Positions 1-64,000 of a stretch of 64,000 nt of DNA are shown piece by piece. Position numbers and translations under genes: made by a program. The stretch is from Verrucomicrobiota bacterium (GTDB lineage: Bacteria; Verrucomicrobiota; Verrucomicrobiia; Verrucomicrobiales; DEV007), in contig JAJRVS010000113.1 of assembly GCA_024277195.1 (NCBI GenBank), positions 1-64,000 on the forward strand, in the 5' to 3' direction. The notes below the pieces were generated by a model, which made no database searches, had not been told where the DNA came from, and worked only from the letters and a program-made list of their open reading frames with translations. Position 1 is the first letter of the stretch. Every line of letters starts with the position of its first letter.

Positions 1-416
1 CCGGTTCCAATTTCGTTGGTAGAACTGTTGCCCAAACGACCACCACCTGTTTCAGGGAAAAGATAAGCGGTGTATCCCAACCACGCTTCAACTGATCCAA
101 AATCGTGACTCACAGTAGCATACAAGTCCAGCTCATCTGTGTGCAGCTGGTTTTGTCCGCGTCCACTTGTTGGGTTGCCGTACCATGCGCCGATCGCCAA
201 TGGTGTGCCTTCAATGGCGTAGTCAATTTGTGCAGTGACTTGATTGTCGCCGTAGTTAACACCTCTGAAGATGTAGCTGGTGTTGTATCCAACTGCAACT
301 GATGCGTTATCTTCTTCAACAACGATCACCTCTTCGATGACTGCTTTGTCTCCTGCGTTGGCATTCACTAATGTGAAGGCCCCGATAGCTGTAATGATTA
401 GAGTTTTGATTTTCAT
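1..416 (-). CDS. Outer-membrane porin, TorF-like family (3' end outside window)
   Basis: Minus-strand frame open from the ATG at 416 to the window edge, 138 codons. It begins with a signal peptide (MKIKTLIITAIGAFTLVNANA) and continues with alternating beta-strand segments such as YNTSYIFRGVNYGDNQ and AWYGNPTSGRGQ, then DLYATVSHDFGSVEAW. The early YIFRG(V/I) strand after the leader is typical of the TorF-like putative porins common in Gram-negative bacteria, including Verrucomicrobia. A clear Shine-Dalgarno (AAGGAG, complement of 427-432) fixes the start. Expected role: passive diffusion of small solutes through the outer membrane. The C-terminal strands are outside the window, so barrel size cannot be judged. 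Family call is by recognition, not by search. Confidence 0.7.
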   Translation of the reverse strand, partial: MKIKTLIITAIGAFTLVNANAGDKAVIEEVIVVEEDNASVAVGYNTSYIFRGVNYGDNQVTAQIDYAIEGTPLAIGAWYGNPTSGRGQNQLHTDELDLYATVSHDFGSVEAWLGYTAYLFPETGGGRLGNSSTNEIGT

Positions 417-540
417 CAATTGTTTTCTCCTTAGTTAGTTTTTAATGTTTTGGTAATGGTTAGGCACCTCTTTTATAAACTAAAAGGAGCGCAGTACGTG
501 ACCTTAAGTGCATTCTAGCTAGTTAGTCAAATTAAAAATG

Positions 541-573
541 AAGTATTTTAAATTTCCATAATTTAAAATACTT
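541..573. repeat. Perfect AT-rich inverted repeat upstream of the porin
   Basis: Two 13-base arms (AAGTATTTTAAAT at 541-553 and its complement at 561-573) are separated by 7 bases. It lies in the 300-base gap 417-716 between the zinc-ribbon gene and the porin start, about 125 bases upstream of the porin ATG. It could be an operator or a transcript hairpin. It has no T-run and no GC base of the kind seen in intrinsic terminators. Nothing else is convincing in the gap except the porin ribosome-binding site. Confidence 0.5.
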
Positions 574-716
574 TCTACTTTTAGTAAATTTTCTGGATAT
601 CCCACGCCTGCATCCGGTACCCAAACAAACAAAGTGGCGGTAGGATCACTACCTTGTACAATTTGAAAAGCCGTGAAGGCATCATCGATTGAGAATATTA
701 AGAACCGTGATCTGCT

Positions 717-953
717 TTAAAGCAAATCTTCGCTTAAAACAGTCTGTTGCTCTGTCTTGGAAAGAGCTTTGGCCTGTTTTACGACCAATTCACGATCAGC
801 CTCAAAGTGATAGGCATGGCAATTGGGGCACAAGTGAACTTTGGCCGCAACGATAGAATCACATCCGCAGCACACCTTGTATTGCGCCGGGTTACGGACA
901 ATTCGGCGAGCGCGTTTAGCTCTTTCTATCAATGTAGGATCTTCCTGTTCCAT
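717..953 (-). CDS. Small zinc-ribbon protein
   Basis: A 78-residue protein starting MEQEDPTLIERAKRARR. Two CxxC knuckles (KVCCGCDS about residues 22-27 and HLCPNCHAYH about 36-42) are spaced as in a rubredoxin-like zinc ribbon, followed by a charged helical tail. Such one-ribbon proteins are often paralogues of ribosomal-protein ribbons or nucleic-acid-associated factors. The specific role is unknown. The frame stays open upstream to 1058, but that extension is low-complexity and the ATG at 953 leaves a compact ribbon. It lies downstream of rpsT on the same strand, separated from it by a terminator, so it is probably transcribed separately. Confidence 0.65.
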   Translation of the reverse strand: MEQEDPTLIERAKRARRIVRNPAQYKVCCGCDSIVAAKVHLCPNCHAYHFEADRELVVKQAKALSKTEQQTVLSEDLL

Positions 954-1084
954 ACAGAAAAGAAAACTATCAAAAAGTGCCGATTGCGGCAAGAACGAAA
1001 AATGGCTGTGGTCATTTTCTCCTGTCAGACTTGAGAATCTACCTGGTTTTTGATTCAAACTTCCTCAAAAGCCCTGCATTAGAC

Positions 1085-1111
1085 AAAAAAGAGACTTCTA
1101 ATAGAAGTCTC
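1085..1111 (-). terminator. Intrinsic terminator of rpsT
   Basis: An 8-base perfect stem (GAGACTTC/GAAGTCTC, 1091-1111) with a 5-base loop is followed on the minus strand by six T residues (A-run at 1085-1090). The polarity of the T-run assigns it to rpsT, which ends 65 bases upstream. Confidence 0.85.
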
Positions 1112-1175
1112 CTACGAAAGGCTGTTTTCACACAGCCTTGAAAATCAGCTTCATTTGAAGCCGCTAGCAGCGAGC

Positions 1176-1439
1176 TTAAGCCAGCGTGCTGACTTGTTTG
1201 TGCAATTTGCTTTTGCTTCTGGCAGCCGCGTTAGGATGGAGCACCTTGATTTTTGCTGCTTTATCTACTGTAGAATTAAAGGTGTTCAGGGTGGTAGTGG
1301 CCAAACTTTTATCGCCCGCTTCAACAGCATCCTGCACTTGTTTACGAATGGTTTTCACTTTCGTTTTTAGTGCGCGGTTGCGTTCTGTAATACGTAATGA
1401 TTGACGAGCACGTTTTGCAGCTGATGCGATATTGGCCAT
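1176..1439 (-). CDS. rpsT: 30S ribosomal protein S20
   Basis: An 87-residue, strongly basic, all-helical protein beginning MANIASAAKRARQS. This is the diagnostic S20 N-terminus (MANI.SA.KR), and the body carries the usual KT..KTIRK and NAAARSKSKLHK segments. S20 binds 16S rRNA helices early in 30S assembly. Length matches the family (about 85-90 residues). It appears monocistronic, with its own intrinsic terminator downstream and a divergent secreted-protein gene upstream. S20 synthesis is commonly autoregulated, but no site for this can be seen here. Confidence 0.97.
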   Translation of the reverse strand: MANIASAAKRARQSLRITERNRALKTKVKTIRKQVQDAVEAGDKSLATTTLNTFNSTVDKAAKIKVLHPNAAARSKSKLHKQVSTLA

Positions 1440-1621
1440 AATTCTTTAGGTAAATGCTCACTGCTCCTTTGGCAGCGGGCGGGAAATTAGCGAAAATTTA
1501 AAGCTTGTCAAGCAGGACTTCGTAATTGAAAACGATCCATAACAAGAGCACGCCTCTGATAAACCGGCAAATTTTAAGGCTTGATCCCAAGGGAAGCTCT
1601 CAGCATAGTCTCAGTCCTGCT

Positions 1622-2557
1622 ATGATAAATACACAAATTCCGCCCCTTCGATCTACTAGCGCACTGCTTGTGACCCTCTTTTTTCTAGCGCTTTGCCCTT
1701 CGAGAGCGGAAGACACCAACAAAAAAGCACCTACTACAGAACTTGTTGCCGCCCCAGCCGAAATCAACCCGGACACCAAGCGTGGCACCATCGTTCTAAA
1801 TGCCGCTAGCGGGAAATATGAAGAAAAAAACCATTTTGCCTATTGGAACTGGGACTTTGAAACGCAGCGGCCCGGTACCTATGAAGTGCGCATCATCTAC
1901 ACTTCTGTTCGGCTCAAGAAAATGGGCCTACAATTCCGTCTTGATGACAGCACCGTTTTGAAAGCCTATATTTACCGCAGCCGTAAACCCGATGCCGCTG
2001 ATGAATACGTGGTCGGTCGTGCCCGGATCCCCGACAAAGGCAAACACCACATCACCCTGTTAACCGCTGATAAATCACAAGCGCCTCCTTTTTCCATCAA
2101 GGGAGTCAAACTGGTCCCAGTTCAAGAAAGTGAAGAACAACTTGGTCAGGGCCTGAATGGAGCCATCGAACTGCATGCCCGGGATGCGATCACCCATTCC
2201 GAACAAATGCAGTATGAGCAAAAAGCTGAAAAAGATTGTCTCGGTGTCTGGGTTCATCCGCAGGACTGGGCGGAATGGAATTTTCATATCTCCATGCCCG
2301 GCAAATTCAAAGTTTCTCTGGTGCATGGCTGCGGAGATAAAAGTGGCGGCAGTGAAGTAGCTCTGCTCACTACGGATGACCAGATTTTGAAGTTCAATGT
2401 GAAAGAAACCGGAGGTTTTCAAAAATGGGAAACCCTGGAACTCGGAACTATCAGCTTTAACGAAGAGGGCTCTCACCGTGTGGCCATCCAACCCCTGAGT
2501 AAACCCGGAGTGGCGGTAATGGATATCCGCAAGCTGGTTCTCACCCCGGTGAAATAA
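1622..2557 (+). CDS. Secreted protein with two beta-sandwich (CBM/DUF5077-like) modules
   Basis: A 311-residue protein from the ATG at 1622. A signal peptide (hydrophobic core SALLVTLFFLALCPSRAED) is followed by two similar modules, about residues 45-170 and 190-310. Each has the pattern 'W.W.....PG.Y.V.....C/R.........' seen in carbohydrate-binding-like N-terminal modules of PVC sulfatases and fucosidases (WNWDFETQRPGTYEVRI and WAEWNFHISMPGKFKVSL). No catalytic motif is visible. A TTG 96 bases upstream is in frame, but it would put 32 polar residues ahead of the leader, so the ATG is preferred. Likely a periplasmic or surface carbohydrate-binding protein. The substrate cannot be told. The next gene is aroC, 69 bases on, with no functional link. 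Confidence 0.7.
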   Translation: MINTQIPPLRSTSALLVTLFFLALCPSRAEDTNKKAPTTELVAAPAEINPDTKRGTIVLNAASGKYEEKNHFAYWNWDFETQRPGTYEVRIIYTSVRLKKMGLQFRLDDSTVLKAYIYRSRKPDAADEYVVGRARIPDKGKHHITLLTADKSQAPPFSIKGVKLVPVQESEEQLGQGLNGAIELHARDAITHSEQMQYEQKAEKDCLGVWVHPQDWAEWNFHISMPGKFKVSLVHGCGDKSGGSEVALLTTDDQILKFNVKETGGFQKWETLELGTISFNEEGSHRVAIQPLSKPGVAVMDIRKLVLTPVK

Positions 2558-2626
2558 TACGCGTTCACTTCCTTTTAAAGAAGCGGGTTGCGGTGGCTTT
2601 CATTTTCCGTCTATTGGCCAGACAAT

Positions 2627-3712
2627 ATGAGTTCTTCTTTCGGCAATCTTTTTCGTATATCCACTTGGGGTGAATCCCACGGAGGTGGAGTAGGCGTGGT
2701 CATTGATGGCTGTCCGCCCAATATTGAACTGAATGAAGCCGACATCCAAGTTGACTTGGATCGACGCAAGCCCGGTCAATCAGAAATCGTCACTCCGCGT
2801 GATGAAGCCGACCAATGCGAAATTTTATCAGGTGTATTCGAGGGCAAAACCCTGGGCACACCTATTGCGATCCTAGTGCGAAATAAAGACGCTCGTCCTG
2901 AAGCTTACAGTGAGATGAAGGACAAATTCCGCCCCTCACATGCTGACTACACCTATCAAGCCAAATACGGTATCCGTAACTGGCAGGGTGGCGGACGCGC
3001 TTCAGCTCGCGAAACCATTGGCCGGGTCGCTGCGGCAACAGTCGCCAAAAAAATCCTGCGAGCCCGTTTTGCACCCGACCTGGAGATCATTGCCTGGGTA
3101 AAGTCCGTAAGCGACATCGTTGCCGATGTGGATCCCGACACGGTGGACTTTGACACGGTCGAATCCAATATCGTAAGAACCGGTGATCTTCAAGCTGCCG
3201 ATAAAATGATCGAGCTGATCAAAATCATGCGCGGTGAAGGCAATTCTGTTGGTGGAGTGGTGGAGTGCGTGATCCGCCAAGTGCCACCCGGGCTCGGCGA
3301 ACCGGTATTCGACAAACTCGAAGCCGACCTTGGCAAGGCCATGCTCAGCCTGCCTGCCTGCAAGGGCTTCGAAGTAGGCTCGGGTTTTGCCGGATGCCTG
3401 ATGACCGGGCGTGAACACAACGACCCTTATTATATGGAAGATGGACGGGTGAGAACCCGCAGCAACCGATCCGGTGGCATCCAAGGGGGTATATCAAACG
3501 GCGAAAACATCATCTTCCGCCTGGCTTTCAAACCAACCGCCACCATCATGAGCGCGCAGCAGACGGTCTCCAGCGATCATCAAGACACCGAACTCACCGG
3601 ACGTGGCCGCCATGATCCCTGCGTGCTGCCTCGGGCAGTTCCTATGGTAGAGGCCATGGCCGCCCTTGTGCTCTGTGACCACGCTTTGCGCCAAAGCGCC
3701 CAAAACGGCTGA
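2627..3712 (+). CDS. aroC: Chorismate synthase
   Basis: A 361-residue protein of normal length. It converts 5-enolpyruvylshikimate-3-phosphate to chorismate, the last step of the shikimate pathway, using reduced FMN. Family signatures are [15 protein letters not shown] near the N-terminus, [10 protein letters not shown], the central [16 protein letters not shown] segment, and the C-terminal [13 protein letters not shown] and [13 protein letters not shown]. An in-frame TTG at 2588 would add 13 residues, but ATG 2627 gives the family N-terminus ([11 protein letters not shown]). The CvpA-like gene follows after 23 bases, then gatB, so the three genes may be cotranscribed. Confidence 0.97.
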
Positions 3713-3735
3713 TTTTTCTTCGAAAAACCTGATTC

Positions 3736-4641
3736 ATGGCCTTCCTTTTTGCACTTTTCTTTGCACTGCTCATCCTGACCTTTGCTCGCCAGGCGTGGTT
3801 GCACGGTGTTTTGGTTCAATATTGGGGCATTCTGGGACTCGCTGCCGGCATTGCTGCCGGTTATCTTTTTTTCCAAAACTCCGCGATTCTGCTCGAACGT
3901 CTGGCCCCCGAATATTATCTGCCACTGATCCCCAATGTGATTACCAGTGGCGTGATCGGCCTGGCGGTGTATTTCGTTGTACGAGGTTTCATCAAATCCA
4001 TCCTCTGCTCACTTTTTGGAGAAGACAGCATCCTGAATGGCTGGACGGAAGGCCTGCGCGGAGCCATTCTCAGTTTGTTGCCAAGCCTCATCACTGTGTT
4101 GATCATCGCCTCGGGTATCCGGGTCGGTGGCACTTTATTAGAACTACGGCACCTTGAAAGTATTTGCCGTCCCAAAGTTAATTTTTCTACCAAAAAATAC
4201 CCTGGCTGGCCGGTATGGGCCACCTGGCGTGATTCGGTAGAAGACATTCCTTTTCTGGTGAATACGCTCAAACCCCTGGATCCCATCAGCCGGGTGAACG
4301 AACGCCGGGTGGTTGATTTACTGGTCGCCAGCAAAAAACCCGAATTGCTAACCTTCCTGCGCAGCGCTCCAGAAACGGCTACTATTTTTTCCTCCAAAGG
4401 CATGCAGGACGCACTGGTATCTGATGATATCATCAGATTGTTGGCAAAATTCCAACACGTCACTTTAATCCAACATGCTCTGATTCGCCAGTCTGCCGAA
4501 GACCCTGATGCAGCTAAAGCTTTAGCAGATCTTGAATTGCAGCCTCTGATAGATGGATTTATGCTCTCACCCGAACGACAGCAACGCCTCAAAACCGAAA
4601 CCGTCGTAATGAACCAGACTCCTTCCATCCAATTTCCATGA
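3736..4641 (+). CDS. CvpA-like integral membrane protein
   Basis: A 301-residue protein with four predicted membrane helices in the first 140 residues (about 2-20, 28-48, 63-86, 108-130). The GILGLAAGIAAGY and VIGLAVYFVVRGF segments resemble the CvpA/colicin V production fold. A soluble helical tail (about 150-300) follows. CvpA-family proteins affect envelope stress tolerance and biofilm formation, but the molecular role is unknown. Its stop codon overlaps the gatB start by 4 bases (ATGA), which suggests translational coupling. Family assignment is by topology and weak motif, so moderate. Confidence 0.6.
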   Translation: MAFLFALFFALLILTFARQAWLHGVLVQYWGILGLAAGIAAGYLFFQNSAILLERLAPEYYLPLIPNVITSGVIGLAVYFVVRGFIKSILCSLFGEDSILNGWTEGLRGAILSLLPSLITVLIIASGIRVGGTLLELRHLESICRPKVNFSTKKYPGWPVWATWRDSVEDIPFLVNTLKPLDPISRVNERRVVDLLVASKKPELLTFLRSAPETATIFSSKGMQDALVSDDIIRLLAKFQHVTLIQHALIRQSAEDPDAAKALADLELQPLIDGFMLSPERQQRLKTETVVMNQTPSIQFP

Positions 4642-6110
4642 GCACAGCTACCGCTAACAAATACCTCGTATCCATCGGCCTTGAAGTGCATGTGCAGCTC
4701 AAGACCAACAGCAAGATGTTCTGTGCCTGTCCCGTTCGTTATGGTGACGAACCCAATACCCTCACTTGCCCGGTCTGCCTTGGCCTGCCCGGCGCAATGC
4801 CCGTGCTCAACATCGGAGCTATCAAACGCACCCTCCGCTCTGGCCTGATGCTTGGCTGCGAAACCCCACCGATCGTCAAATGGGATCGCAAAAGTTATTT
4901 CTACCCCGACATGCCCAAAAACTACCAGATCACCCAATTTGATCTGCCTTTGTGCGAAGGCGGCAAGGTGCCGCTCTATGATCTCGCCTATCCCAAGGAG
5001 GTGCAAAAAAACATCCCCGAACCTGGCAAAAACATCGCCCTTACCCGCATCCACCTTGAGGAAGACGTTGCGAAATCTACTCATCACGCCAGCTTTTCCA
5101 GTATCGACTTCAACCGCGCCGGCACTCCTCTGATGGAGATCGTTTCCGAACCCGACATCACCACCCCGGATGAAGCTTTTGCTTATTTGAACTCACTGCG
5201 CCAGATCCTGGTTTATGCCGGCGTCTCTGATGCTGATATGGAAAAAGGCCAGATGCGCTGTGATGTGAACGTTTCCCTGCGTCCTATAGGTCAGAAAGAA
5301 CTCGGATCCAAAGTCGAGCTAAAGAATCTCAATTCGATGTCGGCGGTGCGTCGTTCACTCTATTACGAAATTGAACGTCAGGGAGAAGCTCTCGACAATA
5401 ACGAAATCATCATCCAATCCACCCGCCGCTGGGATGACTCGATTGAAGAAACCCGTTTGATGCGCACCAAGGAGGATGCCCATGATTATCGTTACCTGCC
5501 TGACCCCGACTTATTGCCCTTACACACGCCTGACCTGGTTGCCGAAGCCAGGCTGGACTTACCCGAATTGCCTCACACCAAAGTAGCTCGATTCGAAAAA
5601 GACTTTGGCATCACTCATTATGACGCTTCGGTGCTTGCCTCCGATCAAAACCTGGCTGATTATTACGAGCAGGCCGCTGCCGGAGCTTCATCGGCGAAAA
5701 AAGTCGCCAACTGGGTGATCAATAATCTCTTGGCCGCGCTCAATGAAAAAAACCTGGATATCACCGACTGCCCACTCAGCGCACAAAGTTTACGCGAGTT
5801 GGTCGACCTGATCGAAGTCGGTCAGATTTCCAACAGCCAGGGCAAAGAGGTTTTCATCGCCCTATTTGAAACAGGCGACAAAAGCCCGGCTAAGATCGCC
5901 AAAGAAAAAGGTTTTGAACCCGCCGACTCCGGTGAGATCGATGCCTTCATCGATCAAGCCATCGCCGCCAACCCTGGGCCTGCTGGTGAAGTGAGTGAGG
6001 GCAACGACAAAGCGATCAATTTTCTTACCGGACAAGTGATGAAATTATCGCGAGGTAAAGCCAACCCCAAACAAGTCGGAGAGGGTATCATAACGCGCTT
6101 GCGCCCCTAA
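4638..6110 (+). CDS. gatB: Aspartyl/glutamyl-tRNA(Asn/Gln) amidotransferase subunit B
   Basis: A 490-residue protein of normal length. It is the ATP-dependent kinase and tRNA-binding subunit of GatCAB, which converts Glu-tRNA(Gln) or Asp-tRNA(Asn) to the amidated form. Diagnostic segments are IGLEVHVQLKTNSKMFC, CPVCLGLPGAMPVLN, the zinc-site cysteines near CACP and CPVC, RKSYFYPDMPKNYQI and DFNRAGTPLMEIVSEPD. The C-terminal YqeY-like tail includes AINFLTGQVMKLSRGKANP. gatA and gatC are not in the window. The start overlaps the upstream CvpA-like gene by 4 bases. Confidence 0.97.
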   Translation: MSTATANKYLVSIGLEVHVQLKTNSKMFCACPVRYGDEPNTLTCPVCLGLPGAMPVLNIGAIKRTLRSGLMLGCETPPIVKWDRKSYFYPDMPKNYQITQFDLPLCEGGKVPLYDLAYPKEVQKNIPEPGKNIALTRIHLEEDVAKSTHHASFSSIDFNRAGTPLMEIVSEPDITTPDEAFAYLNSLRQILVYAGVSDADMEKGQMRCDVNVSLRPIGQKELGSKVELKNLNSMSAVRRSLYYEIERQGEALDNNEIIIQSTRRWDDSIEETRLMRTKEDAHDYRYLPDPDLLPLHTPDLVAEARLDLPELPHTKVARFEKDFGITHYDASVLASDQNLADYYEQAAAGASSAKKVANWVINNLLAALNEKNLDITDCPLSAQSLRELVDLIEVGQISNSQGKEVFIALFETGDKSPAKIAKEKGFEPADSGEIDAFIDQAIAANPGPAGEVSEGNDKAINFLTGQVMKLSRGKANPKQVGEGIITRLRP

Positions 6111-6119
6111 GGAACCGTA

Positions 6120-6157
6120 GCAAAAAATGAATCCTTCTTAAAATATCGATTTTTTGC
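6120..6157. repeat. Inverted repeat between gatB and the CbtB-like gene
   Basis: Nine-base perfect arms GCAAAAAAT (6120-6128) and ATTTTTTGC (6149-6157) are separated by 20 bases, 9 bases after the gatB stop and 29 before the next start. It could act as a weak terminator or a regulator site. The AT-rich stem makes an intrinsic terminator uncertain. Confidence 0.35.
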
Positions 6158-6185
6158 TTATATTCAAGCTGACCCAATTCAAATC

Positions 6186-6389
6186 ATGAGAAAAGACCAC
6201 ATACCGATCCATGCAAAAAAGCATGTAAAACTTGCTCTCACCTTGAATGTATCGGTGCTGAGTAAAGCCGTCATTATATTGACCATTCTTGCTATTTCGC
6301 TCTACGCCATCCTGTTTTCCACCTACCCAGCCGTTCATGACTATTTCCACGAACTGCGCCATAGCCTGATGGTCATCCCCTGCCATTAA
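6186..6389 (+). CDS. CbtB-like single-span membrane protein
   Basis: A 67-residue protein with a cytoplasmic basic N-terminus rich in His (MRKDHIPIHAKKH), one membrane helix (about 25-45) and a short C-terminal tail HDYFHELRHSLMVIPCH. The ending H-D-x3-H-x2-R-H-x5-PCH closely matches the C-terminal metal-binding tail of the CbtB family (putative cobalt transporter subunit, normally about 60 residues). CbtB is usually paired with the multi-span CbtA and often sits behind a cobalamin riboswitch. Neither is seen here. Instead it heads a run of four closely spaced genes ending in a Lon-like AAA+ gene. Metal binding is inferred from the tail only. Confidence 0.6.
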   Translation: MRKDHIPIHAKKHVKLALTLNVSVLSKAVIILTILAISLYAILFSTYPAVHDYFHELRHSLMVIPCH

Positions 6390-6406
6390 AGTTTTTATCA
6401 GCAGAC

Positions 6407-6934
6407 ATGAAAAGTATCTTTTATGTTCTATTTTTAAGTTATTTGGCCCTCAACGGATCTTGGGCGGGTGATCTTCAGATTTCCTACAGCATGGATTTGC
6501 CTAGTCACTCCATCGGCCCTGACGAGGATATGGTTAAAATGACCTTTCTGGTGAGCAAAGACGGCAAGCCTGTTGATACCAATCTAAATATTATTTTGGA
6601 TAGTCCTAGAAGCAGCGCGCTTTTTTCTACTGACTTCCCCATTGTCGAAGGCAGTCGGCTTTTTGATGCTTCGGCTTCGACTGAAAATGGAAAATTGGAA
6701 ATGAATTATATGTTTCCAATCAGAGGGCAATATACGCTCAAAGTAAAAGCGGGAAGCACTGATATCATAGCAAAACCTGCTACTGAAACTTTTATCTTTA
6801 CGATTAAAGAAAACCCCGGGGAGGTTATTAACTTCTATATCATGATTGCTGTCCTGATCGTCATAGGACTGCTTGCGGGTTTTGTCTTATCAAAAGCAGC
6901 CCTGCGTAAACTTTCATTGGAGGCGACGGCATGA
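6407..6934 (+). CDS. Exported, C-terminally anchored beta-sandwich protein (YtkA/FixH-like)
   Basis: A 175-residue protein with a signal peptide (MKSIFYVLFLSYLALNGSWAG), an exported beta-rich domain (about 22-140) and a C-terminal membrane helix (about 143-163, IMIAVLIVIGLLAGFVLSKA). The pattern 'DMVKMTFLVSKDGKPVD' followed by 'FPIRGQYTLKVKAG' resembles small immunoglobulin-like domains of the YtkA/FixH type, found near copper and cytochrome oxidase genes. That assignment is tentative. Its TGA overlaps the next ATG by 4 bases and it begins 17 bases after the CbtB-like gene, so the group looks like one operon. Confidence 0.6.
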   Translation: MKSIFYVLFLSYLALNGSWAGDLQISYSMDLPSHSIGPDEDMVKMTFLVSKDGKPVDTNLNIILDSPRSSALFSTDFPIVEGSRLFDASASTENGKLEMNYMFPIRGQYTLKVKAGSTDIIAKPATETFIFTIKENPGEVINFYIMIAVLIVIGLLAGFVLSKAALRKLSLEATA

Positions 6935-7614
6935 ATAACATCCTCACATTCAGCTTGCTGCTTTTATTTGCTCTGCCATTGCCCATACGGGGCCACGGAG
7001 AAAAAGAAGCAAGCTTCGCTGTCACCACCGACCAGGTTTTTGTCGAACAAAATGGCTATCAGCTCACACTAAGACTGGTTCCACAATCAGCCCTCGCTAC
7101 GAGCTCCTCAGATGAAAACTTTGCTGCGTTGGCAGCAAAAGCGGCCGCCTCTCCCGCAGGCCAAAGTTATCAGGCAACTGTGGGCAAACTGGCTTTTCTC
7201 ATAGCCGAGCTGCGTAAAGACAAGCAGTTGGTTGAGAACGTTCGTTTTAAATTGAAATTCCATCATCTCGAAGACGACAAGGATGTCTTCGCCGTCTCTT
7301 TCCTTTCCAAAACAGGCACGATGAATTGGGGGCAGCAATTTTTTGACGGAGCAGAACACCTCATCAGCCTGGAAGTCGAGCCTGTGCATAAAGGCAGTTT
7401 TACTCCCATCCGCACACAAATGAATATCAGCGTCATTGGCATCCAACCGCCAACGTCCGTTGTGTTTCGTTCGTTATTATTACTGCTCACGGTGGCTGCA
7501 TTGGCCATGGCCTTTGCTTATTGGCTGACCTTTATACTAAGTAGAAAAAACGCAGCTCAAACCGATGCGAATGCCGACTTCGCCGGGGCGGTTATTGATG
7601 GAGGGCAATCTTGA
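6931..7614 (+). CDS. Exported, C-terminally anchored protein, partner of the preceding gene
   Basis: A 227-residue protein. The signal peptide ends near GHG (residue 23), leaving a His-containing mature start HGEKEAS. A beta-rich exported domain follows (about 24-180), then a membrane helix (about 184-208). The architecture matches the gene before it (leader, beta domain, C-terminal anchor), so the two may be divergent duplicates or subunits. A strong ribosome-binding site GGAGG (6919-6923) precedes the overlapping ATG. The TGA overlaps the TTG start of the AAA+ gene. No family could be named with confidence. The HG start and the CbtB-like neighbour hint at metal handling, but this is inference. 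Confidence 0.6.
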
Positions 7615-8846
7615 GCAAAACCGAGACAGTCGCCATTCCCGCTTCCAGCGAAGAAGTCGAGGTTCCCAAAACCTTAATCGATCAAGTCATTGGCCAGGAT
7701 CAAGCGGTTGAGATCGTACGACTAGCCGCCAAACAACGCCGCTATTTGCTCCTGGTGGGAGAACCTGGCACAGGTAAAAGTCTCTTGGGACAAGCGGTCG
7801 CCTAACTGTTAGGCGACCAAAAGCTTCATGACATCATCAGCAGCAATAACCCTCAAGAAAGATTGCTTCCAGACATTCAGGTATTAGAAGCCGGGCAGGG
7901 CAATCGCCGGATTGTCCAAGCGAGAAATTTAAAACAACAGAATCTGATCTCCGAACGTTTCATCATCTGGTTCGCGGCGGCGGCCGTTATATTAGTTAGT
8001 CTTTTTTTTACTTTTAAAGCGGACGGTAACTACACCGCCACAGCGCTTGGAGCTGTGTTGCTGTTCCTACTTTATCAACTGCACCAAAACCTGATCAATC
8101 ATAACAGTGCCGCTATTCCTAAAATCCTGGTCAATAATTCCAATCAAGAATACGCGCCTTTTGTGGATGCCACTGGCAGTCAGGCGGGAGCCCTGCTCGG
8201 AGATGTCCGACACGACCCCTACCAGTCGGGAGGATCAGAAACCCCACCGCATTGTTTGTTGGAGGCGGGAGCTATCCATCGCGCCAACGGTGGCGTGCTT
8301 TTTATAGATGAAATTGCCACCCTCAGCATGGAGTCGCAACAAAGCCTGTTAACTGCTATCCAAGACAAGCAGTTGGCCATTTCCGGACGGAGCCCCGGAT
8401 CCAGCGGAACGATGGTTCGTTCCCAACCGGTCGCCTGCGATTTCCTACTTATACTAGCAGGTAATATCGAGGACATCGATAAAATGCACACGGCCCTGAG
8501 ATCTCGCATCCGGGGATATGGCTATGAGATTTTTACGAATAGTGAAATCCCGATCAATCCGGAAAATACCCGAAAAATGATTCAGTTCATCGCCCAGGAA
8601 GTTCGCCGTGATGGCAAAATCCCTCATGTGGGCAAAGATGGCATTGAAGCTCTATTGGAAGAAAGCCGTCAAAGGGCAAACAGAAAAAATTGTTACACCG
8701 CTCACTTCAGAGAATTGGGCGGACTCATTCGCTGTGCCGGTGATCTGGCGGTTAATCAAAATGCGCCACTGATCACCGCTCAACACGTCAGCAAAGCCAA
8801 AACCCTGACACGCACCCTCGAAGAGCAGCAGACGGCTCAAGGGTAA
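7611..8846 (+). pseudogene. Lon-B-like membrane AAA+ ATPase gene interrupted by one in-frame stop; no peptidase domain
   Basis: Reading frame from TTG 7611 (ribosome-binding site GGAGGG at 7600-7605) to 8846, about 412 codons, interrupted only by TAA at 7803-7805. The second part continues in the same frame. Order: Walker A GEPGTGKS (7761-7784), the stop, a two-helix membrane insert (about 7950-8095), then FVDATGSQAGALLGDVRHDP, Walker B with GGVLFIDEI, the sensor region LILAGNIEDIDKMH, the arginine finger LRSRIRGYGYE, and a C-terminal lid. These blocks and the membrane insert are those of archaeal-type LonB. The stop falls where LonB proteins have Glu in A-x-A-E-L-L, so a single GAA to TAA change explains it. 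The frame ends at the AAA+/protease linker, and no Ser-Lys peptidase domain follows. Either a pseudogene, a sequencing error, or a recoded gene. Confidence 0.8.
7796..7818. repeat. Perfect 11+1+11 palindrome centred on the internal stop
   Basis: GGTCGCCTAAC (7796-7806), T (7807), GTTAGGCGACC (7808-7818). The arms are exact complements and the TAA stop of the AAA+ gene (7803-7805) lies inside the left arm. The RNA could form a 9-base-pair stem with a 5-base loop. Confidence 0.95.
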
Positions 8847-8861
8847 CTGTCACGACCACCA

Positions 8862-9479
8862 TTACTCGGAATCCCCGGAAGTCTTGATCGCAAGTTTTCG
8901 GAACTGCAAAGTTCCCGCCTTTTTTCCCTCGGGACCACCAGAGTCACCTCCTAGACCAAAAGTGATTTTCTTTTCTCCGATGCAAGGATGTTTAACGGTA
9001 TAACTTTTTCCATCAACCACAGCAGTCATTTGCTCTCCTTTAAAAGTGATCTTTACGTGATGCCATTCATCGAGCAAATTTTTCTGCTCTTTTTTGACAA
9101 GGTCAACATGGCCACCCCCTTTAGGATGGGCGAGAATACGAACAAAATCCTTGCTCATGATAAGATGCACCAAATGCCCGCGCTGCTGCGATCCGTTAAA
9201 AATAATGCCGGCGAAGCCCGCTTTACCTGACAAGCGGAAATCACATTCGAGTGAACCGTTTTGAAAAGCCAGACGGCGCATCTTAACCGGCCCATGACGA
9301 CGCGGGCCACTTTCATAACCCAATAAAATACCATCCTTTGCCGTCCAAGTTCCCAGCCCCCAAAACCATTCTTTGGAGAGCTCACTATCAAACGTCTCTT
9401 TAATCACTTGCGGAGATTGAGCAACAAGGCTGCTGATCATCGAGCTTAATATGGCGAGTAAAATAATAGGTTTGTACAT
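8862..9479 (-). CDS. Secreted DUF1080-like (concanavalin-fold) protein
   Basis: A 205-residue protein from ATG 9479. A signal peptide (MYKPIILLAILSSMISSLVAQ) precedes a single jelly-roll domain with KETFDSELSKEWFWGLGTW, FRLSGKAGFAGIIFNG, the WHHVKITFKGEQMTAVVDGK strand pair and a final GTLQFRKLAIK. This is the pattern of the DUF1080/3-keto-disaccharide hydrolase group, abundant in PVC bacteria, though some members only bind sugar. An in-frame start 48 bases upstream would add a polar stretch before the leader and is less likely. It converges on the AAA+ gene with only 15 bases between stops. Confidence 0.7.
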   Translation of the reverse strand: MYKPIILLAILSSMISSLVAQSPQVIKETFDSELSKEWFWGLGTWTAKDGILLGYESGPRRHGPVKMRRLAFQNGSLECDFRLSGKAGFAGIIFNGSQQRGHLVHLIMSKDFVRILAHPKGGGHVDLVKKEQKNLLDEWHHVKITFKGEQMTAVVDGKSYTVKHPCIGEKKITFGLGGDSGGPEGKKAGTLQFRKLAIKTSGDSE

Positions 9480-9928
9480 TGGTTTTCCCTTGAGTGGATG
9501 CATTTGCGTGAACGTCTTTAGCGACAATAAATCAAGTCGTCATTATATTCCAATATTAGATTCCCTCCTCATCCGAATCGCGATTTCTAATATCCCCGAT
9601 GAAATACCCCTCCTGATTGTTTTTGATCGCGGCAGCGTGTGATCTGATAATATGCTTTCCTCGGTTCCAAGCCTTGCATCCTGTTAATAACAAGATGACA
9701 ATCCCAACAGGCTGATTCAGGCCCGGATCATGATGAATTATACCAACCCGCCCCATAGTGAAACGCTCTCCAACCGCAAGCAAGATCGCACCTGCCGAGA
9801 TTTATTACGAAATCATCTTCACTTGGACGGAACTATTTTTGCAAACCTAAACGAGCTAGACCTACAGCTAGCGGATCAATTTTTTCATCCTCTATCCATA
9901 TCTGCGGGTGATTCGCATCAAAGAGGAA
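9480..9928. other. Intergenic region without a convincing gene
   Basis: A 449-base gap between the DUF1080-like gene and the cyclic-nucleotide-binding-domain gene. Short frames exist on both strands (75 codons minus ending at 9556; 103 codons plus from 9730) but they overlap each other and show no recognisable domain or ribosome-binding site. Promoters for both divergent genes must lie here. No repeat or terminator was recognised. Confidence 0.4.
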
Positions 9929-10492
9929 ATGAAGCCAAACGCCCAGGCCGACAACGAACAAAATCAAGCTTCCCAACCTTCCCTATTATCGCGCATCAAA
10001 TCCTGTTTGGTCTCTGCTCCGCAAAAACCGCAGACTGCTGATTTACCCGCAGAACAGGTATTGCGTCAGAGCGATTTGTTTGAACATGAGACGAACGAGG
10101 TATTAACGGCACTGAGTCAACTGGTCCGGGCGGACAACTACCCGGCCGGCTCATACCTGTGCCGGCAAGGCACCGCTGGAGACAGACTTTATTTTATTGT
10201 AGATGGTCAGATAAACATCAAGATGTCGCTGGGCAACACAGACGGACCTGTCAAAATTGCGTCGGTCGGTGCGGGTGCGGTGCTGGGATTGATAGACTTG
10301 GCCGACCATCAAGGGTGCAGCGCGGATTGCATTGCAGCAGCAGATGTCCTCACTTTCAGTTTGAATCGTGAAACTTGGGAAAAACTTTTCAAGCAAGACG
10401 ATGCAGTAGGTTCCGCCATGCGTCTGGCTGTGATTCGGGAATTTTGCAAAAATATCGCCGCCACTAATGACTACGTCGGCAGCCATCCATAA
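9929..10492 (+). CDS. Stand-alone cyclic-nucleotide-binding (CRP-type effector) domain protein
   Basis: 187 residues from ATG 9929 (a GTG at 9908 is also possible; neither has a well-spaced ribosome-binding site). After a polar N-terminal 45 residues comes a double-stranded beta-helix domain: FEHETNEVLTALSQLV, YPAGSYLCRQGTAGDRLYFIVDGQINI, then GAVLGLIDLADHQG and a C-terminal helix. This is the cNMP-binding fold of CRP/FNR proteins. The classical phosphate-binding RxA loop is not obvious, and there is no helix-turn-helix. Without a DNA-binding domain it is more likely a signalling adaptor or protein-interaction module than a transcription factor. Convergent neighbour 8 bases away. Confidence 0.7.
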   Translation: MKPNAQADNEQNQASQPSLLSRIKSCLVSAPQKPQTADLPAEQVLRQSDLFEHETNEVLTALSQLVRADNYPAGSYLCRQGTAGDRLYFIVDGQINIKMSLGNTDGPVKIASVGAGAVLGLIDLADHQGCSADCIAAADVLTFSLNRETWEKLFKQDDAVGSAMRLAVIREFCKNIAATNDYVGSHP

Positions 10493-10500
10493 TAGCTACG

Positions 10501-11511
10501 CTACTCAGCGGCTTTAACGGCCCGACGCTGCTTTTCGAGAAATTCCCACACCGCTCCGATACCATCAAAATCCTTACAGACCTTGCCAATAATGCGTTCT
10601 GGAAGATAAGAACTACCCCCGGGGATGGTATGGCCTCCTCCCTTGATACGGTAAAGCACCACGGACGTTCCCGCTTTACCACCCGACCAAGTTGACACTT
10701 CAACCGTGCAGGCGTCATCAGGGTCTTTATCTAGCAAGGCTTCGACCACTGGTTTTTTATTAACGCCGTTGAAAGCGCACCACAGTTCGATACTCTTACT
10801 GGTCGAACTGCATTCACCGCGTTGATAATCTTTGTTGGGATTAAGTTTTCGCTGAATAGGAAAAAATTCCGGTGTGATAGCACCGCCCTTATAAGGAACA
10901 AAAGGATCTGCCGTTCCGTTCATGTAAAAAATAGAAATTGGCTGCAAGGGGCGAAAATTTGCTTCGAAAGGCTTTGGCAGAGTAGCAATCATAATCGCTG
11001 CCGCGGCAAAGATATCCGAGGCCTCCAACGCCAGTCGCTGACTAAAAAAACCACCATTGGAAGCCCCGGTGGTATAAATGCGTTGCACATCGATTTTGTG
11101 TGTTTTTTGCAGCGAAACCAGCAAAGCACGGACAAAAGCCACATCATCAGTTTCAGCATCCTGCGCGGCAAATTTCTTTGAATTCCTGCCGTCGTTCCAA
11201 TGTTTATTCAAACCCTCCGGATAAACCACGATGAAACCTTCTTTCTCCGAGACAGGTGTAAAACCCATCACTGATGCGACTTCCGCATTGCCGCCACCGC
11301 CGTGAAAACAAAACAGTAATGGTAACGATTTTTTTCCATCATAGCTGCTTGGCAGATGAATACGGTAAGCCCGCTGAATGCCATCATGTTCGAAAGAATG
11401 TCGCACACCTGTCGGGCTTTTTCGACCCCGCCCTTGCTGAGCAAAAGATGGAACCACTAGCCCTGATATCAGGAGTAAAAATAATGCCAGCTGGCACCGG
11501 GGGAATTTCAT
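10501..11511 (-). CDS. Secreted alpha/beta-hydrolase esterase (PHB-depolymerase / LpqC-like)
   Basis: A 336-residue protein with a signal peptide (KFPRCQLALFLLLISGLVVPSFAQ). The alpha/beta-hydrolase core has the oxyanion segment PLLLFCFHGGGGN, a nucleophile elbow GASNGG, an acid residue in NGTADPFVPY and a catalytic His in KGGGHTIPGG. This set is characteristic of the polyhydroxybutyrate depolymerase/feruloyl esterase group (LpqC-like), which acts outside the cytoplasm on polyesters or acylated polysaccharides. The length fits the catalytic domain alone. An ATG two codons upstream (11517) is equally possible. The substrate is not determinable from sequence. Confidence 0.8.
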   Translation of the reverse strand: MKFPRCQLALFLLLISGLVVPSFAQQGRGRKSPTGVRHSFEHDGIQRAYRIHLPSSYDGKKSLPLLFCFHGGGGNAEVASVMGFTPVSEKEGFIVVYPEGLNKHWNDGRNSKKFAAQDAETDDVAFVRALLVSLQKTHKIDVQRIYTTGASNGGFFSQRLALEASDIFAAAAIMIATLPKPFEANFRPLQPISIFYMNGTADPFVPYKGGAITPEFFPIQRKLNPNKDYQRGECSSTSKSIELWCAFNGVNKKPVVEALLDKDPDDACTVEVSTWSGGKAGTSVVLYRIKGGGHTIPGGSSYLPERIIGKVCKDFDGIGAVWEFLEKQRRAVKAAE

Positions 11512-11675
11512 AAGCAAAAAAATCAGGTTATTGAACTACTTCAACAAGACGTCACCCGACCAAACAAAGTTACAAGTGAATAAGCTGCCATGTTTCAGGC
11601 ATTAACTTCCTCCGACGCCAACCTTCTCCCTGCCTTCAACTTGCTAAATGTTTTTCTACAGCGAAACTTACCTTT

Positions 11676-13391
11676 ATGGCCATCAATGATATAAAAATCT
11701 GCACGCTGTTTTTGAGTCTTTGCCTAACGCCCCCATTTACCTCCACCCTGATCGCAGAGAACGAGAATCCGCTCGCCCATTGGTCGCTGGAAGAAGATCT
11801 GGTGGATCAGTCGAAAAATTCTCTTAAACTCAGAAATCACCATACGGTCATCGATGCAAACGCACGTTTTGATGGAATCAAAAGTTACCTTGAGAGCCCC
11901 CATCACCCTTCCTTATCTCTCGGCAAGAGTGATTTCACTCTTTCCCTATGGGTCCACACGGCAAAAAATCTGAATGACAATCTGGGCACCCTGATCAGCA
12001 AATACGATCCGGTCAGCCGCAAAGGATTTAATCTCAGCATCATCAACCACGCGGGAGTCACCGGCAGTCAGGCCAATTACCGTAATCTTCAATTTGGTAT
12101 CGATGACGGTAGGACTCCCTCAGCATGGCGTGACGAAGGTAAACCTGGCAAATCGATATTTATTCACAGCATGGCGGTGCATGACGGTGGTCTTTATGTG
12201 GGCACCGTCGAAGGGCGAACCAATACCGATCAGGGTCATGTCTATCGCTACAAAAAAAGCGGTGAATGGGAAGATCTCGGAGCTCCGTGGAAGAGCAACG
12301 GCGTCACTTCGATGGCCTCCTTTAACGGCAAGCTCTACGTTGGGGTATCGCGGGTATTGCTGCACTATTCTGGCCTGGCTCCTACCTTGTCCCATCATAT
12401 TGGAGGAAAAGTATTTCGTTGGGATGATGGCAAGTGGACTGACCTCGGCCAATTGCTGGGTTTGGATGGTGTCAATGGATTGGTCAATTTCAAAGGCAAA
12501 CTCTATGCAACCGGATTCTATCAGCCAGGATTCTTTCGCTATGAAGGCGGCACTCAATGGAAATCAATGGGCACGCCTGATGATCTGCGCACCGAGGCTT
12601 TATGTGTCCATAACGGCTCCATCTACGCCACCACCTATGATGAAGGCACGGTTTTTATTTTTGATGGCAACAACTGGAACCGCACCGGTTCACTCGGCAC
12701 TGCCAGTCGCACGCAGGCTTATTATGATGGCAAAAAATGGGTGTCAACAGGATTGAAAGGGGATAGAACCGGCACCCAGGTTTACAGTCTTGGGATTCAT
12801 CAGGGGAAGCTGATGGCGGGGACATGGCCGGAAGGGAAAGTGTACCGCTATGAAGGCGGAAAAAAATGGACATCCACCGGGCGCCTGGGCGAGGAACAGG
12901 AAATCATGGGGAGCAATCACTACAACGGCAAACTGTATGCCGGCTCATTACCCATGGCTGAAATTTTTCGTTATGATGGAGACAATCACTGGAACTCGGT
13001 CGGTAGAGTGGACTTCACCAAAGACGTCATCTACCGGCGGGCTTTTTCGCTCGCAGTCTTCAAAGGCCGCTTATTTTCCGGAACTTTTCCTTCAGGTCAC
13101 GTGCGCTCCTTTGAGGCAGGCAAATGTGTCAGCTACGATAGTGAACTGCAAAGCGGGTGGCGTCACATTGCTGCGGTGAAATCAGCCGATCAGCTGAAAC
13201 TTTTCATTGATGGCAAACAAGTAGCCCAGTCCGATCGATTCGCCGCCGGGGAATTCGACCTATCAAACAACACACCCTTATTAATCGGCTACGGCCAATA
13301 CGACTATTTCAACGGCAAAATCAAAGATGTCCGTATTTACCAACGCGCCCTACCACTTAACGAATTAACAGCACTGATGAAAAACCCTTAA
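11676..13391 (+). CDS. Secreted LamG protein with a beta-propeller inserted in the LamG fold
   Basis: A 571-residue protein with a signal peptide (residues 1-27). Residues about 30-150 are the first half of a LamG/concanavalin domain (PLAHWSLEEDLVDQSKN, FTLSLWVHTA). Residues about 165-490 hold repeats with the core 'FNGKLYVG', 'FKGKLYATG', 'HQGKLMAGTW', 'YNGKLYAGS', 'FKGRLFSGT', each followed by a W-containing strand, which suggests a multi-bladed propeller. Residues about 500-565 then complete the LamG domain (GWRHIAAVKSADQLKLFIDGK, IGYGQYDYFNGKIKDVRIY). The LamG halves are therefore split by the propeller. Likely a surface or periplasmic binding protein. No catalytic site was recognised. 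Confidence 0.75.
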   Translation: MAINDIKICTLFLSLCLTPPFTSTLIAENENPLAHWSLEEDLVDQSKNSLKLRNHHTVIDANARFDGIKSYLESPHHPSLSLGKSDFTLSLWVHTAKNLNDNLGTLISKYDPVSRKGFNLSIINHAGVTGSQANYRNLQFGIDDGRTPSAWRDEGKPGKSIFIHSMAVHDGGLYVGTVEGRTNTDQGHVYRYKKSGEWEDLGAPWKSNGVTSMASFNGKLYVGVSRVLLHYSGLAPTLSHHIGGKVFRWDDGKWTDLGQLLGLDGVNGLVNFKGKLYATGFYQPGFFRYEGGTQWKSMGTPDDLRTEALCVHNGSIYATTYDEGTVFIFDGNNWNRTGSLGTASRTQAYYDGKKWVSTGLKGDRTGTQVYSLGIHQGKLMAGTWPEGKVYRYEGGKKWTSTGRLGEEQEIMGSNHYNGKLYAGSLPMAEIFRYDGDNHWNSVGRVDFTKDVIYRRAFSLAVFKGRLFSGTFPSGHVRSFEAGKCVSYDSELQSGWRHIAAVKSADQLKLFIDGKQVAQSDRFAAGEFDLSNNTPLLIGYGQYDYFNGKIKDVRIYQRALPLNELTALMKNP

Positions 13392-13394
13392 AAA

Positions 13395-13445
13395 ATCAGT
13401 GCCCATCAGTGGTTAACAAATATTATAACCACTGAGGGCACTGAT
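13395..13445. repeat. Long hairpin of ATCAGTG repeats between convergent genes
   Basis: The left arm contains ATCAGTG twice, 10 bases apart (13395 and 13405), then GTTA. The right arm (13425-13445) is nearly its full complement: TAACCACTGA, one base, GGCACTGAT. The hairpin has a loop of about 10 bases. It sits 3 bases after the LamG gene stop and 26 before the SGNH gene stop, so it may serve as a bidirectional terminator. The ATCNGTG-x3-ATCNGTGGTT pattern resembles dispersed intergenic repeats seen in several environmental phyla (recalled, not checked). Confidence 0.8.
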
Positions 13446-13471
13446 GAACCATTCGATTTGTAACAATACTA

Positions 13472-14224
13472 TCAATCTGCCATCAGCGTCTTGACTTTGT
13501 CCATGATCGCTTTGGACCAAATTTCATAACCAGCGGCGTTGGGGTGCAATAAGTCGGGCATGATTTCTTTGGAAAGCGTACCGTCTGCCTCAAGAAAATC
13601 CTTATTGATGTCCATATAGAAAACGGTTTTGTCATCAGCTAATTTTGCTATGATTTTATTGGCGGCTTCATTCTGTTGCCTCATTTTATTTTCTGTATTC
13701 GCTCCGCGAGGAAAAATGGCCAGCACCAAAATTTTCATCTGCGGCTGTTTTTTCTTAAGCAATTTCACAATCGCCTCGACTCCCTGTGCGGTTTGTTCAG
13801 AACTGCTGGTGTAAACAGCACCCTGATGCTCCTCCATCGCGCGTCCCTGGTGGCCCGTGTTATTGGTGCCGATCATCAACACGGTGAGTTTGGGTTTCAA
13901 CCCGTCGTAGTTGCCGTTTTGCAAGCGCCACAAGATGTGCTCGGTGCGATCGCCGCCGATACCAAAGTTCACCGCTTTAAGTGGAGCCCAGTATTTCTTC
14001 CATGCTTCTTTGCCCCTGCCGTTCCAGCCAGCGGTGATCGAATCTCCAAGAAAAACCAAAGGAGCCTCACCCAACTTAGAAACCTTATTAAAATTCTGAT
14101 GCGACTTTTCCTTACCCGGATGAGGTGCTGGGGAAAGCGCGAGATTTTTAGTAGCGTCTTGCGCGACCGCAGGAAGGACAAGACTTACAATGGCGCTGAT
14201 GTAAACAAAATATGGGATTTTCAT
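13472..14224 (-). CDS. Secreted SGNH/GDSL hydrolase
   Basis: A 250-residue protein from ATG 14224, with a signal peptide (MKIPYFVYISAIVSLVLPAVAQ). The four SGNH blocks are present: block I VFLGDSITAGW (Ser), block II GIGGDRTEHILWRL (Gly), block III IGTNNTG (Asn) and block V PDLLHPNAAGYEIW (Asp-x-x-His). The pattern is that of PAF-acetylhydrolase-like esterases, which in PVC bacteria often deacetylate polysaccharides. It follows the PSD1 and DUF1501 genes on the same strand with a 63-base gap, so it could be the third gene of that operon. Confidence 0.85.
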   Translation of the reverse strand: MKIPYFVYISAIVSLVLPAVAQDATKNLALSPAPHPGKEKSHQNFNKVSKLGEAPLVFLGDSITAGWNGRGKEAWKKYWAPLKAVNFGIGGDRTEHILWRLQNGNYDGLKPKLTVLMIGTNNTGHQGRAMEEHQGAVYTSSSEQTAQGVEAIVKLLKKKQPQMKILVLAIFPRGANTENKMRQQNEAANKIIAKLADDKTVFYMDINKDFLEADGTLSKEIMPDLLHPNAAGYEIWSKAIMDKVKTLMAD

Positions 14225-14287
14225 GGCCTTCAGCTTTGGCAAGTTTTGCCAAACTGTCAAACGCTTTGATTTGCTGACGCCATAAGC

Positions 14288-15697
14288 TCAAGCGAGGATT
14301 TCTTTTGCTACATTGCCATGCACATCCGTCAGACGAAAATCGCGCCCTGCGTATTTATATGTCAGTCGCTCATGATCGAGCCCCATTAAATGCAAAATCG
14401 TGGCATGCCAGTCGTGAATGTGCATTTTGTTCTCCACCGCTTCATAGCCGTGTTCATCAGTCGCGCCATAACTGAATCCCCCTTTCACCCCTCCGCCAGC
14501 CATCCAGGTGGTGAAACCTTTGTTGTTATGATCCCGTCCGTCACCACCTTGACCGTGTGGAGTACGACCAAACTCCCCTGCCCAGATCACCAGGGTATCC
14601 TTTAGCATATCACGGCGCTTGAGATCCGCCAGCAAACCCGCAATCGGTTGATCGATCTGACCGCAGTTGCGCTCCAGATCATTTTTGAGATTACGATGCT
14701 GATCCCACCCGCTTCCATGCGTGATCTCGACAAAACGAACTCCCGCTTCGACAAAACGACGCGCCAAAAGACATTGTTTACCAAAAGCATCGGTAGCCCC
14801 CCCACCAATGCCATACAATTTGAGGGTCGCTGCCGATTCTTCGCTGAGATCCATTTTTTTAGGTAATTCGTCCTGCATCCGATATCCCAGCTCAAACGAT
14901 TCGATGATACCCTCAACCTCCGGTTGGTGGATATCATGGTCGAGTTTGTTTTTATTGAGTTTCTGGACAAGATCAAGGTAACCCTTATGTTGTTCATCAT
15001 TAAGGTTCGGGCTTTTGATATTCGGAATTTTCATCACATCATCACCTCCTGCTGAACCTCCCCGTCCCCGTCGACGTAATCTGGAGTTGATTTTAGTTCC
15101 CTGATAGATCGCCGGCAAAAACGAACTGCCGTAATTTTGCGCGCTGCTCACTGGATTGAGAGTAATGAAACCCGGCAGATTTGAGTTCTCCGAACCTAGG
15201 CCATATAAACTCCAGGCTCCCATCGAAGGTCTGACAAACTGAAAACTACCGGTATGCATTTGCAACGCAGCCTGCGGATGATTGGGCTGATCGGTCTGCA
15301 TACTGCGTAACAAACAAAGTTCGTCAGCCTGTTTCGCGAGATTGGGAAAAAGATCGGAAATCCACAAACCGCTTTTGCCGTGTCGATGAAAATCCCAGGG
15401 CGATTTCATCAACATCGCCCCGCGTTTACTGCCGAATTTACCGGCCTTACCATCATCTTTTGCCAATCGGGGTTTGTAATCAAAGGTGTCTACATGTGAA
15501 GGCGCGCCACGCATATTTAAGAAAATGACCCGCTTCGCTCGACCCTCAAAATGTGGTTTTTTTGGTGACAGCACATTGCCGGAAGTTGCACGGGATTGTT
15601 CTGCGGCCAAGGCAGAAAACGCCATATAGCCAAAACCGCTGGAAAGGGATTTTAAAGCGGATCGTCTTGAAAATGGAAGTGGATTTTTCATAGTCAT
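14288..15697 (-). CDS. DUF1501 secreted protein (sulfatase-like fold, Tat leader)
   Basis: A 469-residue protein. The N-terminus carries a twin-arginine-type leader (PFSRRSALKSLSSGFGYMAFSALA). The body matches DUF1501: RAKRVIFLNMRGAPSHVDTFDYKP, MGAWSLYGLGSENSNLPGFI, VEITHGSGWDQH, VIWAGEFGRTPHGQGGDGRDHN and HDWHATILHLMGLDHERLTYKY. DUF1501 proteins have an alkaline-phosphatase-like fold and are almost always encoded next to a PSD1/DUF1549/DUF1553 protein, as here (24 bases downstream of it). The pair is characteristic of Planctomycetes and Verrucomicrobia. Its biochemical function is unproven, with extracellular polysaccharide or sulfate-ester processing often suggested. Confidence 0.9.
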   Translation of the reverse strand: MTMKNPLPFSRRSALKSLSSGFGYMAFSALAAEQSRATSGNVLSPKKPHFEGRAKRVIFLNMRGAPSHVDTFDYKPRLAKDDGKAGKFGSKRGAMLMKSPWDFHRHGKSGLWISDLFPNLAKQADELCLLRSMQTDQPNHPQAALQMHTGSFQFVRPSMGAWSLYGLGSENSNLPGFITLNPVSSAQNYGSSFLPAIYQGTKINSRLRRRGRGGSAGGDDVMKIPNIKSPNLNDEQHKGYLDLVQKLNKNKLDHDIHQPEVEGIIESFELGYRMQDELPKKMDLSEESAATLKLYGIGGGATDAFGKQCLLARRFVEAGVRFVEITHGSGWDQHRNLKNDLERNCGQIDQPIAGLLADLKRRDMLKDTLVIWAGEFGRTPHGQGGDGRDHNNKGFTTWMAGGGVKGGFSYGATDEHGYEAVENKMHIHDWHATILHLMGLDHERLTYKYAGRDFRLTDVHGNVAKEILA

Positions 15698-15721
15698 CTA
15701 AGTATTGGGTGAGTATTAAAA

Positions 15722-18187
15722 TTAGTTGATGTAGCGAAATTCTGCGGATGAAAACAAACCCTGGCAAAAAGTTGCGATCGCCAGTTGTTGGATTTTCTTC
15801 CGGCTTTCATTGCTGCCTTCAGCCGTCGATACGAATTTTTTGAAAAATTCTATACTGATACGAATTTCCTCCGCATTCGGATAACGTCCGTAAGTACGTA
15901 AAAAAGCATACTGCAGACGCTGCTTGGGATCATCGTAATTTTTCCACAAGGAAATGGCCATCGCTTTTGCCTGTTCGCTCACGAAAGAATTATTCATCAT
16001 GTATAGCGCCTGCAAAGGCACGTTGGTGGACTCGCGAGTGCCGTGCACCATGCCCGGTTCGGCATAATCAAACAAAGCCAGGGACTCCGGCAGCATGTCA
16101 CGAACAATAGGCAAATAAATGGATCGATTCACACTGGGTTGGTTAAAGGCCTCTTCGCCAACTCTAATGCCAACACGCACATTGCCAGTTTGGGCCACCA
16201 ATGAAGCTCGTGGACGCTTGAGATCCAGTTGCCCGCTGGCTGCCAACATCGCGTCGCGAATCGATTCAGCGTCGAGGCGGCGTTGATTGGCGCGCCAAAG
16301 GAAATGATTATCCGGATCCTGGGTGTAATTTTCAGGATCAAATTTTGAGCTCATTTGGTAGCTACGCGATTTGACAATGTCGCGGATCAATGACTTGACC
16401 GACCAGCCACTGTCCATGAACCGGATAGCCAGGTAATCGAGCAATTCTGGATGAGTCGGTGCTTTCCCAGTGGTGCCAAAGTTGTCTGACGATTCCACAA
16501 TACCATTGCCAAATAGGTGCTGCCAGATTCGATTGACCATCACTCGGGCGGTCAGGGCATTTTCCTCAGAAGTCAGCCACTGTGCCAATTCGAGACGGCC
16601 ACTGGATGTGGAATTGATCTCCGGACTTCTTCCGTGATCCAGCACTTGAAGAAATCCCCGCTCGACCACTTGCGCCGGTTTGTCAATCTCTCCACGCAGC
16701 AACACTGCCGCATCAGCCGGCGAATCATTATCCTGTACCCCCATCGCAAACGTCTTGCCAATACCACTCTTTTGGTAACCATTCACCTTCAACTCAAGCT
16801 GACTCATTAGTGTTCTAGTTCTGAGCGCTTTTCGTAAGGCATTGGTAGCAGCCTCTCCTTTGTTTTTCCCACGCTGTTGACGCAAGGCCAGCATCTCCTG
16901 GCGCATTCCATCCAGCCTTTTCTGCATCGAGGCGAGCTCTTCGGTTGAAATCTTTTCTCCAAAGGGATCCGAGACCGGCAACAACAACAATTCGGAGGGT
17001 CGTTTATTCTGCGCAAAAGCAAAAGTTCCAAAGTAGGTATCCGTGCTCATAAATAGACCCGCCATGGCGTAATAATCGGTGATCGGAATAGGATCAAATT
17101 TGTGATCATGGCATCGCGCGCAGGATACGGTCAATCCTAGGAACGCCTGGGACAGTGTATCAATTTGCTCATCCACCACGTCCATCTTGAACTGACGCGC
17201 ACTCTGCTGGTTCAAACCCTTGGTGCCGATGGCTAAAAATCCAGTCGCAATCAAATTTTGCTGCCATTCTTGATCACTTTTGACCGGTAACAGATCCCCC
17301 GCAATTTGCTCGGTCACAAAACGGTCGTAAGGTTTATCGGCATTAAATGAATCGATCACATAATCGCGATAACGCCAAGCATTGGGAAAGAGCATGTTGG
17401 TCTCTTTACCGCTTGATTCCGCATAACGGGCTACATCCAACCAATACCTGCCCCAACGCTCGCCGAACTGTTTGCTGGCCAATAATTTCTCTACGGTATC
17501 AGCCACCGCTGAATCAGGATCCTTTTTCCATGCGGCGTAAAATTCCTTCACATTCACAGATGAGGGCGGCAAGCCAATCAAATCAAAATACAAACGGCGA
17601 ACCAAGGTGGTCGCATCGGCTCCTTGCGCAGGTTTCATTTTCTCCTGCTCTAATTTGGCGAGCACAAAACGGTCTAGATCTGCTTTAACCCAGTCTTCAT
17701 CTTCTACTTTTGGCAGATCCCCTTTTTCCGGTTTTTGAAAGGACCAGAATTCCTTCCCTTCTTCAATGTCGATCTGCGATTTTACGATGATCTTTTTTGT
17801 AGTTCGTGGATCGGGCGCACCCATTTCAATCCACTTTTTGAAATCGGCCACTATATTTGCCGGCAAACGTTTTTTCGGTGGCATTTCATAGTCTGGGTCG
17901 CTGTAAGCGATCGAGGTCCAAAGCAGACTATCCAGTGGGTTTCCAGCAACAATGGAGGGCCCTGAATCACCGCCTAATCTCAAAGCTTCACGGGAATCAA
18001 GAGCCAGTCCACTTTTGATTTTCCCTCCTTCATTAGAGTGGCACTCGTAACAAGCATCCACCAAAACCGGGCGTATTTTCGATTCAAAAAATGCCACTTG
18101 CTCGTCGTTAAGTTTTGCCTCTTGAGCAAACAATGAGGCATTGCCATAAAGAATCAGCGGGATTAACAAGGTAGCTAAGTTTTTCAT
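15722..18187 (-). CDS. PSD1 cytochrome c / DUF1549 / DUF1553 secreted protein
   Basis: An 821-residue protein with a signal peptide (1-22). Residues about 30-120 are a planctomycete-type cytochrome C domain with one heme c motif (ACYECHS) and a distal Met candidate (DYEMPPKKRLP). DUF1549 follows (about 150-360, WSFQKPEKGDLPKV, LIGLPPSS, FGERWGRYWLDVARYAES, with a second CxxCH in VSCARCHDHKFDPI), then DUF1553 (about 530-800, LAQWLTSEENALTARVMVNRIWQHLFGNGIV). Many relatives are longer because of a LamG insertion, which this copy lacks. Located in the periplasm. First gene of a likely operon with the DUF1501 and SGNH genes. Confidence 0.9.
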   Translation of the reverse strand: MKNLATLLIPLILYGNASLFAQEAKLNDEQVAFFESKIRPVLVDACYECHSNEGGKIKSGLALDSREALRLGGDSGPSIVAGNPLDSLLWTSIAYSDPDYEMPPKKRLPANIVADFKKWIEMGAPDPRTTKKIIVKSQIDIEEGKEFWSFQKPEKGDLPKVEDEDWVKADLDRFVLAKLEQEKMKPAQGADATTLVRRLYFDLIGLPPSSVNVKEFYAAWKKDPDSAVADTVEKLLASKQFGERWGRYWLDVARYAESSGKETNMLFPNAWRYRDYVIDSFNADKPYDRFVTEQIAGDLLPVKSDQEWQQNLIATGFLAIGTKGLNQQSARQFKMDVVDEQIDTLSQAFLGLTVSCARCHDHKFDPIPITDYYAMAGLFMSTDTYFGTFAFAQNKRPSELLLLPVSDPFGEKISTEELASMQKRLDGMRQEMLALRQQRGKNKGEAATNALRKALRTRTLMSQLELKVNGYQKSGIGKTFAMGVQDNDSPADAAVLLRGEIDKPAQVVERGFLQVLDHGRSPEINSTSSGRLELAQWLTSEENALTARVMVNRIWQHLFGNGIVESSDNFGTTGKAPTHPELLDYLAIRFMDSGWSVKSLIRDIVKSRSYQMSSKFDPENYTQDPDNHFLWRANQRRLDAESIRDAMLAASGQLDLKRPRASLVAQTGNVRVGIRVGEEAFNQPSVNRSIYLPIVRDMLPESLALFDYAEPGMVHGTRESTNVPLQALYMMNNSFVSEQAKAMAISLWKNYDDPKQRLQYAFLRTYGRYPNAEEIRISIEFFKKFVSTAEGSNESRKKIQQLAIATFCQGLFSSAEFRYIN

Positions 18188-18365
18188 ATGGACGGTATAT
18201 ATTTATTCAGTGGAGAACGATTTCCCGTTCAGCGGGATACAACTCCACAACTTGATTGTGGTTGCGCATTAATATTTTAATTATTTTTTGTTTTCCTACG
18301 CAACTCCCCCTACTGCCTGGTGTTCGATGCTTTGAACAAACCTTCAACAATCAAATTTGCATACC

Positions 18366-18842
18366 ATGAATAAAATAACTATAAAAGTAATCATATCCGC
18401 TCTTGTCATGCTTCCTTTATGTTTCTCCTACGCAGAAGACGACGATGCCAAAAAAGGCAAAGAAAGGGGTCGTCCCGAAGTTGGAAAAGGGCGTCCCGAA
18501 GGACGACCTCCCCACGGCCCGGGTGGTCCTGGAGGCCCAGGTGGTGGTCTGCCAAAATTTGAAGACATCGATACCGATGGCAGTGGTGACATCTCCCAAG
18601 CTGAATGGACAGCGTTTCATGTCAAAACCGCAAAAGAACGAGCTGAGCGCTCATTCCAATTCATTTCCGGTGGGGATGACAAAATCACTGCTGAAGAACT
18701 GGAAGAAATGATGAAACGTCATCGTACGGGCAGAGGAAAAGGCCGACCAGGTGCTGAAAAGGGCATGGGAAGAGGCAAAAAAAGGCCAGAGAGTTCTGTT
18801 GATGGAAGTGGCCAAAAACCCAAGCGTCCATCGGCAGAATAG
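18366..18842 (+). CDS. Secreted EF-hand protein with Gly/Pro- and Arg/Lys-rich linkers
   Basis: 158 residues from ATG 18366 (an in-frame TTG lies three codons upstream). A signal peptide ends before AEDDD. A low-complexity segment of GRPEVGKGRPEG and GPGGPGGPGGG type follows. One canonical EF-hand loop DTDGSGDISQAEW (about residues 77-88) is followed by a weaker second loop (GGDDKITAEELEEM), in the order of a calcium-binding pair. The basic tail is rich in GRGKGRPG. Small secreted EF-hand proteins like this are common in PVC genomes. Calcium binding is expected, but the partner is unknown. Confidence 0.75.
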   Translation: MNKITIKVIISALVMLPLCFSYAEDDDAKKGKERGRPEVGKGRPEGRPPHGPGGPGGPGGGLPKFEDIDTDGSGDISQAEWTAFHVKTAKERAERSFQFISGGDDKITAEELEEMMKRHRTGRGKGRPGAEKGMGRGKKRPESSVDGSGQKPKRPSAE

Positions 18843-19144
18843 ATAGGCCAATCAATGCATCCCCCCGTAGGATAGATTTCCAAATCTGTCCGCGCAGCTC
18901 AATCCGTGCATAAATTTCCAGTATTCTTCACCCCCGGAAACAGGAGGAATTACAATAATCCATCAAATTCACTAAATAATAAATAAGCCTAAGGCATAAA
19001 GGAAATACTCCAATAGATTCTCAATAATTATCATTATTGATTTCACTAAGGTCGAAAACGGGTGCTTTACTACAACTAAATCATCGTGCTCAAATCTATA
19101 ATCAAAGTGCAGGCAAACAAAATCAAATTCTTGCAACATAGAAG
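18843..19144. other. AT-rich intergenic region with no gene
   Basis: A 302-base gap between the EF-hand gene and the convergent PcfJ-like gene. There is no open frame of note on either strand. The only structure is a short palindrome at 19022-19039, listed separately. No terminator with a T-run was recognised for either flanking gene. Confidence 0.5.
19022..19039. promoter_or_regulatory. Fur-box-like palindrome (weak)
   Basis: CAATAATTATCATTATTG: 7-base perfect arms around TATC. It resembles the NATWAT hexamer array of Fur boxes. It lies between two convergent genes, not upstream of one, so a regulatory role is doubtful. It may be chance in AT-rich DNA. Confidence 0.2.
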
Positions 19145-20440
19145 TCACCACATGGTGTAGGCACCTGGATTGATTTGATTAAACACACACCAGCGCAGCA
19201 CCATTTTGCGGGTGAGATCCGACGGCCGTCGGTTTCTCCAGGCTTTCACCTGCTGCAATTTTCTGCTCTGGCAGTTCACTTCAAGAGTAACATCTCGGTC
19301 CAGTGCGCCGCCTTCCAGCCTCCTGCTACGCAGACTAAAAATAGAAACCTTCCCATCTTTGCAATCCCAGCCATAATCCGCTACGCAGTGTTGCATATCC
19401 CGAGCTTCTTCTTGCAAATCATCTTGACGGTTGAGTTCAACCATCTGCCAGAGCCAACCTCCCATAGACTCTTCAAAAGGTTTTATGCTCTCCATGGGTT
19501 GCCATTGGTCAGCACAAAATTGCAGTAGTCTGGATCGATTATTAGAAGACGCGATATCAAATTTATCAATAGTAGAATCGAACCCAGATTGTTCGCCCAG
19601 ATTTTTAAAAAAGTTGCTTGCCGAACTATACAAAGTTTCCAGCGTTCTGCCTCGAAGACGAACAGACCGTGTTCCATGGAGTTCGCATTTAGCCCATAAA
19701 TAGTCTATCACCAGCTCCATAAAATCGATCGGCTTGGGGTCGGAAGCCAACATTTCTAGCAACGGAAGCCAAACCGCATCATGCGAAAAATTAAGCCCAA
19801 TTCGAGTGGTCAGTAAATAGGCTACCGTTTTTTCGTCATGAAATAACGCCATTACTTGACCATACCTCACCGCATCACGCATAGACATATCATCCGCGGC
19901 AGACAAAAAATACTTACTTGCCTGTCGAGTTAGTTTTGGTAACCAGCCCGGGAAATGACGGATACTGCCTCCTCTTGCTAGATGACAATACCAATCCCGC
20001 TCAATGTGGTTCAAAGCACCGTCAATAAACCAGGCCCCATTGCAAAAATCAGGCAGTTCATAGCGATTCAACAAATGTTGAATCAATGATATTAACAAAG
20101 TTCGTGGCTGCAACTGTTTGTCGGGTTGCCAGCTTTCTGGGTCACGGATCCAATCTTCCTGATATTCAGCCAAGCGTAGCAAAACAGGGATCACATTCAA
20201 GTTGTTGCGATCAACCTGCGTGAGCAGAGTCGTGCGTGCTTCTACCACAGGTAAGAGCTTGAGACAAGGCGCTTGAAGGCGACGAGTCCATCGATTTTCT
20301 ACCCGAAACATTTTGGCTAATATTCGGGTATGTTGTCTGAGATAAGGATTGCCGATCCAGCTTCCTGACCACGGTTTCCCCGTCAACATCGAGCGGGTAA
20401 CCGAGCGGAACACTGCCTTCGGCGGAAGGATAGTATTCAT
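19145..20440 (-). CDS. PcfJ-domain protein
   Basis: 431 residues from ATG 20440 (an alternative ATG at 20485 adds 15 residues; neither has a clear ribosome-binding site). The helical N-terminal two-thirds are of unknown function. The C-terminal third carries the PcfJ signature: ARDMQHCVADYGWDCKDGK, then IFSLRSRRLEGG, VTLEVNCQSRKLQQVKAWRNRRPS. PcfJ was named from the enterococcal pCF10 conjugative plasmid and also occurs in phages and as orphans in PVC chromosomes. No conjugation or phage gene is nearby. Function is unknown. It sits next to hairpin-rich DNA and a foldback element. Confidence 0.75.
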   Translation of the reverse strand: MNTILPPKAVFRSVTRSMLTGKPWSGSWIGNPYLRQHTRILAKMFRVENRWTRRLQAPCLKLLPVVEARTTLLTQVDRNNLNVIPVLLRLAEYQEDWIRDPESWQPDKQLQPRTLLISLIQHLLNRYELPDFCNGAWFIDGALNHIERDWYCHLARGGSIRHFPGWLPKLTRQASKYFLSAADDMSMRDAVRYGQVMALFHDEKTVAYLLTTRIGLNFSHDAVWLPLLEMLASDPKPIDFMELVIDYLWAKCELHGTRSVRLRGRTLETLYSSASNFFKNLGEQSGFDSTIDKFDIASSNNRSRLLQFCADQWQPMESIKPFEESMGGWLWQMVELNRQDDLQEEARDMQHCVADYGWDCKDGKVSIFSLRSRRLEGGALDRDVTLEVNCQSRKLQQVKAWRNRRPSDLTRKMVLRWCVFNQINPGAYTMW

Positions 20441-20537
20441 CACTAAAATAGTTTTAATTCCTGATAATGCCCCGCGGACAGACATGCAGATACCGTAATG
20501 CGGAATGTGTCTTTGCCCGAATGGGATGGAGGTGGGA

Positions 20538-20787
20538 TAGGCTAGGACATAGCTAGCCTAGTCAAACGCGAGTCACAAAGGCGACTCATTCGTTTGACCT
20601 ACAAATCAGGAAAACTGTTCTGCGAAGATCATGGAACAATAATGTAGGTAATATGATTGATGTCAAGCTGGTAAAAAGCCGCCGCAACATCCGCTACCAT
20701 CAATAAATGGTAGATCGCATGGGTTCGAACCTTGGTTCGAGCGCCTTTGACCGCGAAGCGGTTCACAATCCCCAGATCAAAGATCTG
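20538..20787. repeat. Cluster of short perfect hairpins
   Basis: Four inverted repeats in about 250 bases: TAGGCTAG/CTAGCCTA (20538-20545, 20553-20560); GTCAAACG plus GAGTC / GACTC plus CGTTTGAC (20561-20598); CTACCAT/ATGGTAG (20694-20700, 20707-20713); and CAGATC/GATCTG (20773-20787), with the palindrome GGTTCGAACC at 20722-20731. No coding frame is convincing. This is either structured RNA upstream of the PcfJ gene or debris of mobile repeats leading into the element at 20820. Confidence 0.6.
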
Positions 20788-20819
20788 CCCTCTGCACAGA
20801 CGGGATCAATCCTTGCTAG

Positions 20820-21076
20820 GCTACCATCGGGGGTATCACACATCGACATCATTTCGCCCTTTCAGGGCTTGGCAATAAAACCCATTTACCCCCAGCACTT
20901 CGCACCGGGCTATCACATTTTGTCCTTACAGGACAGTTGGCTTTCATCTCTTTTGCACCAACGGTGCTCAATGAGATAGCCCAGTGCGAAGCGCTGGGTA
21001 AAAAATCCAACTCTCCCAGTCCTGCAAAGGGCAAAACGCATAACAGTCAGCAGCTTAACTATTTTGTCTTACACCC
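20820..21076. repeat. Foldback repeat element, copy A
   Basis: About 257 bases that can fold into a long closing stem. The outer arms are 20856-20872 with 21015-21032. The inner 24-base arms are 20891-20914 with 20975-20998 (only two non-Watson-Crick positions, both G-U capable). The inner stem encloses two perfect small hairpins, TGTCC/GGACA (20921-20935) and GCACC/GGTGC (20955-20967). It ends in TTAACTATTTTGTCTTACACCC. A second copy lies at 31087-31374. This copy lacks the 5' terminal repeat that copy B has. Short frames over it are by-products of the stems. Confidence 0.85.
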
Positions 21077-21245
21077 CAACATCCGACACACATTCCAATG
21101 ATTGCCTGCCTATCAGTATTTGTAATATTTGATAACACTGATGTTTGAAAAATATGTTTCACCACGCTTGGGTGGGTAGGGGGATATGATTTACATCCCC
21201 AATAAATAGCTAATCGTCCTTTCCTTGCAAAAATTTTCTGGAAGA

Positions 21246-23231
21246 TCACTTATTATCCGGAGATTTTCCCAACAATTCTTTTAGGTGCAGTTTAACTGCT
21301 GGCTCTGCTTTAAGCTTTTTACTATTCATCAATATTGTCAACTGGGCATCGCTAAGCTTGCCGATAAGCCTCTGCGCAGTCTCCCGGGGCGAACTGTATT
21401 CGCCATCGCTGTCGACATCCAGAAAAATTGGGTTGGTAATCGCCTGAGTGGCCTTGCCAACTGCAGCCCAACCAGGCAATTTGATTTCATCACCTAAAAC
21501 AAAGGCCACAACATTAGCATCGTAGGGAGGTAAATCTATTGTGATGCTCAACACCTTGTCCGTGGGTTGATCCTCTATAGCGCCAATAGCCTGCTCGGCA
21601 ACACGACGCCCATTCACATAGATCATCGCCCTCTGCGGATGCACCCAGGAGGGGGCAGAAACCTGCAACTGAACTTCTATTGCCCCTGCTTTATTCTTAT
21701 TGGCAGCAGCTATTTTTGAAGCCGGAACGATGTCTCCCATCGAATACTTCCCAGAAACACTCAATTTGGAAAAAATGCCCACGGCCACCGAAGCACGACC
21801 TTCAACATACGCACGATAAATATCTTTATTATCTATCTTAGCAACCTCGTCAGTAGAGCTCTCCAGATAACAGCGCGCTTGCCCCACCGGATCAGTGACC
21901 GTATGCGTGTCGCTTGCACCTACCGCCGTTATTTTTGCCCCTCGATTCAGCAGTGCCAGCCAATCATTAACCGCGTAAAATGGATCCGGCGTCTTGTTGG
22001 CTGGCTGTGCCACTTCTATGCCATTGAAACTGAACTCAGGCCCACTCAAGCTATTACCCAGCTGACGATTAAAGGCAAACACACCATACGGCCCCTTCTT
22101 GATCGATGGCCAATACGGATGATTTAGAATCACCACCTGCGCACCCTTTTTACGCATATCGGCAATAAGCTTTACCCAATCATTTGCTTTCAAAAATAAA
22201 GGGTTACGTCCCTTGATACCTCCAGGAACAGCCTTATTGGAGTCGAGCGGGAAAGCAGTGAAATGACCGTTTTTAGTCGTGACCTCATCGCCTGCTATCG
22301 CATGAAAATGATCCTGCGTACCCGTCAAATGCTGTGGCTGGTTGTAATCAGAAATATGATTGTGATCGGTTGCTATGGCCACCTCGATGCCTTCACCGGC
22401 AATCGTGATCATACGCTCTTCATAGGTGGCATTGCCATGCCCACTTCCAGGCAATGTATGGATATGGCTGTCACAAGCCACAAAACCCGGAGTTTTTACC
22501 TCTCGGGAAATCACCAATGTGTGACTCTGAGGTTTCCCACTGATAACAGTGATCGCCTGCTTAGCCACCCCCCACTCCATACCTCGTGTCACATAGATCG
22601 TGTAATCTCCTGCAGGCAATGAAAACGTATCTCCTGTTCCCAGTGTGTAGAGTATGCCAGGACGAACCGCAGTCGTTAGTGTGCGTGCTCCGTATAACTT
22701 CACCAATTGACCGCGTGCATCAACAACCGTGACGCGAGCGGGTATAGGCTGATTATTATCGGCAGAATGTATTTTTACCGTAACCTTCCCCAATTGCAAT
22801 GATTGCTTCAAGGGATGACTGCCCAGCTCAAAGTTGCTTACAACTATCGTTTTCCCCTGGCCAGTCACCGTCAACAAGTTCTCACCGTTTTTGAGAGTGC
22901 CGGCAGGCACTGGCAAACCAATCCGGTAAAACCAGCGACGAGGCTCCCCTCCCTTTTGCACCTTGTAAGCTTCACGCTGCCCAAGGTCACTGCCATTGAT
23001 GGCGACCATCCATTGCCGACTGGGACTTAGCTGCATCAGATCAGTTTCGAAAAACAGCACATATTCACTTTGGTTGACTGTCGCAGTAAACTTTTTTTCA
23101 AACACTCCACCATTCTTAATTTGATGCGGCTGATCATCAATAGAGAGTGGTTCAGCTGCGGCCAAGACAGTCCCCCAGCAGGACGCCACTAAAAAGAAGA
23201 CACTAAGATATCGTTTTTCCAATTGCCTCAT
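21246..23231 (-). CDS. CehA/McbA-like secreted PHP metallohydrolase
   Basis: A 661-residue protein with a signal peptide (about 1-26). N-terminal beta modules (about 30-150 and 165-265) are followed by a PHP-type catalytic domain (about 270-500) with metal ligands in DSHIHT, EGIEVAIATDHNH, AGDEVTT, LNHPYWP and VGASDTHT, and a C-terminal beta region. The domain order fits the CehA/McbA family, whose founders hydrolyse carbaryl. Most members have unknown substrates, probably phosphoesters or sugar derivatives. The protein is exported. It is flanked by the foldback repeat downstream and two small genes of the same strand upstream. Confidence 0.8.
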   Translation of the reverse strand: MRQLEKRYLSVFFLVASCWGTVLAAAEPLSIDDQPHQIKNGGVFEKKFTATVNQSEYVLFFETDLMQLSPSRQWMVAINGSDLGQREAYKVQKGGEPRRWFYRIGLPVPAGTLKNGENLLTVTGQGKTIVVSNFELGSHPLKQSLQLGKVTVKIHSADNNQPIPARVTVVDARGQLVKLYGARTLTTAVRPGILYTLGTGDTFSLPAGDYTIYVTRGMEWGVAKQAITVISGKPQSHTLVISREVKTPGFVACDSHIHTLPGSGHGNATYEERMITIAGEGIEVAIATDHNHISDYNQPQHLTGTQDHFHAIAGDEVTTKNGHFTAFPLDSNKAVPGGIKGRNPLFLKANDWVKLIADMRKKGAQVVILNHPYWPSIKKGPYGVFAFNRQLGNSLSGPEFSFNGIEVAQPANKTPDPFYAVNDWLALLNRGAKITAVGASDTHTVTDPVGQARCYLESSTDEVAKIDNKDIYRAYVEGRASVAVGIFSKLSVSGKYSMGDIVPASKIAAANKNKAGAIEVQLQVSAPSWVHPQRAMIYVNGRRVAEQAIGAIEDQPTDKVLSITIDLPPYDANVVAFVLGDEIKLPGWAAVGKATQAITNPIFLDVDSDGEYSSPRETAQRLIGKLSDAQLTILMNSKKLKAEPAVKLHLKELLGKSPDNK

Positions 23232-23352
23232 TTTTTTAATATTTGGTTAACCGCTTGTAACGCTAACAAGAACTGACTGTTTAAGAAAAATGCATTTACC
23301 CTCGATAACAAGGAATTTTGAAGGTGGTATCTCAACTTCAACGATAAACACT

Positions 23353-23631
23353 CTAAAACCTTATTTTGGGTTTATTGGGATTCCCCATATCCGATAGGTC
23401 GGCGTTCACGGCTAAGCGCCAGCCTATTATCAACAGGACCAACCCTACTAAAGCACAGATCCCGCCGATTTTTATCAACTCAGACATCAAACGTGCGCCT
23501 TTTTCTTCGTCTTCAAGCAAACTGGCTTTATACGCTGCATAAAAACCGACCGCTGAGAACCCTAATAAAAGCAATGCGAAAAAACCAATCACGCATCCTC
23601 CTGGAGAGGCTCTATTGACCTGGTAACTCAC
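23353..23631 (-). CDS. Small two-helix membrane protein
   Basis: A 92-residue protein with helices about 11-33 (GGCVIGFFALLLLGFSAVGFY) and about 53-73 (ICALVGLVLLIIGWRLAV), linked by an acidic hydrophilic loop (LLEDEEKGARLM) and ending in a short polar tail. A possible ribosome-binding site is weak. No family recognised. It could belong to the same transcript as the CehA/McbA-like gene downstream, although a 121-base gap separates them. Confidence 0.5.
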   Translation of the reverse strand: MSYQVNRASPGGCVIGFFALLLLGFSAVGFYAAYKASLLEDEEKGARLMSELIKIGGICALVGLVLLIIGWRLAVNADLSDMGNPNKPKIRF

Positions 23632-23683
23632 TAGACTATTTAACTTTAAAGCTTGTCAGGTCCCACTTTTTCTTGCCCTACCA

Positions 23684-24124
23684 TTAGCGGATGCGTTTCC
23701 ATCGCGTCAGCGTTCCACTCGGTCTTCCCTTCCGTTGCCAGACCCCTATCACCAAAGTCTCCCCATCGGGACTGATATCGGCGTCATGAATACCATCGAG
23801 CCCCGCTTCGATATAATCCTTGGGCATCTTCAGCGTAGAAACGATCTTTCCGTTTCTTTTTACAAAAGCCACTCGCGCATTGAGACAGGGAACTACGATC
23901 ATATCCTTGTGGAAACGCACATTGCAGGGCGAATACCCTTTCAGCACAATAATCAACTCAAAACTATAGGGTGCCTGCCCCAAAGTGATTTTTTGTTTCC
24001 GTAGATCATCTTGCCCTTGCGCTGACAACTGGTGCGCGTCCTGCTTTTTATCCCCATGGGCATGAAGCCCAACCGGGCTTGTAAGGCAAATCGTCGTGAG
24101 CAGCAGTAAATGGAGATTTTTCAT
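23684..24124 (-). CDS. Secreted propeller-type protein, probably internally deleted
   Basis: A 146-residue protein with a signal peptide ending before HGDKK. The mature part contains only one or two beta-propeller-like blades (CNVRFHKDMIVVPCLNARVAFVKRNGKIVSTLKM, then HDADISPDGETLVIGVWQRKGRPSG). Propellers with the 'GIHDADISPDGE..VIG' closing blade are normally above 300 residues, so this looks like a remnant in which the first and last parts were joined by an in-frame deletion. It may be non-functional. Confidence 0.5.
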   Translation of the reverse strand: MKNLHLLLLTTICLTSPVGLHAHGDKKQDAHQLSAQGQDDLRKQKITLGQAPYSFELIIVLKGYSPCNVRFHKDMIVVPCLNARVAFVKRNGKIVSTLKMPKDYIEAGLDGIHDADISPDGETLVIGVWQRKGRPSGTLTRWKRIR

Positions 24125-24283
24125 ACAGTAAGCAGTATGCCGAGCCCCGGCCGCATCTCAAAGCCTTTTTGTATAACAAGCACCCCTCTGTTGCCACAAT
24201 ACACCTAATATCTTTCATCTTCGAGCCAATCTTGCTTGCAAGGTGGGCGGCTCTATCTTTAAGGTGCATGAAATAGTTTCCTG

Positions 24284-27200
24284 ATGGCCGCCGACCCTTT
24301 TATACATCTTCATTTACACACCGAGTATTCCCTGCTCGATGGGGCGGTGCGGATCTCAGATTTGGTCAAAAAAGCCGAACGCTGCAAGATGCCGGCAGTG
24401 GCGATGACCGATCATGGCAATATTTTCGGCGCAATCGATTTTTATCAAAAAACCACCAGTGCCGGGATCAAACCTCTCATCGGCTGCGAAGCCTATCTCA
24501 CCCCACCCGGCGTGAGCCTGACCTCCCGCGATCCCGAACCCAAAAAACGTGGTAATTCCCACCTGACCCTCTTAGCCACCAATAACAAGGGCTGGTATAA
24601 TTTGACCAAACTGGTCACCAAAGGGCACCTGGATGGCAATTATTACAAACCTCGCATCGATAAGGAGGCTCTTGCTGAGTACAGCGAGGGACTGATCTGT
24701 CTGAGCGGTTGTCTCAATGGCGAGATCAACCAGATGATCCTCGGTGAGCAGCTCGATGCCGCTCGCAAGAGCATCGGAGAATTCAGAGATATTTTTGGTA
24801 AAGAGAATTTTTTCCTAGAAGTACACGATCACGGTCTGGATCAGCAACACCGCTGCACCGAGCAGATGATCAAGTTCAGCAACGAATACGATCTCGGTCT
24901 TGTCGCCGCCAACGACGTGCATTTCCTCGATCGCAAACATCACGAGGCTCACGATGTGATGATCTGCATCGGCAGTGGTTCGTTGCAGATGGATGAAAAC
25001 CGTCCACGCTACTCACCCGAAGTCTATTTCAAGACCGGGCGCGAGATGATGGCGCTGTTCAAGGACGTGCCAGGGGCGATCAGCAATACCTTCGCCATCG
25101 CCGATCGCTGCGACGTGACGATGAAACTGGATCCGACCAGTTCAGAAAAATACCCCCAGTTTGACCCGCCCGGCGAACTCAGTCGTGAAGATTACTTTCG
25201 CGAACTGTGCCTCGAAGGCCTGCGCGCGCGTTACGGCGCAAGAGCAGATACCGATCAAGAGCTGAAAACCCGGCTCGATTATGAAATCGGCATCATGGAG
25301 AAAATGGGTTTCCTCTCCTACTTCCTCATCACCTGGGATTTCATCAAATGGGCACGGGACAACGGCATTCCCGTCGGCCCCGGCCGTGGTTCGGCCGCCG
25401 GTTCGCTGGTCGCCTACGTTTTGTGGATCACTGATTTGTGCCCGATGCGTTTTGGCCTGATTTTCGAACGTTTCCTCAACCCCGAACGTGTATCCCCTCC
25501 CGATATCGACGTCGATTTCTGTCAGTCACGCCGTGGAGAAGTGATCGAATATGTGCGGCAAAAATACGGTGACCGCGCGGTGTCACACATCGTCACTTTT
25601 GGCACTCTGGGGGCCAAAAGCGTGGTGCGCGATGTGGCGCGGGTGATGGGTCTCAGCTACGGCGACGGCGACCGCCTCGCCAAGATGATTCCCAACGAGC
25701 TGAACATCACGCTCAAGGATGCCAAAAAGAAAAATCCCGATCTGAAAGAAGCGCTTGATACCGAGGCCGCCAGCAAAAAAGTCTGGGATTATTCGATGTT
25801 CTTGGAAGGACTGACCCGTGGCACCGGCATCCACGCTGCCGGTATCGTCATCGGCGACCGCGACCTGTCCGAATACATTGCCCTGACCCGAGGAAAAGAG
25901 GACGAGGTGGTCACCCAATACGCCATGTCTCCGCTCACCGAGCTGGGCATGTTGAAAATGGACTTCCTCGGACTGAAAACCCTAACCGTGATTCAGGACG
26001 CAGTGGACTTGATCCACATTCGCGAACCGGATTTCAAGCTCGATGTCACCGAACTCGATGACAAAGCCGCCTTTGACCTGCTCAACCGGGGAGAGACCAT
26101 CGGCGTGTTCCAGTTGGAGTCAGGCGGCATGATGAGCCTTTGTCGACGTTTTGGAGTGGACCGCATCGAGGACATCATTGCCCTGATCGCGCTCTACCGA
26201 CCGGGGCCGATGGAACTGATCCCCGATTTTATTGATCGTAAAAAGGGCAAGAAAAAAGTCGAGTACCTGCACCCCCTCCTGGAGGATGTCAGCGCGGAAA
26301 CTTTTGGTATTTTGATCTATCAGGAGCAGGTGCAGAAAGCCGCCAACGTGCTCGCCGGCTACTCACTTGGAGAAGCTGATATGCTACGCCGGGCGATGGG
26401 TAAAAAGAAAGTCTCTGAGATGCAGAAACAACGACTGAAATTTGTTGAAGGCTGCGCGAGGGTCAACCAGATCCCGGAGAAAAAAGCCAATGACATCTTT
26501 GATTTGTTGGAAAAATTCGCCGGTTATGGATTTAACAAATCACACTCCGCAGCTTACGGACTGATCTCTTACCAGACCGCTTATCTTAAAGCCAACTACC
26601 CAGTCGAGTTCATGGCGGCCTTGTTAAGCAACGAGATCAATAATACCGAGAAAATTTCAGTTTTTGTGGCCGAGTGCAAAAACATGGGCATCGATATATT
26701 GGCCCCGGATGTCAATCGCAGCTCCTTGAAGTTCGCCCCCGAGTGGGCTGATGGAGAAGCCAAAACCGCGTCCGCCAAGGCGATACGATTTGGACTGGCG
26801 GCGGTCAAAAACGTCGGTGGGGCGGCGATGGAAACCGCCATAGAAAACAGAAGTCAAAAAGGCGCTTTTGAATCCCTCGAAGATTTTGCTACCCGTCTCG
26901 ATAGCAAGACGGTTAACAAAAAAATCATGGAAAGCTTGATCAAAGCAGGCGCTTTTGATTTCAACGACTGCCGCAGGGATGAAATGTTCTCTCGCCTCAG
27001 CCAGGTGCTCGCCGCCTCCAATGCCGCGGCCAAGGATCGCGCCAGTGGTCAGGTCTCCCTCTTTGACATGACCGAAGTCGCCGCGGCTGCGCCCATGCCC
27101 TCTCTAGATGGCGAAGAACGGGTGATTTGGTCCGCAGAAGAAATGCTGACTCAGGAAAAAGAGCTGCTGGGATTTTATGTCTCCGGACATCCCCTGGATC

Positions 27201-27817
27201 CCTACCGGGCAACGATCCAATCAGGTAAATTTCAACAAATCAGTGAGATCCCTGACCTCAGGGAAAAGAAAACCCACAGCTTCGCCGGCATCCTCGACGC
27301 GGTGCAAGTGCGTTACACCAAACGTGCCGGTAAACCTTTTGCCATCCTCGGTCTGGAGGACTTTTCCGGTCACACCGACGTCATGGTGTGGAACGAGGTT
27401 TACGTCAAATGCAATGCGATGTTCGAAAAGGGCAAAGTACTGATCGTCGAAGCCAAGGTCGAAATGGATGACCGGACCGAAACCAAACGCCTGACGTCAG
27501 TGAACTTCAAACCCTTGCAGGTGACCCACAGCAATGGAAGCACACAAAATGCTAGCAGCGGCCACCCTAACGGAGGTGCTAATAATGTACCCCCGGCCAC
27601 TCCTTTTGTGGTGCACTTGTCCTGTGAACGTGATACTCCCGAAGACCTGCTCTACATCAAACACGTCGCGTCTAAATTTCCCGGTTTCTGCCCCTTGCGA
27701 CTTCACATGAGCCGTGCAGACGGGCGTCACCTTTTGCTCGCTGCTTCTGGTAATTACTGCGTGGACGGCAGCGAAGAACTCAAACGTGAACTTTCCGTTT
27801 GGTTGAAAGAAAACTGA
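24284..27817 (+). CDS. dnaE: DNA polymerase III alpha subunit
   Basis: A 1177-residue protein of normal DnaE1 length. It is the replicative polymerase catalytic subunit. The PHP domain starts at residue 7 (FIHLHLHTEYSLLDGA, AMTDHGN). The polymerase C-family core has GPGRGSAAGSLVAY and the catalytic Asp pair in PPDIDVDFCQ, then RGTGIHAAGIVI and YRPGPMELIPDFIDRK. The finger and thumb include LRRAMGKKK and FAGYGFNKSHSAAYGLISYQTAYLK. The C-terminal OB fold has FAGILDAVQVRYTKRAGK, and the tail is a degenerate tau-binding region. It is a single gene with a 158-base upstream gap. The heptose kinase follows after 19 bases. Confidence 0.98.
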   Translation: MAADPFIHLHLHTEYSLLDGAVRISDLVKKAERCKMPAVAMTDHGNIFGAIDFYQKTTSAGIKPLIGCEAYLTPPGVSLTSRDPEPKKRGNSHLTLLATNNKGWYNLTKLVTKGHLDGNYYKPRIDKEALAEYSEGLICLSGCLNGEINQMILGEQLDAARKSIGEFRDIFGKENFFLEVHDHGLDQQHRCTEQMIKFSNEYDLGLVAANDVHFLDRKHHEAHDVMICIGSGSLQMDENRPRYSPEVYFKTGREMMALFKDVPGAISNTFAIADRCDVTMKLDPTSSEKYPQFDPPGELSREDYFRELCLEGLRARYGARADTDQELKTRLDYEIGIMEKMGFLSYFLITWDFIKWARDNGIPVGPGRGSAAGSLVAYVLWITDLCPMRFGLIFERFLNPERVSPPDIDVDFCQSRRGEVIEYVRQKYGDRAVSHIVTFGTLGAKSVVRDVARVMGLSYGDGDRLAKMIPNELNITLKDAKKKNPDLKEALDTEAASKKVWDYSMFLEGLTRGTGIHAAGIVIGDRDLSEYIALTRGKEDEVVTQYAMSPLTELGMLKMDFLGLKTLTVIQDAVDLIHIREPDFKLDVTELDDKAAFDLLNRGETIGVFQLESGGMMSLCRRFGVDRIEDIIALIALYRPGPMELIPDFIDRKKGKKKVEYLHPLLEDVSAETFGILIYQEQVQKAANVLAGYSLGEADMLRRAMGKKKVSEMQKQRLKFVEGCARVNQIPEKKANDIFDLLEKFAGYGFNKSHSAAYGLISYQTAYLKANYPVEFMAALLSNEINNTEKISVFVAECKNMGIDILAPDVNRSSLKFAPEWADGEAKTASAKAIRFGLAAVKNVGGAAMETAIENRSQKGAFESLEDFATRLDSKTVNKKIMESLIKAGAFDFNDCRRDEMFSRLSQVLAASNAAAKDRASGQVSLFDMTEVAAAAPMPSLDGEERVIWSAEEMLTQEKELLGFYVSGHPLDPYRATIQSGKFQQISEIPDLREKKTHSFAGILDAVQVRYTKRAGKPFAILGLEDFSGHTDVMVWNEVYVKCNAMFEKGKVLIVEAKVEMDDRTETKRLTSVNFKPLQVTHSNGSTQNASSGHPNGGANNVPPATPFVVHLSCERDTPEDLLYIKHVASKFPGFCPLRLHMSRADGRHLLLAASGNYCVDGSEELKRELSVWLKEN

Positions 27818-27836
27818 AAATTTCCGAATATTTAAA

Positions 27837-28835
27837 ATGTCACAACAAGATATAAGTTCATTGATCGAATCGTTCAGCAAACTACGTCTGGTAGTCATCG
27901 GCGATGTCATGCTGGATCGTTTCATCTGGGGAAACGTCACCCGTATTTCTCCTGAAGCCCCAGTTCCCGTGGTCGAAGTGAATCGCGAATCCGTCTATCC
28001 CGGCGGAGCCGCCAACGTCGCCCGCAACATCACCCCTTTTGGCGGTAAAGTTGAGCTGATCGGTCTGATCGGCTCCGATAGCGAAGGAGAAGTGCTTGCC
28101 AAAACCTTGGAAGATTGCCACATCGGCATCGATCATATGTTGGTGGAAAAAAGCTTTTCCACCATCACCAAAACCCGGGTGGTCGCCCAGCACCAACAGG
28201 TGGTTCGGATCGACCGCGAGAAAAAACAGGCGCTTACTGACAATGCCCGGAATCTAGTGCTCAACCAGTTGCGCAATGTGGTCGGCGAAGTTGATGGCAT
28301 CATCATAGAGGACTATGGCAAAGGTCTGATCGACAATGAACTAGTAAGCTCCGTGGTTGAGATCGCCACTGCCGGAGATGTGGTGGTCACCGTCGACCCC
28401 AATCCTAAAAACCCAATTGATTGGAAAGGCGTATCAACCGTCAAACCCAACCGCAGCGAAGCTTTCCACGAAGCCGGCATGCAGGACAGCAGTGCCCACC
28501 TGCCACCACTCGAAGACGGCGACCTGTTACAAGTCGGCAATCACTTGCTCAAACGCTGGGACAGTCAATACGTACTGATCACCCTTGGCGAACAAGGCAT
28601 GATTTTATTCTCAGATAGAGGGCAACCCTACCACATCCCTACCCGCGCGCGCGAAGTCTTCGATGTCTCCGGCGCCGGCGATACCGCCATCGCCGTTTTC
28701 ACCATGGCGCTCTGCGCCGGGGCCAACGCCCTCACTGCCGCCGATCTCTCCAACCGCGCCAGTGGTGTCGTCGTAGGAAAACTAGGCACCGCAGAGATAA
28801 CCAAAGAGGATCTATTAAAGGCGGTGGAAGGATGA
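27837..28835 (+). CDS. rfaE1: D-glycero-beta-D-manno-heptose-7-phosphate kinase (RfaE1/HldA type)
   Basis: A 332-residue PfkB/ribokinase-fold protein corresponding to the kinase half of HldE. Signatures: VVIGDVMLDRFIWGNVTRISPEAPVPVV, the PGGAANVARN substrate loop, VVRIDRE, EDYGKGLI, TVKPNRSEA, and the anion-hole/catalytic motif VSGAGDTAIA. It phosphorylates heptose-7-phosphate at C1 in LPS ADP-heptose synthesis. The RfaE2 nucleotidyltransferase half is absent, so in this organism the two activities are split. The HAD phosphatase at 54.7 kb may supply the 7-phosphatase step. Location after dnaE is probably coincidental. Confidence 0.9.
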   Translation: MSQQDISSLIESFSKLRLVVIGDVMLDRFIWGNVTRISPEAPVPVVEVNRESVYPGGAANVARNITPFGGKVELIGLIGSDSEGEVLAKTLEDCHIGIDHMLVEKSFSTITKTRVVAQHQQVVRIDREKKQALTDNARNLVLNQLRNVVGEVDGIIIEDYGKGLIDNELVSSVVEIATAGDVVVTVDPNPKNPIDWKGVSTVKPNRSEAFHEAGMQDSSAHLPPLEDGDLLQVGNHLLKRWDSQYVLITLGEQGMILFSDRGQPYHIPTRAREVFDVSGAGDTAIAVFTMALCAGANALTAADLSNRASGVVVGKLGTAEITKEDLLKAVEG

Positions 28836-29015
28836 AGTCAATCCTTCGAACATCGACATGGATCTCCCGCTCGCCATTCTCAATGCCGATGCCACATCAT
28901 TATATTTTTTATGTTGGAAAGGTCGGTCAAGAATAGCACTGCATTAAGCGCCAGCCCATTTTTTACCTGACCTGCCATGTTCACCTGCCCACGGGGGCGG
29001 CGGAGCGGTTCAAGT

Positions 29016-29342
29016 TCAGCGATAGCGTTTGGTGTTGGGGTTTACAGGATTCTCCTTTTCAAGAACCACGCATTTTCGGGATTTTATTTTTTGTGCTAAC
29101 GTTTTAACTAAAACATCCGCATTATCAATTTTCCCATCGAAAAAAACACCTAGCGAGGATTGCTTTCTTCCGTCAATTGCTACCAACCCGGGAAACAGAT
29201 GTTGAACCTCCTCAACTGAATAAACGTAAACAATACGTGTTTGTGAATTCGAAAACAATTTGTAAGTTTCCGGCGAAAGATAATCTTCTAATTCATCTAG
29301 GGAGGGATGAAAATCCCCTTCGCTTAATTCGTGGTCATCCAA
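29016..29342 (-). CDS. Small acidic protein next to an RHS remnant
   Basis: 108 residues, acidic N-terminus (MDDHELSEGDFHPSLDELEDYL), then alternating strands and helices (RIVYVYSVEEVQHLFPGLVAIDG, LGVFFDGKIDNADVLVKTL) and a basic end. No family recognised. It lies 174 bases downstream of the toxin end of an RHS gene in the same orientation, the position of an immunity gene. That is a positional guess only. The opposite-strand frame over it has no coding character. Confidence 0.5.
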   Translation of the reverse strand: MDDHELSEGDFHPSLDELEDYLSPETYKLFSNSQTRIVYVYSVEEVQHLFPGLVAIDGRKQSSLGVFFDGKIDNADVLVKTLAQKIKSRKCVVLEKENPVNPNTKRYR

Positions 29343-29516
29343 ATATATTCTATACTCCCATCACAACTTCAGATAATATCGACAACTCTACCTTTTCGCG
29401 AGAGCAATTAATAATGATTAAAAAGAAAAATCCGTATATTATGAGACTACTAAAAAATCTGTGTGTACTTTTTCGCATATATAATAACTTACGATGAATT
29501 ATTTTATTTATAACTG

Positions 29517-30832
29517 TCACTGCAATTCATCCATTTTTTCATCCGTCTTACGATTGAGCCTTTTAGTTTCTTGACATTTTTGGTCATAACGCTTTTGGAG
29601 CCCAATACAGGGTCTGTATGAGCAACCAGTTAAGAACAACCCCAAATAATCTACCAAATTCACCCCATCATTCCCGACAAAGCTATAAAGATTATTACCT
29701 CCATTCTCAGCAATCGGATCCCCGTTAATCCACCTTCCAATATAAGGAACATAACTCCGATAGCCGTAATTCACATACCCAGTTTCATCATCAAGGAACT
29801 CTCCTTGGAACCCGAAGCCCCACACGAAGCTACTCACTGCCCTCGAACTAAAGTCAGCTTGCATGATGCGTCTCACACCGAATGCGCTGTACCCACACCT
29901 CTCCTGCACCGCTCCACTGGTATTGAGGATCGCTGTGCAGTTGCCCAAGGCGTCATGAGTTGCGTATAGGCGTTCGTCCAAGGTGCCATTGCCTGTTGTG
30001 TCTCGGTCACGAAGAATCAGGTCATTTCGAAACTGGATTCCCCAGGCATATTGGCGATCTGCGGTGGTCGCGGCGTCCTTGCGTTCTTCAACAGCCTTCC
30101 ACTGGTCGTTGTACTAATAGTGCCGCACCACTCCACTGATGGTCTTGGTTATGCGGCGGGTGGTGCCGTCGTAGGCATAAGTGGCTACCACGGCACTGGT
30201 GCTATCCTTCACTTCTACAAGACGATTCCACGCATTCCATTTGAGCTGGTAGTATTTGCTCCAATCACCATCTTTATCCGGCACCATCTTGTTCGCGTTA
30301 CCCCCTTTATCATATTCAACGTTTTCACTCGATCCATCAAATTGGGTAACCTGATTATCCTTGTTATTCTTACGCTTTTGGTCAAGGTCTACAACCCCGT
30401 CGCTTTTCCTATGTAGTTATCCCAATTCCCGGTCGGGTCATAGGAGAACTCCTCGTCCTTCGCCGGAATACCGCCGATGGCACTGCGATTGATGTTGATG
30501 TTGCGCTCTCCCCGTGCCGCTTCCGTCACCTGATAAAGACCATCATAACTGTAATGTTCGTCCTGACCATCTCCGGCACTCGCCGCGAGATTGGACTTCC
30601 ACGTGCGTTGCGAACTGCGGTCGTAGCCATACTGGAATCGATCCCTCACTGCGCCGCCACGGCTCATTACCCAGGCATGTCCACGGTGCGGCCAAATCGG
30701 TCATAACCGGTGTATTGATCACCCGCGTCGCCCACTGGCGCGCTAGCCGTCTTGATATAAGAAAGGTTCACAGCAGGTTCAGGATAGGACACTTTCGCTA
30801 CGGCGGTCAATCCAAAATAGGTGTGATTTAAA
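29517..30832 (-). pseudogene. RHS/YD-repeat protein gene remnant
   Basis: Three frame segments on the minus strand together read as one RHS core. 30832-30680 gives YPEPAVNLSYIK and YTGYDRFGRTVDM. 30667-30389 gives FQYGYDRSSQRTWKSN and YSYDGLYQVTEA. 30388-29517 gives YYQLKWNAWNRLVEVKD, then FQGEFLDDETGYVNYGYR, the conserved IGRWINGDPIAENGGNNLYSFVGND core end, and a 40-residue tip. There are frameshifts near 30680 and 30388 and an in-frame TAG at 30114-30116 within RHY*YNDQW. No N-terminal part is present. The gene is decayed and not a working polymorphic toxin. It is flanked on its 5' side by inverted-repeat elements that may have helped truncate it. Confidence 0.85.
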
Positions 30833-30960
30833 CGGAATGGGAAATTGAGAATCGTTTTCTTAGAATTTTAAAATACCGGATATGAAAAATAGCTCACAAA
30901 TATTTTCCGTTATCTGTCCTCACACTCTTTTTTGAAAAGGTTTCAATAAAAGATGAAGTT

Positions 30961-31446
30961 TTAACCCAAGTTTCCCTATAAATCGCTAAATTGCCAAAAT
31001 TGAGCATATCCCTACTCATAACTCGTTAATAATAAACGGTAGTTTTTCTAAAACAGCGATGTAGTGCCTTTCGCGGTTTTATAGTGGGGTGCAGGACAAA
31101 AAAGTTAGCCATTGGTTATTGAAAGCTACCTTATCACACCTCAATCTCATGTCGCCCGTTCAGGGCTGGCAATAAAAACGATTTAACACCGGCGCTCCGC
31201 ACCGGGCTATCACATTTTGTCCTTACAGGACAGTTTGCTTTCATCTCTTTTGCACCAACGGTGCTCAATGAGATAGCCCAGTAGCGAAGCGCTGGGTAAA
31301 AAATCCAACTCTCCCAGTCCTGCAAAGGGCAAAACGCATAGAGGCTCGCAGATTAACTATTTTGTCTTACACCCTTTGTAATGTCTCAGGAAATATTTTC
31401 GTTGATTATCAACAAGTTATATTTTAAAAAGGGAAACTTGGGTTAA
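30961..31446. mobile_element. Inverted-repeat-bounded element (MITE-like or IS remnant)
   Basis: The left end TTAACCCAAGTTTCCCT (30961-30977) and right end AGGGAAACTTGGGTTAA (31430-31446) are exact 17-base inverted repeats, 486 bases apart overall. There is no transposase frame inside. Most of the interior is occupied by the second foldback element (31087-31374), so the original insert was about 200 bases. Both ends finish in TTAA, but no direct target duplication beyond this could be identified. Confidence 0.65.
31087..31374. mobile_element. Foldback repeat element, copy B, with terminal inverted repeats
   Basis: A 288-base element closely similar to 20820-21076 over its central 230 bases (same closing stem with 3' arm 31272-31296, same TGTCC/GGACA and GCACC/GGTGC hairpins, same 3' tail). 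It has imperfect terminal inverted repeats of about 21 bases: GGGTGCAGGACAAAAAAGTT from 31087, and the complement of TTAACTATTTTGTCTTACAC ending at 31374. No transposase is present. It looks like a non-autonomous element or a mobile structured-RNA repeat, nested in the 30961-31446 element. Confidence 0.8.
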
Positions 31447-31541
31447 TGCCAGTTACCAATTAGCGACAGCCCCGGATAAACCGCTAAGCTTACACCAGAG
31501 AAGCTAGCGCTGGAAATCCAGAGCTGCGAAGAACTACAGCA

Positions 31542-31574
31542 AATAGCTTGAAGCAAACCTTGGTTCAAGCTATT
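31542..31574. repeat. Perfect 11-base inverted repeat
   Basis: AATAGCTTGAA (31542-31552) and TTCAAGCTATT (31564-31574) surround an 11-base centre containing AACCTTGG. It resembles in sequence the GGTTCGAACCTTGGTTCGA stretch at 20722. It lies in the gene-free stretch between the elements and the LVIVD gene. Confidence 0.6.
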
Positions 31575-31670
31575 CAGTTGCCCGTATTTTGGGGAAGAGT
31601 TTTAAGTTCCTTGCATTATAACGCCTATCAAGCTCACTAAGGATCCCCCTCTTTTTGACAAGCATTCAAC

Positions 31671-33695
31671 TCAATCCCCTTCCACCAATAGTCCATGATA
31701 ACCATCAGGGATCACTGCTCGTCCATTGCGTATACCAATGCGAGTAGGATTACCGGGGGTCACAAATTGTTCGATGAGCTTTGGTTTAAAAGGATACGAA
31801 ATGTCAGTGATAGTAACCAGGCCACTCGAACGATTAGCGGTATAAAGTCGATTCCCTGAAATATTAGGAACTCCCGGGTTGGCGCGGGTTTTCCCAAGCG
31901 GGTAAATATTCAACTCCTTAAGCTCCCGCCGTTCACTGCGATCCACTAAAATATATCCACCCCTCAGGGTGATCAACGTCTTGTCCCCAAACGCGATCAT
32001 GCCATTGGACGAACCGGTGCGGCGGGGAAAGTTATCCCCACTATATACCGGTGCAGGTTGTGCCATGAGATCAAACCAATAAGTGCCCGTCACATGCCAG
32101 AAAACCGCTGTGTAACGATCCTCCACCAATCCCCGCATCATCTGGTCGCCGTAAAGAAGTCCATGGCGTTTGTCTTCAAATATCTGTTTGGGGTTGGCCG
32201 CATCGCTCATATCCAAAATATAAAATTGATTCGCCCCTGCCTGAATCATAACTCGCTTCCCAGAGCCTGGCGTTTCGACCTGACGCACGGCTTTGCCTCG
32301 CAGTTTGAAAGCTCCTACTTTTTTATATCCGTCTCCGGCTTTGTCTTCCCAAATGGATAAACCGCCGGCGCTTTCCGCGACAAAAATGCGCTCATTAAAA
32401 ACACTGACATCCGTGGCAAATCCATCGGTGGCAAGCAACTCAAGTCGTTCAATTTGTGGCCACAACTTCACGATATGTACTCCTGCGCTGCCGCAGGCGA
32501 CCACCGCGCGGTCATCCGTGAGGAAATCCACGCTATAAACTTGTCCCGCCGGACGGTAGCTGCGCCAACCCTTGCGAAACTCACCCGTTTCATTCCCCTC
32601 GGCAGCAATTACCGGTGCCAAATCCGTCTCCTTTTCTACCGAAACCGCCAAATTTGCTGCATCCACCACATGCAAATCGCTGTAGCCACCCGCCATCAAA
32701 ATGTGATCCTTAACCAGTGCCAGACCTCCGATAAAATTCTTTTTTCCGTCCTGTTCCGGCGCTTTACAATGAGCCACTAATTTCATTTTTGCCGCATCGG
32801 CCACATCCACCACAAAAATCCCGTTCCAGGTATCCGCTACAAAAGCATGACCATTGGCAATAGTGACTTCCCACATATCATTGCCAATTTCATAAAGTGG
32901 AGGAAATTTAATCCGCGATACAAATTCGGGATGAGCAGGATCGGAAATCTTAAACACTTCCAAACCATGCCCTTTGCCAAATCCCGGGTCACCTGGGTTT
33001 TTTCGTGGCATCGCTCGCGAATGATGGCCGGTCGCCACATAAACATAGCCCCCCGCCACATCCACTCCATCACCATAACCATCAAGCTCAACTTTATTTG
33101 TGATTTTTGGCTGACGTGGATCGCGCACATCCACCACCACCAACTCGGACGTCGCCCACACCCCCACATACAAAAAACCATTTCGAGTCACCACCGATTG
33201 GGCTTCGCCGGTGCGTACCAAACTGAGATGCGCAGGTTTTTCCGGATCACTCACATCGATCAACTCCACTCCGTAATTACGACAAGCGACAAAAAGCACA
33301 TCTCCCGACAAAGCCACCCCAGTGGCAAATTCCACCGTATCATAGTGATTGAGCAAACGAGGTTCAGCCGGATTCTTCACATCAACAATGAACAAACCAT
33401 CCTGGCGCGAAGTGATATAAGCGATTCCCTCACTCACTTCAATCTGCCGCACACTGCCCAAACCTGACAACTTACCCAGAATGCGCGGTTTTTTCGCATT
33501 GCTGACATCCAATACCTGCAAAGCTCCATTACCAATCGCATAAGCATAATCCCCCGCCGCCTCCACCGCCTTTGCCGGGCCCATCCCGCCAACGGCCACA
33601 ATAGGTAGTTTGGCACCAACATTCTGAGCTTGCGACACAGTTGGCAATATCACTGTGCTGATACAAAAGAAAAAAGTAAGAATCCGGTTTTTCAT
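31671..33695 (-). CDS. Secreted LVIVD-repeat beta-propeller protein
   Basis: A 674-residue protein with a signal peptide (1-23, MKNRILTFFFCISTVILPTVSQA). It has at least eight LVIVD-type blades, recognisable by the motif '(G/N)xLxV(I/L)DVSxxxxP': GALQVLDVSNAKKPRIL, DGLFIVDVKNPAEPRLL, YGVELIDVSDPEKPAHL, SELVVVDVRDPRQPKI, HGLEVFKISDPAHPEFV, NGIFVVDVADAAKM, NQFYILDMSDAANPKQI, and the last SGLVTITDISYPFKPKLI. LVIVD proteins are common surface or periplasmic proteins in Bacteroidetes and PVC bacteria and are thought to mediate binding. No enzymatic motif seen. Monocistronic. Confidence 0.85.
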   Translation of the reverse strand: MKNRILTFFFCISTVILPTVSQAQNVGAKLPIVAVGGMGPAKAVEAAGDYAYAIGNGALQVLDVSNAKKPRILGKLSGLGSVRQIEVSEGIAYITSRQDGLFIVDVKNPAEPRLLNHYDTVEFATGVALSGDVLFVACRNYGVELIDVSDPEKPAHLSLVRTGEAQSVVTRNGFLYVGVWATSELVVVDVRDPRQPKITNKVELDGYGDGVDVAGGYVYVATGHHSRAMPRKNPGDPGFGKGHGLEVFKISDPAHPEFVSRIKFPPLYEIGNDMWEVTIANGHAFVADTWNGIFVVDVADAAKMKLVAHCKAPEQDGKKNFIGGLALVKDHILMAGGYSDLHVVDAANLAVSVEKETDLAPVIAAEGNETGEFRKGWRSYRPAGQVYSVDFLTDDRAVVACGSAGVHIVKLWPQIERLELLATDGFATDVSVFNERIFVAESAGGLSIWEDKAGDGYKKVGAFKLRGKAVRQVETPGSGKRVMIQAGANQFYILDMSDAANPKQIFEDKRHGLLYGDQMMRGLVEDRYTAVFWHVTGTYWFDLMAQPAPVYSGDNFPRRTGSSNGMIAFGDKTLITLRGGYILVDRSERRELKELNIYPLGKTRANPGVPNISGNRLYTANRSSGLVTITDISYPFKPKLIEQFVTPGNPTRIGIRNGRAVIPDGYHGLLVEGD

Positions 33696-33796
33696 AGTTA
33701 TGCTCGATAGTATCTAAATCTTCAATCAATATAAACTGTGTGGAAACCGCGGATCCGGAGTAAGGCGTTCAGCTCCTAACCACCCATTAAAATAGC

Positions 33797-34036
33797 TCAT
33801 CCTGCCGACATTGCTAATCCAACATATACGAGAACTGTCGCTCCGACCCAATAAAATCCTAAACGCTTTTCATCATTCAGAAATAACCAAATCAACCCCA
33901 GTATTGGGAAAATAATACCCAATACGCCCCATAATGTATCTCCTTGCTGAAAAGCAGAAATCAACATTTTTACCCAACAAATTAATGTGCCAATTCCTGC
34001 TGCTATAACTAAATTAATCCTAGGGTTGCCATAGTG
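33797..34036 (-). CDS. Small three-helix membrane protein without an obvious start codon
   Basis: The minus-strand frame reads HYGNPRINLVIAAGIGTLI, then LWGVLGIIFPILGLIWLFLN, then YWVGATVLVYVGLAMSAG and a TGA at 33797-33799. This gives three hydrophobic helices separated by polar loops (DEKRLG), which looks coded. The frame opens after a TAA near 34055 and has no ATG/GTG/TTG before the ATG at 33967, which would cut into the first helix. An ATG in the neighbouring frame just upstream (34032) suggests a frameshift near the start. Either a damaged gene or a rare start codon. It occupies most of the 470-base gap between the LVIVD gene and the next gene. Confidence 0.4.
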   Translation of the reverse strand, partial: HYGNPRINLVIAAGIGTLICWVKMLISAFQQGDTLWGVLGIIFPILGLIWLFLNDEKRLGFYWVGATVLVYVGLAMSAG

Positions 34037-34173
34037 TTTTGTGTGAAATATTTAAATTTTTGACAAGCTACAGAATTTGTTGGCTAATCAAAAAACTACG
34101 CATCGAAAATGGTAAGTCAATACGAAAGGGAACTTGTGTTTAATCAAAATGTAAGATACCTACCCTCTTGCAA

Positions 34174-35097
34174 ATGAACAACCGTCACATCCCCCTATTC
34201 CTGTTGCTAATCTCAGCCATCTTTTGTTCTGCAATCGGCAAATCCAGAGCTGATCAAACAAACGCAGTAAAAACCGCAAATACCAGGGTTTTTTACGATA
34301 ACGACATCCCGGAAAAAGGTTTCCTCACATTGAAAACTGCCAATTACACTATTCCCATCGATGCTGCCAGCGGATGGACGATAGAAAAAATGCTCTTTGG
34401 CGAATACCCGTTTGGTCTCAGTAATGGACATTATGGAACGGTGCTCACTCCAAAAGGTGGCAAATGGTGGGGAACCGGCCACACCGAGGGTGGGCGTGAA
34501 GTGGTTCACCAGCTGAAGTTGACGGTAGATGGAAAACCCACGCCTATTGCTATCGATAATACCATCTCAGGCAAACGTATCGAACTGATCAAAAACTCAA
34601 CGATCTGGAAATTCAAAGTGCGGGTCGAAATTGTGATCACTGATGAGCACATCTATGAGCGCACTCAAATGCAAGCACTCGAAGACTGCGAACTGAATGT
34701 GATGTATTATTTCATGCACATCTTCCCCACCACCACCACGCGTTGGTTCGCTGAATTTCCTGATGGCACTACTAATACCGGACCCCTCAAGCACGCGGGT
34801 AATCATCAGATCCAACAAAACACCCGTTGGGTGGCACAGTTCAATCCGGTCGAGCAACAAGCCTATTTATGTTACACTCCCAAAATAATCACTGGTAATC
34901 AAAGTGCCAGCATGATTTGGGACCTGGATCGTTATCACAAATACTATCTACGCCAAAACAAAGGACAAAAATTCAGCAAGGGAGAAAAACTAGATTTCAC
35001 CGTAGTGGTCAAAGCCGTGATTAATGAAAGCGGTGATTGGAAGGCGACCCAAAAAGCTGCTGCTCAGCTGATGCGGGATTTCCCACCCGTAAAATAA
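34174..35097 (+). CDS. Secreted protein of unknown function, beta-rich
   Basis: 307 residues from ATG 34174. The leader PLFLLLISAIFCSAIGKSRA is followed by a beta-rich body with aromatic and His-rich loops (GGKWWGTGHTEGGREVVHQL, MYYFMHIFPTTTTRWFAEFPDGT, DLDRYHKYYLRQNKG). The overall look resembles galactose-mutarotase-like supersandwich proteins found beside polysaccharide-active enzymes, but no family could be named. Convergent with dxs, 32 bases away, with a weak GCGTT/AACGC hairpin in between. Confidence 0.65.
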   Translation: MNNRHIPLFLLLISAIFCSAIGKSRADQTNAVKTANTRVFYDNDIPEKGFLTLKTANYTIPIDAASGWTIEKMLFGEYPFGLSNGHYGTVLTPKGGKWWGTGHTEGGREVVHQLKLTVDGKPTPIAIDNTISGKRIELIKNSTIWKFKVRVEIVITDEHIYERTQMQALEDCELNVMYYFMHIFPTTTTRWFAEFPDGTTNTGPLKHAGNHQIQQNTRWVAQFNPVEQQAYLCYTPKIITGNQSASMIWDLDRYHKYYLRQNKGQKFSKGEKLDFTVVVKAVINESGDWKATQKAAAQLMRDFPPVK

Positions 35098-35129
35098 TCG
35101 CCGTGACTCTAAAGGTCGCGTTCTATGCT

Positions 35130-37046
35130 TCAACGCGCTGGCGTTTTTTTCTTCGCCGTTCTGGACGATTTTTTTGCCTTGAGGTGCGGCAAAACCTTCT
35201 TAACAAGATCGTCAGCGGTGATGCCGTGTTTCGCCCGTAAAATCGGCACACTGCCATGTTCAATAAAAGCATCGGGCCAACCAATGCGCTCGACCGGCGT
35301 ATGAATTCCCTGACTGTAAAGATGCTCCATCACCCCACAACCAAAACCATTGGTCAGCACATGATCCTCGAGGGTGCAGATCACCTTGCACTGATTTGCA
35401 TACTGTTCCAGACAAGCGGTATCCATCGGTTTGATCCAGCGTGGATTGATCAACGCTACAGAATAACCTAATTGCTCCAATTGCCCTTTGGCCTCTTCCG
35501 CCATTTCAAACAAATTACCCAAGCCAAACAGCGCTACATCCGTTCCGTCCTGCACCACTTCAGCTTTACCTATTTCCAAAACTTCCGGCTTCTCCTTTAT
35601 GCTGGCACCACTGCCTGCCCCGCGAGGGTAACGAATACCTATCGGCCCACCTTCGTATTGTGACATCGTCCACAGCATGTCGACAAATTCGTCTTCATCC
35701 TTGGCTTGCATCAATACCCAATTCGGAACCACCCGCATGTAACCAATATCAAACAGCCCATGGTGGGTCGGTCCGTCATCGCCACTCAAACCCGCCCGAT
35801 CCATGCACAAACGCAGCGGCAAATTCTGGATGCCTGCATCGTGAACCGCCATGTCGTAAGCACGTTGGAAAAAAGTAGAATAAATCGCTAAAAAAGGTTT
35901 CAGACCCTGCGTTGCCAACCCACAAGCAAACACTGCCGCATGTTCCTCGGCAATGCCTACATCAAAATAGCGATCCGGCACACCTTGTTGGAAAGGCACC
36001 AAACCCGTTCCAGTTGGCATCGCAGCGGTGATCGCAGTGATTTTTTTGTCATCCTGGGCAAACTTGGTCAAGCTCTCACCAAACACTTGCGAATAAGTCG
36101 GTGACGACGCAGCAGCGGTTTCCCCTGTTTTGCTTGCGTAGGGTCCAAGTCCATGAAATTTCTGCGGGTTATGCAAAGCCGGCTCATAGCCTCGACCTTT
36201 TTCAGTGATGATGTGCAAAATCACCGGCACCTCTTCGTTTTTCAGATGCTCAAAAGTCCGCACCAGCAAATTCACATCATGCCCGTCAATGGGGCCATAA
36301 TAACGCAAACCAAATTCTTCAAAAATCACACTGGGCAGCAACAGGTTTTTTGCTCCTTCCTCTACTTTGCTCGCCAGACGTCTAACGGTTTGTCCTGCGA
36401 TTCTTTCTACAAACTCGGCCGCTTTATCGTGTAAGTGCGAATAGGTCGGACTGGTTTGCAGGGCATTGAAAATATTGGCAATCGCCCCCACGTTGCGATC
36501 GATCGACCACTCATTATCATTCAACACCACGATCAGCTTGTTGGTCGTCGTGGCAATATTATTCAAGGCCTCGTAACTCACTCCGCAGGTGAAAGCCGCA
36601 TCTCCCGCCACAGCGATCACATGATTATCCTCGCCTTTTAAATCCCGTGCAGCGGCCATTCCCAAAGCTGCCGACAAAGCCGTGCCTGCATGGCCGGCTC
36701 CAAAAGCATCGTGTTCACTTTCGGTGCGTAGCAAAAAACCATTCAGACCTTCATACTGACGGATGGTTTTAATCGAATCCCAACGTCCGGTTAGCATTTT
36801 GTGCACATAACCTTGATGACTAACATCAAAGAGAAACTTGTCCTGCGGGGTCTCGAATACCCGGTGCAAAGCAATGCTCAGCTCAACCACTCCCAGATTA
36901 GGTCCTAGATGGCCACCTGTTTTGGACAAACTATCAATCAGGGTGCGACGAATGTTCTCCGCCAACAGGGGGAGTTGCTCATCTGTCAGAGCCTTCAACT
37001 CCGCACCTGATTGTGCTTTAGGTAAAGTGCGATCAGAGTTTTTCAT
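35130..37046 (-). CDS. dxs: 1-deoxy-D-xylulose-5-phosphate synthase
   Basis: 638 residues from ATG 37046, which has GAAGAG just upstream. ATG 37100 is an alternative that would overlap xseB by 17 bases. It condenses pyruvate and glyceraldehyde-3-phosphate, the first step of the MEP isoprenoid pathway. Segments: GGHLGPNLGVVELSIALH, SEHDAFGAGHAGTALSAALGMA, the TPP site AVAGDAAFTCGVSYEALNN with LNDNEWSID, LRYYGPIDGHDVNLL, DVGIAEEHAAVFACGLA, RLCMDRAGLSGDDGPTHHG and a lysine-rich C-terminus. The TPP motif reads GDA rather than GDG, as in the chlamydial/planctomycete Dxs subfamily. Located directly downstream of xseB, as in many bacteria. Confidence 0.95.
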   Translation of the reverse strand: MKNSDRTLPKAQSGAELKALTDEQLPLLAENIRRTLIDSLSKTGGHLGPNLGVVELSIALHRVFETPQDKFLFDVSHQGYVHKMLTGRWDSIKTIRQYEGLNGFLLRTESEHDAFGAGHAGTALSAALGMAAARDLKGEDNHVIAVAGDAAFTCGVSYEALNNIATTTNKLIVVLNDNEWSIDRNVGAIANIFNALQTSPTYSHLHDKAAEFVERIAGQTVRRLASKVEEGAKNLLLPSVIFEEFGLRYYGPIDGHDVNLLVRTFEHLKNEEVPVILHIITEKGRGYEPALHNPQKFHGLGPYASKTGETAAASSPTYSQVFGESLTKFAQDDKKITAITAAMPTGTGLVPFQQGVPDRYFDVGIAEEHAAVFACGLATQGLKPFLAIYSTFFQRAYDMAVHDAGIQNLPLRLCMDRAGLSGDDGPTHHGLFDIGYMRVVPNWVLMQAKDEDEFVDMLWTMSQYEGGPIGIRYPRGAGSGASIKEKPEVLEIGKAEVVQDGTDVALFGLGNLFEMAEEAKGQLEQLGYSVALINPRWIKPMDTACLEQYANQCKVICTLEDHVLTNGFGCGVMEHLYSQGIHTPVERIGWPDAFIEHGSVPILRAKHGITADDLVKKVLPHLKAKKSSRTAKKKTPAR

Positions 37047-37083
37047 TTTCTCTTCGTCACTTTGCTCGGATTTATTGTCGCTG

Positions 37084-37443
37084 TCAGAAAAGTTCACCAT
37101 CGTCTGTTTGATTATTCGCTTGGGATTCTGATTTTCTTTCAAGCGATTCGCTATTTTTATCAAAATCCTGCAATTTTTTTTCTTTGCCACCATCGCGGAT
37201 CAATTCCACCCGTCGCTGGGCATCATCCAAATGTCGCTGGCACTTTTCATAAAGCTGGGTGCCCTTTTCGTAATTCTCTATCAATTCACCCAGCGGGGCC
37301 TGGTCGCTCTCCATCGCTTCCACCAAGCTTTCCAGTTCTCCCAGACTTTGCTCAAAAGTGCTGTTATCAGATGACGCCGCCGCCGTCGAATCCGTATTGG
37401 AATTCTCCGCGTCTGATGAGCTGGTCTTTTTTGCTTTGGCCAT
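37084..37443 (-). CDS. xseB: Exodeoxyribonuclease VII small subunit
   Basis: 119 residues from ATG 37443. The conserved core is FEQSLGELESLVEAMESDQAPLGELIENYEKGTQLYEKCQRHLDDAQRRVEL (about residues 29-81). This is the XseB helical hairpin that activates the XseA catalytic subunit. It has longer low-complexity Ser/Asp tails on both sides than the usual 70-80 residues. xseA is not in the window. It precedes dxs on the same strand, a frequent pairing. Confidence 0.93.
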   Translation of the reverse strand: MAKAKKTSSSDAENSNTDSTAAASSDNSTFEQSLGELESLVEAMESDQAPLGELIENYEKGTQLYEKCQRHLDDAQRRVELIRDGGKEKKLQDFDKNSESLERKSESQANNQTDDGELF

Positions 37444-37622
37444 TAATAGGCTATTAGTCCGTGTGAAAAGAGCCTTATTCAAGTGCTTTCCCTGACTTGG
37501 CTGGCATTTATCTCTTTCAAAGGCACCAATTCGCTAACAATTACCCCGATATAGCGCTGGTCATAGATAAATCCCGACGTCTCGAGTAAGACGAACTGAG
37601 CGCAATTACAGAACCGCCTGGC

Positions 37623-37967
37623 TCAAATCTGATAAAAGCTTTCCGCGCCTGCTTGCGCACTTCGATTGAGCTTATCACAAACAATGCAACACAAGTCGAA
37701 AACCATCTCTTCTTTGATCGAATAAAAAACCTGATTCCCTTTTTGCTCACGAGTCAACAAATCGGCATCATACAAAATACGCAGTTGTTTGGAAATATTT
37801 GCTTGCGATGTTTCCAATGCTTCGACAATCTCATTTACAGAAGTCGAACGTCCTTTGAGAAACTGTAAAATACCCAAACGCGTCGGTTCGGAAAAAACCC
37901 GGAACAACTCGGCAATTTTCTGCAACGAAGCACGGTCAAGTTTCTGGGGGTTGGTGGTATTAGGCAT
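37623..37967 (-). CDS. ArsR-family transcriptional regulator
   Basis: 114 residues from ATG 37967 (an alternative ATG at 38042 adds 25 residues including two Cys). The winged helix-turn-helix shows ELFRVFSEPTRLGILQFLKG, recognition helix SQANISKQLRILYDADLL and wing REQKGNQVFYSI. A Cys cluster, FDLCCIVCDKL, lies in the C-terminal helix, where ArsR-family sensors can carry metal or redox ligands. It is divergent from the TolC/MFP/RND operon with about 220 bases between the starts, so it is the likely repressor of the pump and of itself. Confidence 0.85.
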   Translation of the reverse strand: MPNTTNPQKLDRASLQKIAELFRVFSEPTRLGILQFLKGRSTSVNEIVEALETSQANISKQLRILYDADLLTREQKGNQVFYSIKEEMVFDLCCIVCDKLNRSAQAGAESFYQI

Positions 37968-38190
37968 ATCGTTGTATAAGGATGAAGAACATCCTAGCCC
38001 TTGAGAGTTATTTGCACAAGTTTGTAATCCGGAATTATTCATATCGATTATGAGTCACGCTAATTTAGCTGGTGAAGTTGTTATTTGACTAGCTATATTA
38101 CTACACTACACTATTGTGATACACATGCCAGAGTTTTTATATTATACCCAAACGAAATTAATTCGAGTTGGGTCCATTTTTCCCATATTT

Positions 38191-39513
38191 ATGCGCCTGA
38201 TTGCAGTTTTATCCCTTTTTGCTCTAGTCCAGGGCGCACTAGCCGGAGATGCCAATAATTCTTCGTGGACGCTTGATCGGGCCCTGTTACAACTTCGCAA
38301 AAGCAATCCCGATGCTCGCTCGGCCGCCATCCGAATTGAAAAAGCACGCGCGCAACTGGATCAGGCCAGAGCCCAACTTTGGCCCAAGGTTCTTGCTGAA
38401 ACGGGATACAGCGCAACGGACAATCCGGTTAATGCTTTCATGATGCAGCTCAATCAGCGGCAATTTGGCTTCGGCTCCGACTTCAATGATCCTGATACCA
38501 CTGATAACTGGGCCAGCGAATTACGTGTTGAATACCCTTTTTACACTGGCGGGGCTCGCCGCGCGGCTATCAATGGCGCTCGTTTGGGTCTGGAGGCAAG
38601 CGAACACGAGCAAAAAGCGACCTTAGCCCAGCTGGAATTAGAAGTAGCCCGGGCCTGGTTCCAGATCTACCAAAGCAGTGAGATCGTCAAAGCGGCTCAA
38701 GCTTTGCTGAAAAACCAGCAGTCCAACTTGCAATTGGCCCGCAACCGGGTTGATGCCGCCACTGCCTTGCAAACCGCTGTGTTGGATATAGAAACTAAAG
38801 TCGCCGAAGCGGAAGCCAATCTTGCTTATGCAGATAATTCCAAGCAAATTGCTACCGCTTTTTTGCAGTCACTGTTGGGGATCGAAGGAAATCTTCCTTT
38901 TGTGGTAGCCGGTGGTCTGACGAAAATTACCGCAGCAGGTGATGCTCAAATGGAACGCCCAGAAGTAAGCGCCTTGAAAAAAAGAACCCAACAGGCACAA
39001 ACAGGTGTGACCCGTGCCAAATCCGAGCGCCTTCCCACCGTGGCCGGCTTTGCATCGGGGCGTCACGATGAAGGTTTTATCGATCGGGGTGCTGGAGACA
39101 GTTGGATGGTCGGCGTAATGGTTCGTTTAAAAATATGGAGCGGTGGGGAAACCAAAGCAAAAATCGAAAGCGCTCAGAAAGACGCAGATCTACTCATCCA
39201 AGCGCAACGCAAACAAATGCTGGCGATCTTACTGCAAGTAAAAACCGCTCAACTCAACTTAATCACCGCGCGCAAGCGCATCGCTCTGGCTAACAAAGGG
39301 ATTCATAGTGCTGGGGAAAGTTTGCAACTCACCCGTCGTCGTTTCAAAGAAGGCTTGGCCCTCAGCACTCAACTGATCGACGGTGAAACGGCTCTGACTA
39401 ATGCGCGAGTAGGACTGGCCAAAGCCCAGGCCGAAGAGCAGCTCGCTCAGGCCGCACTGCGCAGCGCCTTGGGTTTGCCGATCCGTGAACTCAGTGAAGA
39501 AACAACGAAATGA
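38191..39513 (+). CDS. TolC-family outer-membrane efflux protein
   Basis: 440 residues from ATG 38191, which places the signal peptide (MRLIAVLSLFALVQGALAG) at the N-terminus. In-frame upstream starts, including the GTG at 38116, would add up to 25 residues. Two OEP repeats are present: helical coils (AAIRIEKARAQLDQARAQLWP, ARAWFQIYQSSEIVKAAQALL, and in the second half ARKRIALANKGIHSAGESLQL, RRRFKEGLALSTQLIDGETAL) and beta-strands (WASELRVEYPFYTGG, WMVGVMVRLKIWSGGE). It forms the outer-membrane channel of the tripartite pump encoded with the next two genes. Stop/start overlap of 4 bases with the MFP gene. Confidence 0.9.
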   Translation: MRLIAVLSLFALVQGALAGDANNSSWTLDRALLQLRKSNPDARSAAIRIEKARAQLDQARAQLWPKVLAETGYSATDNPVNAFMMQLNQRQFGFGSDFNDPDTTDNWASELRVEYPFYTGGARRAAINGARLGLEASEHEQKATLAQLELEVARAWFQIYQSSEIVKAAQALLKNQQSNLQLARNRVDAATALQTAVLDIETKVAEAEANLAYADNSKQIATAFLQSLLGIEGNLPFVVAGGLTKITAAGDAQMERPEVSALKKRTQQAQTGVTRAKSERLPTVAGFASGRHDEGFIDRGAGDSWMVGVMVRLKIWSGGETKAKIESAQKDADLLIQAQRKQMLAILLQVKTAQLNLITARKRIALANKGIHSAGESLQLTRRRFKEGLALSTQLIDGETALTNARVGLAKAQAEEQLAQAALRSALGLPIRELSEETTK

Positions 39514-40619
39514 CAAACTCTGCTTGGAAACTTAATATCACCCACCCTGTGTTTTGGCTTATCACAGTAAGCTGGCTTGCTGTATCGTGTAAACCTTCAC
39601 ATCCGGAGAGTTCCTCGCTACCATCAAGCGGACCAAGCATTGCCGTCAAAACCGCGGTTTTAAAAAGTCAGCAGGTACCCGTTTTTGAAGAAGTGGTGGG
39701 AACCGTACGCCCCCACATGGAAGCACAGGTTTCGGCTAAAGTAACCGGCCCCATCCTGCAGATTTCTGCAGTGCCTGGCATGAAGGTGGAAAAAGGCGAA
39801 GTGATGGCAGAAATCGCTGTAGAGGAAATGAAAGCGGCTTTAGAACGTGCTCAGGCGGCAAAAGAAAATGCCAATAGCGACCTGCAACGCTACCGCAAAT
39901 TATTATCCTCGGGAGCAGCCACCCGGGCAGAATTTGATGCGGTGCAATCCCGTCAACTGATGGCAAACGCTACGGTTAAAGAAACCGAAGTTTTGATCTC
40001 CAACGCCAGCGTCCAAGCCCCTTTTGATGGCACCATCACACGCAAGTTTATGGATACGGGAGATCTGGCCACCCCTGGCCGGGCTTTGTTCAGTATAGAG
40101 GATTCATCCTTGCTGCGTTTGGAGATCCATGTCGCACAGTCGTTAGCCAACAAGGTAGTGCTGGATCAAAAATTTCGCGTGGTGATTTCAGGATCAAGTA
40201 CTGCCGAGCTTATGGGTAATGTTGCCGAGATCGCTCCGGCCGGGGACACTGGAAGTCGCACCTTTTTGGTTAAGCTTGATTTACAAGCTGATAAAAATCT
40301 GCGCGCAGGACAATTTGGTCGCGCTTACATACCCAGAACCCAACGTAAAGCTCTTAAAGTTCCAGCACAAGCCCTGATCGAACGAGGGCAGATGGATTAT
40401 GTTTTTGTGACCTCTGACGGCAAAGCTCGTTTGCGTATTGTGCGCACCAAGGATGAAAATTTTCATGGACTCACACAAACCCCGTTTCGTGAAATTCTAT
40501 CCGGTGTTGAGGTAGGAGAAACCGTCATATTATCACCACCACCGGAACTGCGGGATGGCCAGGACGTCAGTAGCGATAAAGTGGAAGCGGCGCTTGATTC
40601 GACTCAGAAAAAATCATGA
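39510..40619 (+). CDS. RND efflux periplasmic adaptor (membrane fusion protein), lipoprotein
   Basis: 369 residues. The lipobox LAVSC places the lipidated Cys at residue 27, so it is probably inner-membrane anchored. The order is that of HlyD/AcrA adaptors: barrel-sandwich half ([24 protein letters not shown]), helical hairpin ([28 protein letters not shown]), second barrel half ([26 protein letters not shown]), beta-barrel and membrane-proximal domain ([17 protein letters not shown]). It bridges the RND pump and the TolC channel. Overlaps the genes on both sides by 4 bases each, so the three are translationally coupled. Confidence 0.93.
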
Positions 40620-43600
40620 GCGAACCCCATTCACCAGAAGTGCACGGCATGGCCGGCCGCATGGCCAGCAGCTTTATTAATTCAAAGCTGACTCCGCTTT
40701 TAATTTTAAGCTCCATTCTATTGGGAATCTTTGCGATCATCAATCTTCCCCGTGAAGAAGAACCGCAGATCAAGGTGCCGATGATCGATGTGATGGTGGC
40801 AATGCCGGGAGCCTCCGCCAAGGAAATCGAAGAACGGGTGACGACCCCGATGGAAAAATTGTTGTGGGAAATCCCCGGTGTTGAATACGTTTACAGCATA
40901 TCAGCAGCCGGACAAAGCCTGGTCATTGTCCGTTTTGAAGTCGGTGAAGACGAACAACAGGCTTTAGTGAGTCTCAATCAACAACTGCAATCCAATTACG
41001 ACAAAATTCCCCATGGCGTCTCCTATCCTTTGATCAAATCAAAGTCGATCGATGATGTCCCTATTCTAGCTCTTACTTTGCACAGCCAACGTTATGATGC
41101 CCTCACATTAAGACGGGTAGCCGCTGAGTTGGAGGATGCGATCAAGACTATTCCCGACGTCGCCGAAACCAGTCTGATCGGAGGTCAGCAACGCGTGATC
41201 CGGGCACTGATCGACCCTGCTAAACTCGCCGCTCGCAATCTCAGCCTCGCAGGCATCGTTCCGGTTTTGCAACAAGCCAATCGCCAATACCGCGCCGGTG
41301 ATGTAACTGCTTATAATGAGGAGATTTTGATAGAAAGCGGAGCGTTTCTGCATTCTGCCAAAGAAGCCGGTGATGTCGTCTTGGGTGCTTATAATGGCAA
41401 CCCCATTTACCTGCGCGAAGTCGCGGATATTGTTGATGGTGGGGATGACCCCCAGCACTACGTGCTCTACGGGGCAGGTGCCGGAGCACGTGGCGACGAA
41501 AATAAAACTCCCAACGGCGAAGAGCTGGCAGTGACCATTACAGTAGCCAAACGACCTGGCACCAACGCTATTTCATTGGCGGAAACCGTGCTGGCTAAAG
41601 TGGATGCGCTGAAAGGACGGGTGATACCCGAAGAAATCGGAGTATCGATCACTCGTCACTATGGCGAAACCGCAGCTGAGAAATCAAACGAACTGCTGCT
41701 GCACATGGGCATCGCTGTTCTCAGCGTTTCCATCCTGATTCTTTTTATGCTGGGATGGCGCGAATCGTTGGTCGTTGCGATTGCCATCCCATCAACCTTA
41801 TCACTGACTTTGCTGACTTTTTACCTCTACGGATTCACTCTCAACCGGATCACACTTTTTGCGCTCATCTTTTCCATTGGCATTCTGGTCGATGACGCCA
41901 TCGTGGTGGTGGAAAATATTGTCCGCCATCTACGATTGCCGGAAAATCGGGGAAAATCGATGGCCCGTGTATCGGTCGAAGCGGTTAGTGAAGTAGGCAA
42001 TCCAACTGTACTCGCCACCTGGGCGGTGATCGCCGCTATTCTGCCGATGGCATTTGTCGGTGGTTTGATGGGCCCTTATATGCGCCCTATTCCGATCGGC
42101 GCTAGCGCAGCGATGATATTTTCGCTGTTGATTGCCTTTATCGTCACGCCTTGGGCAGCCATTCGTTTGCTCAAAAACCGCAGTGCCGGGGAAGGCCATG
42201 ATGAAGGTGAGGAAAAGGAGGGCTGGATGACTCGTGCTTACCGGCGTTGGATGGGTTTTCTATTGGGCAGTCCGTCTCATCAGTGGGGATTTATTATTGT
42301 CGTGGTGATGTTGTTACTCGGCAGCATGGCTCTGGTCGGCATCGGTTTTGTGAAAGTCAAAATGCTGCCTTTTGATAATAAAAGTGAATTCCAAGTGATC
42401 CTAGATATGCCCGAGGGCACTGCGCTCGAACAAACCACTCAGGTCGCACGGGAAATGGCATTGGTCATCGCCGCAGAACCGGAAGTGGTGAACTATCAAG
42501 TTTACGCAGGCACCGCATCACCCTTCAACTTCAACGGTTTGGTGCGTCATTATTTCATGCGTCATAGAACTAATGTCGCCGACCTGCAAGTGAACCTTTT
42601 GCCCAAAGATGCACGCAAAGCTTCCAGCCACGATATCGCTAAACGGGTTCGCCCCAAGTTGGAAAAAATATCCAGACGTTATGGTGCCGCCATTGCGGTG
42701 GCTGAAGTTCCGCCCGGCCCGCCGGTATTACAAACCCTGGTTGCTGAAGTTTACGGCCATGACCGAACACAGCGCGAAGCTTTGGCTCTTGAAGTGAAAA
42801 ATATTTTTGAATCCGTGCCCGGGGTGGTTGATGTCGATTGGTATCAGGAACACGATCAAAAAAGGCTACGCTTCCATATCGATAAGGAAAAAGCGGCTTT
42901 AAACGGCATCACGGCTGAAACCATTTCCCAAACCTTGCGGCTGGCGGTTGAAGGAGTCGATGTCGAACTCGTGCATTTGCCCCGAGAAAGAGAACCCGTC
43001 ATGTTACGGGTAAAATTGCCTCGCCAAAACCGTACCAATGCCGAGCAATTGCTCGGACTGCGCGTGCGTTCGGGAGATGCCAATGCTTTGCCTGAACAAG
43101 TCGGCCAGGCTGCAACAATCCCTCCTCTGGTGCCACTCGGGGAATTGGTTATCATAGAAGAAGACATCATCGACAAAAGCATTTATCACAAAAACCTGAT
43201 GCCCGTCACTTATGTGATCGGTGATGTCGCTGGAGAAAAAGAAAGTCCTGTTTATGCGATTTTGGAAATGAATAAAAAACTCGCTAAACTTGATGCCCGT
43301 CAATTTGGTGCCACCGACGCGAAACTCAAAATTTTCAATGCACAAATGCCCTTTCTTGATATGGAACCTTCAATGAAATGGGACGGGGAGTGGCATATCA
43401 CTATCGAAGTCTTCCGCGATCTCGGCACAGCTTTTGCAGTAGTATTGATTTTGATCTATGTGCTGATGGTCGGCTGGTTCAAATCATTCATCACACCGAT
43501 GATCGTCATGATAGCCATTCCCTTTTCGCTGATCGGCATTATGCCAGCCCACGGTATGATGGGAGCTTTTTTCTCCGCAACCTCAATGATCGGGTTCATG

Positions 43601-43897
43601 GCCGGAGGAGGCATCGTCATTCGTAATTCGATCATACTGGTGGACTTCATCCAACTGCGAGTAGCCCAGGGCATGTCCTTGCACGATGCCGTCATCGACG
43701 CCGGTGCGGTGCGATTCCGCCCAATGTTATTAACCGCCATGGCAGTGGTGGTGGGCGCATCGGTGATCCTGATGGATCCCATTTTCCAAGGCCTTGCCAT
43801 CGCTTTGATGGCTGGTGAAATTGCTTCATTATTAATCAGCCGTATCGCAGTTCCAGTGCTTTATTACATGGTCAATCGGCGCTCGCATAAAGCATAA
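40616..43897 (+). CDS. RND-family efflux transporter, HAE-type permease
   Basis: 1093 residues, a full-length RND pump. The first membrane helix ([17 protein letters not shown]) is followed by periplasmic porter domains ([25 protein letters not shown]), helices 2-6, a second porter set and helices 7-12. The helix-4 proton-relay Asp pair is present in [18 protein letters not shown], typical of the HAE (organic substrate) class and not of heavy-metal HME pumps. The second half has [15 protein letters not shown]. Third gene of the ArsR-controlled tripartite operon. Substrate unknown. Confidence 0.95.
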
Positions 43898-43942
43898 TTG
43901 ATGGCTAGAATAGAACTCAAGATTAACTACCCAACGAAAACC

Positions 43943-45679
43943 ATGAAAATCATTCAAATATTTTTTGTGCTCGTACTGCTCTTTTTTCGATCAGGACAGA
44001 TATTAGTTTTTGCTGAGCCGCTTGACCAACTATCTCCATCCAGTGGGCAGCTGGGACAGGATTTGTCATGGGTGGATGTGCCGGGTTCTGACGATCTGGT
44101 TCATGCTATTCAGTTCAGTCGTGACGGGCGATTATTTCTGACGGCTAACGAATCCTTTTTTCCAAAACTTGGGCTCACTGCTCAAGGTGAAGGTACCATC
44201 CCCGATGTGGCCAATCTCAATGGCGGCAAAACTTTTGCGACTATCGGCAAATGGAATCCTAATGATGCAGCCGAGTGGGGTATCTGGCTGAATAAACCAA
44301 GTAAGATCAGGCTACAAATTCGTATTCGTGGGGGCGACAGTAAAAGCAAATTTTCGTATCTTGTGAATGGTAAGTTAGTCGCCAGCTTTGGGCTTAAGAA
44401 ATCTAATCGCTCCTCAGCTAACAAGATTGCGGAAGCGAGTTTCAACATCACTCAAGCTGGTAGGCATACGATTACATTGCGTTGTGATCAAGGCGGCAAG
44501 GGTGTCGCTTTTGAATGGATTGAAATCAATGGCGATGCTACAGAAAAAGCTGGAGTGATTCGCAAACGTTGGCGCCCCGCGGCTGCTCATACCAGATTCA
44601 GTAGCTCACGCGCGGGTGATCGGGTTCGACTTTGGGTCATGGAAATGGATGCCGTAGCGGGTGATTTGGATTTTTACAGCCCGATCACGACCCCTTTTGG
44701 ATATTATGGACCAACTTGGAATGCGGACGGCACTGTCAACACGGGTTTTAATTTTTCCCTCTGGTCTTTTCAGCGGGGAAAAGCCGAACCACCCGTCGAA
44801 CAACTTTCCCACTTACTGGCGATCGGAAATTCAACAGCAAAATTCAGCGGGTTTGATCACGAAGGCACAGGAGTGAAAATCCGCGATTGGAAGCCACTCG
44901 AAGGTCGTCAGGGACAAAAACAGGCGCTCGCATTGCGGGTCGAACCTGGTGAGGCTTACGATACTTATTACAGTTATTTTTATGCAAGCGATGAAAAACG
45001 CTGGCGGCTGTTTGGTGTGGGTAACAAATACAACAATGGCAAACCTCTCAAATCGTTGACCGTAGGAAGTTTTGTTGAAGTCCCTGGCCCGCCACAAGTT
45101 CAACGCACAGGTGTGTGGGAACGTAGAATGCGCTACCGCGGCTGGGTGATGGATGACAAAGGCAAATGGTCAGCCCTGGATCAGATGTCAGCGGGAGATA
45201 TCGATAAATCAACCAATCTGACTTATACCGACCGTGGGCAGACCGAAGACGGCTGGTTTTATCTGCAAACCGGCGGCTGGTACTTTCGCAAAGTTCGTGA
45301 TGGCGGAGGGGTAAAGTTGCGTTCCCAGTCAGGCAAGTCAAATGTCGATTATCTCGATCCTAAGGATATCGCATACTTGAGTACGGTTCCTAGTGAGGTC
45401 ACGATAAACAAAATCGAACGATCCGGCAATCAAGTTCGTTTGACCTTACTGGTCAGGAACGTAGGAAAAAAGGCCAAAGCGACGATTTACTGGGGCGATG
45501 CAGAAGGGCTTACTTTTGCTGAACGATGGCAACATCAGACAGAGATCAGCAAGGTTATTAAGGAGGGAGAGAACCAAATAGTGTTTAATGTCCCTGCGGA
45601 AAAAGCCCTTTTTGTAAGGGCTCTACTGCAGAATAACGAAGGACAATTCTGGACAGCAGAGACCATTAAATCAGAATAA
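43943..45679 (+). CDS. Secreted DUF5077/DUF3472-type protein
   Basis: 578 residues from ATG 43943. The upstream in-frame ATG at 43901 would put polar residues before the leader. Signal peptide MKIIQIFFVLVLLFFRSGQILVFAE. The N-terminal carbohydrate-binding-like module (about 40-200) has WNPNDAAEWGIWLNKPSKIRLQIRI and GRHTITLRCDQGG. A DUF3472-like domain follows (about 215-440): PITTPFGYYGPTWNADGTVNTGFNFSLWSF, EGTGVKIRDW, TYYSYFYASDEKRWRLFGVG. A C-terminal beta module completes it. DUF3472 proteins are exported and linked to polysaccharide use. It starts 45 bases after the pump gene but is functionally unrelated. Confidence 0.75.
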   Translation: MKIIQIFFVLVLLFFRSGQILVFAEPLDQLSPSSGQLGQDLSWVDVPGSDDLVHAIQFSRDGRLFLTANESFFPKLGLTAQGEGTIPDVANLNGGKTFATIGKWNPNDAAEWGIWLNKPSKIRLQIRIRGGDSKSKFSYLVNGKLVASFGLKKSNRSSANKIAEASFNITQAGRHTITLRCDQGGKGVAFEWIEINGDATEKAGVIRKRWRPAAAHTRFSSSRAGDRVRLWVMEMDAVAGDLDFYSPITTPFGYYGPTWNADGTVNTGFNFSLWSFQRGKAEPPVEQLSHLLAIGNSTAKFSGFDHEGTGVKIRDWKPLEGRQGQKQALALRVEPGEAYDTYYSYFYASDEKRWRLFGVGNKYNNGKPLKSLTVGSFVEVPGPPQVQRTGVWERRMRYRGWVMDDKGKWSALDQMSAGDIDKSTNLTYTDRGQTEDGWFYLQTGGWYFRKVRDGGGVKLRSQSGKSNVDYLDPKDIAYLSTVPSEVTINKIERSGNQVRLTLLVRNVGKKAKATIYWGDAEGLTFAERWQHQTEISKVIKEGENQIVFNVPAEKALFVRALLQNNEGQFWTAETIKSE

Positions 45680-45801
45680 TTCTCAGCCCTTTTTCTTTTC
45701 TGTTTGCTGGGGACCAGGCCTTCACCGCTCGTTCTCCATTTGGCTTCCCGATCGACTTCGTGTCGTTTACGTTCTTTGTCGTAATAAACACCCGGCTTCA
45801 C
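45535..45801 (-). CDS. Possible small basic protein
   Basis: A GTG-started frame of 88 codons. The first 40 residues are charged (KPGVYYDKERKRHEVDREA and KWRTSGEGLVPSKQKRKRAE), with a plausible ribosome-binding site AGGAGC about 9 bases upstream. The rest runs antisense into the 3' end of the preceding DUF3472-type gene, where its composition is that of a shadow frame. It may be real, starting 58 bases downstream of the DUF4126 gene on the same strand, but evidence is thin. Confidence 0.25.
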   Translation of the reverse strand: MKPGVYYDKERKRHEVDREAKWRTSGEGLVPSKQKRKRAENYSDLMVSAVQNCPSLFCSRALTKRAFSAGTLNTIWFSPSLITLLISV

Positions 45802-45859
45802 TGACGTGTGCTCCTGTTTCTTCCCTTAGGTGGTGTGATTTCTCCATTCGAAGTGCTGC

Positions 45860-46876
45860 TCACTGACTGATCAATTTTTCAATCCGGCGAACCACTTCCT
45901 GCGCCAGTTTTCTCTCACCCCGATGAAAACGCAGCACCAGCTTACGATTATCCAATAAACTGTATAATACCACGTCTTCACTGAAAAAGTGTGTTTCGTG
46001 CACTACTTGCAAACCCTGCAAAGAAAGATCCTGAGCTATAATTCCTCCACGCCGATTAATCAAAAACTGCAGTTGATCTGTTGATGAAGAATCAACAAGC
46101 ACTTTCACTCTGAAATTTGGACGTATACCGGTTATTTTTTTTACCCTACCAGTGAGACACGGTAAGGCCCAAAGAATCTGCGGCCGTGCACCATCCAAAA
46201 CCTTAGTCAAAACCACATCTTCATCAGCAGTCAGTTTACCATTTTCTTTAAAACTAAGATCTACATCTGTAGCTGGAGAAGTGAGTTTGAAATACAACAG
46301 TGAGAAAAATGCTCTGACCCGGCGCAGCAATCGAGGGGCAAAAAATATCACCACTATTAAAAAAACAAGTGCAATAGCACCTACCAGTTTTGGTGAAATT
46401 GTCATCAAAGACAAAGCTCCGATTACCACCACATCCTCAGCCACACTCACCACCACATTAGATACCGGTTCCGGTGAAGCATTTACAGCAAGCCGTGTAC
46501 TGGCTTTAAATCCATGGGATACCAAGGTGGCACTGCCAGCCAACAGGGCGATGATCACATCGAAGGCCGGATCTGACGTTCCCAGAGTCTGGATCGCCAG
46601 AAACGCTCCGCCCACCGGCCTGATCAGAGTATGTATCGTGTCCCACAATGAATCGACCCAGGGGATTTTATCCGAGAAAAATTCCAATAGAAAAAATATG
46701 CCTGCGGCGACCAGGATTGCAGGGTTAGCAAGAATATTCAAATCCTGATGCTCCACCGATAGCACCACCCAGTGAAAGCGAATCGCCAAACCCGTAACCA
46801 AAACTGTCAGATATAAATTCAGGCCCGCCAGTGTGGCTAAGCCCAAAGCGATACTGAGTTGATCAATGATGTCCAT
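45860..46876 (-). CDS. DUF4126-domain membrane protein
   Basis: A 338-residue protein. The N-terminal 190 residues are hydrophobic with about five or six helices and the DUF4126 pattern (ALGLATLAGLNLYLTVLVTGLA, FFLLEFFSDKIPWVDSLWDTIHTLIRPVGGAFLA, LAGSATLVSHGFKASTRLAVNASPEPVSN). A soluble C-terminal domain (about 215-338) is predicted to be alpha/beta and is not recognised. The function of DUF4126 is unknown. Monocistronic by position, with TolB-like and other genes upstream on the same strand across a 108-base gap. Confidence 0.8.
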   Translation of the reverse strand: MDIIDQLSIALGLATLAGLNLYLTVLVTGLAIRFHWVVLSVEHQDLNILANPAILVAAGIFFLLEFFSDKIPWVDSLWDTIHTLIRPVGGAFLAIQTLGTSDPAFDVIIALLAGSATLVSHGFKASTRLAVNASPEPVSNVVVSVAEDVVVIGALSLMTISPKLVGAIALVFLIVVIFFAPRLLRRVRAFFSLLYFKLTSPATDVDLSFKENGKLTADEDVVLTKVLDGARPQILWALPCLTGRVKKITGIRPNFRVKVLVDSSSTDQLQFLINRRGGIIAQDLSLQGLQVVHETHFFSEDVVLYSLLDNRKLVLRFHRGERKLAQEVVRRIEKLISQ

Positions 46877-46984
46877 GGTTTTTTATCCTTAAAGGGCAGA
46901 CTACACGGCAGCCTGTTTTCAAGCCATTACAAAAGAACTATATTTTTATAAAGCCTTAGAAAAATCGAAGCCTTCTATTAATAA

Positions 46985-48163
46985 TCAGCGTGTCCACGAA
47001 GGATCATATACAGGTGTAACACCACTCAAAATTTGTCCCTTTGCCCCTGTATTCGCATCTATACGATATAATGCGCCGCGATCTGTATAAATTAAATGAC
47101 GGGAATCAGCTCCCCAAACCGGGGATTGACCACCAGTAAGCACCCGTGTTGAGCGATCACTCAAAGTGTGAATGGTGATGCTTGCGTTTTTTGAGCCTCC
47201 GCTCACAAAAGCGATTCTTTTGCCATCCGGTGACCAGCAAGCCTGAGCCGGTGTAGCTAGCTTAATAGCCAACGCGGCAGGGTGTTTGCCGTCTTTACTA
47301 CTGATCACAAATAATTGGGTTTTTTCCGCATCGACCACAGCAGTGTAAACCAGTGATTTGCCATCCCCTGACCATGATGGTTGAATTTCTGCAATTGGGC
47401 TACTTGTTAATCGTCGCCGTGATTTACCTGTATTTCGACTGATATAAAGATCGCTATTACCTTGTTCCGAAAGAACCAATACCAATTGTTTGCCATCAGG
47501 AGAAACCACGGCTCTTTCACTGGTATTCCCATGGGTCGAGGCAATACGACTTCGTTGGTCAGTACTAAGGTCTATTCTATAAATTCCTGCGGATGAAGGC
47601 TCCATCCCGGTAAAATATACAAATCTACCATTGGGACTAAGACATGGGTGACGTTTGGGCAATCCGTCTGTAGTGATTTGACGAATATTTTTGCCATCAT
47701 AATCACACACATAAATATCCGCTTTGCCATTACGGGCACTTATAAAAGCTATCTGACTGGTGGCGATACCCGGATGTCCCGTTGCGGCGTGAACCACATC
47801 ATCGGACAATTGTCTCAAGTCTGTTTTCAACACCCCGTTATTGTAAACTCGCTTGAAAAGCTGATGACCATTTGGATGAAGTAACTCACCCTCAAGCCCC
47901 TTTTTTACAAAACGAGCCTTAAGCACAAAAGCCCCGGGTTGTGGTTGTGCTAAATAAAAAAACGCACTTCTTTTAATCTCGTAATTTAAAATCTGATTGG
48001 CACTAGCCCCCTGCCCTCCTTGAATTGGTATCAATGCCAAAGGCAACTCTTTAGCCAAAGACAGTGAAGGCCAATGAAAACAAATTAAGCAGGCGTAAAA
48101 TATTAAGCTTGTTTTCAGTATTTTTTGCACCCACACCAATACACAAAACTTGAAAAAATTCAA
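46985..48163 (-). CDS. TolB-like periplasmic beta-propeller protein
   Basis: A 392-residue protein with an N-terminal hydrophobic segment (about 17-38) acting as signal or anchor. A short alpha/beta N-domain is followed by WD40-like PD40 repeats with the 'SPDGK/SPNGR' turn: FISARNGKADIYVCDYDGKNIRQIT, LSPNGRFVYFTG, VVSPDGKQLVLVLSEQGNSDLYI, WSGDGKSLVYTA, WSPDGKRIAFVSG, and a final blade. The order resembles TolB of the Tol-Pal system, but no tol or pal genes are nearby, so a general propeller role is also possible. Confidence 0.75.
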   Translation of the reverse strand: MNFFKFCVLVWVQKILKTSLIFYACLICFHWPSLSLAKELPLALIPIQGGQGASANQILNYEIKRSAFFYLAQPQPGAFVLKARFVKKGLEGELLHPNGHQLFKRVYNNGVLKTDLRQLSDDVVHAATGHPGIATSQIAFISARNGKADIYVCDYDGKNIRQITTDGLPKRHPCLSPNGRFVYFTGMEPSSAGIYRIDLSTDQRSRIASTHGNTSERAVVSPDGKQLVLVLSEQGNSDLYISRNTGKSRRRLTSSPIAEIQPSWSGDGKSLVYTAVVDAEKTQLFVISSKDGKHPAALAIKLATPAQACWSPDGKRIAFVSGGSKNASITIHTLSDRSTRVLTGGQSPVWGADSRHLIYTDRGALYRIDANTGAKGQILSGVTPVYDPSWTR

Positions 48164-48342
48164 GCACTTGCGGTTAGGTGGTGATCGGAATACTCATTTC
48201 AGCTCAAACTTGTAGAAAGTTCTAATGATGGAAATTTATCCATCTTTTTCTGAGTTTACGTGTCCCGCTTGTTTTATCTCAATAGCAAGTTTTCTAAGCT
48301 GCTTTTAGTTACTAAAAACTAAAGTTTTACAATTCCCAGTGA

Positions 48343-49206
48343 TTAACGCCACCACCACTCCAACATGCCACGATGCAGGTGATAAATAGGTTTTAGATTT
48401 TTTTGTTCATTTAATCTTTCCACCGCCTGCCGACTGCGATAACCACCTGCACAATAAATCAGTACGGACGATTTGCCTTTTAAAGCCTGTTTCACTTTTT
48501 CATTAAATTCCTCGTCGCTGATCGATATATTCACCGCCCCCGGTAAACGCTGACCCGAATACTCCCACTGACTGCGTACATCCAATATCAATAAATTTGT
48601 GTTTGACTGAATCAATTCGGCTGCTTGCACTGCCCGGATATTTACATTTTTTTTAGCTTTAAAAATTCTGTCGTCCCAGGAATTTTCAAAAACTTGCCAA
48701 TACAAATAAGCTATCAAAACAATATAACTAAAATACTGTAATAGTCCTATCCAACGTAATAAAATCGATCCACTTTTAACGGGTCCAAAAGGTGCCCATC
48801 TTGGTGTATGCATTTTATAATTTTTATATTCTTTATAACGCTCACTCAAACACTTCTCTTCGAAAGAACTCTTTAACCACAAAACAACTATCAAAACTAA
48901 CCATAATGTAAGTGCAAACCAAGTGTTAGCAGTCCAAGCCACCATCAAGGTTCCTAATAACACCGCACCATACATCGGATGACGTACCCAGTGATAAGCT
49001 CGCTGTTGACACAAAACCCCTTCTTTTGCAGGAGAGGGGTGGATTTTTAAGGTTTTGCGCGGCATCGACCAAATCGCCCACAGCAACCATAAACCTGATA
49101 TTATCAAACCTGCGATCGACCAGGAAGAATGCAAAACTGATCCAGAATACATCAATAATATAGCAATCAATGCCAATTGCGCACCAACCAGTAAAAAACC
49201 TAACAT
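48343..49206 (-). CDS. Isoprenylcysteine-methyltransferase-like membrane protein fused to a rhodanese domain
   Basis: A 287-residue protein. Residues 1-170: four or five membrane helices with the ICMT/PEMT signature YHWVRHPMYGAVLLGTLM and the downstream SSFEEKCLSERYKEY, the SAM-binding features of membrane methyltransferases. Residues about 195-287: a rhodanese domain with AAELIQSNTNLLILDVRSQWEYSGQRLPGAVNI and an intact active-site loop CAGGYRSRQA (Cys nucleophile). The fusion suggests coupling of methyl transfer to sulfur chemistry. The substrate is unknown. The exported methyltransferase gene lies 84 bases upstream on the same strand, so the two may work together. Confidence 0.8.
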   Translation of the reverse strand: MLGFLLVGAQLALIAILLMYSGSVLHSSWSIAGLIISGLWLLWAIWSMPRKTLKIHPSPAKEGVLCQQRAYHWVRHPMYGAVLLGTLMVAWTANTWFALTLWLVLIVVLWLKSSFEEKCLSERYKEYKNYKMHTPRWAPFGPVKSGSILLRWIGLLQYFSYIVLIAYLYWQVFENSWDDRIFKAKKNVNIRAVQAAELIQSNTNLLILDVRSQWEYSGQRLPGAVNISISDEEFNEKVKQALKGKSSVLIYCAGGYRSRQAVERLNEQKNLKPIYHLHRGMLEWWWR

Positions 49207-49290
49207 ATTTATTGAATCCCTCGAATAATCGAAAATTTACAATCAATTACAAAATGATCGCGCTTCCACATCTCAATCGTAACAAATATT

Positions 49291-49974
49291 TTATTTTTTC
49301 GTCGCTTTGAATTTCAGCAAATAATTTTCCTTAAACATCGGCACTTCCTCCACAAAATCAAAACCACTGGCCATAATCTCTTTTTTAACCAATGCCTTAT
49401 CAGCGCGTACATGTTTTAACAACCATTCACGTGATTTGCCCTCAATACGTTCGAAGTCTACCACCACCAGTTTACCACCCGGACGCAAAGCTTTCAAAAT
49501 CGTAGCCATCGTTTTTGCTGGAAATTCAAAATGATGATAAGTCGCACAAATAAATACCACATCCACAGAAGCTTTTGGTAACAATGCATCATCTGTTTCA
49601 CACACAATTGCTTGCACATTATCCCAGCCCTGCTCTTTGGCACTTTTCACCGTATGATCGACAAAACTTTTGGCTATATCCACAGCATAAATTTTACCTT
49701 CTTTACCCACAGCCGGAGCCAATAAACGGGTAAACAAACCCGTGCCTGCTCCAATATCGGCTACTGTCATTCCCGGTTTCAAACCTAGCTCTTTTATAAT
49801 TTGCAGTTTTTTGTCGAAAACCTCCCGCCCTTCTTTTTCAAAACGTTTTTCAAATTTTTCCACACTGGGATCTTTAAAAGAATCATTGATCCCCGGTTTA
49901 ACGCTTTTTTCCTGAGCGACCAAAGGAAACAAACAAAAGCTCAATAGGACGATGAATATGAAGTTCTTTTTCAT
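49291..49974 (-). CDS. Class I SAM-dependent methyltransferase with a signal peptide
   Basis: A 227-residue protein. The N-terminus MKKNFIFIVLLSFCLFPLVAQ is a typical Sec signal peptide. The catalytic domain has motif I VADIGAGTGLFTRLLA, motif II IYAVDIAKSFV, DDALLPKASVDVVFICATYHHF and post-III LRPGGKLVVVDFERIEG. The Rossmann fold looks complete. SAM is cytosolic, so an exported methyltransferase is unexpected. Similar leaders are recalled on some PVC and Bacteroidetes homologues. Adjacent to the membrane methyltransferase-rhodanese fusion. Confidence 0.85.
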   Translation of the reverse strand: MKKNFIFIVLLSFCLFPLVAQEKSVKPGINDSFKDPSVEKFEKRFEKEGREVFDKKLQIIKELGLKPGMTVADIGAGTGLFTRLLAPAVGKEGKIYAVDIAKSFVDHTVKSAKEQGWDNVQAIVCETDDALLPKASVDVVFICATYHHFEFPAKTMATILKALRPGGKLVVVDFERIEGKSREWLLKHVRADKALVKKEIMASGFDFVEEVPMFKENYLLKFKATKK

Positions 49975-50178
49975 GGTTTTATATTTTTTAAGACAATGGA
50001 ATTCAGTAAGTAATTTTCAAATCTGACTTTCAGCCACTTCAGCCAAAATAACCCCTTTTTGAATAAAATACTCCTGTCTTTTTCTTATGCTAAAAAAAAC
50101 TGGCAAAATCATAATTTATCCCCTACTTTCCCGACCCTTACCGGCAACACCTGATTGTTGGTAGGAATTACCTTATAT

Positions 50179-50255
50179 GGTGGTTGTAGCTCAGTTGGTA
50201 GAGCCCCGGATTGTGATTCCGGTTGTCGCGGGTTCGAGTCCCGTCATCCACCCCA
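50179..50255 (+). tRNA. tRNA-His (anticodon GTG)
   Basis: A cloverleaf with the extra G-1 (50179) facing C73, diagnostic of tRNA-His. D arm GCTC-AGTTGGTA-GAGC, anticodon arm CCGGA-TTGTGAT-TCCGG with anticodon GTG, T arm GCGGG-TTCGAGT-CCCGT and encoded CCA (50253-50255). The acceptor stem has one U-U mismatch (position 5 with 68). Confidence 0.97.
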
Positions 50256-50279
50256 TCTTTCCCTCAAGGATGGGTTTTA
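50252..50279 (+). terminator. Probable intrinsic terminator after tRNA-His
   Basis: The stem CCCATC (50252-50257) / GATGGG (50269-50274) with additional internal pairing is followed by TTTTAATTTG. It begins inside the tRNA 3' end, so it would end transcription right after the tRNA. Confidence 0.6.
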
Positions 50280-50334
50280 ATTTGTTTTGATTAGATTTAA
50301 ACCTTTTGCGGACTTGTGTGTCTGTATCTGTTGA

Positions 50335-51036
50335 ATGCCTGAATCGTTAGAAAAAATAATCAATTACAAGTTTACCAATTCTTTATTATTGGCAGAGGCG
50401 CTCACCCACCCAAGTTTAGCCTATGAAACCCAACGCCCGCATTTTGACAATCAACGCTTGGAATATCTAGGCGATGCTGTTTTGCAGCTGATCCTTACTG
50501 ATGAACTCTATCGTCGCTTTCCTGCTTTTGGAGAAGGTCGCCTCACCAAAGTGAGATCGCGTTTGGTTTCACGGGATGCACTATGGAAATTTGCCCTTCA
50601 AATCAAACTTTGTAATTTTTTACTTATCGGCAAAGGCGAAGAATCCTCCGGTGGGAAACAACGTGCTTCTAACCTTGCTGATGCTTACGAAGCTCTCATC
50701 GGCGCCATTTATCTCGACGGTGGCCAGGAGGCTGCCAAAACCTTCGTTTTGTCACAATGCGTCTCCGCCATAGCTGAAGCGGCCCATGAACCTGATGAAG
50801 CGAATCCCAAAGGTCGTTTACAAGAACTGCTTCAATCAATATCCCAAAGCAGCCCTAGTTATCGTATTCTGCAACAAGAGGGACCTGACCACGCTAAAAC
50901 ATTCGAGGTTTGTGTAGAATGGAAAAAAACCTTACTAGGCTGTGGAAGGGGAGGCAGCAAGAAAGAAGCTGAATTTGACGCAGCCACCCAGGCTCTCAAC
51001 GATGAACTTTGGCTCACTCTTAAGAATGACCCTTGA
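50335..51036 (+). CDS. rnc: Ribonuclease III
   Basis: A 233-residue protein of normal length. The catalytic domain has the signature HFDNQRLEYLGDAVLQLILTDEL with the Glu/Asp metal ligands, then GEGRLTKVRSRLVSR and LADAYEALIGAIYLDGG. The C-terminal double-stranded RNA-binding domain spans about residues 155-228 (GRLQELLQSISQSSPSYRILQQEGPDHAKTFEV, GGSKKEAEFDAATQAL). It processes rRNA precursors and cleaves structured RNAs. ATG 50335 lies 80 bases after the tRNA. The usual partner era is not adjacent. Confidence 0.97.
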   Translation: MPESLEKIINYKFTNSLLLAEALTHPSLAYETQRPHFDNQRLEYLGDAVLQLILTDELYRRFPAFGEGRLTKVRSRLVSRDALWKFALQIKLCNFLLIGKGEESSGGKQRASNLADAYEALIGAIYLDGGQEAAKTFVLSQCVSAIAEAAHEPDEANPKGRLQELLQSISQSSPSYRILQQEGPDHAKTFEVCVEWKKTLLGCGRGGSKKEAEFDAATQALNDELWLTLKNDP

Positions 51037-51350
51037 GCAAGGTGTGAAGAACTTGTGACAAGTGAAGAACAACTGTGAACAATTTGAATTTATTCTCAAA
51101 TTTGCCCTTTTATTAATAATGATTCTCAACTTATTCACAAGGTATTATATATTATAACTCCTTTACTATAAGTTAGTTATGATTGCTCATTAAGTCTATT
51201 GACCGCTATAATACTACTATTTTTGTTTTTTAAATAAATAATTCTTCTTATAGATGAGATTGCTTCAAAACTGACTCTCAACTGAAAAAACACTCTTTTT
51301 AATCTATGCAGATCTCAAATCTCTTTAGCTTTTAAAAACTCTTAGCATTT
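51037..51350. other. Candidate replication origin (oriC) intergenic region
   Basis: A 314-base gene-free, AT-rich stretch. It holds TTATTCACA (51131-51139), a good DnaA-box word, plus TGTGAACAA (51074-51082) and repeated TGTGA words at 51043 and 51055 arranged in two similar units (GTGAAGAAC ... GTGACAA, then GTGAAGAAC ... GTGAACAA). An AT-rich tract follows to 51350. Strand composition changes sign across this point, and parS-like sites and mnmG follow within 3 kb. No dnaA, dnaN or rpmH gene is in the window, so this stays a candidate. Confidence 0.5.
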
Positions 51351-52694
51351 TTGTTATATTTTTTCATTTTTCATTCTTATTTAGTTTTTTCTTCGGAACA
51401 AAAACCTAATATATTAATTATCACTGTTGATAATTTAGGCTATGCAGATTTAAAAAGTTATAATCCGGATAGTCCAATCAAAACCCCGGCACTGAATCAA
51501 TTTGCTACTCTAAGCGCTCGATTAACGAGTTTCTATACAGCTTCACCTACATGCACGGTGTCACGAGCTTGTTTGATGACTGGGAGAATTCCTCAACGGC
51601 ATAAACTTACTAAACAGCTAGTTGGCATAAAAGGTAACTTCGGGGTGGGTCTAAGATCTTCGAAAATTTTATTACCAATGATAATTAAATCTAGTTCTTT
51701 TGGTTATGCAACGGGAGCTTTTGGTAAATGGAATATAGGTTTTGCCCCTGATTCGAGGCCGACAGAAAGAGGGTTTGATGAGTTCCTAGGCTTTGCTTCG
51801 GGAAATATTGATTATTATCATCATGTTTATAATGGAAAACACGATTTATTTCATAATACGACTGAGATAGATCGTGATGGTGAGTATAGCACTGACTTAT
51901 TTGCTGATTCGGCTATTGAATTTATTAAATCCAAAACTAAAGCTCAAAAACCTTGGTTCGTTTATTTACCTTTTAATTCTCCGCATTTTCCTAATAAGGC
52001 CAATAAGTCAACAGGTCAGCTTATGCGATGGCAGGCACCGGACTGGGCATTTAAGGAGTATGGTTTGACTCAAAGTGAGGAGGATCCAGAAAAAAGATAT
52101 AGGGCAGTAGTCACAGCTTTGGATCGAGCTATTGGTCGGGTTTTTAAATCTTTGGATGATTTATCAATTTCTGACAATACTTTTGTATTTTTGTATTCAG
52201 ATAACGGCACTTTTATGCTAAATCGCAAAGGTCTGGATATTTCAACCAATGCTCTTTTGCGAAGTGGGGGTGTGACTTGTTGGGAAGGAGGATTACGAGT
52301 AGCTGCTTTTGCCAGATGGCCAGGAAAAATCAAAAAACACACAGTGATAGACCTGCCAATGTGGTCCCCTGATTTATTAGTGACCAGTGCTAAACTCAGT
52401 GGGGGAGTATTACCTACAGATCGAATTTTAGATGGAAAGGATATCATGCCAGTTTTGACTGGTCTAAGTAAGGAATCACCGCATAAGGAATTTTACTTTG
52501 AATACGGAAAACAAGCCGTTTTCAGGAGTGAAAAGTGGAAAATTATTAGAACAAAAAATAATGAAGCGTGGCAGCTTTATGACTTGTCGATGGATATTGG
52601 AGAAAGTGAAAACCTGGCTTCTGCACACCCTGAAATTGCTAAGGAATTGGCTAGAGCTTTTATAGAGCAACAAAAATCGATGTTAGAAAAATAA
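51351..52694 (+). CDS. Sulfatase-fold protein with degraded active site
   Basis: 447 residues from TTG 51351 with a hydrophobic leader. The overall sulfatase layout is kept: KPNILIITVDNLGYADL, SPTCTVSRACLMTGRIP, GKWNIG with GFDEFLGF, NSPHFP, YSDNG and EGGLRV. Compared with the family catalytic set, the metal DD is DN (residues 27-28), the formylglycine motif CxPSR is CTVSR (68-72), the GKWH histidine is Asn (128) and the late catalytic Lys before EGG is Gly (307). His212, Asp284 and Asn285 remain. Activity as a sulfatase is doubtful. Base composition is very AT-rich compared with genes to the left. Confidence 0.8.
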   Translation: MLYFFIFHSYLVFSSEQKPNILIITVDNLGYADLKSYNPDSPIKTPALNQFATLSARLTSFYTASPTCTVSRACLMTGRIPQRHKLTKQLVGIKGNFGVGLRSSKILLPMIIKSSSFGYATGAFGKWNIGFAPDSRPTERGFDEFLGFASGNIDYYHHVYNGKHDLFHNTTEIDRDGEYSTDLFADSAIEFIKSKTKAQKPWFVYLPFNSPHFPNKANKSTGQLMRWQAPDWAFKEYGLTQSEEDPEKRYRAVVTALDRAIGRVFKSLDDLSISDNTFVFLYSDNGTFMLNRKGLDISTNALLRSGGVTCWEGGLRVAAFARWPGKIKKHTVIDLPMWSPDLLVTSAKLSGGVLPTDRILDGKDIMPVLTGLSKESPHKEFYFEYGKQAVFRSEKWKIIRTKNNEAWQLYDLSMDIGESENLASAHPEIAKELARAFIEQQKSMLEK

Positions 52695-52732
52695 CGTTTA
52701 GGGTCTCGGTTTTATATCACTAGGTGAAATAT

Positions 52733-52748
52733 AGTTCCACGTGGAACA
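52733..52748. promoter_or_regulatory. parS-like site (ParB binding)
   Basis: AGTTCCACGTGGAACA contains the perfect 14-base palindrome GTTCCACGTGGAAC at 52734-52747, matching the bacterial parS consensus GTTNCACGTGNAAC. It lies between the sulfatase-like gene and mnmG. Confidence 0.8.
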
Positions 52749-52874
52749 TCGTCTTTCAGCCTTTAGAATCGATTAATTCAGAACACTTGAGATGCTTGCT
52801 TGAAGAGAGTAAAGTGGAAGCTTTACGGCACGGTGATTATCACAAGACAGCTGTGAGATTTTCTTGTAAGAGCT

Positions 52875-54734
52875 ATGTTTACTTATCCCAAAAACTATGA
52901 CGTGCTGATAATAGGCGCGGGACATGCAGGCATTGAAGCTGCTTTGGCAGCTACTCGGATGGGTTGTCAGGTGGCCATGCTGACACAGAATTTGGATACA
53001 ATTGGACAGATGTCTTGTAATCCAGCAATAGGAGGCTTGGCCAAGGGGCACATGGTAAGGGAGATTGATGCCCTGGGTGGCGAGATGGCTTTAAATACCG
53101 ACGCAACAGGAATTCAATTTCGTTTATTAAATCGTAATAAAGGACCAAGTGTTAGAGCTCCTAGAGCTCAGTGTGATAAAAAGGCTTATCAATTTCGCAT
53201 GAAAGCTGTGTTGGAAGCAGAACCCAATTTGGATTTGCATCAGGGTAACGTGGCTGATCTTTTAGTGAAAAATGATAAGATCATTGGTATCGAAACCAGT
53301 CTCGGTATGCGTTATACAGCTAAGTCTGTTATAATAACAACGGGGACATTCATGCGCGGTCTTTTGCATGTGGGATTGCAAAATCAGAAAGGGGGAAGAA
53401 TGGGTGATGCCATGTCTACCCTTAGCGACATACTAGCAGAATTAGGCTTCCGAATAGAGCGCATGAAAACGGGGACACCGTGTAGAATTAATGGTCGGAC
53501 TATTGATTTTTCGAAGTGTGAGAAACAAGAAGGTGATGCGGATATACCAAAATTCTCTTTTATGTCCGATACTTTGACCAAGGGAGATAATGATATTTTT
53601 ACTTTGAATCCTTGGGGAAATAAAATGTTCCACATGGAACAATTGCCATGTTGGATAACTCACACCAATCAAAAAACGCATGATGTGATTCGAGGGGGAT
53701 TGGATCAATCACCGATGTACTCGGGTATTATTGAGGGTGTGGGGCCACGATATTGTCCTTCTATAGAAGACAAGGTGGTGCGTTTTGCTGATAAAGAGAG
53801 GCATCAGTTGTTTCTGGAGCCAGAAGGTCGGCAAACTCAGGAGTATTATGTGAACGGCATATCTACCAGTTTACCTTTTGAAGTGCAGTATGATTTTATT
53901 AAAACAATATCAGGTTTGGAGAATGCCCAGATTCTTAGAGCTGGTTATGCTGTAGAATATGATGCTTGTGATCCGACTCAGTTGAATAAAACTTTGGAAA
54001 CTAAAAGCATAGAAGGTTTATACTTTGCAGGTCAGATTAATGGTACCAGTGGTTATGAAGAAGCGGCTGCACAGGGTTTGATGGCGGGTGCAAATGCTGC
54101 ACTGAAAGTGAAAGGGGAGCAGGCCTTTATTTTGGGTAGAGAAGAAGCTTACATCGGGGTGATGATTGATGATTTGGTCACTAAAGGCACTATCGAACCC
54201 TATCGTATGTTCACTAGCAGGGCAGAATATCGCCTGCTCTTGCGTCAGGACAATGCGGATCAGCGTTTGACGCCACTTGCTGCAGAAAGAGGACTGGTGA
54301 GCCCAGAGCGAGCTCAGAGAGCAGAGGCAGTTGTTACAGCACTGCATGGAGCAAGATTGTTTATTGCAAAAAACAAAATAAATGGGGAGTCGATAGAAAA
54401 GATCCTGAGAAGACAAGATGTCACATGGCAGAGTTTGGATGAGGAGATAAAATCTCAATTGCCGCAAAGCAGCTGGGAAATGGTCGAAATTGATGCCAAA
54501 TACGCGGGATACATCAAGCGTCAGGAGATGATGATCAAACGTACCCAGAAACTTGAAAATAGGGAGATTCCTAAAAACCTGGATTACAGTGAGGTGAAAG
54601 GTTTAAAAAAGGAAGCCCAGCAGAGATTGGCGGATATACAGCCAGACACCTTGGGTCAAGCTGGCAGGGTGAGTGGGATTACCCCTGCTGATATAGGAAT
54701 GTTGGCTGTTTGGTTGGAAAAAAACAGCCATTAA
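52875..54734 (+). CDS. mnmG: tRNA uridine-5-carboxymethylaminomethyl modification enzyme, FAD-binding subunit
   Basis: A 619-residue protein of normal length. With MnmE it forms cmnm5U34 or nm5U34 in tRNA anticodons. The FAD dinucleotide fold is at the N-terminus ([23 protein letters not shown]), followed by [92 protein letters not shown] and the C-terminal helical domain with [22 protein letters not shown]. Traditionally gidA, often close to oriC and the parAB genes. Confidence 0.98.
53626..53641. promoter_or_regulatory. Second parS-like site, one mismatch, inside mnmG
   Basis: TGTTCCACATGGAACA: identical to a perfect parS palindrome except for one central base (CACATG for CACGTG). It lies within the mnmG coding sequence, 893 bases from the first site. 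Coding constraint could explain the imperfect centre. Confidence 0.5.
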
Positions 54735-54745
54735 GAAATGTAGCT

Positions 54746-55297
54746 CTACAATATGGAGCGTAACAATTTTTGTAATTGAGCAGCATTATTCACATTGTGG
54801 TCAGACTTTACTTCAGGTAATTTATCAGATAGAAAGCGGATGCATCCTTTTAAATTGGCGGCACGTCCCATCGTGATATCCCGGTCGGAATCTCCAATCA
54901 TCCAAGATTGGTAGAGATCTATATTGAGATCTTGAGCTGCACTGAATAACATTTCAGGATCAGGTTTGGGTAAGTGAAAACAGTCTTCGCTTTCTGTGTA
55001 GGCATAAATAGCGTCAAATTTAGCGGATTGCTGAGTCAGTTTGGACTGCATTTGATCATGTATCTGATCCAAGTCTGCTTGGGACATCAAACCTTTGCCA
55101 ACTCCCCGTTGGCTAGTCACTAGGACTAATAGAATGTCCTGTTTTTTTATCCAGGAGAGCAACTCAATGATGCCTGGATTGAATACAAATTGCTTCCAGT
55201 TTAAAACATAACCTTTACCGGGTGATTGATTGATGACTCCGTCACGATCAAAAAAAAGGCATCGTCTGGGTAAGGATGGGGGCTTGGGAAGAGGCAT
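54746..55297 (-). CDS. HAD-IIIA phosphatase, GmhB/HisB-N-like
   Basis: A 183-residue protein. HAD motif I is FFDRDGVINQ, motif II VLVTSQRGVGKG, then LPKPDPEML and motif IV MIGDSDRDITMG. Closest in layout to D-glycero-D-manno-heptose-1,7-bisphosphate 7-phosphatase (GmhB) and the HisB phosphatase domain. The Cys/His zinc loop of classical GmhB (four ligands before the KPxPxM motif) is reduced here to EDCFHLPKP, so zinc binding is unlikely. If GmhB, it complements the heptose kinase at 27.8 kb. Convergent with mnmG (11 bases) and 19 bases downstream of ribD. Confidence 0.7.
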   Translation of the reverse strand: MPLPKPPSLPRRCLFFDRDGVINQSPGKGYVLNWKQFVFNPGIIELLSWIKKQDILLVLVTSQRGVGKGLMSQADLDQIHDQMQSKLTQQSAKFDAIYAYTESEDCFHLPKPDPEMLFSAAQDLNIDLYQSWMIGDSDRDITMGRAANLKGCIRFLSDKLPEVKSDHNVNNAAQLQKLLRSIL

Positions 55298-55316
55298 GAG
55301 AATGGAAGAATGTATT

Positions 55317-56345
55317 CTAAGGCTGTTGGATCAGGCCGCTGATTCGTATATCCGGGCCGAGTTTTTTCATTTGAATAGACCTAAGTTTTTTAGAAATATC
55401 ATTGATTTGTACTGCCTGGGTGGAGCCTCCACCTATAATAGGGGCATAATAAAACACGATTTCATCAATCAGATCGTTTTTGAGAGCATTGGCTAATAGT
55501 TTACCTCCGGATTCAATCATTACAGATTGAATTCCTTGTTTTGCTAGTCTTTTGAGAATGAAACGCAGTGATTTTTTAGTGAAAGTCTGGGTTTTATCGC
55601 GGTATTCATCAGTAAAAACATGGCAACTTTGAGGAAAATCGCCACTTAGTGAACTAATGATGCGCGCGGGTTGTGTGTAATTGCTTCGGGCGTATTTGCC
55701 CCTTAAAGTGAGATGAGGGTTGTCATGGCGCAAAGTGGCACCACCTATAAGAATGGCATCAACTTGTGAACGTAGGCGTTGAACATCTTCGAGAGCTTGT
55801 GAACTAGTGATCCAGGGACCTTGTCCCGGGGGAAGGGTGGTGCGTGCATCAAGAGTCATGGCCGATTTGGCAATCACCCACGGTAGCCCAGTGGTGAGGC
55901 CTTTGGTAAAATAACGGATCAGATGTTGAGCTTCTTGATGGAGAATTCCATCGGTGACGGTGATGTTATTTTTCATCAAGCATTGTTTGGCACGTCCTTG
56001 ATGCTGGGGGTTTGGGTCTGGACAGGCATAAACCACACGGGAAAACTGATGTCGAATGATAGCATCGGTACAAGCTCCGGTGTTACCATGACTCGAGCAT
56101 GGTTCCAAAGTCACATAAAGCGTGGCTTTTTTAAATACAGAGGCAGGATATTTTTTCAGGCTATTGTGAATAGCGTTGATTTCTGCATGGGCTTCACCGG
56201 CACGGTGGTGATAGCCTTTACCAATAATGGTGCCATTTTTATCGACAATGATTGCACCAACCGGAGGGTTGGGACTGGTTAGACCTAAGCCTTTTTTCGC
56301 CTGTTTGATGGCGAGTTTCATAAAATGGATATCTTGAGTGGTCAA
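55317..56345 (-). CDS. ribD: Riboflavin biosynthesis deaminase/reductase
   Basis: 342 residues from TTG 56345, chosen because it yields the family N-terminus TTQDIHFMKLAIKQA (ATG 56321 is the alternative). Deaminase domain: GLTSPNPPVGAIIVDKNG, the zinc site AGEAHAEINAI and EPCSSHGNTGACTDAI. Reductase domain: WVIAKSAMTLDARTTL, ITSSQALEDVQRLRSQVDAILIGGATLRHDNPHLTLR and VMIESGGKLLANAL. It catalyses two consecutive steps from the GTP-derived pyrimidine to 5-amino-6-ribitylamino-uracil phosphate. No other rib genes are in the window. Confidence 0.95.
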   Translation of the reverse strand: MTTQDIHFMKLAIKQAKKGLGLTSPNPPVGAIIVDKNGTIIGKGYHHRAGEAHAEINAIHNSLKKYPASVFKKATLYVTLEPCSSHGNTGACTDAIIRHQFSRVVYACPDPNPQHQGRAKQCLMKNNITVTDGILHQEAQHLIRYFTKGLTTGLPWVIAKSAMTLDARTTLPPGQGPWITSSQALEDVQRLRSQVDAILIGGATLRHDNPHLTLRGKYARSNYTQPARIISSLSGDFPQSCHVFTDEYRDKTQTFTKKSLRFILKRLAKQGIQSVMIESGGKLLANALKNDLIDEIVFYYAPIIGGGSTQAVQINDISKKLRSIQMKKLGPDIRISGLIQQP

Positions 56346-56703
56346 AATAGGACAAAAAAAAGTTTGGATTAATGAATAAACGACTTGTAATGAAAATCCG
56401 TTAGATTGAATCGATGAAAAATGAAGCTGAACAAGGCTAGTGCCTATGAAGTAATAAAACAAGGCTGTTTATTGATAGATAAATATCTAGTAACTAATTA
56501 ATAATAAACATGTTGAACGTATTTTGAAAAATGGATTTATATTATCGATTTAGTAGAAAAAAATAGAGAATCATAATTTTTTAGCAGTACGTTACCTAAT
56601 ATAGTAAGTGAAAATAAAAAGTGTTTTACTTACAATAATAATTGCTTAGAAAAAATAAACTGGAAATAAATGTTTCAGAGAAACATGATTCTTGAAGAAA
56701 TAA

Positions 56704-57735
56704 ATGAAATTTTCTAAAAAGCAAAAACAGCAATTGTATTATGAATTGGAAAAATTCGTACGTTCAGGTTTTGGTCTTGATAAAGCTTGTGAAAGTATGG
56801 TCGCTCAACCGGCAACATCAAAAATTCAGAAGGATTTCTGTGAGGGTGTTTTAAAGGGATTAAAAAACAAAAAAACAGTGGCTCAATCTATTGAGGCGTT
56901 GCCCTTGGAAATTTCAGAATTAGAAATAAATATAATCAACGCAGGCGAACAAGCGGGATTACTGGAGAAAAGTTTTGAGCATCTTGAAAAACATTTTGGA
57001 TTAGCTTTAGAAACCGAACAGAAAATAAAAAAAGCCCTGGTATATCCAATCATGTTATTGCATGCCGCTATTTTAATGGGTTTGACTACGATTTCTTTAA
57101 TGGCTGCCTGGAACCCACTTGCAGAAAAAGGAGCGGGTTGGGCTAGTTTCAAAGTAGGTTTGACTATAGTAGTGATTTTGTATGCAGTTTTAGCTTTTAG
57201 TGTAACGATTTTCGTGAAATGGCTGAAAATGGCTAAACATTCCGCTGAAAAAGACCGTTTATTAGCAAAGATCCCTTTTTTAGGGAAGATGCGTAGAGAT
57301 TTGGCGATGTCTCATTTTTGCGGAGTGTTTCACATGGGACTGCGTTCAGGGCAAAAAATGGACCAAGTGTACTTGAATGCCGGCAAGTCATCATCAAGCG
57401 GACAAATTTGGCAAGTTTGTCGAAATGGGGCAGAAAATTTGCGGAAAGGGGAGACTTTAGCCATCACATTGACGGAAGCAGGCAATGTTTTCCCCCAGGA
57501 TTTCAAAACATCAGTTGCGAATGCTGAATTGGCGGGAGTTGTGGATGAGGAGTTTGCGCGCTGGAAGGACTATTACAGAAAGTGTGCGCTGGATTCGGTG
57601 AGCCGTTTTATCGAGTGGGTTCCGAGGCTTTTTTATTGGTTAGTACTGGTTGTAGTGGTTTTTATTGTGTTCAGAATGGCTATTTCTTATCGTGATTTAT
57701 TAGAAAACTATATTAATTGGAGTGATCAGTTTTGA
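56704..57735 (+). CDS. Type II secretion / type IV pilus inner-membrane protein (GspF/PilC-like)
   Basis: A 343-residue protein. Two T2SSF-type cytoplasmic helical bundles (about 1-100 and 195-300), each followed by a membrane helix, with helices about 112-134, 147-170 and a last one at about 312-333. The signature AGEQAGLLEKSFEHLEKHF and VANAELAGVVDEEFARWKDYY are the paired 'GExxG.L...L' helices of GspF. Shorter than typical GspF (about 400). No secretion ATPase is adjacent, but a pseudopilin is encoded at 62.6 kb. Preceded by a 240-base AT-rich gap. Confidence 0.8.
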   Translation: MKFSKKQKQQLYYELEKFVRSGFGLDKACESMVAQPATSKIQKDFCEGVLKGLKNKKTVAQSIEALPLEISELEINIINAGEQAGLLEKSFEHLEKHFGLALETEQKIKKALVYPIMLLHAAILMGLTTISLMAAWNPLAEKGAGWASFKVGLTIVVILYAVLAFSVTIFVKWLKMAKHSAEKDRLLAKIPFLGKMRRDLAMSHFCGVFHMGLRSGQKMDQVYLNAGKSSSSGQIWQVCRNGAENLRKGETLAITLTEAGNVFPQDFKTSVANAELAGVVDEEFARWKDYYRKCALDSVSRFIEWVPRLFYWLVLVVVVFIVFRMAISYRDLLENYINWSDQF

Positions 57736-57883
57736 AATACGAAATATCCAAAAATAATTTTTTGTTTTATTCCTTTATCTATAGGAGTTTGAAGATAAAA
57801 AAGGCGTAAAAATTAACAGTATTCATTTTTACACTGGACAAATGAACAGTAATTGATATGATTTGTAAAAACCACAGAGAATC

Positions 57884-59125
57884 ATGTCACAAGTATTAAC
57901 ACCCAATTCTAAAAAAAGCAGCTCGGCCTCTTCATCTAACTCAATTGCAAAAGAGTCAAATTTGTCGCAAGGTGCAATGAGTTCTTCTAAGATAACGCAA
58001 AACGGAGAACAAAAAACTCAGGTGAGTTCAAGCGCAGAGAGCAAAAAAAGTAATAACGATCTTAAGAAAATGGCAGCAAACGAAAAAAAGGCAAAAGCAG
58101 CAGTAACAGCGGAAAAAAGCAGGCTTGCAGCCGCCCGGGGTAAAAACCTGGATTTAGCTATTTCGCAAATTCAAAAAGATTATGGTGAAGGAGCTATCAT
58201 GCGTTTGGGTGAACACACCCGTGTAGATGTAGATGTGATACCCACTGGTAATTTGTTGATTGATAGGGCTCTTGGTGTAGGCGGTTTTCCCCGTGGTCGT
58301 ATTATTGAAGTTTATGGACCGGAATCTTCAGGTAAAACGACGCTTTGTTTGACTGCGATTGCACAAGCTCAAAAACAAGGAGGGTTGGCAGGTTTTGTTG
58401 ATGTTGAACATGCTCTGGATCCTCAATATTCGAAAAGACTTGGAGTTAAGCTGGATGAATTGCTGGTTTCACAGCCAAGTTCGGGGGAAGAAGCTTTGCG
58501 TATCGTAGAAACCCTTGTGCGTTCCAATGCTTTAGATGTGATTGTTTTAGATTCGGTAGCAGCTTTAGTCACCAAACAGGAGTTGGATGGTGAAATTGGT
58601 GATACGACAGTTGGGGCCCAAGCTCGATTGATGAGTGCTGCAATGAGAAAGCTAACCTCATTAATAGCTAAAGCTAGAACTACTGTCATCTTCACTAATC
58701 AGATTCGTGAAAAAATCGGTGTGATGTTTGGTAATCCGGAAACCACACCAGGAGGTCGGGCACTCAAATTCTATAGCAGTGTTCGCTGTGATATTCGTCG
58801 CATCGGAGCAATCAAAGCTTCAGACGGTTCAATGATTGGTAATCGAACCCGGGTGAAAGTGGTTAAAAATAAAGTAGCACCGCCTTATGGTGAAGCCGAA
58901 TTTGATATTATGTTTAATGAAGGTATTTCAGCGGTTGGATCGCTGTTGGATTTGGCAATTGAGCATGAAATTTTACAGAAACGTGGTTCATGGTTCAGTT
59001 ATAAAGGAACTCAATTGGCACAAGGTCGCGATGCAGCAAAAGAAGCGTTAAAAGCAGATGAAATTCTTTACGCTGAAATTGAAGAGGTCGTTAAAGCTAA
59101 AATGGACGCCGCCGATTCGGAATAA
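57884..59125 (+). CDS. recA: Recombinase RecA with Ser/Lys-rich N-terminal extension
   Basis: A 413-residue protein. The RecA core begins at about residue 87 ([22 protein letters not shown]). Walker [26 protein letters not shown], Walker [12 protein letters not shown], the L1 loop region after [39 protein letters not shown], and a C-terminal domain that ends early. The core length is normal. The first 62 residues are low-complexity (Ser, Lys, Gln). An internal ATG at 58070 would remove most of this, but its ribosome-binding site is no better. Catalyses strand exchange and LexA cleavage. No SOS box was identified upstream. Confidence 0.96.
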
Positions 59126-59188
59126 AACGGATTAATTGGAAAAACAGGTGATTAGGAGGAAAATAAACCTACAATACTAACTATAAAA

Positions 59189-59446
59189 ATGACAAATGTT
59201 ACAAGTATGTATGTTCAGCAACTAAAAAGCAGAAAAAGCTTAAGATCGGCACCTGCAGAGTCACTAAAAATTGATAAACGAAGTTTGTGCTTTTTTGTCT
59301 TGGTTGCACCTCTGGCGGTGATGATGGGGTGGATGTTGGTAGCCGTGTGTTTGACCGGCACATGGACCTGGCAACTACCCTTGGCTTTGGTTTTTTCATT
59401 GTTAGGATCCATGCTGGCCCTGATCAGTACGCTTATACGAAGCTGA
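59189..59446 (+). CDS. Small two-helix membrane protein downstream of recA
   Basis: 85 residues: a basic N-terminal 30 residues (VQQLKSRKSLRSAPAESLK), then helices about 34-55 (LCFFVLVAPLAVMMGWMLVAVCL) and 60-82 (WQLPLALVFSLLGSMLALISTL). A strong AGGAGG lies at 59154-59159 but 30 bases before the ATG, so the real start may differ or the mRNA may loop. No family recognised. Possibly cotranscribed with recA (63-base gap). Confidence 0.55.
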   Translation: MTNVTSMYVQQLKSRKSLRSAPAESLKIDKRSLCFFVLVAPLAVMMGWMLVAVCLTGTWTWQLPLALVFSLLGSMLALISTLIRS

Positions 59447-59690
59447 GAGGAGTTGTGGTTTGCTAGCTTTTAGACTAGTTGAGATGGTCAATATAGGTTA
59501 TTTAACGTCCTCATTGCTAACGAAAAACATAATCGTAGATGGTATAGATAGGTGTAGCAATGCCCAATATATTATATTATTTGGCTACATGATTTACAGG
59601 CACCTCACCCAATTCTCTTGAAATCCTTTTTCTTTATAATTGTCCTCGTTGCTTGAAGTTCCCCTATTTCTTCATAAAAATGTAGTGTAG

Positions 59691-59713
59691 TGTGATTTGA
59701 TATAAAAATCACA
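59691..59713. promoter_or_regulatory. Possible LysR-type operator
   Basis: TGTGATTT (59691-59698) and AAATCACA (59706-59713): 8-base inverted repeat with 7-base spacer, 43 bases upstream of the LysR-family gene. The spacing fits a LysR T-N11-A-like dyad, suggesting autoregulation. Confidence 0.45.
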
Positions 59714-59714
59714 C

Positions 59715-59737
59715 GCACCTTAGATCAAGGTGCTTTT
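59715..59737 (+). terminator. Terminator-like hairpin in the LysR leader
   Basis: GCACCTT (59715-59721) / AAGGTGC (59727-59733) with a 5-base loop followed by TTTT (59734-59737), 19 bases before the LysR start. It could end transcripts from upstream or act as an attenuator. Confidence 0.55.
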
Positions 59738-59755
59738 ACAACACTAACAGCAGTT

Positions 59756-60667
59756 ATGAATGTACATCATCTTGAGCTATTTTATTATGTAGCAAAATAT
59801 GAGGGTATCACCCAGGCGGTGAGACGGATGCCTTACGGTATTCAGCAACCGGCGGTGAGTGGTCAGATGTTGAATCTTGAACGTTCGCTGGGAACGCCTC
59901 TATTTCATCGACGGCCTTTTGTTTTAACCGCAGCAGGTGAACAATTGTATAATTATGTTTATCCTTTTTTTTCAAGGATGGAAGAAGTTCGCAGCCAGGT
60001 CTGCGGGGAGGGAACAGATCATTTACGGTTAGCGGCGCCCACTTCAGTCTTGGCGAATCATTTACCAGGGGTACTGGGGCAATTGCGCAGGGAGTTTCCT
60101 AATCTGCGATTGACTTTGCGAGAACTTCCGGCCCCTGGCGCGGAATCTGCGTTATTAAAACAAGAAGCGGATATTGCGGTTACCCTTTGCGACGAAAAAG
60201 TATCAGCAAGTGTTAGTATAGAAAAGTTGATTAAATTACCGCTAGTATTATTAGTGCAGAAAAAAAATAAAGATCTTTCCCCGAAAAGTTTTCTAGAATT
60301 AGAAAAAAAGGCTAAAAGTGGTGATTATAGAATTAAAGAGGCTTTAGTCTCCTTATTACCTGGTGAAACAGTGGCCCGTTTGTTTCAAAAGGGTTTGCAG
60401 GATCGAAATTTGATTTGGAATCCGGCGGTGGAGGTTACTACATTAGAGTTAGTTTTGTCTTATGTAGCACAAGGGTTCGGTTATGGTTTGTCGGTCGCGA
60501 TGCCTCAGATGAAATTACCGCCTAACGTGATAAGCTTGCCGTTGGATAAGTTTCCTAGTTTGGAAATTGGCCTGATGCATACAGGTAAATTGCAGCCTGT
60601 GGGTGAGCGTTTTATAGAGATTGTCCGTGCTTATACCAAGCAAATGGTGAAAAATAAGGCAAAATAA
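59756..60667 (+). CDS. LysR-family transcriptional regulator
   Basis: A 303-residue protein. N-terminal winged helix-turn-helix: HHLELFYYVAKYEGITQAVRRMPYGIQQPAVSGQMLNLERSLGTPLFHRRPFVLTAAGE. The substrate-binding domain begins near residue 90 (HLRLAAPTSVLANHLPGVLGQLRREFPNLRLTLRE) and ends with a variable tail. The HTH has an unusual insertion (MPYGIQQPAVSGQ for the common ...SQPAVSRQ). Target genes are unknown, and the neighbouring genes do not point to a pathway. Confidence 0.88.
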   Translation: MNVHHLELFYYVAKYEGITQAVRRMPYGIQQPAVSGQMLNLERSLGTPLFHRRPFVLTAAGEQLYNYVYPFFSRMEEVRSQVCGEGTDHLRLAAPTSVLANHLPGVLGQLRREFPNLRLTLRELPAPGAESALLKQEADIAVTLCDEKVSASVSIEKLIKLPLVLLVQKKNKDLSPKSFLELEKKAKSGDYRIKEALVSLLPGETVARLFQKGLQDRNLIWNPAVEVTTLELVLSYVAQGFGYGLSVAMPQMKLPPNVISLPLDKFPSLEIGLMHTGKLQPVGERFIEIVRAYTKQMVKNKAK

Positions 60668-60836
60668 GAAAGGGTGGCAAGGAAAGGGAGTTAATTGCAG
60701 AGCTTATTATGTGCGCGGTAAGGTGATGTTATTTTAAAGATTAGAAATAAAGCAAAGGTAGTAGGTACTTGATTGTTTTTTGGAAAATAGCTGTTGGTAT
60801 ATCCACTAATACGATAAATTAGTGGGAAAAGGTCAA

Positions 60837-61661
60837 TCAGCGGAAATCTACTAATGTTCTTTTGCGTTGTGCAAAATGAGCGCTTTGGGTGTAGCCGATG
60901 TCACTAACGAGTTTGATAGCGGTATCAAAGTCTGCTCCGACTTCCTCGGGTCGATGAGCATCGGAGCTGATCACAATGGGAATATTAGCTTGGAAAGCGA
61001 GTTCAATAAATTCACGTGACGGATAGATTTCTTTACACGTTTTGCGTAATCCGGCGGTACTGACTTCTATCGTCATATTATTGGCGGCGATGACTTCGAT
61101 TGTTGGCTCGTAAAAACGTTTGAGCTCTCCTGCTGGTCGGTGACCAAATTTTTTTACAAGATCTGGGTGGGCAAGGAAGTCAAACAGACCAGAAGCGGCA
61201 CATTGTCGGTACAAGTGCCAATATTTCTCCCAAATCTCCTCTATTGAGCCATCCCATCGTTTTTCCCATTTTGGGTCGGGATCATCTACAGCCCAATCAG
61301 GTTCAAGGTAATGAACACTGCCAATAAGATAATCAAAACCTGCCTGCTGTGAGAGTTTATCAATCCAGCTTTCCTGCCCGGGGATGAAATCACACTCTAA
61401 ACCTAGTCGAATAGTGAGATTATCGGAAAATTGTTGCTGGCTAGCTTGTACCAAATCAAGGTAGCGAGGAAATTCCTCGTATTCCATGCGCCAGTCATCA
61501 AATTTTTTTGCCATTGGGTTGTGGTCAGAGAAGCCAATTTCTGTTAAACCACACTTGATAGCAGCTTTTGCATAGGCATCCGGCCAGCCTTCAGCGTGTT
61601 TACACAAGGGGGTGTGCATATGGTAATCAGCAGGTGAATGGCCTATTTTTGGTAGAATCAT
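60837..61661 (-). CDS. hisK: PHP-family phosphatase, histidinol-phosphatase-like
   Basis: 274 residues from ATG 61661. PHP metal ligands are in DYHMHTPLCKHAEG, IGFSDHNPM, RLGLECDFIPG, IGSVHYL, FLAHPDLVKKFG, and the final IVISSDAHRPEEVG. This layout is that of histidinol-phosphate phosphatase of the HisK/HisJ type, used in histidine synthesis. No other his genes are nearby, so a different phosphoester is possible. An in-frame ATG five codons upstream (61676) is an alternative start. Confidence 0.75.
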   Translation of the reverse strand: MILPKIGHSPADYHMHTPLCKHAEGWPDAYAKAAIKCGLTEIGFSDHNPMAKKFDDWRMEYEEFPRYLDLVQASQQQFSDNLTIRLGLECDFIPGQESWIDKLSQQAGFDYLIGSVHYLEPDWAVDDPDPKWEKRWDGSIEEIWEKYWHLYRQCAASGLFDFLAHPDLVKKFGHRPAGELKRFYEPTIEVIAANNMTIEVSTAGLRKTCKEIYPSREFIELAFQANIPIVISSDAHRPEEVGADFDTAIKLVSDIGYTQSAHFAQRKRTLVDFR

Positions 61662-61811
61662 GGTAAAAGGTAACAAGCAGCAGGAATAATCCAGACAAAT
61701 AAATTTTTACTAAAGAGTAGTTTTTGCTTGCAAGATAGGTAAAAAAAGAGTGAAATACACAGTTCCAAGTGTATTATATCGCTAGGGAAAATAAAAATTT
61801 TAAAAATTTCT

Positions 61812-62510
61812 ATGATGAAAAAAGCATTTGCCGTATTTGCAGCTATAATTTTAATGCCAAGCTTGAACGCTCATGCTTGGGTGGGTGGGCCTTGGTCGGG
61901 TAATAATGCTTCTCCGTCTGGAGATGATGGTGTGTATGAAGCGGTGGCGACTGCTACCAATGGGTCGGGTATTTATCGCTGGGGAGTTAAAAATTCAGGT
62001 GGGAGTTTAGAATTTGCCAATGGTTCACTTGGATCCTCCAATTTATGGTACTACAGGGGTATTGCTTATTTTGGTATGTGTTTTGGTACTGTGAATTCAG
62101 CTCTTGGTATTGTTTCAGTGGTAGGAAATGGTACTACAGACCTTATTAAATCGAGTACCACGGTTGATCCAGATACAGGAACTGTTATTACCGTAAGTAT
62201 CGGTCTTGTAGGTCCTGACTCTTCAGCTTCTAATGGAAATATAGCTTATAGTAATTCTGCTTTTACCGCAAAAATTACCTCAAAAGCACCAGTGAAACGT
62301 TTTAAAGGAACGGGCACAGTGTCCTTTACCGGACAGCCAGACACTGAGTTGACTACAACGACATTAACTTATACTACTATACCATCAGGAACTACCGTGA
62401 CAGAAACGACCAGTTCTACAGGCGGAGAGTCTGAAGACTTTCCTCAGCGAGGTAAATCAGTTAAATTTAAAGTGATTGGATCTCAAGTCTCGCAAGAGAC
62501 CAATTTCTAA
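61812..62510 (+). CDS. Secreted Ser/Thr/Gly-rich protein
   Basis: A 232-residue protein with a signal peptide (KKAFAVFAAIILMPSLNAHA) followed directly by WVGGPWSGNNASPSGDDGVYEAVATATNGSGIYRWGV. The rest is beta-prone and rich in Ser, Thr and Gly, ending in a Thr-rich stretch and SVKFKVIGSQVSQE. The 'GGPWSGN..SP.GDDG.Y.A' opening seems to be a recurrent family feature of secreted verrucomicrobial proteins (recalled, not searched). Function unknown. It has its own strong terminator. Confidence 0.6.
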   Translation: MMKKAFAVFAAIILMPSLNAHAWVGGPWSGNNASPSGDDGVYEAVATATNGSGIYRWGVKNSGGSLEFANGSLGSSNLWYYRGIAYFGMCFGTVNSALGIVSVVGNGTTDLIKSSTTVDPDTGTVITVSIGLVGPDSSASNGNIAYSNSAFTAKITSKAPVKRFKGTGTVSFTGQPDTELTTTTLTYTTIPSGTTVTETTSSTGGESEDFPQRGKSVKFKVIGSQVSQETNF

Positions 62511-62533
62511 TTTGATTAAAATACAATTTGATG

Positions 62534-62570
62534 ACGGCCTGATGGATAAAACCGTCAGGCCGTTTTTCTT
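62534..62570 (+). terminator. Intrinsic terminator of the secreted Ser/Thr-rich protein gene
   Basis: Nine-base perfect stem ACGGCCTGA (62534-62542) / TCAGGCCGT (62555-62563) followed by TTTTCTT, 24 bases after the stop codon. Confidence 0.92.
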
Positions 62571-62630
62571 CGTAATAAGGAGAAAGGAAAGGGGTGAAAA
62601 AATCTATGTCATCAAATAAAGTCAGCTGAT

Positions 62631-63122
62631 ATGAACTCCAGGGGTTTCACATTGCTAGAGCTTTTAATGTCTATCGTGGTGATAGCCATATTGGCTGGTA
62701 TTGGTATCCCTAGTTATTCTTCGTATCGAAGAAGGGCCGAGAAAGCGGTGTGTCTTTCTCAAATGCGGGTGATACATGTGGCATTGGATACTTATTTAGC
62801 TGATAATCGTCAGTGGCCACAAATTCCAGGAGACATATTTTTTTCTGATGATGAAAGTTTATTTTGGGAATGGTGGATCAAAGCTCTAGCTCCGTATGGA
62901 GCCAGCCAACAAACCTGGTTATGTCCTTCGGATAAATTACAAAGGGAGTCCAAAGATAAATACAGTGGTTCCTATATGCCTGCAAAATTTGACTCGCATC
63001 ATTTCACTCCGTATCGCTGGGCAGGCCAGCCTTGGTTAATGGAGCGTGGTAAGCTTCATCCGGGCGGTGCGCATATTATGCTACCAGATGGTTCAATTCA
63101 CGGCTCCGAGGATGTATTTTAG
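62631..63122 (+). CDS. Type II secretion pseudopilin / prepilin-like protein
   Basis: A 163-residue protein. The class III prepilin leader MNSRG|FTLLELLMSIVVIAILAGIGIP has a peptidase cleavage site before Phe and Glu at +5, then the N-terminal alpha1 helix and ALDTYLADNRQWPQIP. The globular head ends with GKLHPGGAHIMLPDGSIHG, a short form of the H-x9-DG tail seen in PVC pseudopilins. Likely assembled by a type II-like system with the GspF-like protein at 56.7 kb. The prepilin peptidase is not in the window. Confidence 0.85.
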   Translation: MNSRGFTLLELLMSIVVIAILAGIGIPSYSSYRRRAEKAVCLSQMRVIHVALDTYLADNRQWPQIPGDIFFSDDESLFWEWWIKALAPYGASQQTWLCPSDKLQRESKDKYSGSYMPAKFDSHHFTPYRWAGQPWLMERGKLHPGGAHIMLPDGSIHGSEDVF

Positions 63123-63130
63123 ATAAACCG

Positions 63131-63158
63131 AAAAAGTTGCTTAATTCAGAGAGCAACT
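63131..63158 (-). terminator. Intrinsic terminator of carB
   Basis: Seven-base stem AGTTGCT/AGCAACT (63135-63141, 63152-63158) with a 10-base loop. On the minus strand it is followed by TTTT (A-run 63131-63134). The stem starts at the carB stop codon. Confidence 0.75.
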
Positions 63159-64000
63159 CACATCTGGTGGTGATCTTGTAGGGCGGTTACGTTGACACCT
63201 CTTTTTTGTACGGAACGGATGGCGGCGATGCTGGCTCGAGCACCGCGTAGGGTGGTCATGATGGGGATCCGGTGAGTGATCGCGCCACTGCGGATACGCA
63301 CTTCGTCCTGGCGCGGAATGCGTCCACTCGGGGTGTTGATGATGAAGGCAATCTCTTCGTTCTTGATCATGTCTAGAACGTTGGGTCGTCCTTCGGATAA
63401 TTTAAATAATTTATTAACCGGTATATTGGCTTGCTTGAGGGCATTAGCGGTACCAGAAGTTGAATAGATTGTAAAACCAGCTTCGGAAAATTCACGGGCG
63501 ATATCGATAACACCAGCTTTATCTGAATCCTTGACACTAACAAAGATGTTGCCAGTGAGAGGTAGTGAAGCAGAGGCCGCCATTTGTGATTTGGCATAAG
63601 CAATACCAAAATCCTTATCGATGCCCATTACTTCCCCAGTAGATTTCATTTCGGGCCCAAGAACACTGTCGATGCCAGGAAATTTACTAAAGGGAAAAAC
63701 GGCTTCTTTAACTGAATAATGGGGAGGATAGATCTCTTCGGTAAATCCGATCTCTTTTAAGCTTTCTCCCGCCATGACCCGGGCGGCGTATTTGGCCAAG
63801 GGGATTCCCAGTGCTTTGCTGACAAAGGGAACGGTACGTGAAGCCCGTGGATTAACTTCAATGACATAGAGTTCATTGTCTTTAACGGCGAATTGGATAT
63901 TCATCAATCCGCATACTTTGAGTTCTTTTGCCAAAGCTTTGGTAGCTTGGAAGATTTTATCTTTCATCGAATCATCGATGGAGAACGGTGGAATGACACA
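63158..64000 (-). CDS. carB: Carbamoyl-phosphate synthase large subunit, C-terminal part (5' end outside window)
   Basis: 281 codons of the C-terminal portion, open to the window edge. The second synthetase domain ends with NIQFAVKDNELYVIEVNPRASRTVPFVSKA, the oligomerisation/linker has YFSVKEAVFPFSKF-like sequence (HYSVKEAVFPFSKFPGIDS), and the MGS allosteric domain has GNIFVSVKDSDKAG, GFTIYSTSGTANAL, INTPSGRIPRQDEVRIRSGAI. It makes carbamoyl phosphate for pyrimidine and arginine synthesis. The C-terminus ends with a short polar tail. Confidence 0.96.
   Translation of the reverse strand, partial: CVIPPFSIDDSMKDKIFQATKALAKELKVCGLMNIQFAVKDNELYVIEVNPRASRTVPFVSKALGIPLAKYAARVMAGESLKEIGFTEEIYPPHYSVKEAVFPFSKFPGIDSVLGPEMKSTGEVMGIDKDFGIAYAKSQMAASASLPLTGNIFVSVKDSDKAGVIDIAREFSEAGFTIYSTSGTANALKQANIPVNKLFKLSEGRPNVLDMIKNEEIAFIINTPSGRIPRQDEVRIRSGAITHRIPIMTTLRGARASIAAIRSVQKRGVNVTALQDHHQM

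Follow-up and report, generated by a model that had tools for sequence, protein, structure and literature searches.

The locus

The window, by which we mean the entire 64,000-nucleotide stretch of DNA analysed here, stems from the genome of an uncultured bacterium and carries an operon of three genes on its forward strand. The first gene (6407-6934) and the second (6931-7614) are both predicted, from homologues and from structural models (pLDDT 87 and 76, respectively), to encode secreted beta-sandwich proteins anchored in the membrane by a C-terminal transmembrane helix; relatives of the second product are often His-rich at their N-terminus. Fold searches with these two proteins return generic Ig-like or beta-sandwich matches, the soluble domain of PmoD among them, which are too weak for a function to be derived from them. 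The third gene (7611-8846) encodes an AAA+ ATPase and is interrupted by an in-frame TAA at 7803-7805. Its start is probably the TTG at 7611, to judge from the overlap with the stop of the preceding gene.

The AAA+ frame comprises 411 codons. As a first-pass annotation of the same DNA had stated, it contains no internal stop other than this TAA. Translation ending there would yield a product of 64 residues that terminates just beyond the Walker A motif, and we propose that the ATPase is lost through this truncation. Beyond the TAA follow 346 open codons, in which Walker B (FIDE) and the motifs AGN and SRIRGYG are all intact; the loss, if any, is therefore recent. A functional gene split in two is ruled out because the first fragment holds only Walker A and the second lacks it. 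An altered genetic code is likewise rejected, as the other long ORFs of the window give no sign of one.

The label "LonB-like", given in the first pass, is appropriate for the ATPase part of the protein only. The LonB profile TIGR00764 matches below its curated cut-off and from position 6 to 398 of 608, where the gene ends; further matches are to PF20436, PF13654 and AAA families. Profiles and alignment agree on an AAA+ module with the membrane insert and the LonB lid, and on the absence of the C-terminal Ser-Lys protease domain. The solved structures nearest in sequence, 4zpx and 3k1j, are both named ATP-dependent protease Lon, and a B12-regulated ATPase system of the kind considered below can easily be taken for an ATP-dependent LonB protease; judged by its sequence, the product of the present gene is not one. 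The protease domain is missing also from seven bacterial relatives (L024-L029 and L092) and is degenerate in two more, L030 and L047. These latter two, from Paenibacillus (L030:4203-7253, L047:4206-6554), have the ATPase fused to N-terminal HEAT-like repeats and to a degenerate Lon protease domain from which the catalytic Ser and Lys motifs are missing. The fusion in L030 additionally carries a nitroreductase domain; the nitroreductase superfamily includes BluB.

The order of the three genes is kept between the window and its bacterial relatives. Homologues of the first partner protein precede the ATPase gene in eight bacterial loci (L024, L025, L026, L027, L029, L030, L047 and L092), and those of the second do so in the same eight, with the placement in L026 known by alignment only; in L028 neither partner gene was found. 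The block of chorismate synthase, an ORF and gatB is collinear in the genome of a member of the same genus (76% DNA identity from 1829 on), and the similarity stops directly after gatB, i.e. after position 6110 of the window, so that the operon is particular to the window's lineage.

The palindrome and the former codon

The stop codon lies within a perfect palindrome of 23 bases at 7796-7818, GGTCGCCTAACTGTTAGGCGACC, whose arms of 11 nt (7796-7806 and 7808-7818) are separated by a single nucleotide and are 100% complementary, exactly as the first-pass annotation had described it. Within the 5.49 Mb genome the palindrome has a single occurrence, with no further match at up to 3 mismatches, which rules out a dispersed repeat family. 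None turned up in shuffled sequences of the window; eight perfect palindromes with arms of at least 11 and a loop of at most 10 are present in 264 kb of the same genome. As single-stranded DNA either strand folds into a stem of 10 bp with a loop of 3 nt and a folding energy of about -12 kcal/mol (z-scores of -4.6 and -5.3). A transcription terminator is ruled out, the hairpin being followed by AAAAGC and not by a run of T.

Eighty homologues were drawn from the genomes of 84,980 species. The column of the stop is occupied by Glu in 72 of them (53 GAA, 19 GAG), by Gln in five and by Asp in three, and none has a stop there. A Lentisphaerales bacterium supplies the best homologue (58% identity), in which this column reads GAA, and GAA accounts for 67% of the Glu codons in the window's clear genes. 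The Glu column, the intact remainder of the frame and this codon usage make GAA the likeliest former codon at 7803-7805, with CAA (Gln) as a less likely alternative; the change from GAA to TAA is one transversion. At strict cut-offs no orthologue was found in 75 genomes of the family, 387 sampled from the order and 388 sampled from the phylum, so that the ancestral codon and an imperfect palindrome around it can only be inferred.

The first-pass annotation had postulated a conserved Glu and an ancestral GAA that left one mismatch in the palindrome, and had tied its reading to the presence of both Glu and the hairpin arms in homologues. The conservation of Glu and the prevalence of GAA bear out the first part. 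The arms are absent from this site in the 80 homologues, whose divergence is too great to reveal any imperfect repeat, and the single mismatch stays a deduction, since the sister genomes compared do not have the gene. None of the 80 homologues has the Gly-Asp that the right arm encodes, for which reason an earlier change in this arm is also possible.

The same comparison bears on the suggestion, likewise made in the first pass, of a programmed readthrough of the TAA with the help of the hairpin. The open frame downstream and a stable hairpin over the stop speak for such a mechanism, but neither stop nor structure is conserved in any of the 80 homologues, the stop lies within the stem, which a ribosome positioned at the TAA would already have opened, and the wider RNA fold around the hairpin is unremarkable (z -1.8). 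We know of no dedicated TAA recoding system in bacteria, and we regard programmed readthrough or recoding as highly improbable.

Chance, error and template switching

How often a nonsense mutation completes such a palindrome was determined by scoring every possible single-base nonsense change in ORFs of at least 250 codons from about 297 kb of the genome, with a perfect palindrome (arms of at least 11, loop of at most 10) as the scored outcome. Only two of 29,066 changes had this effect, and none of the 4,882 at Glu codons, which corresponds to roughly one in every 14,000 random nonsense changes; a smaller sample of 16,000 sites likewise contained two. When synonymous codons were shuffled with protein and TAA held fixed, an arm of 11 was reached in 2 of 5000 shuffles. 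By both measures the association of mutation and repeat exceeds chance, and the former makes chance a poor explanation for the link between stop and palindrome.

We also have to consider that an ordinary point mutation may have hit an unneeded gene and completed a near-palindrome by accident. Many genes had been scanned before the AAA+ gene was picked, and some rare coincidences are to be expected in a scan of such breadth. Other genes of the genome are interrupted as well: in a sulfatase on another contig (C75), a TAA (L128:1726-1728; LY-stop-GGMRVPL) stands before GG-RVPL, at a position where sulfatases have a conserved Glu, and no palindrome with an arm longer than 5 is found there. Nonsense mutations of the ordinary kind thus occur too, and the link with a hairpin is special to the AAA+ gene. 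Set against the rarity of palindrome-completing changes, an accident of this sort appears rather unlikely. Several more sulfatase matches of the same genome contain stops. In the window itself, an RHS-repeat-like frame on the reverse strand (RHY-stop-YNDQWKAVEE) is broken by a TAG at 30116 and looks like a gene remnant.

Alternatively, the living gene may be intact and the TAA an error of sequencing, amplification or assembly, be it a miscall at the hairpin or a base of a minority strain that entered the consensus. The genome is assembled in 422 contigs, the rest of the frame is perfectly intact, and inverted repeats and GGC motifs have been reported as triggers of Illumina errors (PMC3622629). 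Such miscalls are, on the other hand, usually strand-specific and outvoted in the consensus, and dephasing does not predict the exact base that completes a palindrome, although template switching by a polymerase in vitro could produce it. We give error the same low probability as accident.

If the mutation is real, the reading that we favour, with some reservation, is a recent nonsense mutation templated by a quasipalindrome. Template switching at quasipalindromes leaves the repeat perfect or more perfect than before, as at a hotspot that occurs naturally in thyA of E. coli (PMC7202029); it homogenizes the arms of inverted repeats in coding genes of yeast and favoured transversions in earlier bacterial data (PMC8604942). 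The codons for Val-Ala-Glu-Leu-Leu-Gly-Asp would have held an inverted repeat that was still imperfect; this would have folded back on itself, and the polymerase would have copied one arm off the other, whereby the repeat turned perfect and the Glu codon became TAA. Loss of the ATPase may have been tolerated in an operon without a riboswitch and in a genome without key cobalamin genes (see below).

In every respect open to testing without the ancestor, template switching fits the site at 7803-7805. The single-base change itself is indistinguishable from an ordinary mutation, and the palindrome is the only argument for a template switch. The present repeat is perfect, while its earlier imperfect state is deduced from the Glu column and is seen in no allele. 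The quasipalindromic origin advanced by the first-pass annotation is accordingly supported by the conserved Glu, the lone break, the perfect palindrome and the excess over chance, and it is in the ancestral repeat that it goes beyond them. We infer, rather than observe, the ancestral codon, the template switch, the reality of the stop in the population and the relaxed selection.

The link to B12

A link of this ATPase family to B12, which the first-pass annotation does not mention, emerges from the bacterial relatives. According to Rfam, a cobalamin riboswitch lies upstream in five of the nine bacterial loci (L024:3284-5981, L026:3137-6005, L029:2665-6017, L030:2671-7253 and L092:628-4123), and its end lies some 130-310 nt ahead of the first gene (270-500 nt if counted from its start). 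The five belong to Lentisphaerales, a proteobacterium, Brevibacillus, Paenibacillus and Thermoflavimicrobium. In L024, L025, L027 and L028 the genes sit among cobalamin genes, which from their sequences we take to be of the CobQ, CobB, CbiX, CbiD and CbiC types; Pfam confirms CbiX and DUF3209 in L024. A cobalamin riboswitch or a cob/cbi neighbourhood is thus found in 8 of the 9 bacterial loci, three of which count by their clusters without a riboswitch; L047 has neither the riboswitch nor cobalamin genes nearby, and the riboswitch is present in none of ten archaeal LonB loci.

DUF3209 proteins follow CbiX in four loci (L024:7197-7568, L025:7208-7576, L027:7198-7566 and L028:7268-7702), identified by the Pfam match in L024 and by similar MACHE.ALRLG proteins in the other three, and possibly represent another protein with a link to B12, as yet uncharacterised. 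Our literature search found no paper that treats LonB together with a cobalamin riboswitch, nor one that connects DUF3209 to cobalamin.

At the window's own operon neither a cobalamin riboswitch nor cob/cbi neighbours were found, and CbiD and CbiC are missing from the window's genome, which appears unable to make B12, and from its two genus mates. Without the riboswitch and these two genes the operon has the appearance of an orphan that the cell can do without, and a nonsense mutation could thus persist in it.

Judged by context alone, the ATPase operon may have a role in cobalt or corrinoid handling. As a tentative proposal, which we hold with less confidence than the origin of the stop, the operon would encode a membrane system under the control of a cobalamin riboswitch, composed of a protease-less AAA+ ATPase derived from LonB and two beta-sandwich partners (His-rich in several relatives), that possibly imports cobalt or corrinoids or hands cobalt to the CbiX chelatase, and that was lost here by a hairpin-templated stop after its separation from B12 synthesis. 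If it does move cobalt or corrinoids, an unrecognised transport or metal-delivery machine would be added to cobalamin biology. We consider the B12-linked, protease-less LonB-like operon a more interesting lead than the mutation, which is ordinary in kind and serves mainly as an example, a natural candidate for gene inactivation by a quasipalindrome in an uncultured bacterium.

Comparison with known systems

The site shares a now-perfect inverted repeat with a short loop with the quasipalindrome mutations known from E. coli thyA and lacZ reporters (PMC7202029) and from yeast (PMC8604942). It differs from these in that a stop codon was created, in an uncultured bacterium, and in that its imperfect ancestral repeat is a presumed one.

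With archaeal LonB (TIGR00764; Thermococcus-type 3k1j and 4zpx) the ATPase has in common the AAA+ module, the membrane insert between Walker A and Walker B and the LonB lid, at 47-48% identity across the downstream part. Unlike archaeal LonB, it has no Ser-Lys protease domain, shares its operon with the genes of two membrane-anchored proteins of the beta-sandwich type and has bacterial relatives in a B12 context.

Cobalamin riboswitches control cobalt and corrinoid transporters of the ECF/CbiMNQO and BtuFCD types, and the bacterial loci resemble these in their riboswitch or cob/cbi neighbourhood. In place of an ABC or ECF module, however, the present system consists of a LonB-derived AAA+ ATPase and two beta-sandwich proteins predicted to span the membrane once.

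Follow-up and report, generated by a model that had tools for sequence, protein, structure and literature searches.

The two long foldback repeats in the window, the 64,000-nucleotide stretch of DNA analyzed here, are very probably composite elements in which a MITE of the ISKra4 family forms the outside and a REPIN-like pair of three-hairpin units from a TnpA-Y1 system forms the inside. The spread of these copies is ordinary and their cargo is unusual, and the link between the unit and a subclass of Y1 transposases is the broader result. The preliminary description had reported two copies of a foldback family, and both repeats are real (Table 1). They align without gaps at 91 to 93% identity over 116 and 91 nt, and each of the small apical hairpins, GTCCTTACAGGAC and GCACCAACGGTGC, has the same sequence in both copies, as had been claimed; the two hairpins differ from each other. 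The right end first given for the shorter copy, 21076, was correct, but its start was not: homology begins at 20834, and the 14 bases at 20820-20833 are unrelated sequence outside the element, which at this site has no left terminal repeat. Folding was far better than for dinucleotide shuffles in both cases (RNA fold of 31087-31374, z = -7.4; DNA fold of 20820-21076, z = -6.3). Misannotation of such elements as short proteins had also been anticipated, and ORF 20707-20979 indeed overlaps the copy at 20834-21076. A near-palindrome, GCAAACCTTGGTTCAAGC, occurs at window positions 20725-20742 and 31553-31570, less than 200 bp from each copy, where 0.15 occurrences would be expected by chance in the window.

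Table 1. Features of the two composite MITE copies, in window coordinates
Feature	Position	Strand	Basis or remark
Complete composite MITE copy, 288-bp foldback	31087..31374	+	aligned with ∼40 genomic copies; both terminal repeats
Left target-site duplication TTTATAGTG	31078..31086	.	7/9 match to right flank TTTGTAATG; family makes 9-bp duplications
Right target-site duplication TTTGTAATG	31375..31383	.	
Left ISKra4-type terminal repeat GGGTGCAGGACAAAAAAGTTA	31087..31107	+	exact pattern match; same as ends of ISKra4 element in related genus
Right ISKra4-type terminal repeat, GGGTGTAAGACAAAATAGTTA on - strand	31354..31374	-	near-identical to 3' end of host ISKra4 transposase copy
Left three-hairpin unit (H3'-H2'-H1' on + strand)	31150..31237	-	covariance model R1, 84.6 bits, E 1.6e-15
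Right three-hairpin unit (H1-H2-H3)	31246..31334	+	covariance model R1, 83.5 bits, E 2.7e-15
Apical hairpin H1' GTCCT-TAC-AGGAC, left unit	31219..31231	.	read from sequence; helix 1 of unit
Apical hairpin H1 GCACC-AAC-GGTGC, right unit	31252..31264	.	read from sequence; helix 1 of unit
5'-truncated composite MITE copy, left terminal repeat and first 45 positions absent	20834..21076	+	
Left three-hairpin unit of truncated copy	20852..20940	-	R1, 84.8 bits, E 1.4e-15
Right three-hairpin unit of truncated copy	20949..21036	+	R1, 93.2 bits, E 2.6e-17
Right ISKra4-type terminal repeat GGGTGTAAGACAAAATAGTTA of truncated copy	21056..21076	-	exact pattern match

Based on their ends, their duplications, and a resident transposase gene, the repeats are a non-autonomous MITE of the ISKra4 (prokaryotic Mutator-like) family. 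We make this assignment because the copies combine ISKra4 ends with 9-bp duplications and share those ends with elements that encode an ISKra4 transposase. Copies in the host genome are 283 to 332 bp long, contain no transposase, and have inverted terminal repeats of 21 bp that start with GGGTGCAGGACAAAA and fit GGGTGYARGACAAAAWAGTTA. They number at least ∼40 to 45 (∼40 among the BLAST matches listed, plus truncated ones recognized by their ends). BLAST also recovered ∼14 copies in a sister species, represented by a Verrucomicrobiota MAG, and no copy in a third species of the genus; an exact search with the MITE core across 84,980 genomes matched the sister genome only, and IMG/VR held no exact match to the core. 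Among 31 copies with both ends, the 9-bp flanks match at 68%, versus 26% between the flanks of different copies, and flanks of 6, 7, 8, 10, or 11 bp match at just 27 to 34%, which places the duplication signal at length 9 only. Several sister-species copies are surrounded by perfect 9-bp duplications. This length fits the 8- to 9-bp target duplications reported for prokaryotic Mutator-like elements (PMC3942029).

A search for GGGTGCAGGACAAAAAAGTTA ends in 75 genomes of the family returned one inverted pair, 1.86 kb apart, in a related genus (locus L098). This element of ∼1.86 kb has MITE-type ends (20 bp at the left, full at the right) and a 9-bp duplication, ATAGCGTCA, and encodes a 441-aa ISKra4 transposase (NF033572, 247.6 bits versus a cutoff of 205). 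ISKra4 transposase fragments (54 to 57% identity) are present at two places in the host. One of them (C260) terminates in GTCAGAGCAGCTTAACTTTTTTGTCTTACACCC, nearly the same as the MITE right end, and the other (C45), which is cut by the contig end, scores 163 bits, under the NF033572 cutoff of 205. Counting against the composite reading, we found no ISKra4 copy with both ends in the host, whose single long transposase locus has no left end. An IS256 parent, suggested by the end sequence, was rejected; PF00872 was unmatched in the genome, and ISKra4 was found instead. A short ORF lies directly upstream of the ISKra4 transposase at two loci (L098:617-1045, DUF6788; L113:558-983, similar by eye) and may be an accessory gene conserved within this branch of ISKra4 elements. 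A different MITE, with the same ISKra4 ends but another hairpin-rich interior, is centered at loci L119 and L123 in another family of the order, with target duplication GGATAGTTG at the latter.

Arm positions that differ between copies with pairing mostly kept, some of them capable of G-U pairing, had been taken to indicate selection on RNA or cruciform structure. Among the MITE copies, this claim fails. Across 94 pairs predicted for the long foldback on the consensus fold, in 29 host-genome copies, 3 cells of ∼237 departures were double-changed with pairing kept. One-sided G-U and A-C changes were equally frequent in these copies (36 versus 41 distinct events), and the RNAalifold covariation term for the MITE copies was -0.17. 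With neither covariation nor wobble bias, selection on a long-stem RNA among the copies is ruled out, and the copies are eroding versions of a near-perfect foldback, as expected of a MITE. A single copy (L073:897-1182) accounts for most double-sided changes in the apical hairpins; its apical loop, which lies between the inner arms, is in inverted orientation, and this suggests recombination between the arms. Two other copies (L074:1487-1683 and L079:1568-1759) have no apical loop between the inner arms, and a short hairpin remains. A 30-nt GC-rich insert is found in the small outer hairpin H3 on the left arm of L084, L085, L087, L090, and L091, on the right arm of L086 and L089, and also in L025, L042, and L079; its occurrence on either arm resembles what flipping of the interior, or conversion between the arms, would produce.

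At a deeper level, the inner half-unit is constrained, and here the claim of structural selection holds. Positions 45-247 of the MITE hold two mutually inverted copies of an 88-nt unit with three hairpins, arranged as H1, a conserved ATGAGATAG stretch, H2, a ∼20-nt spacer, and H3. Short, weak BLAST matches to the MITE interior among relatives in the order, without ISKra4 ends, turned out to be this unit. In a MAFFT alignment of 33 units that was not fitted to structure, 95% of stem cells pair and 12 of the 18 pairs are double-changed. These changes amount to 63 cells, compared with 17 ± 3 after shuffling (0/500), and the signal is abolished when the pairing partner is slid. Exceptions to pairing comprise 24 G-T and 4 A-C, events that are not independent.

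We searched for the unit with two covariance models, R1, trained on MITE half-units only, and R2, trained on Verrucomicrobiota only; calibration was shortened for both, which makes their E values approximate. The host list holds 96 unit matches, 83 inside MITE copies and 13 outside; of the 42 pairs of adjacent units counted in the host, MITE copies account for 38. For two host pairs without ends (L188 and L191), alignment with the MITE is confined to positions 45-247; these pairs, the closest to the MITE among those lacking ends, could be old MITE copies minus their ends rather than ancestors. R2 units occur in at least 73 of 289 Verrucomicrobiota genomes and at least 59 of 153 genera, both lower bounds with few candidates scored per genome. 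Such elements also appear to give rise widely to spurious short ORFs in these genomes. The end-less pairs and the REPIN-like interior are what would be expected if the copies had been spread by a Y1 transposase as REPINs, with the ISKra4-like ends incidental. We consider this extremely unlikely, however, given how many of the adjacent pairs lie in MITE copies and, above all, that duplications of exactly 9 bp adjoin the ISKra4-type ends, which largely refutes it. Target duplications are not known from HUH/Y1 transposition.

The R1 unit also flanks IS200/RAYT-like TnpA-Y1 genes on both sides, in inverted orientation. In the sister species, units at 174-264 (+) and 728-816 (-) bracket a Y1 ORF at 269-721 (E about 1e-11 and 1e-12) and stand 4 to 7 nt from the start and stop of the gene. 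Units recognized by R1 likewise surround a Y1 gene in another family (ORF 1468-1935 of L151) and a truncated one in the host (L158/L202). When loci were selected solely by their unit score, 4 of 29 had a Y1 gene or its remnant directly beside the unit, versus 0 of 73 control loci, and 3 of those 4 genes or remnants sit between two units. On a plasmid of Persicobacter (Bacteroidota), R2 units at 1375-1466 (+) and 1955-2046 (-) bracket a Y1 gene (E 2e-7 and 4e-11). Two Bernardetia Y1 genes are not bracketed by the unit, which counts against the composite reading. Hairpins of the AGCTGCGTAGCTGCG type stand on both sides of a subclass 1.2-like Y1 gene of Bernardetia (L238:1382-1457 and 1996-2068) and are possibly another unit type. 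A further point against this reading is that units are oriented -,+ in MITE pairs and +,- around genes; thus, deletion of the gene from a REPtron would not by itself give the MITE pair.

An ordinary ISKra4 MITE, with interior hairpins that are accidental or left over from foldback building, would need nothing else to account for the ends, the 9-bp duplications, and the absent covariation among copies. The preliminary description had named an ordinary MITE as the alternative to structural selection, and this is right for the spread of the copies, as the 9-bp duplications and ISKra4 ends attest, but not for their unusual interior cargo. As a full explanation we regard it as very unlikely, since the unit scores strongly without ISKra4 ends in those 73 of 289 Verrucomicrobiota genomes, brackets Y1 transposase genes, and has stems that covary. 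Covariation of the unit, together with the excess of G-T over A-C exceptions (24 versus 4), suggests strand-specific pairing selection and, with the very stable fold, would suit a structured RNA (a small RNA, riboregulator, or mRNA stabilizer) kept by selection on a host RNA fold. This reading is nonetheless very improbable: the MITE copies decay uncompensated, Rfam 15 run over the window gave only tRNA above the gathering score and left the MITE copies unmatched, and unit position is tied to Y1 transposase genes. Single-stranded DNA recognized by an HUH enzyme predicts the same signature. The likely selector of unit structure is the single-strand-specific TnpA-Y1 transposase, whose genes lie between such units; a cellular role for the RNA is not needed.

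All three Y1 proteins pass the IS200/IS605 model NF033573, and one of the three matches the REP-associated model NF047646, at 19 bits versus a cutoff of 80, below the score for membership. In alignment against table 1 of PMC6006769, the proteins are about 148 to 152 aa long and bear the motifs DH[IV]H, WQ, and Y---Q--HH; the L221 protein has NHVH in place of DH[IV]H. Judged from these residues, the unit-bracketed Y1 genes match TnpA-Y1 subclass 1.2 in their motifs. Quentin et al. 2018 (PMC6006769) gave this subclass the entry "REP: no," described it as lacking terminal structures in general, and reported it as largely confined to Cyanobacteria and Bacteroidetes. Full-length copies of the Y1 gene are few per genome, and phage records contained no close relative of it. 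The host also has more than 20 proteins, most of 250 to 420 aa, with a partial Y1_Tnp match (model positions 6-62), which form an expanded family (e.g., at C5, C17, C95, and C250).

In the composite reading that we favor, an ISKra4 (Mutator-like DDE) transposase would recognize the MITE terminal repeats and insert the element with a 9-bp duplication; the copies in the host and its sister species, which belong to one genus, would have arisen in this way. The Y1 transposase, in analogy to RAYTs acting on REP sequences, would recognize the hairpins in single-stranded form, cut next to them, and disperse pairs of units. One such pair may then have ended up between ISKra4 ends, and the captured pair would have been amplified again by the ISKra4 transposase. 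The unit is apparently an undescribed REP type, carried as a REPIN-like pair by an ordinary MITE. More broadly, we think it moderately likely that TnpA-Y1 subclass 1.2 is a REP-like mobile system that extends from Verrucomicrobiota into Bacteroidota, with the 88-nt three-hairpin unit as its substrate, and that inverted pairs of this unit can be captured by a DDE transposon and reamplified as MITEs. The unit is a candidate substrate for a Y1 transposase group that had none in the published survey, and its covariance model can be run on any genome. Two unrelated transposition mechanisms would be stacked within one short element.

IS200/IS605 insertion sequences have asymmetric subterminal hairpins, not inverted flanking units, and multiple near-identical gene copies; here, the flanking units are inverted, and full-length gene copies are few per genome. 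The MITE resembles ISKra4 insertion sequences (p-MULT 4, Mutator-like; Genome Biol Evol 2014, PMC3942029) and IS-derived bacterial MITEs in its terminal inverted repeats with terminal G/C and its 9-bp duplications, and it shares its ends with a resident ISKra4 transposase gene. Unlike these insertion sequences, it is noncoding, and its interior is a putatively captured palindromic-unit pair, not IS sequence. In the literature searched, we found no description of an ISKra4 MITE. With REPIN/REP-RAYT systems (Bertels & Rainey 2011, PMC3116915; BMC Genomics 2010, PMC2817692), the elements share an inverted palindromic-unit pair, a unit that also flanks a Y1 (HUH) transposase gene, dispersed copies, and compensatory stem changes. 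REP-RAYT units, however, are single 20- to 40-nt hairpins with a GTAG foot, whereas the unit here is 88 nt with three hairpins, and ATAG or variants such as ACAG and AAAG, rather than a GTAG (GT[AG]G) foot, precede stem H2. In addition, the Y1 protein is far below the REP_Tyr_transpos cutoff, and the MITE copies would have spread via another transposase. TIRYT/TIRtron elements, as far as the text compared here describes them (BMC Genomics 2013, PMC3733652), are similar in placing a RAYT-like gene between partly self-complementary inverted repeats that occur elsewhere as dimers or clusters; they differ in that the examples given there are mainly from other phyla. Finally, the proteins agree with TnpA-Y1 subclass 1.2 (PMC6006769) in their length and in all three motifs and differ in that the genes described here are from Verrucomicrobiota and are bracketed by structured units.
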